Below are positions 1-36,748 of a DNA stretch of 36,748 nucleotides, in pieces. Positions within the stretch are counted from its first letter, which is position 1. Each line of letters opens with the position of its first letter. A program made the position numbers and the translations under genes. The DNA is taken from NCBI GenBank assembly GCA_002898875.1, contig BEIC01000004.1, forward strand, positions 1 to 36,748, in the 5' to 3' direction. The notes under the pieces were generated by a model. That model was not told the origin of the DNA, did not search any database, and saw only the letters and a list, made by a program, of their open reading frames with translations. Source of the stretch: a bacterium HR26 (lineage in GTDB: Bacteria > Chloroflexota > Chloroflexia > Thermomicrobiales > Thermomicrobiaceae).

Positions 1-62
1 CTTCCCCGGCACCTGCTCACCGATGCCAGGATGTGGCTCGCGCAACGCGAGGAGCGCAGGCG

Positions 63-800
63 ATGCTGATCGCCGTCATCGCCGATATCCACGGCAACGC
101 GGTCGCGCTCGAGCGCGTCCTGGCTGACCTCGAGCGCGAGGAGCCGGATCAGCTCGTCTGTCTCGGGGACGTCGCCGCCACTGGTCCGCAGCCACGCGAG
201 GCCATCGTACTCCTGCGGGCAACCGGCTGTCCGGTCGTCATGGGCAACGCCGACGAGTGGTTGCTGGCCCCGAGGTTTTCCGCAAGCCCAGACGAGTCGA
301 CCGCCAGGATCGAGGAGATCGACACCTGGTGCCGGGAGCAGCTCGGCCCCGCGGACCTAGCCTATCTGCGTGGGTTCCGCCCGCCGATCGAGATCGCGCT
401 CGATGAGCGGACAACGCTCCTCTGTTGCCACGGCTCGCCCCGCTCGAACACTGAGGCTATACGCGCGACTACACCGGACACTGAACTCGACGCGATGCTC
501 GACGGAGTCCAAGCGACGATCGTCGCCTGCGGGCACACGCACGAGCAGATGTTGCGCTGCTTCGGCGAGCTGATCCTCTTCAACCCGGGCAGCGTCGGCC
601 TACCCTTCCAGGTCGACCGGCGAACGGGCACGGTACGCAACCCAGCCTGGGCCGAGTACGCGCTCGTTCGTTGGCAGTCCGGCGCGCTGGGCGTCGAGCT
701 ACGGCGCGTGCCGTTCGACGCGCGGGCCGTCGTCGAGGCAGCATCTGCCAGCGGTATGCCCCACGCCGAGTGGTGGACGGCCGACTGGGCGATACTCTGA
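63..800 (+). CDS. Calcineurin-like metallophosphoesterase (YfcE/MJ0936-like)
   Basis: Predicted cytoplasmic metal-dependent phosphoesterase of 245 residues; the substrate cannot be told from sequence. All metal-binding blocks of the calcineurin-like fold are visible in order: ADIHGN near the N-terminus (D-x-H), LGD then MGNAD (GNxD/E), CHGSP, and GHTH followed by NPGSVG. This order and the short length fit the small single-domain YfcE/MJ0936 type. A GTG at 33 is also in frame, but the ATG at 63 is preceded by GAGGAG at 49-54 (8-base gap), and the family conventionally begins right before the first strand (MLIAVIADIHG). It stands alone upstream of the EF-G-like gene; its own upstream region is outside the window. 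Confidence 0.85.
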   Translation: MLIAVIADIHGNAVALERVLADLEREEPDQLVCLGDVAATGPQPREAIVLLRATGCPVVMGNADEWLLAPRFSASPDESTARIEEIDTWCREQLGPADLAYLRGFRPPIEIALDERTTLLCCHGSPRSNTEAIRATTPDTELDAMLDGVQATIVACGHTHEQMLRCFGELILFNPGSVGLPFQVDRRTGTVRNPAWAEYALVRWQSGALGVELRRVPFDARAVVEAASASGMPHAEWWTADWAIL

Positions 801-1095
801 CAGACTCAGCCCCACTCGCTGGCCAGGAAATCGAGGCTCACCCCGCCATCGCAGTGCCGGACGGCTGCTTCGGGTAGCGCCAGGTCGCGCCGCTCCGGTC
901 GAGGCGGTAGCTCGCCACCTGCGCACCGCGTAGTTCGACCACCATAACCAGAGCTGCTCAGCGGGCTATAATACGCGGTGCAGGCTGCTGAGCATCAGGG
1001 GTTAGGCGTGCGGAGGAAGCGGTCACCCCATGAGAGGTTAACGGTAGCCGCCCAGTGGGGCGGCCAGGCCGGTATGGGCTAGGTGGGGGGTAGTC
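801..1095 (+). promoter_or_regulatory. Intergenic leader of the EF-G-like gene with -10 box and hairpin
   Basis: No convincing gene is seen here. A consensus -10 TATAAT lies at 967-972; no good -35 is found at the usual spacing. About 30 bases before the EF-G start a GC hairpin GCCGCCC/GGGCGGC (1047-1053 with 1058-1064, loop AGTG) could lie in the 5' untranslated region. It is followed by a G-rich Shine-Dalgarno-like stretch around 1082-1091. Confidence 0.45.
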
Positions 1096-3171
1096 GTGAA
1101 GACCTATCCGGTTGATCGATTGCGCAACGTTGGACTGTTCTCCCACGGCGGAGCCGGGAAGACGTCGTTGACGGAGGCGATGCTCTTCGCCACCCGTGCG
1201 ATCTCCCGGATGGGACGGGTCGAGGATGGCACGACCGTCTCCGATTGGGACCCTGATGAGCACCGTCGCCGCATCTCGATCTCGACCAGCGTGATCCCGA
1301 TCGAGTGGCGCGAGCACAAGCTCAACATCCTTGACGCCCCCGGCTACTTCGACTTCCTCGGCGAGGTCAAGGCGGCGCTGCGCGCGAGCGACGCCGCGCT
1401 CATCCTGATGGACGCCTCAGCCGGCGTCGAGGTCGGCACCGAGCAGATGTGGTCGTACACCACGGAGGCCGGACTCCCGCGAGCGTTGCTGATCAACAAG
1501 CTCGATCGCGAGAACGCCAACTTCGCTGCGAGCCTGAGCAGGGCGCAGGAGATCTTCGGCGCCTCCGTCGTCCCGGTGCAGGTGCCGATCGGCCAGGAAA
1601 AGGATTTCCGCGGGCTAGTCGACCTCGTCAGCGGCCAGGCCTACCTGTTCGGCAGCAACGGTGATCTCCAGCCGGCCGACGTTCCGGCCGAGCTTGCGGA
1701 CACCGTCGAGACCCACCGTACCCAACTCATCGAGCGCGTGTGCGAGTGCGACGACGACCTGATGGTTCGCTACCTCGAGGGCGAAGCCATCAAGGTGGAG
1801 GAGCTGAAGGCCGGTATCCGCACCGCGTTTGCCCGCGGCGACCTCACGCCGGTCTTCGTCTCAGCGGCGACCAGCCTGAAGGGCGTGCTGCCCCTGCTCG
1901 ACGCTATCGTCGACTACTTCCCGGCCCCGCGGCCGGTGAGGGCGGCTTCGCCGGGCGGCGAGGAGGTGGAGCTGCCACCCGATCCGAATGGGCCAGTGGC
2001 AGCGCTCATCTTCAAGACCATCGCCGATCCGTTCGTCGGAAAGCTCTCCTACTTCCGGGTCTACTCCGGGACGATGCGCTCGGATTCACAGGTGCTTGTC
2101 GCCCAGCGGGGCGAGACGGAACGGATCGGCCAGCTCTTCGTCGTCCGGGGCAAGGAGCAGATCCCGGTTGGCCAGATCTCGGCAGGTGATATCGGCGCGG
2201 TCGCCAAGCTGCAGCACGCGCACACCGGAGAGACGCTCTGCGAGCCGACGCGGCAGATCGTGTTGCCGGGCATCCAGTTCCCGGCACCCGCCTACACTGT
2301 AGCAGTTGCGCCCAAGACCAAGAGCGATCTGGACAAGATGGGCACTGCCCTCCAGCGGCTGCTCGAGGAAGACCCGACGCTCCATATCAGCCGCGAGCCG
2401 CAGACCGGTGAGACGCTCATCTCGGGTCTCGGCGAATCGCACGTCCAGATCGCGCTCGAGCGGATGTCGCGGAAGTTCGGCGTCAACGTCGAGTTCGGGC
2501 TGCCGCGCATCCCATACCGGGAGACGATCTCGGTTCCGGTACGTCGCGTCGAGTACAAGCACAAGAAGCAGACCGGCGGCCACGGCCAATACGGGCATGT
2601 GTTCCTCGACCTCGAGCCGCTGCCGGATGCCGAGTTCGAGTTCCACGAGACCATCGTCGGTGGCGTGGTGCCCAAGCAGTTCATCCCGGCGGTGGAGAAG
2701 GGCGTCCGGGAAGCGATGGAAGAAGGGGTGCTAGCCGGCTATCCGGTGGTGAACGTGAAGGTGACGCTGGTCGACGGGTCCTATCACTCCGTCGACTCCT
2801 CGGAGATGTCGTTCAAGATCGCGGCGGCCCAGGCGTTCAAGAAAGGGGCGCTCCAGGCCAAGCCGATCCTGCTTGAGCCGGTGTTGCGGCTGCGCGTCAC
2901 CGTACCTGACCAGTTCACCGGCGACGTGATGAGCGATCTCAACGGCAAGCGGGCTCAGGTACAGGGTATGACGCCGGAGGGCAACGGCACGACCACGATT
3001 GAGGCGCTGGTCCCGGCGGCCGAGCTGCAGCGGTATGCGACCGAGCTGCGCTCGCTGACGCAGGGACGCGGCACCTTCACAGTTGAGTTCAGCCACTACC
3101 AGCCGGTGCCGCAGCACCTGGCCGAGCAGGTCATCGCCGAGACCAAAGCGCGCCAGGCAGCCGCGAGCTGA
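1096..3171 (+). CDS. Elongation factor G-like translational GTPase (EF-G-2 type)
   Basis: A 691-residue full-length EF-G paralogue. The G domain carries P-loop HGGAGKTS (about residues 17-24) in place of the canonical HVDAGKTT, DAPGY in place of DTPGH, NKLD for base recognition and an SA(A) G5 element; domains II to V follow, with the typical domain IV/V stretches (GGHGQYGHV; VHSVDSSEMSF-like; DLNGKRAQVQGM). These altered G1/G3 motifs are characteristic of the EF-G-2/FusA2-like group found beside the main EF-G in several phyla. A ribosome-associated GTPase role is therefore inferred, but it is probably not the housekeeping translocase. Start is GTG at 1096 behind a G-rich SD-like stretch. It is monocistronic or loosely linked to the RNase H-like gene downstream. 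Confidence 0.88.
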   Translation: MKTYPVDRLRNVGLFSHGGAGKTSLTEAMLFATRAISRMGRVEDGTTVSDWDPDEHRRRISISTSVIPIEWREHKLNILDAPGYFDFLGEVKAALRASDAALILMDASAGVEVGTEQMWSYTTEAGLPRALLINKLDRENANFAASLSRAQEIFGASVVPVQVPIGQEKDFRGLVDLVSGQAYLFGSNGDLQPADVPAELADTVETHRTQLIERVCECDDDLMVRYLEGEAIKVEELKAGIRTAFARGDLTPVFVSAATSLKGVLPLLDAIVDYFPAPRPVRAASPGGEEVELPPDPNGPVAALIFKTIADPFVGKLSYFRVYSGTMRSDSQVLVAQRGETERIGQLFVVRGKEQIPVGQISAGDIGAVAKLQHAHTGETLCEPTRQIVLPGIQFPAPAYTVAVAPKTKSDLDKMGTALQRLLEEDPTLHISREPQTGETLISGLGESHVQIALERMSRKFGVNVEFGLPRIPYRETISVPVRRVEYKHKKQTGGHGQYGHVFLDLEPLPDAEFEFHETIVGGVVPKQFIPAVEKGVREAMEEGVLAGYPVVNVKVTLVDGSYHSVDSSEMSFKIAAAQAFKKGALQAKPILLEPVLRLRVTVPDQFTGDVMSDLNGKRAQVQGMTPEGNGTTTIEALVPAAELQRYATELRSLTQGRGTFTVEFSHYQPVPQHLAEQVIAETKARQAAAS

Positions 3172-3203
3172 GCGCCCTCCCTCAAGGAGGTCTCTCGATC
3201 CGG

Positions 3204-3250
3204 GCGCGGGATACCCGCGCTCGCTGTGTGTGCCCCCTCCCACAGGGGGG
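3204..3250 (+). other. Two short hairpins between EF-G-like and RNase H-like genes
   Basis: GCGCGGG (3204-3210) pairs with CCCGCGC (3214-3220), and CCCCC (3233-3237) with GGGGG (3245-3249). Neither has a T-tract, so they are weak candidates for a Rho-independent terminator. They may only be processing or stability structures. Confidence 0.3.
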
Positions 3251-3282
3251 TAAACACTGCCCGAGCGAGGAGCGAATCGACA

Positions 3283-3705
3283 ATGACTGACACTGCGAGC
3301 TTCCCAGCTGACGTCCACTTGCTGGTTGACGGTGGCTCGCTAGGCAACCCCGGCCGCGGCTACGGGAGCTTTCGCCTCACCGATCGCGAGGGGCACGAGC
3401 AGACCGTCAGGCTGGAGTTCGGCGACCAGGTTACGAACAACCAGGCCGAGTACCGCACGCTGATTGCGGCCCTCGAGGCTGCCCTGGCCCATGCGCTAGA
3501 GCATGGCTGGGCGCCAGAGCGGCTCTCGCTCTTCGTGATCACCGATAGCCAGCTCATGGCCGAGCAGATCGCTGGGCGCTGGAAGGTCCGCCAGCCTCGT
3601 CTCAAGCCGCTGTACGAGCGTGCGCGCACGCTGCTCCAGCGCTTCGGCCGCGTCGAGATCTCCTGGCGACCACGCCAGGAGATCGCCGCTGTGCTCGGCC
3701 ACTAG
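3283..3705 (+). CDS. RNase HI-like (reverse-transcriptase-like) protein
   Basis: A 140-residue single-domain RNase H fold protein. The first three catalytic carboxylates are in their usual contexts: D16 in DGGSLGNPG, E56 in NNQAEY and D88 in TDSQL. The C-terminal part, which in RNase HI-like proteins reads roughly R-x-x-N-x-x-AD-x-L, here reads RQEIAAVLGH, so the fourth acidic residue and the Asn seem to be missing. The protein may be a weakened nuclease or use another residue. ATG at 3283 is chosen because GCGAGGAGCG lies just upstream and it gives a family-length N-terminus; the reading frame is open further upstream to 3226. Confidence 0.75.
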   Translation: MTDTASFPADVHLLVDGGSLGNPGRGYGSFRLTDREGHEQTVRLEFGDQVTNNQAEYRTLIAALEAALAHALEHGWAPERLSLFVITDSQLMAEQIAGRWKVRQPRLKPLYERARTLLQRFGRVEISWRPRQEIAAVLGH

Positions 3706-3822
3706 CGAGGAACTTCAGGGTCGATCAGTTCTTGCATGTTCGCGGCGTGCGCGCCGCCTTTGCCCAACGCTGCAGCACTGGGCTCAGCGAGGCTCCCACG
3801 GCATCGCCGGATGCCATGGGGT

Positions 3823-3886
3823 GCCCTCACCCCAGCTTCGCCATCCCGCTTCCACGCGGCGCGGGAGAGGGGAAAGGGGTGAGGGC
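3823..3886. repeat. Perfect 11-bp inverted repeat (REP-like palindrome)
   Basis: GCCCTCACCCC at 3823-3833 is the exact reverse complement of GGGGTGAGGGC at 3876-3886, with an inner CCCGC/GCGGG pair (3845-3849, 3861-3865). It lies in the 346-bp gap between the RNase H-like gene and the regulator. In style it resembles the short dispersed palindromes of GC-rich genomes, and it could also act as a terminator for the upstream gene. The rest of 3706-4051 shows no gene; a possible -10 TATCAT lies at 3992-3997. Confidence 0.6.
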
Positions 3887-4051
3887 AGGTGAGCCGGCGT
3901 TGGTGGGTGAGCGCGGGGGGGTCAGACCCGCGCACGACGGCGCCGGCAGACCGGAAGGCATGCCAAGAGCCCAAAGCGATCGCACCTCTGCTATCATGCC
4001 ACCACCTAAACGACCTGCCATACTCGTTAGGCCTCGCAAGGGAGGATGCCG

Positions 4052-7000
4052 ATGTCAGACGGGGAACCGGCCAATGAGGCCCAGACGCTGCGCATCCGAC
4101 TGCTCGGCGGTTTTCGTGTCTCGGTTGGGTCGCGCGTAGTCGAGGATCCTGAGTGGCGGCTACGGAAGGCCAAGAGCCTGGTCAAGCTGCTCACGCTGGC
4201 GTCCGACCACCGCCTGCACCGCGAGCAGGTGATGGACCTTCTCTGGCCAGAGCTCGACCCAGACGCGGCCGCGAATAACCTCCACAAGATCCTCCACATC
4301 GCCCGGCGCGCACTCGAGCCCAACCTCGCCCCCGGTTCACCCTCAGCGTACCTCCGCCTGCAGAAGGATTGGCTCGTCCTTCAGTGCTCGGGGACGCCTT
4401 GGATTGATGCCGAGGCGTTTGAGGCCGCCGCAGCCGTCGCCCGGCGCACCCGGGATCCCGCAGATTATCGATCAGCGCTTGAGCTCTACACGGGCGACCT
4501 GCTGCCTGAGGATCGCTATGAGGAGTGGGCAGCGACCCGGCGCGATGCGTTGCGCCTCGAGTATCTCGCCCTACTTGGCGAACTCGCCCGACTGCACGAG
4601 GCACGCGGTGAGTACGGGCTCGCTATCGAGGCACTCCGGCGGATCGTGGCCGATGATCCAGCCCACGAGGAGGCACAAACAGCGCTCATGCGCCTCTATG
4701 CGCTGGCTGGCCAGCGCCACCAAGCCCTTCGCCAGTACGAGCAACTCCGAGAGGCGCTCCGGCGCGAACTCGACACGGAGCCTCATGTGACAAGCCAGCG
4801 TCTCTACCATGACATCGTGGCCGGGCGGTTCCCTGCAACACCACCGGCGATGCCTGCGCTCCTGCACGGCGATCTACCCTCCGCTCCACTCGTCGGCCGA
4901 GATGAAGAGCTCGAAGCTCTCGAGGACATCCTTGATGCGCTGTTCAGCGGGCAGGGTAGGTTCGTGCTCCTGGCAGGGGAGGCAGGCGTAGGGAAGAGTC
5001 GACTGGCAGCCGAGATCGCCGAGCGAGTCCGCCGACGTGGCGGCCACGTGCTCGTGGGCGCAAGTTACGAGCAGGAAGGGCAAGTGCCGTACGGGCCGTT
5101 CGTCGAGGCTCTGGGGCGAGTCGCCACCAGCTTGGGGCCGACGGATCTGCGTGGCATGCTCGGCGCGGCTGCCCTCCCGCTCTTCTCTCTCGCCCCGGGC
5201 GCCGCGGTCGCGCTTGCCTGGGACGCGCCACCAGCGCTGGCAGGCCCACCTGATCGCCAGCGTCTCTTCGCCGCCATCGCCGACTTCCTCGCCCGGCTGG
5301 CCGCCCAGGCCCCGGTCCTGTTCGTGCTCGACGATCTGCATTTCGCTGACGAGGCGACCCTGCAACTGCTGCACTACCTGGTTCGCACCGGGCGGGACAA
5401 GCCACTGCTCTTTCTGGGGACCTTCCGACCCGAGGAGGCCGGGCCGGCTGATCCGCTCAGGCAGTTCGTGGCCACGCTGCGCCGTGAGCGATTGGTTACC
5501 CCCTTCGAGCTTCGGCGTCTCGATGCCCGAGAGAGCGAGTTGCTCGTGGCAACACTCCTGGGCAGCGATCCTATCGATCGCGCGGTCTTCGAGACGATCT
5601 ATGGACTGGCTGAGGGAAACCCTTTCTATACCGAGGAGGCGGTGCAGGCCCTGCGTGAGCGCGGCCAACTCGAGCGTGTCGACGGACGGTGGCGGCTGCG
5701 GTCCGAAGTAGCCGCCGTGCCCGGCCCGCTGGCGGATCTCCTCGCTGCTCGTCTCGAACGGCTCCGGCCCAACGCACGTCAGGTTCTCAGACTGGCTGCG
5801 GTTGTCGGCCGGGAGATCCCGTACACGCTGCTGCGTGCGACCAGCGATCTGTCTGAGCAGGACTTGCTTGACGCCCTCGACGAGTGCCTTGCCCGGCGCG
5901 TCCTCGAAGAATCAACTGACGGCTATCGGTTTACCCACCCGCTGCAGCGCACGGCCATCTACGATGGGCTGAGCCGGGCACGGCGGGCTCACCTCCATGG
6001 GAGTGTCGCAAAGGCCCTCGAGCGGCTCTACCACAGCCAGCTAGCGGAACACGCCGAGACGCTCGCGCACCACTATAGCTTGAGCGACGTACCAGGTCGG
6101 GCCGTTCCCCATCTCGTCACAGCCGGTGATCGGGCTGCGAGTGTCTACGCGAACGAGACAGCGATGAGTTACTACCGGCGCGCCCTCGAGCTGTTGTCTG
6201 CGGCTGGCGCTCCGGCGAGCCCGTCGGTACCGGCAGCCGACCTGTGGGAGAAGATAGGTGACCTGTGGGCACTCATCGGCGAGGCCGGTCAGGACGTTGC
6301 AGCCTACCGCATGGCGGTCGCCATAATGGAGAAGGCGGCGGAGCCTGCCGTCTGCGCACGGCTTCATCGAAAGGCGGCATACGCGTGCCTGTCTCAGCAC
6401 GATAGCGCCGGGGCCGAGCGCCACCTCGGCGCAGCGGAGATGCTCTTGAGCGACCGACCGGATCCGGCTGAGCAAGGGCGGCTCGCGCGCGTACGCGCGC
6501 AGTGGTTCTGGGAGCATGGCCGCCACGCCGAGGCGCTGGAGACCGCTCAAGCGAGCCTGGAGCTGGCTGAGCGCTATGGCGCACCGGCCGACGTCGCGGC
6601 TGCCTACGAAACGATGGCACTGGTATTCCACTCTTGTGGAGAGTGGAAGCGGGGCCTGCACTATGAGATTCAGCACCTGGGGGCTGCTGCCGATCAGCCC
6701 CAACTTGCAAGCGTCTTCGATGTCCATCACTGACTGGCCGAGTATCACCTGTATGGTGACACGTCGTACGAAGAAGTCGAGGAGTACGCGCGCCGGACGC
6801 TCGACCTGGCTCTTCGGATGGGCGCGCGGCGCGCCCAGGCGCTGGCTTGTTGCCTGCTCGGCGAAACCCTCCTGCTGCGGGGCCGCTGGGACGAGGCCGC
6901 GGGGTATCTCCGACGCAGCATCGAGCTGCATCAGGCACTGGGGGCGAAGAGCGGTGAGGCGCTCACCTGGCAGCGGCTGGGCGAGCTCGCCATCTATCGA

Positions 7001-7618
7001 GGCGATGCCACCGCAGCCGACAAATGCGTGCAGCGCGGGCTGGCGCTCGCCGCTGAGGCACCGATGGCCGCCCATCTCATGGGTCGCCTCTACGCGACAG
7101 CCGCGCTCGATGCCCTGGAGCAGGGCAACCTAGCGGCGGCTGCTCGGGCGATCGGAGCGGCGAGCGCGGCTGCCGAACGCTACGGCGACTGCCCCACCTG
7201 CGGCGCACTTCTTCATCCGGTTGCCGCCGAGGTCTACGCCCGGCTCGGCGACAAGGACCGGGCGGAGAAGTGGGCACAGGCGGCCGAGCGTGTCGCCGGC
7301 CACTGGGAGAGCGGTGCCTGGCAGGCGATGGCGGAGGTGGCACACGCAGTGGTTGCGCCCAGCGAGCAGGCGGTAGCGCGCTTCGTCAGGGCTGCTCAAC
7401 TCTTCGAGCGGCTCGGCCAGCCGTTTCAGGCTGCACGCTGTCTGGCTCAGGCCGGGCTGATCCATGTTGAGCGCGGTGAGCGGGAGGAGGCCAGGGGCCG
7501 ACTCGAGCGGGCGCTGGCCATCTTCCACGAGATCGGGGCGCCCCGAGCTGCCAAGCGGGTGTACCAGGCACTGGCACGACTGCGCGCTGGTACGAGTTCT
7601 GCACACGAGGTGACCTGA
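4052..7618 (+). CDS. SARP/BTAD-AAA ATPase-TPR transcriptional regulator with in-frame TGA
   Basis: Read through one TGA at 6731-6733, this is a 1188-residue AfsR/SARP-type regulator. It has an OmpR-like winged helix (LLGGFRVSVG..., residues about 14-95), a BTAD helical domain (to about 260), an NTPase module with Walker A GEAGVGKS and Walker B-like VLFVLDDLH, and a long TPR-like C-terminal half. The stop falls at residue 894, in FDVHH-TGA-LAEYHLYGD. The same frame continues without another stop for 295 residues of normal TPR-like sequence, including a CPTC pair, so the two pieces are one gene. From memory, related regulators have Cys at this place, making selenocysteine possible (hairpin at 6742-6762). 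The alternatives are a nonsense mutation or a sequencing error, leaving an 893-residue protein. ATG 4052 has GGAGG at 4041-4045; ATG 4046 is too close to it. Confidence 0.75.
6731..6762 (+). other. In-frame TGA with SECIS-like hairpin in the regulator
   Basis: After the TGA (6731-6733), TCACC (6745-6749) pairs with GGTGA (6755-6759) around loop TGTAT. One A-C mismatch then separates GT (6742-6743) pairing with AC (6761-6762). The loop begins 16 bases after the TGA and has G as its second base, which matches the published general rule for bacterial SECIS elements (loop 16-37 nt after UGA, G in the first two loop positions). The stem is short, so this alone is not proof. Confidence 0.4.
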
Positions 7619-7645
7619 TCCGACGAGAATGAAGTCAACATGAAG

Positions 7646-7725
7646 CTTACCGCCAGGGAATGAAGTCCCCTGGTAAGTGTCAGAGAAGAGGAGCCGCCTA
7701 TGATCTGAATGAGATCGTAGGCGGC
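7646..7725 (+). promoter_or_regulatory. Tandem hairpins between regulator and small downstream gene
   Basis: Hairpin 1 pairs CCAGGG (7653-7658) with CCCTGG (7668-7673), extended by CTTA/TAAG (7646-7649, 7674-7677). Hairpin 2 is a 14-bp stem with one G-T pair: GCCGCCTATGATCT (7693-7706) with the arm at 7712-7725, loop GAATG. No T-run follows. It ends only about 10 bases before the Shine-Dalgarno TGGAGG (7736-7741) of the next gene. It may be a processing or translation-control element, or a terminator without U-tract. Confidence 0.5.
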
Positions 7726-7749
7726 GTCCAGTTCTTGGAGGCTGCATCG

Positions 7750-7986
7750 ATGGCAAGGTCATATGGTTCGTTTATCGTGCGCTATTGGCTCCTCGATGGC
7801 AACCAAGAGCGCATCGAGATCGAGCACATGCAGACTGGGGACCGGGTGCGCGTCGCCTCGCTCGACGAAGGAGTCGCTTGGATAACAGCACGGGTACGCC
7901 GGCCGGCGAGTGGCGGTGGTCGGGCACCTCCTGACACCACAGCGCAGGGAGAGTCCAGGGAGAAGGGTCGTCAACCGTGCGTGTAG
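7750..7986 (+). CDS. Small hypothetical protein in the selenoprotein cluster
   Basis: A 78-residue protein of unknown function, with no Cys except near the C-terminus and no membrane segment. The first 45 residues look like a compact beta-rich domain (SFIVRYWLLDGNQERIEIEHMQTGDRVRV), and the tail is low-complexity and charged. ATG 7750 is preceded by TGGAGG at 7736-7741. The frame is open upstream to 7660, but that part overlaps the hairpins and lacks a start signal. It ends 12 bases before the earliest start of the thioredoxin-like selenoprotein gene, so co-transcription is likely. Confidence 0.6.
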   Translation: MARSYGSFIVRYWLLDGNQERIEIEHMQTGDRVRVASLDEGVAWITARVRRPASGGGRAPPDTTAQGESREKGRQPCV

Positions 7987-7998
7987 GTCAGCTCAGCC

Positions 7999-8520
7999 AT
8001 GGGGGTGTGCGTGGTGGAAGCACTCGCGTATCAGATAGCTCATCAGCCGATGATCGGCGAGCTTGCGCCAGCGTTCAGCCTGCTGGATGTGCGTGGCAAG
8101 CTCCATTCACTCGCTGACCAGCGAGGTAAGTTCGTTGTGATCCACTTTGGCACGAGCTGGTGACCATTCTGCAATGCGGAGGCTCCGCATCTCAATGCAG
8201 TGCAACAGCACTACCAGGACCGCGCGGTGGAGGTGGTCGTGATCAATGTGAAGGAGTCCAGGACGAAGGCGGCGCGATGGGGTCGTGCCCTGGGTTTCAC
8301 CTGCCCAGTGCTCCTCGATCTCGACGGTCAGGTGGCCGTGAGTTACGCGCCAGAGGGGGTGTTGCCCGACCTACCACGTGATCAAATACCGATCGCATCG
8401 AACCTCATCATCGATCGCGAGGGTCGGATTCAGTTTTACTCGCTCCTGGACTCGGTTCACTTCGATGCCCGGCTCGTGGCGCTGCGCGCCCGGCTCGAAG
8501 AGCTACTGGCAACGGGGTAG
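7999..8520 (+). CDS. Thioredoxin-fold (TlpA/redoxin-like) selenoprotein, TGA = Sec55
   Basis: Predicted 173-residue thiol/selenol oxidoreductase of the TlpA/AhpC-TSA-like superfamily. The frame is interrupted by one TGA at 8161-8163, exactly at the first position of the redox motif: VIHFGTSW-TGA-PFCNAEAPHL, i.e. U55-P-F-C58 instead of CxxC. Both sides are good thioredoxin-fold sequence: upstream GELAPAFSLLDVRGKLHSL, downstream VVVINVKE, a possible cis-Pro region (DQIPIASNLIIDREGRIQFY) and a final helix. A strong hairpin follows the TGA at the right distance. With standard decoding, the product would end at residue 54, before the resolving Cys. There is no signal peptide. The start is uncertain: ATG 7999, or GTG 8011/8014 behind GGGGGTG. 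The iodothyronine-deiodinase-like group (FGSxTUPPF) is a more distant possibility. Confidence 0.82.
8161..8200 (+). other. Selenocysteine TGA and bacterial SECIS-like hairpin
   Basis: The TGA (8161-8163) is followed by a two-part stem. The lower stem is CTGCA (8169-8173) with TGCAG (8196-8200). The upper stem is a perfect 7-bp ATGCGGA (8174-8180) with TCCGCAT (8184-8190). The apical loop is GGC (8181-8183), and a 5-base bulge CTCAA lies on the 3' side. The loop starts 17 bases after the TGA and begins with G. Spacing and loop are close to the fdhF-type bacterial SECIS that SelB recognises. Confidence 0.78.
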
Positions 8521-8707
8521 GTAGGCTGGCCTGCGTTACCGTGGGAGGTATGCGGATCGGCCACGCCCCGACCCGCGCTGACACGATACCAACCTCGACG
8601 CGCTGGAGGGAGGTGAGAAGGGTGATGCTGGCGACCTGATTGATCCGCGCTGAGCTCTATCGAGAGGTTACCGACTTCGTAATTGAACATCAAGAAGGAG
8701 GCCAAAC

Positions 8708-9310
8708 ATGGCGTACACACTGGAAGGACGACTGCTCGAGGTGTGTACCTGCAACGTCATCTGCCCATGCTGGGTCGGCGAGGATCCCGATGGCGGTACC
8801 TGCGACGGGGTGATCGCTTGGCACATTGACCGGGGCGAGATCAACGGCGGGGACGTCTCGAACCGCACCATCGCGGTAGCGGCGCATATCCCCGGCAACG
8901 TGCTCAAGGGGAACTGGCGAGCAGCCGTGTACCTGGACGAGCGGGCAACGCCAGAGCAGGAGGATGCAATCCTGGCTGTCTGGACGGGCAAGCTGGGTGG
9001 ACCGGTAGCTGACCTCGTCCAGTTGGTGGGGGAGATCGCCGGCCTGGAGCGGGTGCCGATCTTGTTCGATGTTGAGGATGGTAAAGGCCGGCTGGCTATT
9101 GGCGCGGCCGTGGAGGCAGAGCTGATGCCGCTGCAAGGGGCGACTGGTCAGCCGACGACGTTGCACGACAGCGTGTTCTCGACCATCCCGGGCTCGCCCG
9201 CGTACGTGAGCAAGGCGTCGACCTATCGGCTGAACGCCCCCAACTATGGGTTCACCATCGACCTGCAGGGCCACAACGCGGTTCAGGGAACCTTCCGCTT
9301 TGAAGCGTAA
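8708..9310 (+). CDS. DUF1326 domain-containing protein
   Basis: A 200-residue soluble protein recognised as DUF1326 (COG5588-like) from the N-terminal cysteine cluster LEVCTCNVICPCWVGEDP and the following CDGVIAWHIDRGEI segment. The five clustered Cys are what one would expect of a metal- or thiol-handling protein, but no activity is established. The ATG is supported by AAGGAGG at 8695-8701. It is followed by the DUF2182 gene, its common neighbour. The 187-bp gap after the selenoprotein gene shows no other gene; a GGAGGGAGGTG stretch near 8605 could be the ribosome site of an unrecognised short peptide. Confidence 0.85.
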   Translation: MAYTLEGRLLEVCTCNVICPCWVGEDPDGGTCDGVIAWHIDRGEINGGDVSNRTIAVAAHIPGNVLKGNWRAAVYLDERATPEQEDAILAVWTGKLGGPVADLVQLVGEIAGLERVPILFDVEDGKGRLAIGAAVEAELMPLQGATGQPTTLHDSVFSTIPGSPAYVSKASTYRLNAPNYGFTIDLQGHNAVQGTFRFEA

Positions 9311-9320
9311 GCACGGCTGA

Positions 9321-9371
9321 GGGTCGGGTATCCAGGGCGGAGAAGTAACGCTTGGCCCGGATACTCGACCC
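9321..9371 (+). repeat. Long hairpin between DUF1326 and DUF2182 genes
   Basis: GGGTCGGGTATCC (9321-9333) pairs with GGATACTCGACCC (9359-9371) over 13 bp with one G-T pair; the first four loop bases can extend it (GGGC with GCCC). There is no T-tract. It ends 11 bases before the GGAGGTG ribosome site of the next gene, so it may set differential expression or mRNA stability within the operon. Confidence 0.55.
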
Positions 9372-9395
9372 CCTCCGCCGATGGAGGTGTGGCCC

Positions 9396-10175
9396 ATGAT
9401 GCCTATCGCCGCGCGTGAGCGCGCCGCCGCCGAACGAAGACTGTTTCCGCTACTGCTCGGGGCGCTCATCGTCCTGGCGTGGTTGGTGCTCGCAGTCTGG
9501 GGCCGCTCGCCCTACAGCCGCTATCTGAGCCACCACGAGCTGGCTGAGGTGCCGGAAAGTAGCCTGCTCTTACTCGTCTTCATCGGGGGCTGGCTGCTGA
9601 TGACCGCCGCGATGATGCTGCCGACGAGCCTGCCGCTGGTCCTGCTGTTTCGGCGACTCACGCGCGCACGTCCGGACAGCGGTCGCCTGATGCTCTTGCT
9701 CCTAACGGGCTACCTCGGCGCCTGGACTGGTTTCGGGTTGCTGGTCGCTGTCGGGGACGGATTTCTGCACCGGCTCGTCGAGCACAGTACCTGGCTGGAA
9801 GCCAATGCGCGCCTGTTGAGCACGGCCACACTGGCGCTTGCGGGGATCTACCAGTTCACTCCGCTCAAGTACCACTGCCTGGACAAATGCCGCTCGCCGT
9901 TCAGCTTTCTCTCGGAGTATTGGCGTGGTCGCGACGCGGCGCTGCAGGCGGTGCGGCTGGGCGCACACCACGGGGCGTATTGCGTGGGCTGCTGCTGGTC
10001 GCTCATGTTGGTGATATTCGCTGTCGGCGTGGGCAACCTGGGGTGGATGCTGCTGCTCGCGGCGGTGATGGGCGCCGAGAAGAACCTCTCCTGGGGACGC
10101 CGGCTCAGCGCACCCCTAGGGATCGTCTTGATCGCCTCGGGAGCGGTGACGGCCTACCAGACCGGTCTTCCTTGA
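9396..10175 (+). CDS. DUF2182 predicted metal-binding integral membrane protein
   Basis: A 259-residue multi-pass membrane protein of the DUF2182 (COG5486-like) family. An N-terminal hydrophobic helix (LLGALIVLAWLVLAVWG) is followed by about six more. Diagnostic motifs are MTAAMMLPTSLPLV, YQFTPLKYHCLDKCRSP (CxxxC) and HHGAYCVGCCWSLM (CVGCC), then GAEKN in the last third. These Cys/His motifs at membrane edges suggest metal or thiol chemistry, but the function is unknown. Start ATG 9396 is chosen because GGAGGTG (9383-9389) lies 6 bases upstream; the upstream in-frame ATG at 9381 overlaps that site. It follows DUF1326, as in many genomes. Confidence 0.85.
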   Translation: MMPIAARERAAAERRLFPLLLGALIVLAWLVLAVWGRSPYSRYLSHHELAEVPESSLLLLVFIGGWLLMTAAMMLPTSLPLVLLFRRLTRARPDSGRLMLLLLTGYLGAWTGFGLLVAVGDGFLHRLVEHSTWLEANARLLSTATLALAGIYQFTPLKYHCLDKCRSPFSFLSEYWRGRDAALQAVRLGAHHGAYCVGCCWSLMLVIFAVGVGNLGWMLLLAAVMGAEKNLSWGRRLSAPLGIVLIASGAVTAYQTGLP

Positions 10176-10226
10176 GAACGGGTAGGCCAGCGACGTCCCG
10201 CTCGGCTCAATAAACTGGGGGTGACC

Positions 10227-10652
10227 ATGAATGCAGGTGAGGCGTCTAACGAAGTCCTCCAGGTGCTACCGTCTGCGCCGGTGGAGGTACGAACAGGTGG
10301 GACAGCCGAGGCGCGGGTGACCGTGCTGGTGAAGGATGGCTACCATGTGCAGGCCAACCCAGCGAGCGGGGATTTCCTGGTGCCGCTCCGCCTGGAGTTG
10401 AGACCGCAGGACGGAGTGCGACCGGGTAGGCCGATCTACCCGCCCGGGCAGCCGTACCGCCTGCCGGGGATGGAGAGCGACTGGATGACCTATGAAGGGC
10501 GCATCGAGATCGTCGTTCCACTCGTCGCTGACGCCTCCGCACGGAGGGGAGTGCGCTGCCTGGCGGGGGTGCTCCACTACCAGGCATGCGACGCGCGAAC
10601 CTGCCTCTTCCCGGCGTCGGTGCCTGTCAACCTCACGGTGAAGGTGGTCTGA
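10227..10652 (+). CDS. DsbD-alpha-like thiol:disulfide interchange domain protein
   Basis: A 141-residue stand-alone immunoglobulin-like domain resembling the N-terminal (alpha) domain of DsbD/ScsB. Features are KDGYHVQANPASGDFLVPLRLEL, YPPGQPYRLPG, an edge strand with IEIVVPL, and LHYQACDARTCLFPASVPVNL, which contains the Cys pair (C-x4-C) that in DsbD passes electrons to periplasmic partners. No signal peptide or membrane segment is seen from ATG 10227 (or GTG 10221), which is odd for a domain that normally works outside the cytoplasm. It is the last gene of the redox cluster. A thiol-relay role with the upstream selenoprotein is inferred from co-location only. Confidence 0.75.
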   Translation: MNAGEASNEVLQVLPSAPVEVRTGGTAEARVTVLVKDGYHVQANPASGDFLVPLRLELRPQDGVRPGRPIYPPGQPYRLPGMESDWMTYEGRIEIVVPLVADASARRGVRCLAGVLHYQACDARTCLFPASVPVNLTVKVV

Positions 10653-10703
10653 GGGCTCGCCGTCGGGCTCGATACACCCGCCCACTAGACGCCTAAAAGC
10701 TCG

Positions 10704-10741
10704 CCTGCCGCGTCGCATCCAGGCGACGCGAGCGAGGCAGG
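10704..10741 (+). terminator. Terminator-like hairpin after the redox cluster
   Basis: CGCGTCGC (10709-10716) pairs with GCGACGCG (10723-10730), loop ATCCAG; an outer CCTGCC/GGCAGG (10704-10709, 10736-10741) is an alternative or extension. There is no T-run. Its position, 50-90 bases after the last gene and before a new promoter, suggests transcription termination. Confidence 0.45.
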
Positions 10742-10791
10742 ATCAGGCTGAGCAAGAAATACTTGACACGGCCTGATCCTGATGCTATGTT
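10738..10791 (+). promoter_or_regulatory. metX promoter with 10-bp inverted repeat across the -35
   Basis: The -35 TTGACA (10763-10768) and -10 TATGTT (10786-10791) are 17 bases apart and point at the SAM riboswitch. CAGGATCAGG (10738-10747) and its exact reverse complement CCTGATCCTG (10772-10781) lie either side of the -35, the second inside the spacer. Arm-to-arm distance is 34 bp, roughly three helical turns, as expected of an operator for a dimeric repressor. Confidence 0.7.
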
Positions 10792-10817
10792 TTCCCGTAA
10801 CAACACGATAGACGCCG

Positions 10818-10935
10818 GCGCTCATCCAGAGTGGTGGAGGGAACGGCCCGAAGAAGCCCGGCAACCAGCGCGCACGCGCCAGGTGCCAATGCCGGCGGAG
10901 CGAGGCTCCGCACGATGAGCGCGGTAAGACAGAAG
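10818..10935 (+). promoter_or_regulatory. SAM-I (S-box) riboswitch upstream of metX
   Basis: The S-box core is recognisable. P1 is GCGCTCAT (10818-10825) with ATGAGCGC (10915-10922). Then come CAGAGTGGTGGAGGGA, GGCCCGAAGAAGCCCGGCAACC-like segments (conserved P2/kink-turn region, 10845-10866) and GGTGCCAATGCC (P3-P4 region, 10882-10893). The adjacent terminator means SAM binding should switch off transcription of the methionine gene metX. Confidence 0.9.
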
Positions 10936-10936
10936 C

Positions 10937-10961
10937 CCTCCACCGTGCGTGGAGGTTTTTT
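10937..10961 (+). terminator. Expression-platform terminator of the metX SAM riboswitch
   Basis: CCTCCAC (10937-10943) pairs with GTGGAGG (10949-10955), loop CGTGC, followed by TTTTTT (10956-10961). The 5' arm plus one base (10936-10943) is also the exact complement of GTGGAGGG at 10834-10841 in the aptamer's P2 region, giving a possible antiterminator when SAM is absent. Confidence 0.9.
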
Positions 10962-11106
10962 GATCCCTCCACACCGGACAACCGAGCGGCCTGCGAGAGC
11001 GGCGCCCGGCGCGCCGCTCGGGGGAGAGCGTTCACGCGACGAAGGCTCTTCCCGGGAGATGAAGTGCGGCCAGGGGAAGCCGCCGCGGAGCTGGAGGGAG
11101 TAACGA

Positions 11107-12222
11107 ATGACCACAACCACCGCCCCATGTACTGTCCAGATCGCCCGGATCGCGACGCCGGAGCACCCGTTCATCACCGAGCACGGAGCCGTGCTCCCGG
11201 TCGTCGAGATCGCCTACGAGACCTGGGGCACGCTGAGCCCGCAGCGCGACAACGTCGTCCTGATCGCCCACGCGCTGACCGGCAGCAGCCACGTGACACC
11301 GCACTTCCCTGGCGATGCCCCCGGCTGGTGGGACCCGATGGTCGGATCGGGCTGCCCCATCGACACCGACCGCTACTTCGTAATCTGTCCGAACATGCTC
11401 GGGAGTTGCTACGGCTCCACCGGCCCGCGCTCGATCGACCCGGCGACCGGCCGCCGCTACAACCTCCGCTTCCCGCACATCACTGTCCGCGATATTGTCG
11501 CCACGCAAGCCCGGCTGCTCGACCAGCTCGGCATTGAGCGGCTACACGCAGTGCTCGGCGGCTCGCTCGGCGGGATGCAGGCGCTGGAGTGGGCAGCGAT
11601 GTTCCCCGAGCGTGTGGAGCGCGTCATCCCAATCGCCGTCGGCGGCCGCTTCAGCGATCAAGGCATCGCCTACAACGAGGTGCAGCGGCGGGCCATTATG
11701 CTCGACCCGGCCTGGAAGAACGGCGAGTACGAGGACGGCGAGGGCCCGGCAACCGGCCTGGCCATCGCCCGGATGCTGGGCGTAATCACCTACCAGTCCG
11801 ACGAGCTGATGACTGCCCGCTTCAACCGGCGTGAGGAGGCCCGCTACACCGCCTGGCCGGAATTCCTCTGCCGCTACGATGTCGAGGGCTACCTGCACTA
11901 CCAGGGCGAGAAGCTGGTACGTCGCTTCGACGCTAACAGCTACCTGTACCTCACCCGGGCCATGGACTCGCACGACCTGGGGCGTGGACGCGGCAGCTAC
12001 GAGGCGGGCCTAGCCCGGATCCGTGCTCGCACGCTCGCCATCGGCATCCGCTCGGACATCCTCTTCTGGCCGGCCCAGGTGCGCGACCTGGTCGAGCGGC
12101 TGCGGCGGTTGGGGAAGGAGGCCGAGTACTGGGAGCTCGATTCGCCCAACGGGCACGACGCCTTCCTCAAGGACTTCGCCCAGATCGGCCCGGTGATCCG
12201 GGAGTTCCTCGACCGGCCGTAA
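11107..12222 (+). CDS. metX: Homoserine O-acetyltransferase
   Basis: Alpha/beta-hydrolase enzyme that acylates homoserine (acetyl-CoA or succinyl-CoA; the donor cannot be decided here) at the branch to methionine. It has 371 residues, the usual length. Visible signatures are ALTGSSH (oxyanion region), nucleophile elbow GGSLGGMQALEW, and the C-terminal NGHDAFL with the catalytic His; the catalytic Asp is expected near SDILFWP. The ATG is preceded by GGAGGGAG at 11094-11101. It is controlled by the SAM riboswitch at 10818-10961, consistent with end-product repression, and lies convergent with hom 16 bases downstream. Confidence 0.93.
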   Translation: MTTTTAPCTVQIARIATPEHPFITEHGAVLPVVEIAYETWGTLSPQRDNVVLIAHALTGSSHVTPHFPGDAPGWWDPMVGSGCPIDTDRYFVICPNMLGSCYGSTGPRSIDPATGRRYNLRFPHITVRDIVATQARLLDQLGIERLHAVLGGSLGGMQALEWAAMFPERVERVIPIAVGGRFSDQGIAYNEVQRRAIMLDPAWKNGEYEDGEGPATGLAIARMLGVITYQSDELMTARFNRREEARYTAWPEFLCRYDVEGYLHYQGEKLVRRFDANSYLYLTRAMDSHDLGRGRGSYEAGLARIRARTLAIGIRSDILFWPAQVRDLVERLRRLGKEAEYWELDSPNGHDAFLKDFAQIGPVIREFLDRP

Positions 12223-12238
12223 CGCTCGGCGGCCCACC

Positions 12239-13252
12239 TCAAGTCCGGCTCATTTGGGGCACTATATGTGGCGTCAGGGCAGCGCCGAAGCGGGCAGCGT
12301 CCAGGATGTCGCTGACGATAGCACTCGCGGTCGGCAGCGGGCCGGCCCCTTGCCCGTAGAGCACCACCGGCCCAACCCGATCGCCGGTGATCTCCACCGC
12401 GTTGAAGTTCAGCCGCACGTGAGCCAGCAGGTGATCACCCGGCACGAACTCCGGCGCGACCCGCAGTCGCCACTCCTCTCCGTCTAGCTCCGCGCCGGCG
12501 ATCAGCTTGATCGCGCCGCCCCTCGCCCGCGCCTCGGCAACTTGCTCCGGCGTCACCCCGGTGATACCGGTGCGGTCGACCTGCTCCGGGCGGATGTGCC
12601 GTCCGGCCGCCAGCGAGGCCAGGATCGCCAGCTTGTAGGCCGCGTCGTAGCCCTCGACGTCGGCCGTCGGGTCGGGCTCGGCATAGCCGAGCCGCTGAGC
12701 CTCGCGGAGCGCCTCGGCGTAGGCGGTTCTCCGCTCGGCCATCTGGGTGAGGATGTAGTTCGTGGTGCCGTTGACGATGCCGCGGATCCGTGTCACCCGG
12801 TTGTCGGCGAGAATCTGGCGCAGGCTGGCCATCAGCGGGATGCCGCCGCCGACACTGGCCTCGAAGAGCAGCGCGCGGCCGGACGCTCGTGCCGCGGCGG
12901 CAAGCTCGGCGAAGTTTTTCGCCAGCGCCTCTTTATTCGCGGTGACGACGTGTTTTCCCGCCTCCAGGGAGCGGCGCAGGTAGGTCGCAGCCGGCTCCTC
13001 ACCGCCCATCGCCTCGACCACCACGTCCACCCGCTCGTCCCCGACCACCTCCTCGATCTCGGTCGTCGCTACCTCGGGCGGCAGTCCAGCCTGGACGACG
13101 CGCTCGCGCGAGCGGGCCAGCGCCCGCCGCACGACCAGGCGGATGCCAGTGCGGGCTTCGATGACGTCGCCCTGCTCGGTGATTGTCCTGGCCACGGCTC
13201 CGCCCACGATACCGACTCCCAGCAGCGCGATTCCGACCTCCCGGCTCGCCAT
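12239..13252 (-). CDS. hom: Homoserine dehydrogenase without ACT domain
   Basis: Reduces aspartate semialdehyde to homoserine, the shared precursor of threonine and methionine. Of 337 residues, the N-terminal Rossmann motif LLGVGIVGGAV, ANKEALA, GIVNGTTNYIL and the catalytic-region GYAEPDPTADVEGYDAAYKLAILA are all present. The protein ends soon after the catalytic domain; the C-terminal ACT domain that mediates threonine feedback in longer (about 430-residue) enzymes is absent. Start ATG at 13252 has GGGAGGAG directly upstream on this strand; the open frame to 13771 runs back through the divergent asd leader and is not coding. It is convergent with metX and divergent from asd. Confidence 0.92.
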   Translation of the reverse strand: MASREVGIALLGVGIVGGAVARTITEQGDVIEARTGIRLVVRRALARSRERVVQAGLPPEVATTEIEEVVGDERVDVVVEAMGGEEPAATYLRRSLEAGKHVVTANKEALAKNFAELAAAARASGRALLFEASVGGGIPLMASLRQILADNRVTRIRGIVNGTTNYILTQMAERRTAYAEALREAQRLGYAEPDPTADVEGYDAAYKLAILASLAAGRHIRPEQVDRTGITGVTPEQVAEARARGGAIKLIAGAELDGEEWRLRVAPEFVPGDHLLAHVRLNFNAVEITGDRVGPVVLYGQGAGPLPTASAIVSDILDAARFGAALTPHIVPQMSRT

Positions 13253-13287
13253 GCGCTCCTCCCTCCCACAGCTCGGCTCGCAGTCGC

Positions 13288-13316
13288 TTGACGCCTCTCC
13301 GGTGCGCTGGTAGAGT
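13288..13316 (+). promoter_or_regulatory. Promoter of the asd leader
   Basis: TTGACG (13288-13293) and TAGAGT (13311-13316) are 17 bases apart. This places the start of transcription near 13323, upstream of the Thr leader peptide and attenuator. Confidence 0.65.
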
Positions 13317-13409
13317 GTCTGCAAGGCGCTGACAGCGTACGGGCTGTTGGTGTCGCAGGCAAGCAGGGAGAGCGGACAGGCCGTGAGGCGACCCGCACAG
13401 CGTACCGGG

Positions 13410-13460
13410 ATGGTGACGACTACTACGCCCGCCGGCGTACGGGCGGGCAGCGCCACCTGA
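13410..13460 (+). CDS. Threonine-rich attenuator leader peptide for asd
   Basis: A 16-codon reading frame MVTTTTPAGVRAGSAT with four consecutive Thr codons (ACG ACT ACT ACG, 13416-13427) and a fifth as the last codon. It lies between a promoter and a strong terminator, ahead of aspartate-semialdehyde dehydrogenase, a threonine-pathway gene. The RNA can form three exclusive helices. 1:2 is CGCCCG (13426-13431) with CGGGCG (13440-13445). 2:3 is GCCGGCGTAC (13431-13440) with GTACGCCGGC (13482-13491), a perfect 10 bp. 3:4 is the terminator at 13487-13512. Stalling at Thr codons would free 13431-13440 to form the antiterminator. No strong Shine-Dalgarno is visible just before the ATG (only ACCGGG), the one weak point. 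Confidence 0.8.
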   Translation: MVTTTTPAGVRAGSAT

Positions 13461-13486
13461 TGCGCTGAATCCCGATAGGCAGTACG

Positions 13487-13521
13487 CCGGCAGAGGTGAG
13501 TGCCTCTGCCGGTTTTGTTTT
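13487..13521 (+). terminator. Attenuator terminator before asd
   Basis: CCGGCAGAGG (13487-13496) pairs perfectly with CCTCTGCCGG (13503-13512), loop TGAGTG, followed by TTTTGTTTT. It lies 44 bases before the asd start, so it must be overcome for asd to be expressed. The first five bases are shared with the antiterminator helix. Confidence 0.92.
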
Positions 13522-13564
13522 GGCCGGCGGCCAGTAGCCGTGGCCGGGAAGGAGGAAAGGACCC

Positions 13565-14620
13565 GTGAGCGATCGGATCGACGTCGCGATTCTGGGCGCG
13601 ACGGGCAGCGTGGGGCAGCGATTCGTGCAGCTCCTCGCCGGTCATCCCTGGTTCCGGGTGGCCGAGCTGGTCGGCAGCGAGCGCTCGGCCGGCAAGCCGT
13701 ATCAGGAGGCATGCGACTGGCGGGTCAGCAGCGCCCCGCCGGACGAGGTGCGCGGCCTCACGGTCAAGCATTACGAGGAGCCGCTGCGGAGCACCGTCGT
13801 CTTCTCAGCCCTTCCAGGAGGGCTGGCCGGCCCGATCGAGGAGGGACTGGCAGCCGAAGGAAAGCGGGTCTTCACCAACGCCCGCGATCACCGGATGGAC
13901 CCCGATGTGCCGCTGATGATCCCCGAGGTGAACCCCGACCATGTTGCTGCGATCGAGCGCCAGCGCCGCGAGCGCGGCTGGCGCGAGGGCTTCATCGTCG
14001 CCAATCCCAACTGCTCGACGATCCACCTCGTGCTGGCGCTCAAGCCGATCCAGGACGCGTTCGGCATCGAGCAGGGGATCGTCACCACGCTCCAAGCGGC
14101 CTCGGGAGCCGGCTATCCGGGCGTGCCGTCGCTCGACCTGATCGACAACGTCATCCCCTACATCGGCGGCGAGGAGGAGAAGATCGAGAGCGAGTCACGC
14201 AAGATCCTGGGACACTGGACAGATGGCCGTTTCGAGGACGCACCCCTCACGTTGAGCGCCCACTGCAACCGGGTACCGGTGCGCGACGGCCACATGGAGA
14301 CGGTCAGCCTGAAGCTGGCACAGCCGGCTCCGCCCGAAGAGGTCGCCCGGGTACTCGCCGAGTTTCGCGCCCGGCCACAGGAACTCGGCCTGCCGACGGC
14401 GCCGGCTCGCCCGGTCGTCGTGCTCGACCAGCCCGACCGGCCACAGCCCGTGCTCGACCGCGACGTGGAGCGGGGCATGGCATCGGTCGTCGGCCGGGTG
14501 CGCCCCTGCCCGGTGTTCGACGTCCGCTTCGTGGTGCTGGGGCACAACACGATCCGCGGCGCTGCCGGCGCCTCTGTCTTGAATGCCGAACTGCTCTTCC
14601 GCGAGGGCTGGCTCGGCTGA
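13565..14620 (+). CDS. asd: Aspartate-semialdehyde dehydrogenase
   Basis: NADPH-dependent conversion of aspartyl phosphate to aspartate semialdehyde, the precursor of Thr, Met, Ile and Lys. It has 351 residues. The N-terminal ILGATGSVGQRF is the nucleotide-binding motif; ANPNCSTIHLVLALKP carries the catalytic Cys; later SAHCNRVPVRDGHMETVS supplies the substrate His/Arg region. The pattern (NPNCSTI; a long LQAASGAGYPG segment) resembles the archaeal/fungal-type ASADH more than the classic enterobacterial one. Start GTG 13565 follows AAGGAGG (13549-13555). It is transcribed through the Thr attenuator and diverges from hom. Confidence 0.93.
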   Translation: MSDRIDVAILGATGSVGQRFVQLLAGHPWFRVAELVGSERSAGKPYQEACDWRVSSAPPDEVRGLTVKHYEEPLRSTVVFSALPGGLAGPIEEGLAAEGKRVFTNARDHRMDPDVPLMIPEVNPDHVAAIERQRRERGWREGFIVANPNCSTIHLVLALKPIQDAFGIEQGIVTTLQAASGAGYPGVPSLDLIDNVIPYIGGEEEKIESESRKILGHWTDGRFEDAPLTLSAHCNRVPVRDGHMETVSLKLAQPAPPEEVARVLAEFRARPQELGLPTAPARPVVVLDQPDRPQPVLDRDVERGMASVVGRVRPCPVFDVRFVVLGHNTIRGAAGASVLNAELLFREGWLG

Positions 14621-14639
14621 GACCGGACACAAAATGCCT

Positions 14640-14669
14640 GGCAGGGGTGCGGATGTCCGTGCCCCTGCC
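14640..14669 (+). terminator. Hairpin downstream of asd
   Basis: GGCAGGGG (14640-14647) pairs with CCCCTGCC (14662-14669), and the inner bases can continue pairing with two G-T pairs down to a 2-base core. No T-run follows. It probably ends the asd transcript. The remaining 14670-14983 shows no gene that I can support and is less GC-rich, at the edge of the island that follows. Confidence 0.5.
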
Positions 14670-14983
14670 GGGCCAGTCCGAACCAGAATGCACAGCCCGG
14701 CGGCGTAAACATGCTCGTAGAATCCCCCTCTTTCCGGTTTCACCATGTCAGTAGCTGCACACTCGGAATGTTTGCCCCTGGATTCCGGCGGGGCATGTGG
14801 CCGCGATTCAACACGAACCACAACACGCCGTGGATGGGAACGACAGGCAGCAACCCCGCGGCCCAGATTGACTTAACTGAGTGCAAGCACCGATGTGCCT
14901 CAACAGCGACGACTGCTTTGTGCTGACCGCAGTCACACGCTTTCAGACTTCCGCGCCGTAGTGACCATCATACCCGCGGTGGA

Positions 14984-16549
14984 TTATTTCAATTGCATGT
15001 CACCTTTGCCAGGGTCTGGCTCCGTGCGATACAAACGTGAGCCTGTCCTGCTCCCGCAACAGTGCTTGAATTTTCTGCCACTACCACAGGGACATGGCTG
15101 GTTGCGATTTCGCCCCTTTAATCGCTTGATGCTCGCACCTGCTGCCCCAGGATCCGGATACTCGAATTCAACGCCCTTGAACACCACGCGTCTCTGAAGC
15201 AGCCCCAGCTCATGCAGACGTGCCGCCTCTTTTTCATCCTCAGTGGTCCATTCCCTGCCATCCAAGTACACAATATCCTGTGAGCCTTCTGCCCCAACTT
15301 CCGACTCTGTCGCAATTCCGACAATATCCATGATATCAGGATGAAGAAACTTCACAACACTGCAATAAGCCCACAACACCTCGCGCCGTTGCCTTCGATA
15401 TTCGTCATAGGGCGTCACTGAGCCTTCAGGCATTAGCAGGAAGACGTACGCGGAGTCTCCTTTGGTCAGTGGCAGGACTACACGTACTGCCCCTTGCGAG
15501 GCAGGCGTACGCTTAACAAGATCAGCAAACGTTTGGCACAGTAGTCGGCGTCGGGTTCGGTTCTCGCGAGCAAGAAGGCGCAATATCCTTTCTTGATCAG
15601 AAAGATCGGGGTGTGTAGTGTAATACTGTGTACCATCGAGTGCATGGCGAGCAACATCCTCAATCAACTCATCCCATACGTAACTGATCTTGTTTGCCTT
15701 CTCTTGGGCAATTCTCCTCGGATGTTGACAGAATTCTTGCCACATCCCCTCTTGTATAACCACATAGTTAACATACTGCGGAATGACAAATCCTTTCTCG
15801 CCGCCATCATCGAAATGCTGTAAATAGTACGCTAGCAGGTCTTCCTCTCCAGCAGCCCACAGCAGCTTTCCACTTTGGATAAATTTTTCCTTCTTGGAAA
15901 TATACTCAATAAAATCAGAGATCGTATCTACGGATTCAAGAACAATACGAAGAGTATATTTATCGAAAATATGCACGTAGCCAAGCATCGGATTGATCGT
16001 GCCAACTGTGAAGGGTTTGGAACTCCCCGTTACAGATGGTTCAATCGCGAGACTTCCGCTACCACCAACTTCATCCCGGCACCGGTCAGCAGCACCATGT
16101 GCCACTACTACGCGGTGGAAGTGGGCCTCATCCGGTGATGGCAACTTGATTGGAAACGGCTTGGTGCACGACCGATCCACGAAGAGACGATCTGGAAACC
16201 TTCGAATCCAGCGCTCTGCTCCACAGACTTGCTTTGCGGACTCCTCAATGGCTTTCTTGTACCATCGTCTCCAGTCGTTGTGGAGATCGCCTGTATTGGG
16301 AAACTTGATGTGCTTGTCCGAGAATATGACGATGTGATTATCAAAGACGACTAAAACGTCGCAGATCTCTTTGCCATTTCGCTTGGTGTGGCTATCACTG
16401 AACTGATCTCGGTAGATGCCAGCATAGCTCCAGAGAGATAGGAAAGAGCGATCACAGAGCTGCTTGAGGTATCGCTCCGTACCCGTGTTTCCGACGGCCT
16501 GCGAGGTTGCGAGACCTGAGTTTGGATGGGCGATCGCAGAATCACTCAT
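14984..16549 (-). CDS. SEC-C motif protein with possible PD-(D/E)XK nuclease-like N-terminus
   Basis: A 521-residue protein of unknown function in an AT-richer stretch. Near the C-terminus NQPCPCGSGRKFKHCC is a clear SEC-C zinc-binding motif (C-x-C-x8-C-C). Near the N-terminus, E25 lies in a helix, and E61-x2-D64 starts two strands (KEICDVLVVF, HIVIFSDKH) ending in D78-K79; this layout resembles restriction-endonuclease-like folds, but the assignment is an inference. The middle is unassigned. Start ATG 16549 is chosen by conservative placement (an upstream in-frame TTG exists); its Shine-Dalgarno is poor. Codon use and base composition differ from both neighbours, suggesting horizontal acquisition. 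The last ~20 residues past the SEC-C motif may be read-on into former non-coding DNA. Confidence 0.7.
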   Translation of the reverse strand: MSDSAIAHPNSGLATSQAVGNTGTERYLKQLCDRSFLSLWSYAGIYRDQFSDSHTKRNGKEICDVLVVFDNHIVIFSDKHIKFPNTGDLHNDWRRWYKKAIEESAKQVCGAERWIRRFPDRLFVDRSCTKPFPIKLPSPDEAHFHRVVVAHGAADRCRDEVGGSGSLAIEPSVTGSSKPFTVGTINPMLGYVHIFDKYTLRIVLESVDTISDFIEYISKKEKFIQSGKLLWAAGEEDLLAYYLQHFDDGGEKGFVIPQYVNYVVIQEGMWQEFCQHPRRIAQEKANKISYVWDELIEDVARHALDGTQYYTTHPDLSDQERILRLLARENRTRRRLLCQTFADLVKRTPASQGAVRVVLPLTKGDSAYVFLLMPEGSVTPYDEYRRQRREVLWAYCSVVKFLHPDIMDIVGIATESEVGAEGSQDIVYLDGREWTTEDEKEAARLHELGLLQRRVVFKGVEFEYPDPGAAGASIKRLKGRNRNQPCPCGSGRKFKHCCGSRTGSRLYRTEPDPGKGDMQLK

Positions 16550-16826
16550 ACATCTGCTAAACAAGTACGAGATCTCTACGGCGCTAGCCTACCAGAACTA
16601 TGATCCTGCAGTATTCCGTACAGGCAGGGTAGACTGGGAGGAGAGACCACTTGTGACTGGTGCGCGACTGCAGCCTCCCGTCTTAGCAGCCCCATTGCTG
16701 GATTCGCAGCTTCATGTCACCGGTACTTGCGCCGAGGCTGGCTCCAAGGCGATCAGAACAAGTTTATCACAACCGCACGCTGCCCCTCTTGAGGATACGC
16801 ATTGGGCAGGCTTAGCCACCCACTTA

Positions 16827-18434
16827 TCAGTCATTCGCGATTGCACCTGTCTGCGCCACCGGTACCACCAGCGGATAGGTCAGGCTATCGGCCAAGGCCA
16901 TCCAGGACGCCTCGATGATGTTGGTCGAGCAGCCCACCGTGCTCCAGCTCCGCTGGTGGTCGCCCGAGCGGATCCACACCCGTACCTTGGCACCAGTGCC
17001 GTGATGGTCGTCGAGCACGCGCACTTTGTAGTCCTCCAGCTGGACCTCGCTGATCTGGGGATAGAAGCCCTGCAGCGCCTTGCGGGTGGCCTGATCGAGC
17101 GCGTTCACCGGCCCGTTGCCCTCCGCTGCGGTGTGGAACACCTGATCGCCGATCTTGAGCTTGACGGTCGCCTCGGCCAGCATGCCACGCCCGCCGCGGT
17201 ACTCGGTCAGGACAGTGTAGTCCAGCACCTCGAAGGGCGCCTGGTAGCCCGGCAACGCCCGGCGGATGAGCAGCTCCAGCGAGGCATCGGCGTCCTCGAA
17301 CCAGAACCCCAGGAACTCGAGCTCCTTGATCTGCTCGACCAGCCGGCGCACGATCTCGGGCTGCCCGCTGAGATCGATCCCGAACGATCGCGCCTTCACC
17401 ACCACGTTGCTCCGGCCGCTGAGCTCCGAGACGAGAATGTGCCGCGTGTTGCCGACGACCTCCGGCGGGATGTGCTCGTAGGCAGTCGGCGTCTTCGCCA
17501 CCGCGTGCACGTGCAGCCCCGCCTTGTGGGTGAACGCCTGGGCACCGACGAACGGCAGCTTCGGATCGTGCGTGAGGTTAGCGACTTCGGCCACGTAGCG
17601 CGAGATCTCGGTCAGTCGAGCCAAGTGACCTGGTGGAAGGCACTGGTAGCCGAGCTTGTACTCCAGCACCGGGATCAACGAGCAGAGGTTGGCGTTTCCA
17701 ACACGCTCGCCCAGCCCATTGATCGTCCCCTGCACCTGGGTCGCCCCAGCCTCGACCGCCGCGATCGAGTTAGCCACTGCCAGCTCGCAGTCGTTGTGGG
17801 TGTGGATGCCGACCGCGCAAGGGACGGCTCGCACCGCGCGGCGCACGGCCTCGGCCAGCGGGCCAGTCAGCGTGCCACCGTTGGTGTCGCAGAGCACCAC
17901 GGCATCCGCCCCGGCCTCACAGGCGGCCCGCAGCACCGCCAGGGCGTACTCCGGATCGTCAGCGTAGCCGTCGAAGAAGTGCTCGGCATCGAAGAAGACT
18001 TCCTTGCCGGCTGCCTTCAGGTAGGCAACCGAGTCGGCAACCATGCGCAGATTCTCGTCGAGGGTAGTGTTCAGCACCTGCTGTACCTGGAAGGGAGAGG
18101 CCTTACCGACGATGGTAACGGTCGGGGTTCCGGCTTCGAGGAGCAGCCGGAGATTGGGATCCTCGTCGGCGCGCACGCCGGCCCGGCGAGTGCTGCCGAA
18201 GGCAGCGATGCGGGCGTGTTCCCAGGTCTCGCGCCTGGCCTGCTCGAAGAAGGCGATGTCCTTCGGATTGGAGCCGGGCCAGCCGCCCTCGATGTAGGCG
18301 ACGCCCAACCGGTCGAGCGCGCGAGCGATCTTCAGCTTGTCCTCGGTCGTCAGCGAGACACCCGAACCCTGGCACCCGTCGCGCAGGGTGGTGTCGTAGA
18401 CCGTCACCCTCCGGTGCCCATCGGTCCTGTCCAC
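16827..18434 (-). CDS. cimA: (R)-citramalate synthase
   Basis: Condenses pyruvate and acetyl-CoA to citramalate, the first step of the threonine-independent route to isoleucine. It is a DRE-TIM metallolyase of 535 residues. It begins with VTVYDTTLRDGCQGSG (DTTLRDG: Arg and metal-binding Asp), IEGGWPGSNPKD, then GIHTHNDCELAVANS (metal His pair), GTINGLGERVGNANL, FTHKAGLHVHAV and a C-terminal LeuA-type regulatory domain (from about residue 390). The length and IEGGWPGSNPKD favour CimA of the long type over LeuA or homocitrate synthase. GTG at 18434 is preferred because AGGAG (18442-18446) lies 7 bases upstream; ATG 18452 is upstream of that site. It sits behind an Ile-rich leader attenuator. 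Confidence 0.9.
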   Translation of the reverse strand: MDRTDGHRRVTVYDTTLRDGCQGSGVSLTTEDKLKIARALDRLGVAYIEGGWPGSNPKDIAFFEQARRETWEHARIAAFGSTRRAGVRADEDPNLRLLLEAGTPTVTIVGKASPFQVQQVLNTTLDENLRMVADSVAYLKAAGKEVFFDAEHFFDGYADDPEYALAVLRAACEAGADAVVLCDTNGGTLTGPLAEAVRRAVRAVPCAVGIHTHNDCELAVANSIAAVEAGATQVQGTINGLGERVGNANLCSLIPVLEYKLGYQCLPPGHLARLTEISRYVAEVANLTHDPKLPFVGAQAFTHKAGLHVHAVAKTPTAYEHIPPEVVGNTRHILVSELSGRSNVVVKARSFGIDLSGQPEIVRRLVEQIKELEFLGFWFEDADASLELLIRRALPGYQAPFEVLDYTVLTEYRGGRGMLAEATVKLKIGDQVFHTAAEGNGPVNALDQATRKALQGFYPQISEVQLEDYKVRVLDDHHGTGAKVRVWIRSGDHQRSWSTVGCSTNIIEASWMALADSLTYPLVVPVAQTGAIAND

Positions 18435-18459
18435 CGCCTGGCTCCTTTCCATATACAGC

Positions 18460-18496
18460 TTAAAACTTCGCGGCCTCCCCGCTCTGGGGAGGCCGC
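18460..18496 (-). terminator. Attenuator terminator before cimA
   Basis: On the minus strand GCGGCCTCCCC (18496-18486) pairs perfectly over 11 bp with GGGGAGGCCGC (18480-18470), followed by GAAGTTTTAA. It sits 26 bases ahead of the chosen cimA start and after the Ile leader, so it is an attenuator, not an end-of-gene terminator. Confidence 0.88.
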
Positions 18497-18526
18497 TCGA
18501 ACGTCGATCGCTTCCTGGTCGTACGG

Positions 18527-18601
18527 TCAACCGAGCCTGGGCGAGCCCCTCCCCAGCGCCGAAAGCCCCGCCACGCGGGGCCGAATAATGCCGATAATCA
18601 T
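18527..18601 (-). CDS. Isoleucine-rich attenuator leader peptide for cimA
   Basis: A 24-codon frame beginning MIIGIIRPRVAG..., with four Ile among the first six residues (codons at 18598-18593 and 18589-18584), directly upstream of the first isoleucine-pathway gene. Just after the Ile codons, GCCCCGC/GCGGGGC forms a hairpin with loop GTG (about 18581-18565). Further on, CTGGGGAGG (18556-18548) is the exact complement of CCTCCCCAG (18492-18484), which includes most of the 5' arm of the terminator, so a 9-bp antiterminator can replace it. Ribosome stalling at Ile codons is the expected switch. No strong Shine-Dalgarno is visible (CCAGGGCG upstream). An in-frame GTG directly precedes the ATG. 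Confidence 0.78.
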   Translation of the reverse strand: MIIGIIRPRVAGLSALGRGSPRLG

Positions 18602-18702
18602 CACAGCGCCCTGGCTCACAGGGGCTGGGCTCGACTGCTCACCAGGCTGCGGATACTCGCTTCGCACGGTAGCTCTGTCCCCCATCTCCGACCGCTGGCG
18701 GT

Positions 18703-18732
18703 AGCCTACTATAGGCGCGTTTCGCACGTCAA
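18703..18732 (-). promoter_or_regulatory. Likely promoter of the cimA leader
   Basis: On the minus strand TTGACG (18732-18727) and TAGGCT (18708-18703) are 18 bases apart, about 100 bases upstream of the Ile leader peptide. TATAGT also occurs but at too short a spacing. Confidence 0.5.
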
Positions 18733-18762
18733 GCTTGTTTGCTCGAGAATACGAGGGATACG

Positions 18763-19155
18763 ATGAACGAGGATACACCCAAGGTGCCGGAGCGTTCCCT
18801 GGTCGTCCGCGAGCCGTGGGCGACGCACATCGTGGAAGGGCGGAAGCGCTGGGAGATCCGCCGTTACCCGACGCGGGTACGCGGGCGCATCGGCATCGTC
18901 AGCCCGCGCGGGCTCATCGGCGCCGTCCGCCTCATCGACGTGCTCGGGCCCTTTGCCGTGGAGGAGCTGCTCGAGCACATCGACAAGCACCTGGCCACGG
19001 AGGAGTTCCTGTCAGCCTACGCTGGCACTCGACCGCTCTATGCCTGGGTGCTGGAGGAGCCAGAAGCGTTTCCCGAGCCGCTGGCCGTCGAGCGACCGGG
19101 CGGGCCGCGTGTCTGGGTGCACCGCCGTCAGGTGAGGCTGACGACGCCACCATAG
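18763..19155 (+). CDS. ASCH domain protein
   Basis: A 130-residue protein matching the ASCH (PUA-like, probable RNA-binding) fold: SLVVREPWATHIVEGRKRWEIRRYPTRVRGRIGIVSPRGLIGAVRLIDVLG. The opening strand, the conserved K/R-x-W-E-I-R turn and the GxxxG-strand are all characteristic; the C-terminal part has LYAWVLEEPEAF. It probably recognises a modified base or RNA, but no substrate is known. ATG 18763 follows GAGGGATACG; an upstream in-frame TTG/ATG stretch to 18739 is possible. The 3' end overlaps the convergent GNAT-ABC gene by 28 bases. I recall from comparative genomics that ASCH proteins of this type are often neighbours of that fusion, which supports a functional link despite opposite strands. 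Confidence 0.75.
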   Translation: MNEDTPKVPERSLVVREPWATHIVEGRKRWEIRRYPTRVRGRIGIVSPRGLIGAVRLIDVLGPFAVEELLEHIDKHLATEEFLSAYAGTRPLYAWVLEEPEAFPEPLAVERPGGPRVWVHRRQVRLTTPP

Positions 19156-20996
19156 CCGACCAGCAGCGTGCGATCTGGCTCCAACATGGCCAGCGCCTCC
19201 TGCCGATGGCTGGACACGACGAGCGTCAGGCCCAGCCGCCGGGCTAAGGTGCCCAGCTTGCGCGCCACGCGCTGCGCCAGTAGCGTGTCGAGATGGGCGC
19301 AGAACTCGTCGATCAGCACCAGGTTGGATCCAGTTGCCAGCAGGTAGGCGAGCAGGGCTCGCTCGCGCTGCCCGGTCGAGAGCTGGTCGAGCGTCGCCCG
19401 GAACAGGACAGCGTCGCTCAATCCAACCGCGTTCAGGATCTCGATGGCGACGACCTCGTCTCCAACCAGCGAGTAGACTGCCTCCAGCACGCTCCGGCCG
19501 GCGAAATCGGGCTCAATCTCTCCCGGCAGGAAGGCCACGGCGCGGGTATTGGCGGGCAGGAGGAGTCGCCCGCCGTCCGGTAGATAGCGACGGTCGCTCT
19601 GCTCGGAGACGGCACCCCAGAGTAACCGGAGCAGGGTCGTCTTGCCGGCCCCAGAGGCGCCGGTCAGCACCACGATCTCGCCCGGTGCGATCTCGAGGTT
19701 CAGGTTGCGCAGCACGTGCTTCTCGATCACCCGCCGCTCGACGCCGAAGGCCCGCAGTACGCTCCGGAGCTCGTCCGGCAAGCGCCGCAGGCTCAGCTCA
19801 TCCCGGTAGACCTTGGTCACATGCTCGAACCTGATCGGGCCCGCGAGCGCCTCCACCGGCTCGAGCGCCGGCCGGTAGAGCATGCCCCGGTGCCAGCGAG
19901 CGACCGGATCGGAGGCCAGGAACTGTTCGATCCTGACTCCGGCCTCCGCGGTCAACGCACGGAAGAGCACCGGGCGCCCGGACGCGGTGTCCCAGAGGTA
20001 GCGGAAGCCGGCCCGCTCGAAGAAGGGGTTGTAGCGAGCCATCATCGCCACAGTCTCTACCAGTAGCTTCGGACGCCGCATCTCCGGTATCCGGCGAGAC
20101 ACGACCCACTGTACGGCACACTCGATCAGGGTATAGCCGAGCCCTTCGCCACGGTAATCTGGATGCACGACCACGCGCGCGATGCGTGCGCCGCACGTGT
20201 CGCACTCCTGCAGCGCCAGTTCCTCAGCCTCCGCCCACAGGGCCGCCCGATCCGCATCCGGCCGTTCGCGGCTCAGCTCGCGGAAGTGCCGCTCCGGCCA
20301 GTAGGTCGGGGCAATCCACTCAGGCGGGAAGACCTGGCCACGGATGTGGCGCTGCAGCTCGCCGCTCGGGAGACGGCGATGCATGATCGGTAGCGGCGGG
20401 TCGATCCGGACGTACCCGATGAATTTCGGCTCGTAGGGTTGCCGGTCGATGAGCTCGGCAACCAGGAATCGGCTGGCCCGCGTGGCATCCACCAGGTCCC
20501 AGAAACGCATCGGCTGCCGGCAGCGCGGGCAGCGCGGCCGCAGGTTCGCCCGCGTGGCGAGGCCGTCCTGCGGGCAATACCAGGTTGCCAGCAGCGATTC
20601 CTCTGTCGCGTAGTGATACTGCTCCATGTCGACGATCGCGACGTAGTCGGATTCGTGGGTCGCTTCCCGCAGGCGGAGTCGATACGTGTAGAGTAGCGTG
20701 CCGGTGACCGGTGAGCGACGCGTCAACTCGATCGTCTGCTCGTAAACCGGCCAGACGGGGAGCAGCACATCCCCGGTCTCGCGAAACAGCCGGTAGTTGT
20801 CGAATTCAGGCCTCTCCGCCTCGCCCTCGATCTCGACCTCGACCTCCTCGCCGGGCCGGAACCACTGCGCCACGGTCCCGGTCATCGGCAAAGCGAGCGC
20901 CTCGCTCCCGCGGGCAAGGAGTAGACGCCCATACCAGCGGTAACGCCAGTGCTGAATGTCTTTGCCGATAACCGTCCAGCGGTGCATGCCCAGCAC
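19128..20996 (-). CDS. GNAT acetyltransferase-ABC ATPase fusion (COG2401-like)
   Basis: A 622-residue fusion. Residues about 1-135 form an unassigned beta-rich region; 139-162 hold a zinc-ribbon-like CPQDG...CPRC; a GNAT-like domain follows with VHPDYRGEGLGYTLIE (motif A, about 276-290) and a CDTC pair just before it. From about 390 there is one ABC-type ATPase with Walker A TGASGAGKTTLL (about 444-455), signature LSTGQRERALLAYLL, Walker B LVLIDEF and an H-loop (SSHRQEA). No transmembrane helix is present, so it is not a transporter. The architecture matches the family described as an ABC-type ATPase fused to a predicted acetyltransferase. GTG 20996 overlaps the previous stop (TAGTG); ATG 20987 is the alternative. 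Acetylation of an RNA or ribosome-related target is only a guess. Confidence 0.82.
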   Translation of the reverse strand: MLGMHRWTVIGKDIQHWRYRWYGRLLLARGSEALALPMTGTVAQWFRPGEEVEVEIEGEAERPEFDNYRLFRETGDVLLPVWPVYEQTIELTRRSPVTGTLLYTYRLRLREATHESDYVAIVDMEQYHYATEESLLATWYCPQDGLATRANLRPRCPRCRQPMRFWDLVDATRASRFLVAELIDRQPYEPKFIGYVRIDPPLPIMHRRLPSGELQRHIRGQVFPPEWIAPTYWPERHFRELSRERPDADRAALWAEAEELALQECDTCGARIARVVVHPDYRGEGLGYTLIECAVQWVVSRRIPEMRRPKLLVETVAMMARYNPFFERAGFRYLWDTASGRPVLFRALTAEAGVRIEQFLASDPVARWHRGMLYRPALEPVEALAGPIRFEHVTKVYRDELSLRRLPDELRSVLRAFGVERRVIEKHVLRNLNLEIAPGEIVVLTGASGAGKTTLLRLLWGAVSEQSDRRYLPDGGRLLLPANTRAVAFLPGEIEPDFAGRSVLEAVYSLVGDEVVAIEILNAVGLSDAVLFRATLDQLSTGQRERALLAYLLATGSNLVLIDEFCAHLDTLLAQRVARKLGTLARRLGLTLVVSSHRQEALAMLEPDRTLLVGYGGVVSLT

Positions 20997-22606
20997 TACA
21001 GAGGGAAGCAGACCGGCACGTCGATGAGCGTCGGCAGGTCACGCTTCGTCGCTTCCACAACCGACTCGGCCAGCTCCTCCGGCGAGTTTATCAGCACGGC
21101 CGGAATGCGATAGGACGCTGCTAGCTCGACGAAGTCCGGGTTCACGAGGTCGACCGCGATGAAGCGCCGGTCGTGCTCCCGCGCCTGCGCCTCCTTGACG
21201 GCCGTGTAGGTCGAGTCGTCGAAGATCACGATGGGAATGCCCAATCGGAACTGCACGGCTGTGGCAAGTTCCTGCATTGTGTACTGGAAGCCACCGTCGC
21301 CCACCGCCGCCACCACCGTGGCCTCAGGCCGAGCGATCTTGGCCCCGATCGCCGCCGGCAGCGCGAAGCCGAGCGTACCGTAGCCGGTGGGGAAGAGATA
21401 GGTGCGCGGTTGATAGACCGGATAGTGCCGGTTGCCAACGTAGCACATCATGGTCATGTCGTTGACCAGGATGCCGTCGCGCGGGATCGCCGCGCGCAGG
21501 GCTCGCACCCAGGCAGCGTGCTCGTGCCCCCAGGCCGCGGCGAGCGCCTGTCGCTTGACGTCCTCGACTTCGGCGACCGGCCAGGATTCCTTCCGAACCC
21601 CGCGCGACCGCAGCGCCTCCAGCAAGGCTCTGGCCGTCTCGCGCGCGTCGGCTACGATGGCCTGCGTCGGCCGGTAGCTGCGCAGGATCTCCTCAGGGTC
21701 GACATCGACGCGGATGATCATCTGCGGCAGCGGCATTTGCCGGTCCGCGGTGTCCTGCGCGCCCAGCTTCGAGCCGAAGACCAGCGCCAGATCGGCCTGC
21801 CGGAGCATCAGATCAACGGCATTCCCAGGCTCCCAGAGGGTACCGAGGCAGAGCGGGTGGTCCTCCGGCACGGCTCCCTTGCCTTGAATGCTGGTGAGCA
21901 TCGGGGCGCCGAGCTGCTCGGCCAGCGCGACCAGCTCGGCGCTCGCCGCACTCGCCACCGCGCCGCCGCCGCAGTAGAGGATGATCCGGCTCGCCCGCTC
22001 GATCGCCGCCATCGCGAGCTCCACGGCCGCTGCCGGGGGTCCCGGCCGATCCGGCCGGACCGGGCCGATCGACTCGAGATCGACCTCGCCGAAGCCGCCC
22101 AGCACATCGAGCGGTACCTCGACGTAGGCCGGACGCGGGCGTCCATGTGTCATCTGGCAGAGCGCCTCGGCGATCAGCGCCGGAACCTCGTCGACCCGGC
22201 GGGCGCGACCGGCCCACTTGGTCACCGCGCGCATGACGCCGAGCTGGTCCTTCAGATCGTGCAGATGGCCGAGCATCTGGCCCTGCCACGGCTGAGCTAC
22301 GTTCGAGGCAACTACCAGCACCGGTGAGGAGTCGGCAAACGCCTCGCCGAGCGGCGTCGCGATGTTGGTGACGCCCGGGCCGGTGATCACGATCGCGACG
22401 CCCGGGCGGCCGGAGGCACGCGCGTAGCCATCGGCCATGAACCCGGCTCCCTGCTCGTGCCGCGCCAGTATGTGGCGGATCGGCGAGTCGTACAGCGCGT
22501 CGTAGATCTCGAGCGTGTGGACACCGGGGATGCCGAAGACCACCTCGACGCCGAGGCGCTCCAGCGCTCTCACGACCGCCTGCCCACCCTTGATCCGCTC
22601 CGCCAC
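20996..22606 (-). CDS. Thiamine pyrophosphate enzyme, acetolactate synthase large-subunit-like
   Basis: A full-length (536 residues) TPP-dependent enzyme of the IlvB/decarboxylase superfamily. The N-terminal Pyr domain has VFGIPGVHTLEIYDAL and the activating Glu in RHEQGAGFMADGYARASG; a central domain is followed by the PP domain with VGDGGFQYTMQELATA. In the TPP/Mg motif, GDG is followed by IFDDSTY where most members have NN, so a Mg ligand seems replaced by Asp. The PGVHTLEIY start recalls 5-guanidino-2-oxopentanoate decarboxylase (AruI)-type enzymes as much as acetolactate synthase; no small regulatory subunit follows. GTG 22606 has GAGGAGG upstream. The stop overlaps the next start by 1-3 bases, so it is coupled to the GNAT-ABC gene. 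Confidence 0.78.
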   Translation of the reverse strand: MAERIKGGQAVVRALERLGVEVVFGIPGVHTLEIYDALYDSPIRHILARHEQGAGFMADGYARASGRPGVAIVITGPGVTNIATPLGEAFADSSPVLVVASNVAQPWQGQMLGHLHDLKDQLGVMRAVTKWAGRARRVDEVPALIAEALCQMTHGRPRPAYVEVPLDVLGGFGEVDLESIGPVRPDRPGPPAAAVELAMAAIERASRIILYCGGGAVASAASAELVALAEQLGAPMLTSIQGKGAVPEDHPLCLGTLWEPGNAVDLMLRQADLALVFGSKLGAQDTADRQMPLPQMIIRVDVDPEEILRSYRPTQAIVADARETARALLEALRSRGVRKESWPVAEVEDVKRQALAAAWGHEHAAWVRALRAAIPRDGILVNDMTMMCYVGNRHYPVYQPRTYLFPTGYGTLGFALPAAIGAKIARPEATVVAAVGDGGFQYTMQELATAVQFRLGIPIVIFDDSTYTAVKEAQAREHDRRFIAVDLVNPDFVELAASYRIPAVLINSPEELAESVVEATKRDLPTLIDVPVCFPL

Positions 22607-22947
22607 CCCAGCCTCCTCGCTCGCAGCCCCTCACAGTACAAGACGCCGCGCATTATACCCATGTGCCAGGTCGCTGGTGCTCAGCTTGCAACTCCCCAAT
22701 TCGACTTAACCGGCACTTCGAACCCGCAACCGTCCACCGTGAGCGCCGCATTGCCCTTCAGGTGAAACCGAAGGTGTTTTTCGAACGTTATCTGTCGGTG
22801 AGACGGTAGCCCCGCCTTATGCGGTATTTGCCGCCGCGAAACGGCGGCTACGTTGCCGGTAGCGCGGGCCGCACGAGAATTGTGGTCTCAGCTCTTTCGC
22901 CCGTCGCCAGCCTGTTGAAGGCAGGGATTTGTGAAGGAATTGTGACG
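22607..22947. promoter_or_regulatory. Divergent intergenic region with -10 box and GC hairpin
   Basis: A minus-strand TATAAT (22657-22652) suits the TPP enzyme gene, though its -35 (GCACCA, 22680-22675) is poor. On the other side GCCGCCG (22830-22836) pairs with CGGCGGC (22842-22848), loop CGAAA, upstream of the deacetylase start. No gene is supported in between. Confidence 0.4.
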
Positions 22948-24312
22948 GTGGGCAGAGCCTGGTCTTTCGGACGTTGGTCCCGCGCGCTCTTGACCATCCT
23001 GGTGGCGATGGCGGCATCGCTCGGTACCTCCCGACTCGCAAGCGTCTCCGCGGCTCCGTCGATCGTGTACTTCCCGCAGACCGGCCATCACGTCAGCGAG
23101 CCCTTCCTCAGCTATTGGTTTCGACACGGCGGCATCAGGATCTTCGGCTACCCGATCAGTGAGCCGCTGACCGATGCCGCCAGCGGGCTGACGGTGCAGT
23201 ACTTCGAGCGCGCTCGCTTCGAGCACCATCCAGGGTGTGGCGACTCCTGTGACGTCATGCTCACCCGGGTGGGGACATTGCTGACCGAAGGGCGGACGGA
23301 GCCAGCGTTCCTGCCGCTGGCGCTCGATCCCGTATCGGCCACGACGCCTGACCGCCGCTACTTTCCGGAGACCGGCCATACCTTGGCCTATGGCTTTAAA
23401 CGCTTCTGGGAGCAGAATGGCGGGCTGGCCATCTTCGGCTTCCCCATCTCTGAAGAACTCTCCGAGATCGACGCGGCGACCGGTCGAGCCTTCACCGTGC
23501 AATACTTTGAGCGTGCCCGTTTCGAGTGGCACCCGGAGCTGGCAGGGACACCGTACGAAGTCCAGCTCGGGCTTCTCGGCGCGGCGCTGGCTTATCGCGA
23601 CCGAATCGACACGCTGCCGGTGGCTCGCCAGGAGTGGGTGGCCGATTACTCGCCAGACCAGTTCCAGCGCGCTTTCCGGATGCCGATCCTGATGTACCAC
23701 CAGGTGGGAGAACCGGCCGGCCGGTATCGAATCCCACTCTGGAAGTTCGAGCAGCAGTTGGATTGGCTACTCGCTCACGGCTACACTCCGATCACGATGA
23801 CGCAGATGTTCGACGCTCTTCTGCGTGGGGGCCCATTGCCCGAACGGCCGGTAGCCATCACCTTCGACGATGGAAGCCCAGGGCAGTGGCAGGCAGCGAT
23901 GGCGCTCAACGCCCGCGGGATGGTGGCGACCTTCTTCGTAGTCCCCGGTCGCGGTGGCTTGAGCCCGGAACAGATCCGCGCTCTCGCTGAGCAGGGGCAC
24001 GAGATCGGCTCGCACTCGCTAACGCATCCCAACCTCCGTTTCGTCTCCGATGAGCAGCTCTGGGCCGAGGTCTCGCTCAGCAAGGCCCGGCTGGAGCAGA
24101 TCACCGGGCGAACGGTCCGCTACTTCGCGTATCCCGGCGGCGAGTACGACGCGCGGGTGATAGCGGCAGTGCAGGCAGCCGGATACGACGGGGCACTCGC
24201 GGCCTGGGGCGGAACCGGATGCTCGCCGGAGCGTCGCTGGGCGGAGCCGCGCGTCGAGATCTCGGGCCTGATCAGCCTGGAGCAGTTTGCCTGGTACGTC
24301 GAGCAGTTCTGA
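22948..24312 (+). CDS. Secreted polysaccharide deacetylase with duplicated LGFP-like repeats
   Basis: A 454-residue exported protein. A signal peptide (RALLTILVAMAASLG..., cleavage likely near SVSAA) is followed by two copies of a roughly 100-residue unit: YFPQTGHHVSEPFLSYWFRHGG...FGYPISEPL...VQYFERARFEHHP and YFPETGHTLAYGFKRFWEQNGG...FGFPISEEL...VQYFERARFEWHP. These W/G-rich repeats, common in Chloroflexota secreted proteins, probably bind wall or glycan. The C-terminal NodB domain has MYHQVG, TFDDG (metal Asp), SHSLTHPNL (metal His pair) and YFAYPGGEYD. It likely deacetylates extracellular glycan. GTG 22948 is chosen because AAGGA (22934-22938) lies 9 bases upstream and leaves a clean signal peptide; the open frame reaches 22819. 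Confidence 0.88.
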   Translation: MGRAWSFGRWSRALLTILVAMAASLGTSRLASVSAAPSIVYFPQTGHHVSEPFLSYWFRHGGIRIFGYPISEPLTDAASGLTVQYFERARFEHHPGCGDSCDVMLTRVGTLLTEGRTEPAFLPLALDPVSATTPDRRYFPETGHTLAYGFKRFWEQNGGLAIFGFPISEELSEIDAATGRAFTVQYFERARFEWHPELAGTPYEVQLGLLGAALAYRDRIDTLPVARQEWVADYSPDQFQRAFRMPILMYHQVGEPAGRYRIPLWKFEQQLDWLLAHGYTPITMTQMFDALLRGGPLPERPVAITFDDGSPGQWQAAMALNARGMVATFFVVPGRGGLSPEQIRALAEQGHEIGSHSLTHPNLRFVSDEQLWAEVSLSKARLEQITGRTVRYFAYPGGEYDARVIAAVQAAGYDGALAAWGGTGCSPERRWAEPRVEISGLISLEQFAWYVEQF

Positions 24313-24386
24313 GAGACGATGCCGTCACGGCCATGGAGGCTGATGTCGGCCACGTCTCGACTCGGCGCCAAACGCGGACGGCACCC

Positions 24387-26111
24387 CTACCCATCGGCCG
24401 AGGCGAGAAGCTCCAGCGACGATGATCGGATGCGCTGCAGCATGACGACGCGTTCCAGGTCATCCGCCGGGCGGGGCCGGTGGTAGTCCTCGATCATCAC
24501 CGGCTCGAGCGAGAACGTGAGCAGCCGCGCGCCTGAGAAGCGCAGCCGCAAAATCACCCCTTGCTTTGTCTCTGGTGACCACTCCTGATCGAAGACGAAG
24601 TTGCCAAGCGAGTAGAAGATGGGCTTCCCGCGGTAGAACTCGAACCCTTGCAGCCAGTGCGGGTGCGAGCCGAGCACTAGCGTCGCCCCCGCGTCGATCG
24701 CAGCCCGCGCGATCTGTCGCTGTTCCTCCGTGGGCAGCAGCGTGTACTCGATGCCCCAGTGGAAGAACGGGATGACCACGTCCGCGAGGCCAGCGGCCGC
24801 GACCACGTCTGCCGCGATAAGCTCGGGGTCGAGCGGCGCTGTGCCCGGCCAGTCCTCGCCCGCCCCGTACCAGGCCGCACTGATACCGTCGTAGCCGAGC
24901 AGCGCGATCGTCGTGCCGGCCACGTCGAGGAGCGCCGGCCGCCTGGCCTCAGCGAGCGTCTCCCCGATTCCGCAGTGCGCGATGCCGTGGGCTTGCAGGG
25001 TCGCCAGCGTGTCGCGCATGCCCTGCGCGCCGAAATCCATGCTGTGGTTGTTGGCAAGCGAGACCGCGTCGATCCCGGCCAGGAGCAGGCCCTCAACGGC
25101 CTGGGGAAGGGTCATGAACCGCATGGTGAAGGGGTCATCCGGTGGCGCGAACGACGACGTCAGCGCGCACTCGAGGTCGGCGACGGTGAGGTCGGCCCCG
25201 GCGAGCAGCGGCGCAACCGACCGGAACGGGGCGGCCCAGTCGCCGCTCCGCTCCATGATGCGGTGTACCGTGCGCCCGAGGATGATATCGCCGGCCACGG
25301 CGATCGTAAAAGTCAGTTCCAGCACCTGCTGAGGGAGCTGAGCGGCCACCTCCTGGATGATGTCCTGGAGGGCATCGCTCCCCTCGACCACAAGGCGCTC
25401 GGCGAGGCCGGCGCCCGCGAGCTCGTCCGCCGAAAGGTCGAGCGGGTCATGGCCATCGAGCCAGAGCACCCGCATCGCCGGTTCGAGCTCCGCTCGCTCG
25501 ACCACCGCCAGGCCCCCGGGCCGCGTCAAAAGGAACTGGGCGCAGGACTGTGGATCGCTCGCCTCGTGGGCAGCCCGGGCAAGTTGAAGGCCACCGCTCC
25601 GCAGGCTCACCAGCTCGACAGGCAGCGGCTCCGGTGAGCCCAGCGCCTGCCAGTCCAAGATCGTGCCGTTCAAAAGTCCGCCCAGCGCCTCGCTCGAGAT
25701 GCCGCGCACGAGATTCCAGTGGGACGCCACCGGCACGAAGGTACGTTCGGCCAGGGTCAGCGCGCCGGGTGAGCCACGCGCTCGCCTCACGCGCACGCCG
25801 GCCTGCTCCGGCGGATCGACGCGTACCGAATGCCACCCCGGCGGAAGCGCCTCGGCCAGCGATACCGTGAACGCTTCCGCCCAGGATGCGAAAGATGCCG
25901 GGAGGCCCGGCTCGATCCAGATGGGGAGCTCGCGTGACGGTCCGGCCGGCCCGCGGCGTGCCTGGGCGGAGCGGCGCCGACCGGCCGCCGGCGTCGGCGA
26001 GGCCTCCGGGCTCGGCGCCGGGGGAGGCGACGACTGGTGGCTGCGGCAGGCCGCGAGAAGCAAGCCACCCAGCGAGCCCAGCAACCGGCGCCGGCTGAAC
26101 TGGTGAGACAT
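24387..26111 (-). CDS. CapA-family lipoprotein with N-terminal binding-protein-like part
   Basis: A 574-residue exported protein. The N-terminus MSHQFSRRRLLGSLGGLLLAAC has both a twin-arginine motif and a lipobox, followed by a Pro/Ala/Ser-rich linker. Residues about 60-280 look like a phosphate-binding-protein-type segment (VASHWNLVRGISSEALGGLLNGTILDWQALG). From about 285 a CapA/PgsA metallophosphatase-like domain follows: AVAGDIILGRTV, ADLECALT, SLANNHSMDFG, FHWGIEYTLLPT and LGSHPHWLQGFEFYRGKPIFYSLGNFVFDQ. CapA proteins act on extracellular polymers, notably poly-gamma-glutamate. It is the last gene of a three-gene minus-strand operon and converges with the deacetylase. Confidence 0.87.
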   Translation of the reverse strand: MSHQFSRRRLLGSLGGLLLAACRSHQSSPPPAPSPEASPTPAAGRRRSAQARRGPAGPSRELPIWIEPGLPASFASWAEAFTVSLAEALPPGWHSVRVDPPEQAGVRVRRARGSPGALTLAERTFVPVASHWNLVRGISSEALGGLLNGTILDWQALGSPEPLPVELVSLRSGGLQLARAAHEASDPQSCAQFLLTRPGGLAVVERAELEPAMRVLWLDGHDPLDLSADELAGAGLAERLVVEGSDALQDIIQEVAAQLPQQVLELTFTIAVAGDIILGRTVHRIMERSGDWAAPFRSVAPLLAGADLTVADLECALTSSFAPPDDPFTMRFMTLPQAVEGLLLAGIDAVSLANNHSMDFGAQGMRDTLATLQAHGIAHCGIGETLAEARRPALLDVAGTTIALLGYDGISAAWYGAGEDWPGTAPLDPELIAADVVAAAGLADVVIPFFHWGIEYTLLPTEEQRQIARAAIDAGATLVLGSHPHWLQGFEFYRGKPIFYSLGNFVFDQEWSPETKQGVILRLRFSGARLLTFSLEPVMIEDYHRPRPADDLERVVMLQRIRSSSLELLASADG

Positions 26112-26135
26112 CGCCCCACCCTGCCGCTGCGGCCT

Positions 26136-26783
26136 TTAGCGGCTCACCGGGGTCAGGATACGCACCTCGACGCCCTCAGGGGCGAGCCGGGCGAGCTTCT
26201 CAGCGTCTTCCACCGAGCCGACGATACTCCCATAGTGCATCGGGATGACCACCCGCGGGCGGATCTGCCGCAGAGCCTCCGCCGCCTCTTCGGCCGTCAT
26301 CACATAGGTGCCGCTGACCGGCAGGAAGGCGTAGTCGACTGGCCCGATTTCGCTCATCTCCGGGATGACGTCGGTGTCACCCGCGAAATAGAAGCGCTGG
26401 CCACCGATCTCGAAGACAAAGCCGGCGTGCTGGCTCTCCCGGGGATGAAACGGTACTCCGGGGCTGCGGAACTTGTTGACGTTGTAGGCCGGCACCGCCC
26501 GCACACTCAGCTCGCCGTGCCGCGCGCTCTGCCCCGGTGCCAGGGTCGTTACCGGCGGGTCGAGCTTCTTCGCGGCTGGCGGGCTGGCGAACACGACCGT
26601 GTCCTTGGTCCGGACCTGAGCGATGTCGTCACCTGACAGGTGATCGCTGTGGTCGTGGCTCACCATCAGCACATCAGCCGGCGGCTGGCCAGGCGGGAGA
26701 TGGTACGGGTCGAGATAGATGCGCAACCCGCTCACTTCGATGCGAAACGCTGATTGGGCATACCAGACGATCTGCGGCTCCAC
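26136..26783 (-). CDS. MBL-fold metal-dependent hydrolase (UlaG-like)
   Basis: A 215-residue cytoplasmic metallo-beta-lactamase-fold protein of the short COG2220 type. The metal motif SHDHSDHLSG, the later FYFAGDTDVIPEM (Asp ligand) and PMHYG (last His) are all present, so it should be active. The substrate is unknown; family members include lactonases and RNase-like enzymes. GTG 26783 is preceded by GAGGAGGTGAACC on this strand. It lies 24 bases before capA and 41 bases after the creatininase-family gene, in one operon. Confidence 0.87.
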   Translation of the reverse strand: MEPQIVWYAQSAFRIEVSGLRIYLDPYHLPPGQPPADVLMVSHDHSDHLSGDDIAQVRTKDTVVFASPPAAKKLDPPVTTLAPGQSARHGELSVRAVPAYNVNKFRSPGVPFHPRESQHAGFVFEIGGQRFYFAGDTDVIPEMSEIGPVDYAFLPVSGTYVMTAEEAAEALRQIRPRVVIPMHYGSIVGSVEDAEKLARLAPEGVEVRILTPVSR

Positions 26784-26824
26784 GGTTCACCTCCTCGGCC
26801 ACTGGGCAGGCGCAAGCTTGTCCC

Positions 26825-27631
26825 TCAGGACGGCTGCCCGCGCGGGTCACGCTCCGCCAGTCTCTCCAGGCCCCCGCGAGATGCCAGGGCCTCCAGCACC
26901 GCCTCGCGCACCATCTGTGCAAGAGCAGCGAAGAGCTGCTCACCTTCTTCGGCACTCGCCCGCGCTGGGTCACCGAAGTAGCCCAGTGGGCTACCGGCTT
27001 CGGCAAACGTCCGCGCTCCGGCGCGAAGCTGAGCCGGCAGGTCGATCCAGAGCGGCGGCAAGTCCTCGAGCGCGGCGAGGCGAACTGCCTCCGGGATGGT
27101 CGCGAGCAGCAGCGAGGTCTCGTAGCTGCCGGCATGGCGAGCCCCGCGCCGGAACTCTTCCGAGAGCCGGGCCGCCCATCGCTCCTCACGCTTGTCGGGA
27201 AAGGCGATCGGCACCCCGGCCGCCGACTGCGCCGCCTCGGCGGCCGCCCGCACGGCCGCGACGTGGGCCGGCTCCAGGTGCGCGTTGCAGATGCCGATCG
27301 CCCGGTATCCCTGCGCGCACAGGTGCACGAGCACGCTGCGGAGGTACGCCTCGAAGGCGCCCGGATCGGCCGGGCTGGTGCCCGGGAAGCAGGTGCCGAC
27401 GAAGCTGACTCCGTAGGCGATCGCCGGCAGCACGAGCACCGGCAGTCCATCACGCTCGAGCAGCGCCGCCGCGCGCACGGCCATCTCCTGTGCGATGCGG
27501 ACGTCGGTGTCGAGCGGGAGGTGCGGCCCGTGCGCCTCGATCGCCCCGATCGGCAGCAAGCCTACCGGCCGTTGCCGAAGCAGGCCGGCCGCCTCCTGCC
27601 ACGTCAGCTCGGCCAGCGCGGGCGGTGCCAC
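26825..27631 (-). CDS. Creatininase-family amidohydrolase
   Basis: A 268-residue protein of the creatininase/MftE superfamily. The N-terminal metal motif GAIEAHGPHLPLDTD, PAIAYGVSFVGTCFPGT, the ICNAHLEPAH segment (normally NGHGGN-like, here changed) and HAGSYETSLLLA (second Glu/His site) support a di-metal hydrolase. The change from NGHGGN to NAHLEP suggests an unusual substrate. Creatinine itself is not implied; relatives cleave peptide or lactam bonds in cofactor pathways. GTG 27631 follows GGAGGATCAAC. First gene of an operon with MBL and capA. Confidence 0.82.
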   Translation of the reverse strand: MAPPALAELTWQEAAGLLRQRPVGLLPIGAIEAHGPHLPLDTDVRIAQEMAVRAAALLERDGLPVLVLPAIAYGVSFVGTCFPGTSPADPGAFEAYLRSVLVHLCAQGYRAIGICNAHLEPAHVAAVRAAAEAAQSAAGVPIAFPDKREERWAARLSEEFRRGARHAGSYETSLLLATIPEAVRLAALEDLPPLWIDLPAQLRAGARTFAEAGSPLGYFGDPARASAEEGEQLFAALAQMVREAVLEALASRGGLERLAERDPRGQPS

Positions 27632-27663
27632 CGTTGATCCTCCGGCGCAGTCCCCTGCAGGTC

Positions 27664-27691
27664 ACTCTAGCCAAGTGACCGTCCCTGTCAA
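27664..27691 (-). promoter_or_regulatory. Promoter of the creatininase-MBL-capA operon
   Basis: On the minus strand TTGACA (27691-27686), spacer 16, TAGAGT (27669-27664). It points into the creatininase-family gene starting at 27631. A weaker plus-strand -10 TATAGT (27737-27742) may serve the PII-like gene. Confidence 0.65.
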
Positions 27692-27792
27692 GCACCCCAC
27701 TGGCGGATCCTCTAGCGCGGGTCGAGTGCAGGCTGCTATAGTCGCTGCCGTGCGCTCCGGCGCGATCGCGGGGATCGGTGGAGAAGGGGTTC

Positions 27793-28122
27793 ATGAAGCT
27801 CCTCATCGCCATCGTTCAGGACTACGACGCCAACCAGCTCCTGACTGCGCTCAGCGAGGCCGGCTTTCGAGCCACCCGGATCGCGAGTTCCGGCGGCTTC
27901 CTGCGCATGGGCAATTCCACGCTTCTGATCGGCGTAGACGACGCGCTCGTGCCCCAGGTGCTCCGGATCATCGAGGAGCACTGCCGCCAGCGAACCGAGG
28001 TCGTCCCTCCGGAGATCGTCGGCGACCTGCACGAGTGGTATCCGCCCAACCTGATCGAGGTCGTGGTCGGCGGCGCCACGGTATTCGCGGTCCCGGTCGA
28101 GCGGTTCGAGCGGATCGGGTGA
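27793..28122 (+). CDS. PII-like protein, probable cyclic-di-AMP receptor (DarA/PstA-like)
   Basis: A 109-residue protein of the DUF970 group: MKLLIAIVQDYDANQLLTALSEAGFRATRIASSGGFLRMGNSTLLIGVDD. This matches the PII-like fold with the short T-loop and SSGGFLRxGNxTLLIG motif typical of the c-di-AMP-binding DarA/PstA proteins; the second half (VPPEIV...VVVGGATVFAVPVERFERI) closes the fold. It is a signal-transduction protein acting in the cytoplasm, with an unknown partner. ATG 27793 has GGAGAAGGGG just upstream; GTG 27778 is within that site. Followed after 2 bases by a small hypothetical gene. Confidence 0.85.
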   Translation: MKLLIAIVQDYDANQLLTALSEAGFRATRIASSGGFLRMGNSTLLIGVDDALVPQVLRIIEEHCRQRTEVVPPEIVGDLHEWYPPNLIEVVVGGATVFAVPVERFERIG

Positions 28123-28124
28123 CC

Positions 28125-28394
28125 ATGGCGGCGGCCAGGCTGATCCCCTTGCACGGCGCACGCCTGCTGCGGCGCTACCTGGCAGCCGGAGTGCTCGCCT
28201 TCGAGCTGCTCTGGGGGGCAGCTCCGCCTCAGTCGCAGGGGTTGCAGCGCGACAGCCCGGCACTGTGGCTGAGCGATCCGCGAGTGGACGAGCACGGCTG
28301 GCACGCTGGTGAGCTGATCCTCGCGCCCGGACGCCGGCTCGTCCTCACCTTGCCGGACGAAGCACCGCAGCCTGCACAGCCCTGGGCGAACTGA
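28125..28394 (+). CDS. Small hypothetical protein downstream of the PII-like gene
   Basis: An 89-residue protein of unknown function. ATG 28125 lies two bases after the previous stop, consistent with coupled translation. Residues about 10-30 (RLLRRYLAAGVLAFELLWGAA) could be a signal sequence or membrane helix with a basic N-terminus. The rest (WLSDPRVDEHGWHAGELILAPGRRLVLTLPDEAP) looks like a short extracytoplasmic stretch. The 3' end overlaps the convergent methyltransferase by 50 bases. A real but poorly conserved product is plausible; it may also be chance extension. Confidence 0.45.
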   Translation: MAAARLIPLHGARLLRRYLAAGVLAFELLWGAAPPQSQGLQRDSPALWLSDPRVDEHGWHAGELILAPGRRLVLTLPDEAPQPAQPWAN

Positions 28395-29187
28395 GCCCGA
28401 TGGTCTCCTTCCGCGCCTCGATCACGCAGTGGAGCGGGATCTCGGCGATCCATGGTCCCTGTGGGGAGGCAGAGAGGAACTCCTCGGTCGGAGCTGGCTC
28501 CTCGAGGGCGGTGACCACGAAGCCCGCAGCGCGCAGTGTTCGGATGTACCAGGAGAGCGGCCGGTGGTAGGCGGGGGTATACGCCACCCGGTCACCTTCG
28601 AGCCGCCACGGAATCGGGGCCACGAACAGCTCGCGATAGCTGCGCACCTTGCGCCAGACGGTGCTGGTGAAGTCGACGCGCTCCACCACCCAGGCCGAGG
28701 CACCACCGGGAAGGTCGAAGCAGGGGTGCGAGATGCTGAAGACCAACCGCCCGCCTGGACGTAGCACCCGGGCTACCTCCCGGATGGCACCTTCCGCATC
28801 CTCGATATCCATCAGCGCCATGTTGGAGACCACGACGTCGAGCGAGGCATCACTCAGGACAGAGAGAGCAGCCGCGTCGGCGATGTGATAGGTGATGCCC
28901 AGCGGCTCGCGGGCCTCGCGCTGGCAGGCGCGCTCGATCATCGCCGCCGAGGCATCGACGCCCGTGACCCGCGCGCCTTCGCGGGCGAAGCGCCGGCAAA
29001 GGTACCCGTTGCCGCAGCCCAGATCGAGCAGCTCCAGCCCACGGACCGGGCCGAGCACCTGGAGCAGGCCCGGGTCGATCAGCGTACGGTGCCAGAGGTC
29101 GCCCTCGTCCTCCATCTTCGCGTCGTACCAGGCCGCGAGCTCCTCCCAGGCGCGCATCGGCTCGCTCGTGGGATCGCCTTTTTCCAT
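28345..29187 (-). CDS. Class I SAM-dependent methyltransferase
   Basis: A 280-residue Rossmann-fold methyltransferase. Motif I is LLDLGCGNGYLCRRFAREGARVTGVDAS, motif II/III lies around HIADAAALSVLSDASLDVVVSNMALMDIEDAEGAI, and RVLRPGGRLVFSISHPCF is the usual post-motif strand. The substrate cannot be read; the ubiE/type 11-like layout with an inserted SWYIRTLRAAGF helix is common among small-molecule methyltransferases. ATG 29187 is preferred with AAGGGAATACGGCC upstream; an in-frame codon at 29214 extends it by nine residues. It stands alone on the minus strand. Confidence 0.85.
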   Translation of the reverse strand: MEKGDPTSEPMRAWEELAAWYDAKMEDEGDLWHRTLIDPGLLQVLGPVRGLELLDLGCGNGYLCRRFAREGARVTGVDASAAMIERACQREAREPLGITYHIADAAALSVLSDASLDVVVSNMALMDIEDAEGAIREVARVLRPGGRLVFSISHPCFDLPGGASAWVVERVDFTSTVWRKVRSYRELFVAPIPWRLEGDRVAYTPAYHRPLSWYIRTLRAAGFVVTALEEPAPTEEFLSASPQGPWIAEIPLHCVIEARKETIGLSSPRAVQAAVLRPAR

Positions 29188-29364
29188 GGCCGTATTCCCT
29201 TCGCTTGGACACACCGCAGATCGTCGCGAGGCGCCGAGTATACGCTCGTCGGCCCGCAGGCGCCAGCGTGACGGGCTAGCGCACTGCGCAAGCCGCTATG
29301 CGCTGCTGCCGGGTCCCAGACAGGCGGAAACCAGGCGGCCGGAGCCAGCTTCTAACAAGACAGG

Positions 29365-29390
29365 CTGCCCGGCTGCTGAGCGCCGGGCAG
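29365..29390 (-). terminator. Terminator-like hairpin after the SWIM gene
   Basis: CTGCCCGGC (29365-29373) and GCCGGGCAG (29382-29390) form a perfect 9-bp stem. On the minus strand it is followed by a T-containing stretch (CCTGTCTTGTT), compatible with termination of the SWIM gene. The rest of 29188-29479 shows no gene. Confidence 0.5.
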
Positions 29391-29479
29391 GGTCACGTTC
29401 CGAGGGATCAACTGCTCAAGCGGTGCCGGCCGCGATGCGAACTGGCTCGCCAGCCGGCGAACGCGTAGGGGGATCGCGG

Positions 29480-29752
29480 TTAACTATAGAGCGGCTGCGT
29501 GCCGCTGGCCGGGACGTCTTCCGGGATCATCGGCGCTAGGATTCGCTCCAGTGCCATGATGTGGCTGCAGGTGCCCAGGCCGAGCGCGGTGAAGGAGTGG
29601 CAGGTGCATGTCCACCGCTTGTCCTGGAAGCGAACGTCGTAGGTATCATGCTCGCCGCGGAAGCGGACGTGAAGCGACTGAAGCTGGGCCCGGTGCGGTT
29701 CAGCCGCGTAGCGCCGGGCCTTCTCGATCTTGCCGATCAGCGCCGAGTTCAT
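29480..29752 (-). CDS. SWIM zinc-finger protein
   Basis: A 90-residue protein consisting mainly of a SWIM zinc finger. After RFQDKRWTCTCHSFTALGLGTCSHIMALERIL the pattern C-x-C-x(n)-C-x-H is complete. An N-terminal helix (ALIGKIEKARRYAAEP) precedes it. SWIM domains bind DNA or protein, so a regulatory or nucleic-acid role is possible but unproven. ATG 29752 has AAGGAG eight bases upstream; earlier in-frame codons to 29770 are within that site. It is transcribed from a promoter near 29943-29971 with a structured ~185-base leader. Confidence 0.78.
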   Translation of the reverse strand: MNSALIGKIEKARRYAAEPHRAQLQSLHVRFRGEHDTYDVRFQDKRWTCTCHSFTALGLGTCSHIMALERILAPMIPEDVPASGTQPLYS

Positions 29753-29832
29753 CGGTAGGTCTCCTTTCACCAGCTAATACCCGATCTCCTGCCACCGGAT
29801 CGCGCTCGTGGCGCGCATACCTTCCAAAACTG

Positions 29833-29866
29833 ATGAGCACCAGGCCACGCAATGCCTGGTGCTCAT
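29833..29866 (-). promoter_or_regulatory. Strong hairpin with short T-run in the SWIM gene leader
   Basis: ATGAGCACCAGGC (29833-29845) is the exact reverse complement of GCCTGGTGCTCAT (29854-29866), 13 bp, loop of 8. On the minus strand it is followed by CAGTTTTGG, so it can work as an intrinsic terminator lying between the promoter and the gene, i.e. an attenuator or the 3' end of a short RNA. The leader includes a possible 12-codon frame starting MHGRPQ (ATG near 29902), but no amino-acid run that would explain attenuation. Confidence 0.6.
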
Positions 29867-29942
29867 TCACCCGCTCGCTCCCTTTGTGGACGGCCGTGCA
29901 TGGTCGGCGTCCTCTCGCTCACACCCGGGAGTTGTCATCGCC

Positions 29943-29971
29943 AGTATACCCTACGCTTACCCCATCAACAA
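29943..29971 (-). promoter_or_regulatory. Promoter of the SWIM gene leader
   Basis: On the minus strand TTGTTG (29971-29966), spacer 17, TATACT (29948-29943). Transcription would begin near 29936, giving a ~185-base leader before the ATG at 29752. The region overlaps the upstream part of the divergent mobA gene. Confidence 0.6.
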
Positions 29972-30062
29972 TGCGCGCCTGCTTTCACCGCTTCCGGCAC
30001 CGAACGGGGTGCCGGTACAATGGAGCGGTGGAACGAGTCTGTCCGGCCAGAGGAGCAACGCG

Positions 30063-30701
30063 TTGAACCTCAGCATCGCTGTGCTGGCCGGCGGCCAGAG
30101 CCGCCGGATGGGTCGCGACAAGGCATTGCTCGACTTCCTCGGTGAGCCGCTCCTGCAGCGCGTACTCGGGCGAGTGCGCCCGCTCACCGACGATCTCTTC
30201 ATCGTGGCGACCGATCGGCCGGAATACGGGCGCTTCGGCGTCCGCGTCGTCCCGGACCGCCTGCCGAGCGCTGGCGCGCTCGGCGGTATCTACACCGCAG
30301 TGGCCGAGGCGTCCCACGAGCGGTGCCTGGTACTCGCCTGCGACCTACCGTTCGTCAACCCGCATCTGCTCCGATTCATGGCCGAGCAGCCGCCCGACTA
30401 CGACGTGCTGATCCCCACGCTCGCTGCGGAGCGAAGCGATCAGGGAGGCCAGGAGACACTGGAGACCTTGCACGCGATTTACGCCCGTTCCTGCCTGCCG
30501 GCTATCGAGCGGCAATTGCAGGCTGGCCGGTTCAAGGTCATCGGGTTCTTCCCTGACGTCCGGGTGCGCCGGCTGCCGGAAGAGGTAGTCCGGCGCTACG
30601 ACCCCGAGCTGCTGTCGTTCTTCAACGCCAACACGCCTGAGGCCTACGCCTGGGCGCTGGAGCGGGCCAGAAGCGAGCCGCCGGGGCCACTGGCATCCTG
30701 A
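30063..30701 (+). CDS. mobA: Molybdenum cofactor guanylyltransferase
   Basis: Transfers GMP from GTP to molybdopterin to form the MGD cofactor. A 212-residue NTP-transferase fold protein. The loop LAGGQSRRMGRDKALL binds the nucleotide, DRLPSAGALGGIYTA is the second conserved segment, and ACDLPFVNPHLL has the Mg-binding Asp. The frame is open upstream to 29808, but the N-terminal strand begins at SIAVLAGG, so TTG 30063, preceded by GAGGAG, is chosen. MGD-containing enzymes such as formate dehydrogenase are often selenoproteins, which fits with a Sec-using organism, though this is only circumstantial. Followed closely by a gamma-glutamyltransferase gene. Confidence 0.86.
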   Translation: MNLSIAVLAGGQSRRMGRDKALLDFLGEPLLQRVLGRVRPLTDDLFIVATDRPEYGRFGVRVVPDRLPSAGALGGIYTAVAEASHERCLVLACDLPFVNPHLLRFMAEQPPDYDVLIPTLAAERSDQGGQETLETLHAIYARSCLPAIERQLQAGRFKVIGFFPDVRVRRLPEEVVRRYDPELLSFFNANTPEAYAWALERARSEPPGPLAS

Positions 30702-30734
30702 CGACAACGGAGTGCCGAGCAGTAGGGAGGAGGG

Positions 30735-32366
30735 ATGGCAAGCCAACCGGTTCGCATCTTCGCTGAGCAGGCAGGGCGGCCGGTCGTGATGGGGCGGCGA
30801 GGGGCCGTCTCGTCCGGGCACCCACTGGCCTCGCTCGCCGGGCTGGAGATCCTGCAACGAGGCGGAAGCGCGGCCGACGCTGCCGTCGCGGTCGCGGCGG
30901 CGCTCAACGTCGTGGAGCCGCACATGTCCGGCTTGGGCGGAGACCTGTTCGCGCTGGTCTACGAGGCAAGCACTGGGCGCGTCTACGCGGTGAACGGCAC
31001 CGGACCAGCCCCGCGGACCGCGACGCTCGACCGCTTTGCCCAGGGTATCCCAGAGCGCGGCCCGCTGAGCGCCTCGGTGCCAGGTGCGCTCTCCGGCTGG
31101 ATCGTCATGCTCGAGCGCTGGGGGCGGCTCGACCTAGCCTCGGTGCTCGGCCCGGCGATCCGCCTGGCCGCGGAGGGCTTCCCAGTGAGCCACAACCTCT
31201 CCGCCTACCTGCAAGCATACCGGCCGCTGCTTTCACAGTTCGACACCAGCGCTCGTATCTTCCTCCCTGGCGGCGAGGTCCCACGGCCGGGGCAGGTATT
31301 AATCCAGCGCGATCTGGCCCGGACGTTCGAGCTGCTCGCGCGAGATGGACACGAGGCGTTCTACCGCGGACCCGTGGGGCGGGAGATCGCCCGCGCCTGC
31401 ACCGCCACGGGCGGCCTGCTGGACGAGGGCAGCCTCATCGCGTTCAGGGCCGAGGTAGTCGAGCCACTCTCCGTGTCTTACCGGGGTTACCAGGTGTTCG
31501 CCCCTCCGCCGAACTCGTCGGCACACGTGCTACTCCAGGAGCTGCTCATGTTCTCCTGCTTCGAGCCGGCGCACTACCGTCCGCTCACTGCTGAGCTGAT
31601 CCACCTGATGGTCGAGATCAAAAAGCTCGCCTTCGCCGACCGTGAGGCGTACAACGGCGACCCGCGCTTCGCCGGCCCGCTCCCCGAATTCCTGCTGAGT
31701 CCCCAGTACGCGCACCGGCGCGTGGCCTTGATTGACCCCGAGCGCGCCCGCGCCGAGGTTATGGCCGGAACTGAGCAGGACGGCGACACGACCTACTTCG
31801 CGGTGGCGGATCGCGAGGGCAACGTGGTCTCGGTCACGGCCAGCATCAACATGGCGTTCGGCTCCGGCTTCGTTGCCGGCTCCACCGGCATCCTGCTCAA
31901 CAACCGCATGACCTATTGGCACCTGGATCTCGGCCACCCGAACGCGCTCGAGCCGGGTAAGCGCGTGCGCCACACGATTAGCCCAGCGCTCGTGCTGGGC
32001 GACGAGTGGGCGCTGGCCATCGGCACGCCGGGCAGCGATGGCCAGGTTCAGACACTCTTCCAGGTGCTGGTCCACGTCCTCGACTACGGCTTCCCGCTCC
32101 AGCCGGCGATCGAGCTGCCACGCTGGCGCAGCTTCGCCCGCGGCCACGAGTCGAATTGGCCACACGGGGAGCGCGACGAGCTCCAGGTCGAGGGCCGCAT
32201 GCCCAACCAGACGATCGAGGGCTTACAGGCACGCGGGCACCGGGTTGTACGACTGGGCAAATGGGGGCCGATCGGCTCCTGCCAGGCTGTATTGGTGGAC
32301 CGGGCGGCCGGCGTGTTCCAGGCCGCTGCCGACCCCCGATCGGACGCCTACGCGCTGGCGTGGTGA
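30735..32366 (+). CDS. ggt: Gamma-glutamyltransferase family protein
   Basis: A 543-residue Ntn-hydrolase. The precursor layout is complete: AVSSGHPLASLAGLEILQRGGSAADAAVAVAAALNVVEPHMSGLGGD at the N-terminus, autocleavage/nucleophile Thr in EQDGDTTYFAVAD (about residue 350), then SVTASINMAFGSGFVAG, NNRMTYW and GTPGSDGQVQT. It cleaves gamma-glutamyl bonds (glutathione or related) and is commonly secreted; here no clear signal peptide is seen, suggesting cytoplasmic action. Start ATG 30735 has GGGAGGAGGG upstream. It is 33 bases after mobA and 33 bases before DUF62, in a likely operon. Confidence 0.9.
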   Translation: MASQPVRIFAEQAGRPVVMGRRGAVSSGHPLASLAGLEILQRGGSAADAAVAVAAALNVVEPHMSGLGGDLFALVYEASTGRVYAVNGTGPAPRTATLDRFAQGIPERGPLSASVPGALSGWIVMLERWGRLDLASVLGPAIRLAAEGFPVSHNLSAYLQAYRPLLSQFDTSARIFLPGGEVPRPGQVLIQRDLARTFELLARDGHEAFYRGPVGREIARACTATGGLLDEGSLIAFRAEVVEPLSVSYRGYQVFAPPPNSSAHVLLQELLMFSCFEPAHYRPLTAELIHLMVEIKKLAFADREAYNGDPRFAGPLPEFLLSPQYAHRRVALIDPERARAEVMAGTEQDGDTTYFAVADREGNVVSVTASINMAFGSGFVAGSTGILLNNRMTYWHLDLGHPNALEPGKRVRHTISPALVLGDEWALAIGTPGSDGQVQTLFQVLVHVLDYGFPLQPAIELPRWRSFARGHESNWPHGERDELQVEGRMPNQTIEGLQARGHRVVRLGKWGPIGSCQAVLVDRAAGVFQAAADPRSDAYALAW

Positions 32367-32399
32367 GCGAGCTACGAGCCGCCTTGGGAGGATACGACG

Positions 32400-33215
32400 A
32401 TGGGCGTCGAACGCCCCTGGCAACCGAGCGGAATCATCACGCTCCTCACCGACTTCGGGCTGAGTGACAACTATGTCGGGCAGGTCAAGGGGGTGATTCT
32501 GAGCCTGGCGCCGCAGGCACGCCTCGTCGACCTGACGCACGAGATCCCGCCGCAAGACGTGCTGGAGGGAGGCTTCCAACTCGCCACGGCCTGGGAGGCG
32601 TTTCCACCTGGAACCGTCCACCTTGCCGTCGTCGATCCCGGCGTCGGAACCGAGCGCCGGCCGGTGGCCTGTCTCGCCGGCGGGCATTGTTTCGTCATGC
32701 CGGACAACGGGTTGGGGACACTGGTCTTCCAGCAGTATCTCCCCGAGGTCGCCGTCGTACTGGACCGCCCCGAGTTCTTTCGCCATCCGGTCTCCCGCAC
32801 CTTCCACGGTCGCGATCTGTTCGGACCGGTAGCCGCCCGGCTCGCGCTGGGACACGCACCGAGCGAGCTGGGCAGCCCGATCGGCGCGGACACGCTCGTC
32901 CGGCTCAATGTCGAGCCAGTGCGACAGCTCGGCGATCGCACCACCGGACCCGTCGTCTCCATCGACCGGTTCGGAAACTGCCGGACGCTGATCCGCCCGG
33001 AGCACCTGCCGGCTCCGCCGGAGCGCGTCGTCGTCCGGTGCGGCGCGGCCCGCATCCGCGGCATCGCGCGTGCGTTCGGCGACGTTCCTCCTGGCCGCAC
33101 ACTGGCACTGTTCGGCAGTCATGGCGGCCTGGAGATCGCGGTACGCGAAGGCAGTGCCGCGCATGCCTGGGAGATCGCCCGCGGCTCGATGGTCGAGGTA
33201 GTGGCGGCGGGATGA
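32400..33215 (+). CDS. SAM hydroxide adenosyltransferase (DUF62 family)
   Basis: A 271-residue protein of the fluorinase/chlorinase superfamily, whose common bacterial members hydrolyse SAM to adenosine and methionine. The N-terminus IITLLTDFGLSDNYVGQVKGVILSLAPQARLVDLTHEIPPQD is diagnostic, followed by HLAVVDPGVGTERRPVA, MPDNGLG and SRTFHGRDLFGPVAA (H-x-RD-F-P, which marks the hydroxide-type active site). The halogenase loop is not apparent. ATG 32400 follows GGGAGG. Role in SAM level control is inferred from the family. Confidence 0.9.
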   Translation: MGVERPWQPSGIITLLTDFGLSDNYVGQVKGVILSLAPQARLVDLTHEIPPQDVLEGGFQLATAWEAFPPGTVHLAVVDPGVGTERRPVACLAGGHCFVMPDNGLGTLVFQQYLPEVAVVLDRPEFFRHPVSRTFHGRDLFGPVAARLALGHAPSELGSPIGADTLVRLNVEPVRQLGDRTTGPVVSIDRFGNCRTLIRPEHLPAPPERVVVRCGAARIRGIARAFGDVPPGRTLALFGSHGGLEIAVREGSAAHAWEIARGSMVEVVAAG

Positions 33216-33256
33216 GCCGGCCGCGGGGCTCCAGGTATCCGCTGGCCACTCGTATG

Positions 33257-33262
33257 TATACT
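33257..33262 (+). promoter_or_regulatory. Possible -10 box for the small tail-anchored gene
   Basis: TATACT preceded by GTATG; the sequence 17 bases upstream (GGTATC) is a poor -35. It is the only promoter-like element between the DUF62 gene and the small gene at 33349. Confidence 0.3.
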
Positions 33263-33348
33263 GTGGCGGGGAAGTGCCAGCAGCTCACGTCGGCACTCCC
33301 GGACGGCTGATCGGTCCAGTCACGGAATGTCGAGGACACGCTTAGGCT

Positions 33349-33609
33349 ATGGCTCGCCGGCAACAGCGTCAGATGCCTCATCGCCGACCACCCAAGCGCC
33401 GGACTGCACCTTCGAGTAAGGCGCAACCGGAGAAGGCTACTGCGGTTGCTCCACGGCCTGCCCAGCCGTCGAGCCAGGGAACGATCGCCTCGCCATGGGG
33501 TCGCGTCGATGAGGAGTACGCGATCATCCGCGCAGACCTCAAGCGGCTCCTCATGATCACCCTGTTGATCCTGCTGTTGCTGATTGTGCTGACGGTCTTC
33601 CTCCGCTAG
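33349..33609 (+). CDS. Small tail-anchored membrane protein, hypothetical
   Basis: An 86-residue protein. The first ~45 residues are basic and Pro-rich (RRQQRQMPHRRPPKRR...), residues about 50-65 include WGRVDEEYAIIRADLKRL, and the last 20 form one very hydrophobic helix (LLMITLLILLLLIVLTVFLR) ending the protein, i.e. a C-terminal anchor with the N-terminus in the cytoplasm. Function is unknown. ATG 33349 has GAGGA about 12 bases upstream, a weak site; composition and absence of competing frames support it. Confidence 0.65.
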   Translation: MARRQQRQMPHRRPPKRRTAPSSKAQPEKATAVAPRPAQPSSQGTIASPWGRVDEEYAIIRADLKRLLMITLLILLLLIVLTVFLR

Positions 33610-34009
33610 CCAGCCAGTTCATCCTGGCCAGCCGAGCCCCTGAGAGCGCTCCTGCCGCGACCGAGGGGCGGCCACTTCTTCGTTCCTCGTCTGCCGTGTC
33701 GATCTCCCGGCGCCGCTGAGCGCGGGTCTGAAGCCCCTTGCTCACAGCAAAGCCGGCTTGAAGCCGGCCCGCTGCTGGGGACGAGTAGCCCCTTCGAGGG
33801 GGCTTGCGAACTGAGCCTGGTGCTTCAGCGCCGGCTATCCCGGCGTGTACCTCGCGACCGAGTACAAGCGACACACCCCTGAGTCACGGCGAGGCTTGGC
33901 TTCGTCCTTCGGCAGATCTGCGAACCGGCCCAGGCGTAGAGCCCGGGCCAGCATGTAGGGTCCCAGTTTTGACCGGATGCCGCGCTGCCGCAACTGTCTG
34001 GAAACCGGG
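33610..34009. repeat. Convergent intergenic region with palindromes
   Basis: No gene is supported. GCCGGCTT/AAGCCGGC (33752-33759, 33761-33768) forms a near-palindrome, flanked by AGCA/TGCT. AGCCCC (33787-33792) pairs with GGGGCT (33799-33804), loop TTCGAG; another AAGCCCC occurs at 33731-33737. The cluster lies between two converging genes and may be a bidirectional terminator or REP-like element. Confidence 0.5.
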
Positions 34010-34909
34010 TCAGCTCAACGGCGGCTCCTCGTCGAGGTCGAGGTCGGAGATGAGCGGCTCCTCGCCGGTGAGCAGCTCCTCGCTCACCTCTTCCTCCACC
34101 TCGACCAGCTCCTCCTCCTCGGCCTCGGCGAGCGTCTCCGCCTCGACCTCTTCCTCCTCTTCTTCCAGCAGCTCCTCCACCTCCTCCTCGCGACCGAGCC
34201 ACTCCGCCTCGCGCAGGTAGGGCCGTGGAGCAGCGATCTTCGCCTGCCGCGGGAAGGACGGCCGTTCGAGCTGATCCGGGTGACGGTAGACCTCGCGGAG
34301 GATCACCCGAAGCGTATCGCCGGTCAGAGAGATCACATAGGCGCGGTACTGATTGCCGAGTCCGATCAGATCGATTAGCCGCACGCTCAACCAGCGCTCG
34401 AGCTGGCCCAGGCGAACGCCGCTCAAGTCATAGACGTGCACTGCGCCGTCCTCGACACGCAGCACGAGCTCCTGGCCAGGGAAGAGCCGAGCGAGCACGA
34501 CAGGAGCCGCCGGGCGCACCAGGTCGGTGACGTAGGTCTTGCCAACCTCCTCGACGAACACGTCGGCGCGAGGCCGAACCGCCGTTGCGCCAGGCACCGC
34601 GCCGGCTTCAGTCGACTGTCCGCTCAGCCACTCCAGCCGGTGAACGTTGCGCTGCGCAATCTGGTTGTTGGGATCAAGCTCCAGTGCACGCTCGTAGATC
34701 TCCTTCGCCTCCGCGACCTGGCCGAGCTCGGCCAGCGCCCGACCGAGGCGGTTATGCGCCGCCACATCGCGCGGCGCGAGCTCCAGAATCCGCCGGTTCA
34801 CCTCGGCGGCCTCAGCCCAGCGCCCCTCGAGCGCGAGTTGCTTCGCCGCGGCAGTAAGCCGCCGAACGAGCCGTCGTTCCTGATTGACCTGGCCTGGAAT
34901 CGATGCCAT
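34010..34909 (-). CDS. TPR protein with acidic C-terminal tail
   Basis: A 299-residue cytoplasmic protein. Two TPR units (KQLALEGRWAEAAEVNRRILELAPRDVAAHNRLGRALAELGQVAEAKEIYERALELDPN..., residues about 20-90) are followed by a beta-rich middle (VLRVEDGAVHVYDLSGVRLGQLERWLSVRLIDLIGLGNQYRAYV) and a 65-residue tail dominated by Glu (EEEVEELLEEEEEEVEAE...). The tail explains the purine/pyrimidine-rich stretch 34020-34190. It is likely an adaptor or protein-interaction factor, and the tail could bind basic proteins or nucleic-acid-binding partners. Start ATG 34909 has GGAGGAGAC upstream. It lies downstream of miaB on the same strand (187-bp gap). Confidence 0.8.
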   Translation of the reverse strand: MASIPGQVNQERRLVRRLTAAAKQLALEGRWAEAAEVNRRILELAPRDVAAHNRLGRALAELGQVAEAKEIYERALELDPNNQIAQRNVHRLEWLSGQSTEAGAVPGATAVRPRADVFVEEVGKTYVTDLVRPAAPVVLARLFPGQELVLRVEDGAVHVYDLSGVRLGQLERWLSVRLIDLIGLGNQYRAYVISLTGDTLRVILREVYRHPDQLERPSFPRQAKIAAPRPYLREAEWLGREEEVEELLEEEEEEVEAETLAEAEEEELVEVEEEVSEELLTGEEPLISDLDLDEEPPLS

Positions 34910-35036
34910 GCGCTCTGTCTCCTCCTGAATGTCCAGCCTTACGTCGCGTTGCGCTCACTCCCGAAGCAAGAGCGTGGATGCAAATCCTTCATCGAAGCCG
35001 CTCAGCTCTACGCTGGCGCTCAGGTATCGTTCGCGA

Positions 35037-35054
35037 GGGCAGGAGAGCCTGCCC
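35037..35054 (-). terminator. Hairpin between miaB and the TPR gene
   Basis: GGGCAGG (35037-35043) pairs with CCTGCCC (35048-35054), loop AGAG. No T-run on the minus strand. It may end miaB transcripts partially. Confidence 0.35.
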
Positions 35055-35095
35055 TGAACCCTGCATGCTCCTTATCGTGGGAGAGCCGTTCCCGG

Positions 35096-36454
35096 TCAAG
35101 ACGCCAGCGCCGCCACCCGCTCGCCAACCGGCTCGCCGAGGAGATACCACGGGCTGGCCTCAGTGATCCGCACGCTGACCAGCCGCCCCTTCCATTCCCC
35201 CGGGGCTTCGAAGAACACGAGCGTGTTGCCGCGCGTTCGCCCGCGCCATCGGCCCTTGGCCATACCGTCGACCAGCACCTCGACCGTGGTCCCGATGTAC
35301 CGCAGGTTACGCTCCCGGCAGATGCGCTCCTGAAGCGTCTCGATCGCCCGGTGGCGACGCCACTTCTCCTGGCGCGGTACATCGTCTTCCCACCGCGCTG
35401 ACAGCGTCCCCGGCCGTGGCGAGTACATCGCCACGTGGACCTTATCGAACTGGATCTCCTCGAGGAGCCGGTAGGTCGCTCGGAACTGCTCCTCCGTCTC
35501 TCCCGGGAAGCCGACGATGATATCGGTCGAGAGCGTGACGCCGGGGATCGTCTCCCGGATCTTCTCGATCCGCTCGCGGTAGTACTCGACCGTATACGTC
35601 CGCCGCATCCGGCGCAAAACCTCGTTATCCCCCGACTGGACCGGAAGGTTCACGTGCTCGCAGACCTTAGGCAAGTCGGCGATGGCCTGGATCAGCTTGT
35701 CGCTGAAGTACTTCGGGTGCGAGGTCAAGAAGCGGATCCGCTCGATCCCCTCGACCTCATGCACGGCGGCGAGCAGATCGGCGAGATCCGGCTGCCCTGG
35801 CAGGTCGTGACCGTAGGCATTGACGGTCTGGCCGAGCAGGGTCACCTCCTTGACCCCACGAGCCGCGAGCCGGCGCACCTCGGTCACCACCTGCTCCATC
35901 GGGCGACTGCGCTCACGCCCGCGCCGGTAGGGCACGATGCAGAACGAGCAGACGAAGTTGCAACCGTAGATAACCGGCACGAACGCGGTCACGTCCGGGT
36001 CGGACTGCCCCTCGTCATAGTAGTGCGGCAGCTCCGCCAAGTCGAAGTCGACCTCCCGTAGCTCGGGCGCAATCTCGACCAGGCGTTCGAACTCCGACGG
36101 GCCGTAGAAGAGGTCGACGTACGGGAAGCGCTCCGCCAGCTTCGCCTGCTGACCGGTGACGAGGCAGCCAGTAACCGCGATGCGCAGGTCGGGCTTGCGA
36201 CGCTTCAAGCGTGCCAGGGAGCCGATATGGCCGACCGCCTTGTCCTCGGCCTGCTGCCGGACCACGCAGGTGTTGACGATGATGACATCGGCTTCTTCCT
36301 CAACCGGCGTCGGCAGATAGCCGGCCTGGCGAAGCAGGGCAGCGGCCTTAGCGGACTCGGCTTCGTTCATCTGGCAGCCGATCGTCCAGATGTGGAAGCG
36401 CTTGACGCCGATGTCCGGTTCAGCCATCGGTTCAACACGCGGTTGCACGAGCAT
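35096..36454 (-). CDS. miaB: tRNA-2-methylthio-N6-dimethylallyladenosine synthase
   Basis: Radical-SAM methylthiotransferase modifying A37 of tRNAs reading UNN codons; 452 residues. The N-terminal UPF0004 domain carries three [4Fe-4S] Cys (GCQMNE; NTCVVRQQA; VTGCL), then YGCNFVCSFCIVPYRRG is the radical-SAM CxxxCxxC cluster, with GQTVNAYG and LPVQSGDNEVLRRMRR as later markers. The C-terminal TRAM domain begins near YIGTTVEVLVDG. The QSGD and NAYG details favour MiaB over RimO/MtaB. ATG 36454 is chosen with AGGAG six bases upstream; the frame is open to 36496. Confidence 0.93.
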   Translation of the reverse strand: MLVQPRVEPMAEPDIGVKRFHIWTIGCQMNEAESAKAAALLRQAGYLPTPVEEEADVIIVNTCVVRQQAEDKAVGHIGSLARLKRRKPDLRIAVTGCLVTGQQAKLAERFPYVDLFYGPSEFERLVEIAPELREVDFDLAELPHYYDEGQSDPDVTAFVPVIYGCNFVCSFCIVPYRRGRERSRPMEQVVTEVRRLAARGVKEVTLLGQTVNAYGHDLPGQPDLADLLAAVHEVEGIERIRFLTSHPKYFSDKLIQAIADLPKVCEHVNLPVQSGDNEVLRRMRRTYTVEYYRERIEKIRETIPGVTLSTDIIVGFPGETEEQFRATYRLLEEIQFDKVHVAMYSPRPGTLSARWEDDVPRQEKWRRHRAIETLQERICRERNLRYIGTTVEVLVDGMAKGRWRGRTRGNTLVFFEAPGEWKGRLVSVRITEASPWYLLGEPVGERVAALAS

Positions 36455-36635
36455 GGACGCTCCTGGTCCTCCGCGAACCCGGCGGATGACGTACAACGTG
36501 AAAGTATAGCCGATGACTCAAGGGCAAGCCGCAACCAACTGCTACCACAGTCGTTTGACCAATATGGGGGATACGCGCCAGGGGAAGGGGAGGCCCGGGC
36601 TTGCACGACGGGGCAAGAGCTCGTGGCCCGGGATG

Positions 36636-36664
36636 ACGCGCCAGTTCAGATCGAGCTGGCGCGT
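36636..36664. repeat. Inverted repeat at the right edge
   Basis: ACGCGCCAG (36636-36644) and CTGGCGCGT (36656-36664) form a perfect 9-bp stem, loop of 11. On the plus strand TATCTCTTCTT follows, so it may be a terminator for a plus-strand transcript or a divergent regulatory element upstream of miaB. No gene is supported in 36455-36748. Confidence 0.45.
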
Positions 36665-36748
36665 TATCTCTTCTTGCGAGGCCAGCCACCCCAGCACTGA
36701 CCGGCCGCACCCGGCTGTGCTACCATAGCTCACCGATGGTGTTTCCCG

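Follow-up and report, generated by a model that had tools for sequence, protein, structure and literature searches.

Most of the selenoproteins known from prokaryotes are enzymes or small redox proteins, and no DNA-binding transcription factor is found among the 119 prokaryotic families of a 2026 inventory (PMC13188914), whose Table 1 contains no SARP, BTAD or TPR regulator. The sole prokaryotic selenoprotein that metagenome inventories list as a putative regulator belongs to the FmdB family and carries a UxxU motif (PMC13188914, PMC9312934). It has a different domain from the regulator described here (TIGR02605, a small CxxC_CxxC protein) and lacks the winged helix, BTAD and TPRs. HrsM/LysR_Se is a selenium-responsive transcription regulator of selenium genes which is not described as a selenoprotein (PMC9312934); its fold is unrelated to that of our regulator, and the likeness lies in the link to selenium metabolism. 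Searching PMC9312934 and PMC12013277 for relevant words gave no match for a selenocysteine-containing regulator of this kind. The regulator represents a new family of selenoproteins and is, to our knowledge, the first selenoprotein that is a DNA-binding transcription regulator. This priority is not certain since the literature search, in which we recognised no paper on a selenocysteine BTAD or SARP protein, covered neither preprints nor most subscription journals. SqrR, a small repressor of the ArsR type, has no sequence relation to our regulator. In sensors of reactive sulfur or redox state, DNA binding is altered by reversible modification of a thiol. A likeness to thiol-based reactive sulfur sensors of the SqrR type (PMC9995734) is proposed, as the regulator occurs beside rhodanese, metallo-beta-lactamase (MBL)-fold and DsrE genes.

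SARP transcription regulators start with an OmpR-type winged helix and a BTAD domain, and they activate promoters by binding to direct repeats in them. Large SARPs of the AfsR type carry an ATPase followed by TPRs, and the same arrangement is seen in a regulator encoded in the window, by which we mean the whole 36,748-nucleotide stretch analyzed. The gene occupies positions 4046-7618 of the forward strand (1190 codons, internal TGA included), with a likely start at ATG 4052, which is better spaced than ATG 4046 behind the ribosome-binding site AAGGGAGG. Judged from its sequence and predicted structure, the product is a large AfsR-like SARP with a winged helix and BTAD, an AAA_16 ATPase and a C-terminal TPR domain, in line with the SARP/ATPase/TPR regulator named by the original prediction. 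The AlphaFold2 model of residues 1-275 (4046-4870; Pfam BTAD 2.3e-17; pLDDT 92.0) has AfsR (8k60, 8hvr) and EmbR (2ff4, 2fez) as top Foldseek matches in the PDB, which identifies this part as a SARP DNA-binding and activation module. The winged helix and BTAD fold are thus shared with AfsR of Streptomyces (Foldseek E 7.5e-11) and, at the level of fold, with EmbR of Mycobacterium. Residues 281-456 (4886-5413) form an AAA_16/STAND-type ATPase with the P-loop GEAGVGKS (Pfam AAA_16 1.1e-31). The C-terminal 525 residues (661-1185; 6026-7600) are modelled as an all-helical TPR superhelix (pLDDT 92.6), presumed to be the sensor domain; Foldseek returned only generic TPR proteins for it, with no known-ligand sensor among the matches. 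Unlike AfsR-type SARPs, the regulator has an ATPase of the AAA_16 type and a TPR domain bearing a set of Sec/Cys896, CxxC and histidines. The NCBIfam AfsR model scores only 36.8 bits against a cut-off of 1430, no NCBIfam model describes the regulator, and no selenoprotein model matches it.

The TPR domain is interrupted by an in-frame TGA at 6731-6733, codon 896 counted from ATG 4046 and codon 894 from ATG 4052. The frame continues for 294 sense codons and ends at TGA 7616-7618 without a further stop. Pfam places BTAD, AAA_16 and TPR before the internal TGA and TPR_12, TPR_MalT and TPR_2 after it. These results agree with the original prediction, which had described a long open frame of normal TPR sequence past the TGA at 6731 and a truncated form of 893 residues, a length that corresponds to the start at ATG 4052. 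It had also stated that related regulators have cysteine at this column and pointed to a CPTC pair further on. Both points hold, with every non-TGA homologue carrying Cys and the CPTC (C1049 and C1052; 7190-7201) invariant in an alignment of 37 sequences.

Homologues were recovered at increasing distance. A class-wide search yielded a full-length homologue from another family, 38% identical, with TGA at the equal column (FDVHL-U-LWEYHLYGD), and one shorter homologue with Cys. After the phylum-wide search, 19 sequences were available, seven with TGA, 12 with Cys and none with another residue. We then scanned the genomes of 84,980 species with the UGA column masked as X, so that the scan could not favour Cys or Sec, and obtained 39 loci, 19 with TGA and 20 with Cys. 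Together with the window and two further genomes (G436 and G425), the 19 scan loci, which include that of the sister species (L132), give 22 genomes with TGA; by contig and sequence, L126, L127, L111 and L109 belong to genomes G264, G082, G208 and G189. Sec forms were read in Chloroflexota-type bacteria, one Acidobacteria MAG and one Deltaproteobacteria/Myxococcota MAG; most of these relatives, like the window itself, are known from uncultured MAGs. Cys forms occur in Actinomycetota (Arthrobacter, Streptomyces, Lentzea, Kribbella, Gaiella and others), in part of the Chloroflexota and in one Nitrospirae MAG. Neither Trp nor an unrelated sense codon occurs at this column in any homologue read. 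A TGA shared at one column by 22 genomes, with Cys in the other relatives read, is far beyond chance as a pattern of sequence conservation. In a tree of 46 rows inferred with the UGA column left out, well-supported branches force at least five exchanges between Sec and Cys. No viral relatives of the regulator were found. The family is probably under-counted, since pipelines which treat TGA as a stop record these genes as truncated.

Retention of the TGA at one site in 22 species of at least three phyla, with Cys in the other relatives, makes insertion of selenocysteine almost certain. Sequencing error is excluded by the presence of the TGA in more than 20 independent assemblies. We are highly confident that selenocysteine is inserted at UGA 896, aided by a hairpin on its 3' side, an assignment made without protein or selenium-incorporation data. 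The selenocysteine reading of the original prediction is strongly supported by the Sec/Cys column, the conserved TGA and selection downstream of it, and the sensing role it gave to this residue (redox, metal or sulfur), along with gating by selenium supply, remains inference. Our main reading, with a probability of roughly 0.85, is that the gene encodes a full-length SARP activator in which UGA is read as Sec; that this activator acts as a thiol/selenol sensor switching adjacent redox and thiol genes is the less certain part of the reading.

According to this reading, decoding of UGA 896 would give the full-length activator, and Sec/Cys896, the invariant CxxC and histidines would most likely form a thiol/selenol reactive site, although their proximity in three dimensions was not measured. 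Residues invariant across the 37-sequence alignment are H862, H894, Sec/Cys896, H901, H1010, C1049 and C1052, and C1049 and C1052 could be the partner of Sec896. Reaction with an oxidant, with persulfide or other reactive sulfur species, or with a soft metal(loid) would change the conformation of the TPR and ATPase domains and, with it, the activity of the DNA-binding domain. In the window, the adjacent genes switched on in this way would be those of a selenocysteine-containing thioredoxin-like protein, a DUF1326 protein, PpoB2 and a DsbD_N protein. We infer the sensor step from invariant residues and gene context, the ligand is not fixed, and DNA binding and activation are unshown; we consider its chances about even. 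Orthologous BTAD-TPR regulators of actinobacteria, for example in Pseudarthrobacter (L106) and Streptomyces (L119), have the same invariant residues, with 55-58% identity to the window's regulator in the N-terminal module and about 50% in the TPR domain. They have Cys in place of Sec and have lost the hairpin, and their cultured hosts have neither selA nor selB. An ATPase P-loop was not found in these Cys forms, which suggests that direct control of the DNA-binding module by the TPR domain is possible.

Downstream of the regulator, on the same strand, lie a small ORF and then the four genes named above. The small ORF (7660-7986, probable start ATG 7750, MARSYGSFIVRYWLLDG...) is 86% identical in the sister species and has no Pfam match. 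The thioredoxin-like gene (8005-8520) encodes a TlpA/ResA-like (AhpC-TSA-like) selenoprotein with the motif SWUPFC and its UGA at 8161-8163; it is the clear selenoprotein that the original prediction had placed 1.4 kb downstream. Its TGA is kept in the sister species, where the protein is 95% identical, and among 31 genomes searched a strong match was found only in the window's and the sister's. This selenoprotein is a probable member of the regulon. Next are genes for a DUF1326 protein (8708-9310; Pfam 5.6e-55), a copper chaperone-like PpoB2 (DUF2182) protein (9381-10175; 6.7e-66) and a DsbD_N domain protein (10221-10652; 6.3e-8), the last of which likely closes the redox cluster. A 97% identical DUF1326 ortholog occurs together with the regulator within the genus only in G000 and G003. 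The regulator, the Sec thioredoxin and the close DUF1326 are all present in two species of the genus and all absent from two near-complete others, and this joint presence and absence indicates that the three behave as a unit. We found no papers on DUF1326 or DUF2182 in the literature searched, which again lacked preprints and most subscription journals.

The stretch that separates the regulator's stop codon from the genes after it contains a near-perfect inverted repeat (7693-7727; GCCGCCTATGATC-TGAATGA-GATCGTAGGCGGC), whose arms are perfect in the sister species (GCCGCCTACGATC...GATCGTAGGCGGC). This repeat is possibly a terminator or an operator. DUF1326 genes were also seen repeatedly at a distance of no more than a few kb from other AAA_16/TPR regulators (G010:C200, G015:C362 and C451, G030:C183), which suggests a broader pairing of such regulators with DUF1326 in relatives.

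Regulator neighbours vary between lineages and therefore leave the sensed signal undecided. In the Anaerolineae-type Sec clade, downstream genes encode OsmC (10 loci) and an ArsM-like methyltransferase (family present in 14 loci), and 13 copies of the latter in 12 loci have a TGA of their own at a UxxG site. UxxG is the site listed for arsenite methyltransferase selenoproteins (PMC13188914). Actinobacterial neighbours include an ABM protein, MBL-rhodanese fusions, a two-domain rhodanese, a pyridine nucleotide-disulfide oxidoreductase and a peroxiredoxin. ABM was counted in 10 loci, MBL/rhodanese in nine and peroxiredoxin in four. BTAD relatives annotated on plasmids adjoin genes for DsrE, TusA, DUF4242 and a SAM methyltransferase in Nocardioides, where the column was read as Cys (DAHLCLAEYYL), and genes for a peroxiredoxin and an FAD oxidoreductase in Pelagibacterium. 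Judged from gene context only, and without comparison to random neighbourhoods, the common theme appears to be the handling of thiols, sulfane sulfur and oxidants.

TGA-interrupted ArsM-like genes (LWTGUIAGALLEAEL) near the regulator were noted at L127, L128, L130, L131, L134, L135, L136, L143 and other loci, and standard annotation would truncate them. At L108, an ArsM-like gene with the UxxG TGA accompanies a Cys-form regulator. A DsrE-like gene with an in-frame TGA (IUGGCGKARG; L130:12609-12968) was observed near a Sec methyltransferase.

The same residues and neighbours could also point to a metal site, structural or sensory, that binds Zn, Cu or As(III)/Hg and is not a redox switch. The seven invariant histidine, cysteine and Sec/Cys positions would suit such a site, and both the ArsM-like methyltransferase and the copper chaperone-like PpoB2 are encoded nearby. 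However, regulators rarely use Sec as a metal ligand, and many of the neighbours are thiol/sulfur redox genes; we consider this explanation unlikely, though not to be set aside. It is also conceivable that Sec896 serves mainly as a gate for selenium supply, whereby the activator would be full-length only when charged Sec-tRNA is available and would then switch on neighbouring selenoprotein genes. The Sec thioredoxin of the window, the 13 ArsM-like copies with UxxG and the TGA-containing DsrE-like gene are consistent with this. Yet many lineages, hosts without Sec machinery among them, have Cys and no random residue at the column, which argues for a chemical function of residue 896, and gating could remain a mere side effect. 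As the main role of Sec896, gating therefore seems improbable to us. A weaker version, in which a Sec-based sensor is additionally gated by selenium supply at the level of the operon, is inferred and not shown, and we regard it as possible and on balance doubtful. Because Sec is required for the regulator itself, selenium-free cells would make only the truncated form of 893 or 895 residues.

Natural SelC-like tRNAs that insert Cys have been described, and the finding of Cys at this column elsewhere means that Cys insertion would be workable here. That a variant tRNA or code makes UGA specify Cys or Trp is nevertheless very improbable given the machinery of the hosts. The window's genome, which is 81% complete, contains a canonical tRNA-Sec (anticodon tca, 75.3 bits) and selA (528 bits); selB and selD were not found in this incomplete assembly. 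The sister species has selB and a Sec-type selD, itself a TGA gene. The tRNA-Sec and sel genes, the TGA-containing selD and the neighbouring TGA-containing thioredoxin independently support UGA as Sec in the genus. At least one of selA and selB is present in every searched genome with the Sec form, and almost all of these genomes carry the two together. Ordinary genes here end in UGA, and no homologue has Trp at the column; a code change of TGA to Trp was ruled out by the presence of Cys there.

A different SARP regulator, which may deserve attention for a role in selenium metabolism, directly adjoins selA in two genomes of the genus (G000 C74:7936-10571 and G003 C97:4538-7175; L146 and L145). 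This paralog has BTAD and an NB-ARC-like ATPase, and in G003 also a LuxR-type HTH. It was rejected as the same regulator as it lacks the Sec/CxxC sensor, and is regarded as a separate one.

The only close ortholog of the window's regulator in the genus is that of the sister species (G003, equal to L132, a Thermomicrobiaceae MAG), with 92% nucleotide identity. It keeps the TGA codon for codon within 58 identical bases. By the Nei-Gojobori method, dN/dS between the two is 0.188 before the TGA and 0.175 after it, with dS of 0.17 and 0.34. The low downstream ratio and the preserved frame indicate that the segment past the TGA is coding and constrained. A build-up of frameshifts in sister strains, named by the original prediction as a result that would refute it, is not seen in this species, and purifying selection is found instead. 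A decaying gene whose TGA is a true stop is hardly tenable and was ruled out by dN/dS and phyletic conservation: although TGA is also the normal stop of the gene (7616-7618) and the 895-residue product would retain both the DNA-binding module and the ATPase, purifying selection is as strong after the internal TGA as before it, this TGA stands at one column in 22 genomes, and across phyla the downstream half keeps its CxxC, His and Gly positions unchanged.

Bacterial SECIS elements are hairpins just 3' of the UGA with a small apical loop and an early G, at 16-37 nt. In the window, a SECIS-like hairpin at 6743-6761 pairs UAUCACC (6743-6749) with GGUGACA (6755-6761) around the loop UGUAU (6750-6754). 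The original prediction had a hairpin with the loop TGTAT starting 16 nt past the TGA; it is the loop that lies at this distance, and not the stem. The 20 Sec members share the pattern UGA-(9 nt)-UAUCACC-UGUAU/C-GGUGAU/C, with the loop starting 16 nt past the UGA and G at its second position. This putative element fits the bacterial consensus. The stem is encoded by the peptide YHLYGD, and all 20 Sec members use TAT and GGT in it, compared with 44% TAT for Tyr and 19% GGT for Gly in the same genes. Among 18 Cys members, only three have TAT and two (L108 and L140) have GGT; the latter two may have lost Sec recently. Helix cells are paired at 94% in Sec members versus 60% in 16 Cys members, in none of which the A17-U27 pair is formed, so that the hairpin is broken there. 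The comparison of codon frequencies ignores shared ancestry. As stand-alone evidence we rejected the hairpin: its folding energy in the window is unremarkable (z -0.95) and there is no compensatory covariation, the core pairs being invariant. The original prediction thus overstated it as a single-sequence argument for Sec, and it counts only through codon choice across species, which does support it.

If Sec is indeed the sensing residue, this type of sensor would be categorically new. Sec in the sensor domain of a regulator would mean that a chemistry useful in catalysis also serves gene regulation. We propose only tentatively, at somewhat less than even odds, that the regulator founds a class of transcriptional sensors based on selenium and spread over at least three phyla, in which an encoded Sec, repeatedly exchanged with Cys, would be the reactive residue. 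Their full-length form would be conditional on selenium, so that selenium status would be coupled to adjacent genes for thiol and sulfur stress. Sec and Cys versions of one regulator, with at least five exchanges between them, constitute a natural comparison set for what Sec adds to sensing.

Two of the loci (L140 and L143) belong to one Anaerolineales genome (G533), which has two copies of the regulator, one with Cys that retains the SECIS-like hairpin and one with Sec that shows additional in-frame TGAs and may be frameshifted. This pair possibly represents a replacement of Sec by Cys under way. Downstream of the redox cluster in the window, a SAM riboswitch (RF00162, 83 bits; 10819-10921, forward strand) precedes an abhydrolase gene at 11107-12222. 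The latter probably encodes a homoserine acyltransferase and adjoins a homoserine dehydrogenase gene on the reverse strand (12239-13771).

Follow-up and report, generated by a model that had tools for sequence, protein, structure and literature searches.

The window analysed here is a 36,748-nucleotide stretch of DNA from bacterium HR26 (contig BEIC01000004.1), a member of the Thermomicrobiaceae in the phylum Chloroflexota. Open reading frames and Pfam matches place six genes between positions 4046 and 10652, all on the plus strand and separated by gaps of about 12 to 190 nucleotides, which confirms the six genes listed in a first-pass annotation as lying in one orientation with short gaps. 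The genes and the features within them are as follows.

4046..7618, plus strand: SARP/STAND-type transcriptional regulator, about 1190 amino acids if its TGA encodes selenocysteine (Sec) (translation, Pfam, fold match)
6731..6733, plus strand: in-frame TGA of the regulator, proposed Sec896, motif FDVHHULAEYHLYGD (14 TGA and 12 Cys in 26 family loci)
6739..6766, plus strand: proposed bacterial SECIS hairpin of the regulator (loop UGUAU, 16 nucleotides after the TGA, -9.8 kcal/mol)
7190..7201, plus strand: CxxC of the regulator, Cys1049 and Cys1052 (family alignment)
7660..7986, plus strand: small open reading frame of 108 amino acids or shorter, no family (no Pfam match)
7999..8520, plus strand: TlpA/ResA-like thioredoxin with UxxC (TSWUPFC) (AhpC-TSA/thioredoxin Pfam match, 6.3e-23)
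8161..8163, plus strand: in-frame TGA of TlpA, proposed Sec at active-site position 1 (Cys in two Rhodothermota homologues)
8169..8200, plus strand: proposed SECIS hairpin of TlpA (loop GGC, 17 nucleotides after the TGA, -13.5 kcal/mol)
8708..9310, plus strand: DUF1326 protein (Pfam, 5.6e-55)
9381..10175, plus strand: DUF2182/PpoB2 membrane protein (PF09948, 6.7e-66)
10221..10652, plus strand: DsbD_N (nDsbD-like) protein with a CDARTC pair (Pfam, 6.3e-08)

All six genes and both TGAs are kept in a sister locus, L043 (Thermomicrobiaceae MAG JADBJL010000113.1, evidently the same as G116:C36), where 53 nucleotides around the regulator TGA are identical to those of the window. The small open reading frame, which matched no known family in Pfam and a further profile search, is 86% identical between the two.

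The regulator comprises, by Pfam, a BTAD domain (residues 121-257, 3.4e-17), an AAA_16 domain (281-456, 1.7e-31) and a MalT-like TPR array that extends to the C-terminus. BTAD (PF03704), the domain by which SARP proteins are recognized, was likewise found in loci L080 (6.6e-22) and L081 (1e-09), and the TPR fold resembles domain III of MalT (1hz4; TM 0.62 by target length). The order BTAD-AAA_16-TPR is that of AfsR-type SARP regulators; the NCBIfam match to AfsR is weak (1.1e-09) and lies far under the cut-off. Unlike AfsR-type and MalT-like proteins, the regulator of the window has a TGA-encoded Sec, a hairpin of its own and a family-wide CxxC, and it adjoins metal and thiol genes, whereas AfsR-type SARP proteins are associated with antibiotic genes. 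This CxxC is invariant in the 16 rows that cover the site in the first alignment and occurs in seven of eight newer loci, the eighth, L171, being a broken frame that carries further TGAs in addition. In the predicted structure, U896 lies 153 residues and about eight helices away from the CxxC, and pLDDT near U896 is only 51-76.

Homologous regulator loci, pooled from three family searches within the phylum of the window, numbered 26. The column of the in-frame TGA holds TGA in 14 of them, spanning many genera, and a Cys codon in the other 12, with no other codon. Homology is continuous across the TGA at 36-54% identity, including the 28 codons ahead of the next ATG; this TGA-to-ATG stretch is conserved at the protein level and is translated in the Cys members. 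A tree of 24 rows with the TGA column masked requires five changes between Sec and Cys, three of which are forced by well-supported branches. An in-frame TGA at a position where homologues have Cys, the pattern looked for in a selenoprotein, was thus seen in the regulator and also in TlpA (two TGA and two Cys).

The TGA is followed, at a distance of 16 nucleotides, by a hairpin of the form UAUCACC-UGUAY-GGUGA in all 14 TGA-bearing regulator genes and in only one of the 12 Cys genes. In that single exception, L170, the hairpin is retained despite a Cys codon, and the same genome (G768) has a Sec paralogue; the hairpin of L170 is apparently a fossil. For seven genes, the joint probability of the hairpin codons under each gene's own codon usage was 0.0005-0.005, with a target picked afterwards. 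A generic SECIS rule (a loop of 3-9 nucleotides, a G in the first two positions, 16-37 nucleotides after the TGA and an energy of -7.5 kcal/mol or lower) describes hairpins in 7/7 Sec regulators and 2/2 Sec TlpA genes tested. Such a rule is weak alone, because 8/11 Cys regulators tested pass it as well, through unrelated hairpins. Generic rules were accordingly rejected as proof of Sec, being not specific, while the conserved hairpin does discriminate. Folding of the regulator stretch was not better than that of its shuffles (z = 0.40).

Could the TGA be a true stop, with an 895-residue regulator followed by a 266-residue TPR protein from position 6818, or else a nonsense mutation or an assembly error? 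An ATG 84 nucleotides after the TGA, the unremarkable generic folding and the further TGAs of L171 would fit such a reading. We regard it as very improbable, since the TGA recurs in 14 loci of many genera with Cys in the other 12, the TGA-to-ATG segment shows conservation as protein, and outside TGA genes the conserved hairpin occurs only in the one apparent fossil. From sequence comparison, Sec at both in-frame TGAs is well supported, and the case that Sec in the regulator is exchangeable with Cys across the family is strong. The "possible Sec" of the first-pass annotation is borne out by the 14 TGA and 12 Cys and the conserved hairpin, and is the best supported as well as the newest part of that account. 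If the TGA is Sec, such regulators would be annotated as truncated at this codon.

The host genomes appear equipped for Sec insertion. Among Sec-regulator genomes tested, tRNA-Sec was found in 7/7, SelA in 6/7 and, where SelB was tested, SelB above the cut-off in 6/6, the sister G116 included. The window's own genome has tRNA-Sec and SelA; no SelB was found in its assembly, which is 81% complete. One candidate there was rejected, its translation being that of initiation factor IF-2. We counted the machinery as present in the host, with SelB found in the sister G116 and not in the own assembly.

Where TlpA has its proposed Sec, two Rhodothermota homologues that share 54-56% identity with it carry Cys, encoded by TGC and TGT. 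In fold family and active site, the protein resembles TlpA/ResA oxidoreductases and UxxC redoxins, and selenoproteins of the UxxC redoxin and TlpA types are already catalogued (PMC13188914). It differs from TlpA/ResA in having no export signal and in lying close to an nDsbD-like partner that also has none. With no strongly hydrophobic N-terminal segment, the TlpA of the window is probably cytosolic. A search of 158 genomes of the class returned near-identical TGA-bearing TlpA only in G000 and G116, all other matches being distant thioredoxins with no TGA in the matched stretch. The notion of TlpA-U as a widespread family was rejected, as only one in 400 genomes of the phylum had a match at E <= 1e-30.

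The last gene of the cluster has an nDsbD domain (PF11412, 33.1 bits versus 25) with the Cys pair CDARTC; no sign of a periplasmic location was found, nor was a DsbD/CcdA membrane domain fused to it. At 143 amino acids, with no export signal and no membrane domain, it is therefore not classed as DsbD. TlpA and DsbD_N genes are adjacent in two Rhodothermota genomes, where they are of the Cys type. The export signal assigned to DsbD_N at locus L044 is based on its translation. The first-pass annotation had placed a thiol relay at the membrane, which is doubtful because TlpA and DsbD_N of the window's lineage lack the export signals present in their Rhodothermota homologues.

DUF1326 and DUF2182 had both been described as having no known function. 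For DUF2182 this was mistaken, because its family, PF09948 (222.2 bits versus a gathering score of 28.7), now bears the Pfam name PpoB2, "Copper chaperone", and a function in transferring copper has been assigned to PpoB2 (PMC2855505). Residues M74, M78, M79, C166, C170, H197, C201, C204 and C205 are invariant in 15 rows; in these metal-type residues and in PF09948, the protein resembles PpoB2/COG5486 of Marinomonas mediterranea, from which it differs in being paired with DUF1326. No tyrosinase or other oxidase was seen in the cluster of the window. DUF1326 has invariant cysteines C13, C15, C19, C21 and C32 and a predicted fold like that of acetoacetate decarboxylase (best Z 10.5, rmsd 3.7, 160 residues), a fold search from which no function was obtained. 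Its comparison with PDB sequences gave no match at E <= 1, and the literature searched held no paper on DUF2182 or DUF1326 by name.

Recurrence of the neighbourhood, proposed as a test of the cluster, was found in part. A STAND-type regulator with DUF1326 and DUF2182 recurs, as does TlpA with DsbD_N in Rhodothermota; the complete six-gene set was present, among the genomes searched, in that of the window and a single sister and in no other. DUF1326/DUF2182 follow three Sec regulators, namely those of the window, its sister and G264. Other STAND regulators beside DUF1326-DUF2182 were set aside as different subfamilies with no convincing Sec. It is unlikely, in our estimate, that the cluster consists of two unrelated transcripts (regulator-small gene-TlpA and DUF1326-DUF2182-DsbD_N) divided at the 187-nucleotide gap. 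Between the sisters, conservation within the cluster is lowest in that gap (8521-8707; 58%, with indels); however, the gap has no terminator-like site in a weak scan whose count over the whole stretch was at shuffle level, the TlpA and DsbD_N genes on its two sides are adjacent in Rhodothermota, and in G264 a Sec regulator, DUF2182 and DUF1326 stand in one row, in that order.

Behind nine of the 14 Sec regulators lie genes for OsmC (PF02566) and/or a Sec-containing arsenite methyltransferase. The latter, ArsM, lies behind the regulator in 8/14 loci, always with UxxG, a likeness to known selenoprotein ArsM; it is absent from the window cluster, and where present adjoins a selenoprotein regulator. 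For one such protein, a fragment ending at its TGA, the best NCBIfam profiles were ArsM_AhpD_UU, MTase_UXPK_star and PRK11873, all under cut-off. In G264, ArsR-like and heavy-metal P-type ATPase-like genes, identified by eye, lie divergently. Rhodanese and molybdopterin oxidoreductase genes stand beside 5/12 Cys regulators, and these neighbours point to sulfur rather than metal. The selenium dependence and the thiol or metal theme first suggested for the cluster are supported.

We consider it somewhat more probable than otherwise that the cluster is a selenium-dependent cassette for the response to thiophilic metal(loid)s or thiol stress, led by a selenoprotein activator. With the same modest confidence, we propose a family of Sec transcription factors, STAND/SARP activators that sense through Sec and CxxC and control cassettes for detoxification of thiophilic metal(loid)s, often themselves selenoproteins, across the phylum. 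The sensing site would consist of Sec896, the CxxC pair and a nearby invariant His. Reaction there with a thiophilic ion (As(III), Cu(I) or Hg(II)) or with an oxidant or persulfide may release the STAND switch, upon which BTAD would activate the genes behind the regulator. Its targets would be OsmC and selenoprotein arsenite methyltransferase in most Sec members; in the window's lineage and G264 they would be DUF1326 with DUF2182, a PpoB2-like membrane protein for metal handling whose core is rich in Cys, Met and His. The probably cytosolic UxxC thioredoxin and the nDsbD-like protein of the window would keep these cysteines reduced. Because the downstream genes vary by lineage, a common signal is something we infer, as is the thiol relay.

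That signal is possibly, though with lower probability, not a metal: the Sec/CxxC of the regulator may sense redox state or sulfane sulfur (peroxide, persulfide or organic hydroperoxide), with thiol repair downstream. The OsmC neighbours, the UxxC thioredoxin and DsbD_N of the window and the rhodanese and molybdopterin oxidoreductase beside Cys members agree with this; yet OsmC and rhodanese are compatible with either signal, and Sec-ArsM in 8/14 loci, PpoB2-type DUF2182 in three and the ArsR-like and P-type ATPase genes of G264 favour metal(loid)s. In a cell unable to make Sec, the regulator would end after 895 residues, and its output would therefore also depend on selenium supply. Less likely is a reading in which Sec acts chiefly as a switch set by selenium supply, so that complete, active regulator is made only at ample selenium and Sec itself takes no chemical part in sensing; we regard this as improbable. 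A stop at 895 would shorten the TPR array by about 295 residues, and the downstream cassettes hold other selenoproteins (TlpA-U, ArsM-U), as such a switch might predict; but the position is Cys in 12/26 relatives, with an invariant His and CxxC, none of which a pure read-through switch needs.

Apart from the proposed case of the regulator, nearly all known occurrences of Sec are in enzymes. A 2026 review of 119 prokaryotic selenoprotein families (PMC13188914) catalogues enzymes, transporters and redox and metal-binding proteins. None of the entries in its Table 1 is a DNA-binding activator, whether of the SARP, STAND or another type; judged by name, "Putative regulatory protein, FmdB family" comes closest. 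The SAO and Tso multi-selenoprotein operons (PMC13188914) likewise gather several selenoproteins in one metal(loid)- or redox-related cluster; they differ in gene content, the enzymes, transporters and binding proteins listed for them including no DNA-binding activator. A search by phrase for a selenoprotein transcription factor found no paper in the literature searched. Proteins such as OxyR and ArsR are thiol sensors. If the reading of the regulator as a Sec-based activator is true, Sec in a gene activator would be a selenol-based counterpart of these sensors and would tie transcription directly to selenium supply, and DUF1326 and the DUF1326-DUF2182 pair would gain a testable role.

Six genes on one strand span positions 4046-10652 of the window (assembly 81% complete), as the first-pass annotation had proposed, and the full set, including both in-frame TGAs, is kept in the sister Thermomicrobiaceae MAG (locus L043; 86-97% protein identity). 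Pfam assigns BTAD, AAA_16 and TPR domains to the regulator, and AhpC-TSA/thioredoxin, DUF1326, PF09948 (DUF2182, now PpoB2) and DsbD_N to the genes that follow; the small ORF has no Pfam match. The end of the cluster is marked by a SAM riboswitch.

10819-10921, SAM riboswitch (RF00162, 83 bits), ahead of the gene at 11107-12222
11107-12222, alpha/beta hydrolase gene (Pfam)

A terminator-like stem (10937-10955) and a promoter-like site (10763) accompany the riboswitch, and the hydrolase, judged by eye, is probably a homoserine acetyltransferase. The earlier reading of the cluster as a thiol- or metal-handling relay is supported in part and can be sharpened: its outstanding item is a family of selenoprotein regulators, rather than the relay.

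In the regulator, a selenocysteine (Sec) had until now been a suspicion; its TGA (6731) breaks a reading frame of 1190 codons. At this residue the G042 regulator (38% identity across 1141 columns) likewise has TGA, and that of G083 (27% identity) has Cys. When genomes were searched with a profile of the stretch (A1, built from three Sec rows plus one Cys row), family members turned up in 15 of 400 from the phylum (E <= 1e-20) and, for the class of G264 (E <= 1e-30), in 9 of 396, two of which the phylum search had already found; a separate class search with a fragment as query found the family in 4 of 158 genomes. Across 26 aligned loci, two of which (L135 and L136) are near-identical, the column holds 14 TGA, 12 Cys and no other residue, which supports the suspicion. 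In most rows, the window's among them, the Sec forms part of a DxHxU motif. A CxxC follows after 153 residues and is invariant in 23 of the 24 covering loci; His1010 is likewise invariant in a 15-row alignment. The exception for the CxxC, the Sec copy L171 (G768:C4), has two extra TGAs and has lost the CxxC; it may reflect a frameshift, an assembly error or a decaying gene.

Published rules for the bacterial SECIS hairpin (PMC13188914) fit all seven Sec regulators tested, each with a UGUAU/UGUAC loop exactly 16 nt past the TGA. The same lax rules also fit 8 of 11 Cys genes, via other hairpins, and the window's stretch folds no better than shuffled sequences. It is the conserved hairpin, not the generic rules, that separates TGA from Cys genes (14/14 versus 1/12). 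Given the codon usage of the gene concerned, the codons that spell it are improbable (0.0005-0.0047 for the individual genes, seven in all, with a target chosen post hoc). The one Cys gene with a Sec-type hairpin, kept after a TGT codon (L170:7639-8643, G768:C6, minus strand), shares its genome with the Sec copy L171, and is thus apparently a recent Sec-to-Cys change with a fossil SECIS. A tree of 24 rows (TGA column masked, partial rows L138 and L139 omitted) requires five Sec/Cys changes, at least three of them on well-supported branches.

Among Sec-regulator genomes known before the search of G264's class, tRNA-Sec is present in 7/7 and SelA in 6/7, with none found in G042 (75% complete). 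SelB exceeded the cut-off in all six searched; none was found in the window's own assembly (81% complete). Since most Cys-member genomes also have the machinery, its presence alone does not explain the Sec members.

The genes behind the Sec regulators vary. OsmC and a methyltransferase follow on the same strand in seven loci (L080, L127, L131, L164, L165, L167 and L171), the methyltransferase without OsmC in L166, and OsmC without the methyltransferase in L168. In each of the eight methyltransferases an in-frame TGA sits in a UxxG context, an arrangement shared with selenoprotein ArsM; NCBIfam profiles were run on one of the eight.

L080:8101-8970, ArsM-like gene with in-frame TGA, behind Sec regulator
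L127:9865-10653, ArsM-like gene with in-frame TGA, behind Sec regulator
L131:6459-7271, ArsM-like gene with in-frame TGA, behind Sec regulator

The TGA contexts at the eight loci read LWTGUIAGALL, LWSGUIAGALL or AGULGG, and ordinary gene calling would shorten these genes. DUF1326 then DUF2182 follow in the window and in L043; in L126 (G264) the order is DUF2182 then DUF1326, after a small membrane-type gene. L129 and L169 stop at or close to contig ends. Among the Cys members, 5 of 12 face genes for a rhodanese and a molybdopterin oxidoreductase. Short Cys-type regulators (BTAD and TPR) in which no AAA domain was seen, at L132, L133, L136, L138 and L139, lie beside such a pair of genes on the opposite strand.

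Independently, among 12 DUF1326 loci whose neighbours were judged by eye (L085-L096), BLAST places DUF2182 next door in nine. At eight of the nine, roughly 3 kb or less separates the pair from a large regulator of AAA/NB-ARC type; none was seen at the three lacking a DUF2182 match. L097-L099 also have the pair. DUF1326 has invariant metal-type residues C13, C15, C19, C21 and C32 (18 rows; a nineteenth, L097, was removed over an internal stop), and its predicted fold is acetoacetate-decarboxylase-like (pLDDT 91.6; Z 10.5), the bulk of the Cys cluster directly following the first strand. The stop inside the L097 gene (8223-8816) is a TAG; its genome, G115, is of the same genus, and neither Sec thioredoxin nor Sec regulator was found there. 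DUF2182 shows invariant Met/Cys/His sets across 15 rows; PpoB2, namesake of PF09948, is described as providing copper to a tyrosinase (PMC2855505).

In the thioredoxin, TGA 8161 occupies the expected first active-site Cys (TSWUPFC), which is Cys in two Rhodothermota homologues (L044 and L045, 54-56% identity). A hairpin lies at the expected distance 3' of the TGA in both TGA genes and is absent from the two Cys genes. Against shuffled sequences, the window's TlpA stretch folds with z = -1.51. UxxC redoxins are listed selenoproteins (PMC13188914), so this one adds a member to a known group. A DsbD_N gene, 34-48% identical to the window's, directly follows in both Rhodothermota loci, so TlpA and DsbD_N are a real pair, one that DUF1326-DUF2182 has either entered or left. 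The Rhodothermota proteins have export-type N-terminal segments and the window's do not, so the pair is probably cytosolic in this lineage.

Table 1 of the 2026 review counts 119 prokaryotic selenoprotein families, none of them a DNA-binding activator, whether SARP, STAND or of another kind; "transcription" occurs once in the paper, inside a reference (PMC13188914). A phrase search for selenoprotein transcription factors gave no match in the largely open-access literature covered. The regulator, Sec-containing by sequence, combines a STAND-like architecture with a MalT-like TPR array. Sec896 and the CxxC may together sense either a thiophilic metal(loid) or an oxidant of thiols, because the common neighbours across the family (ArsM, OsmC, a PpoB2-type protein, rhodanese and a UxxC thioredoxin) all handle such chemistry.
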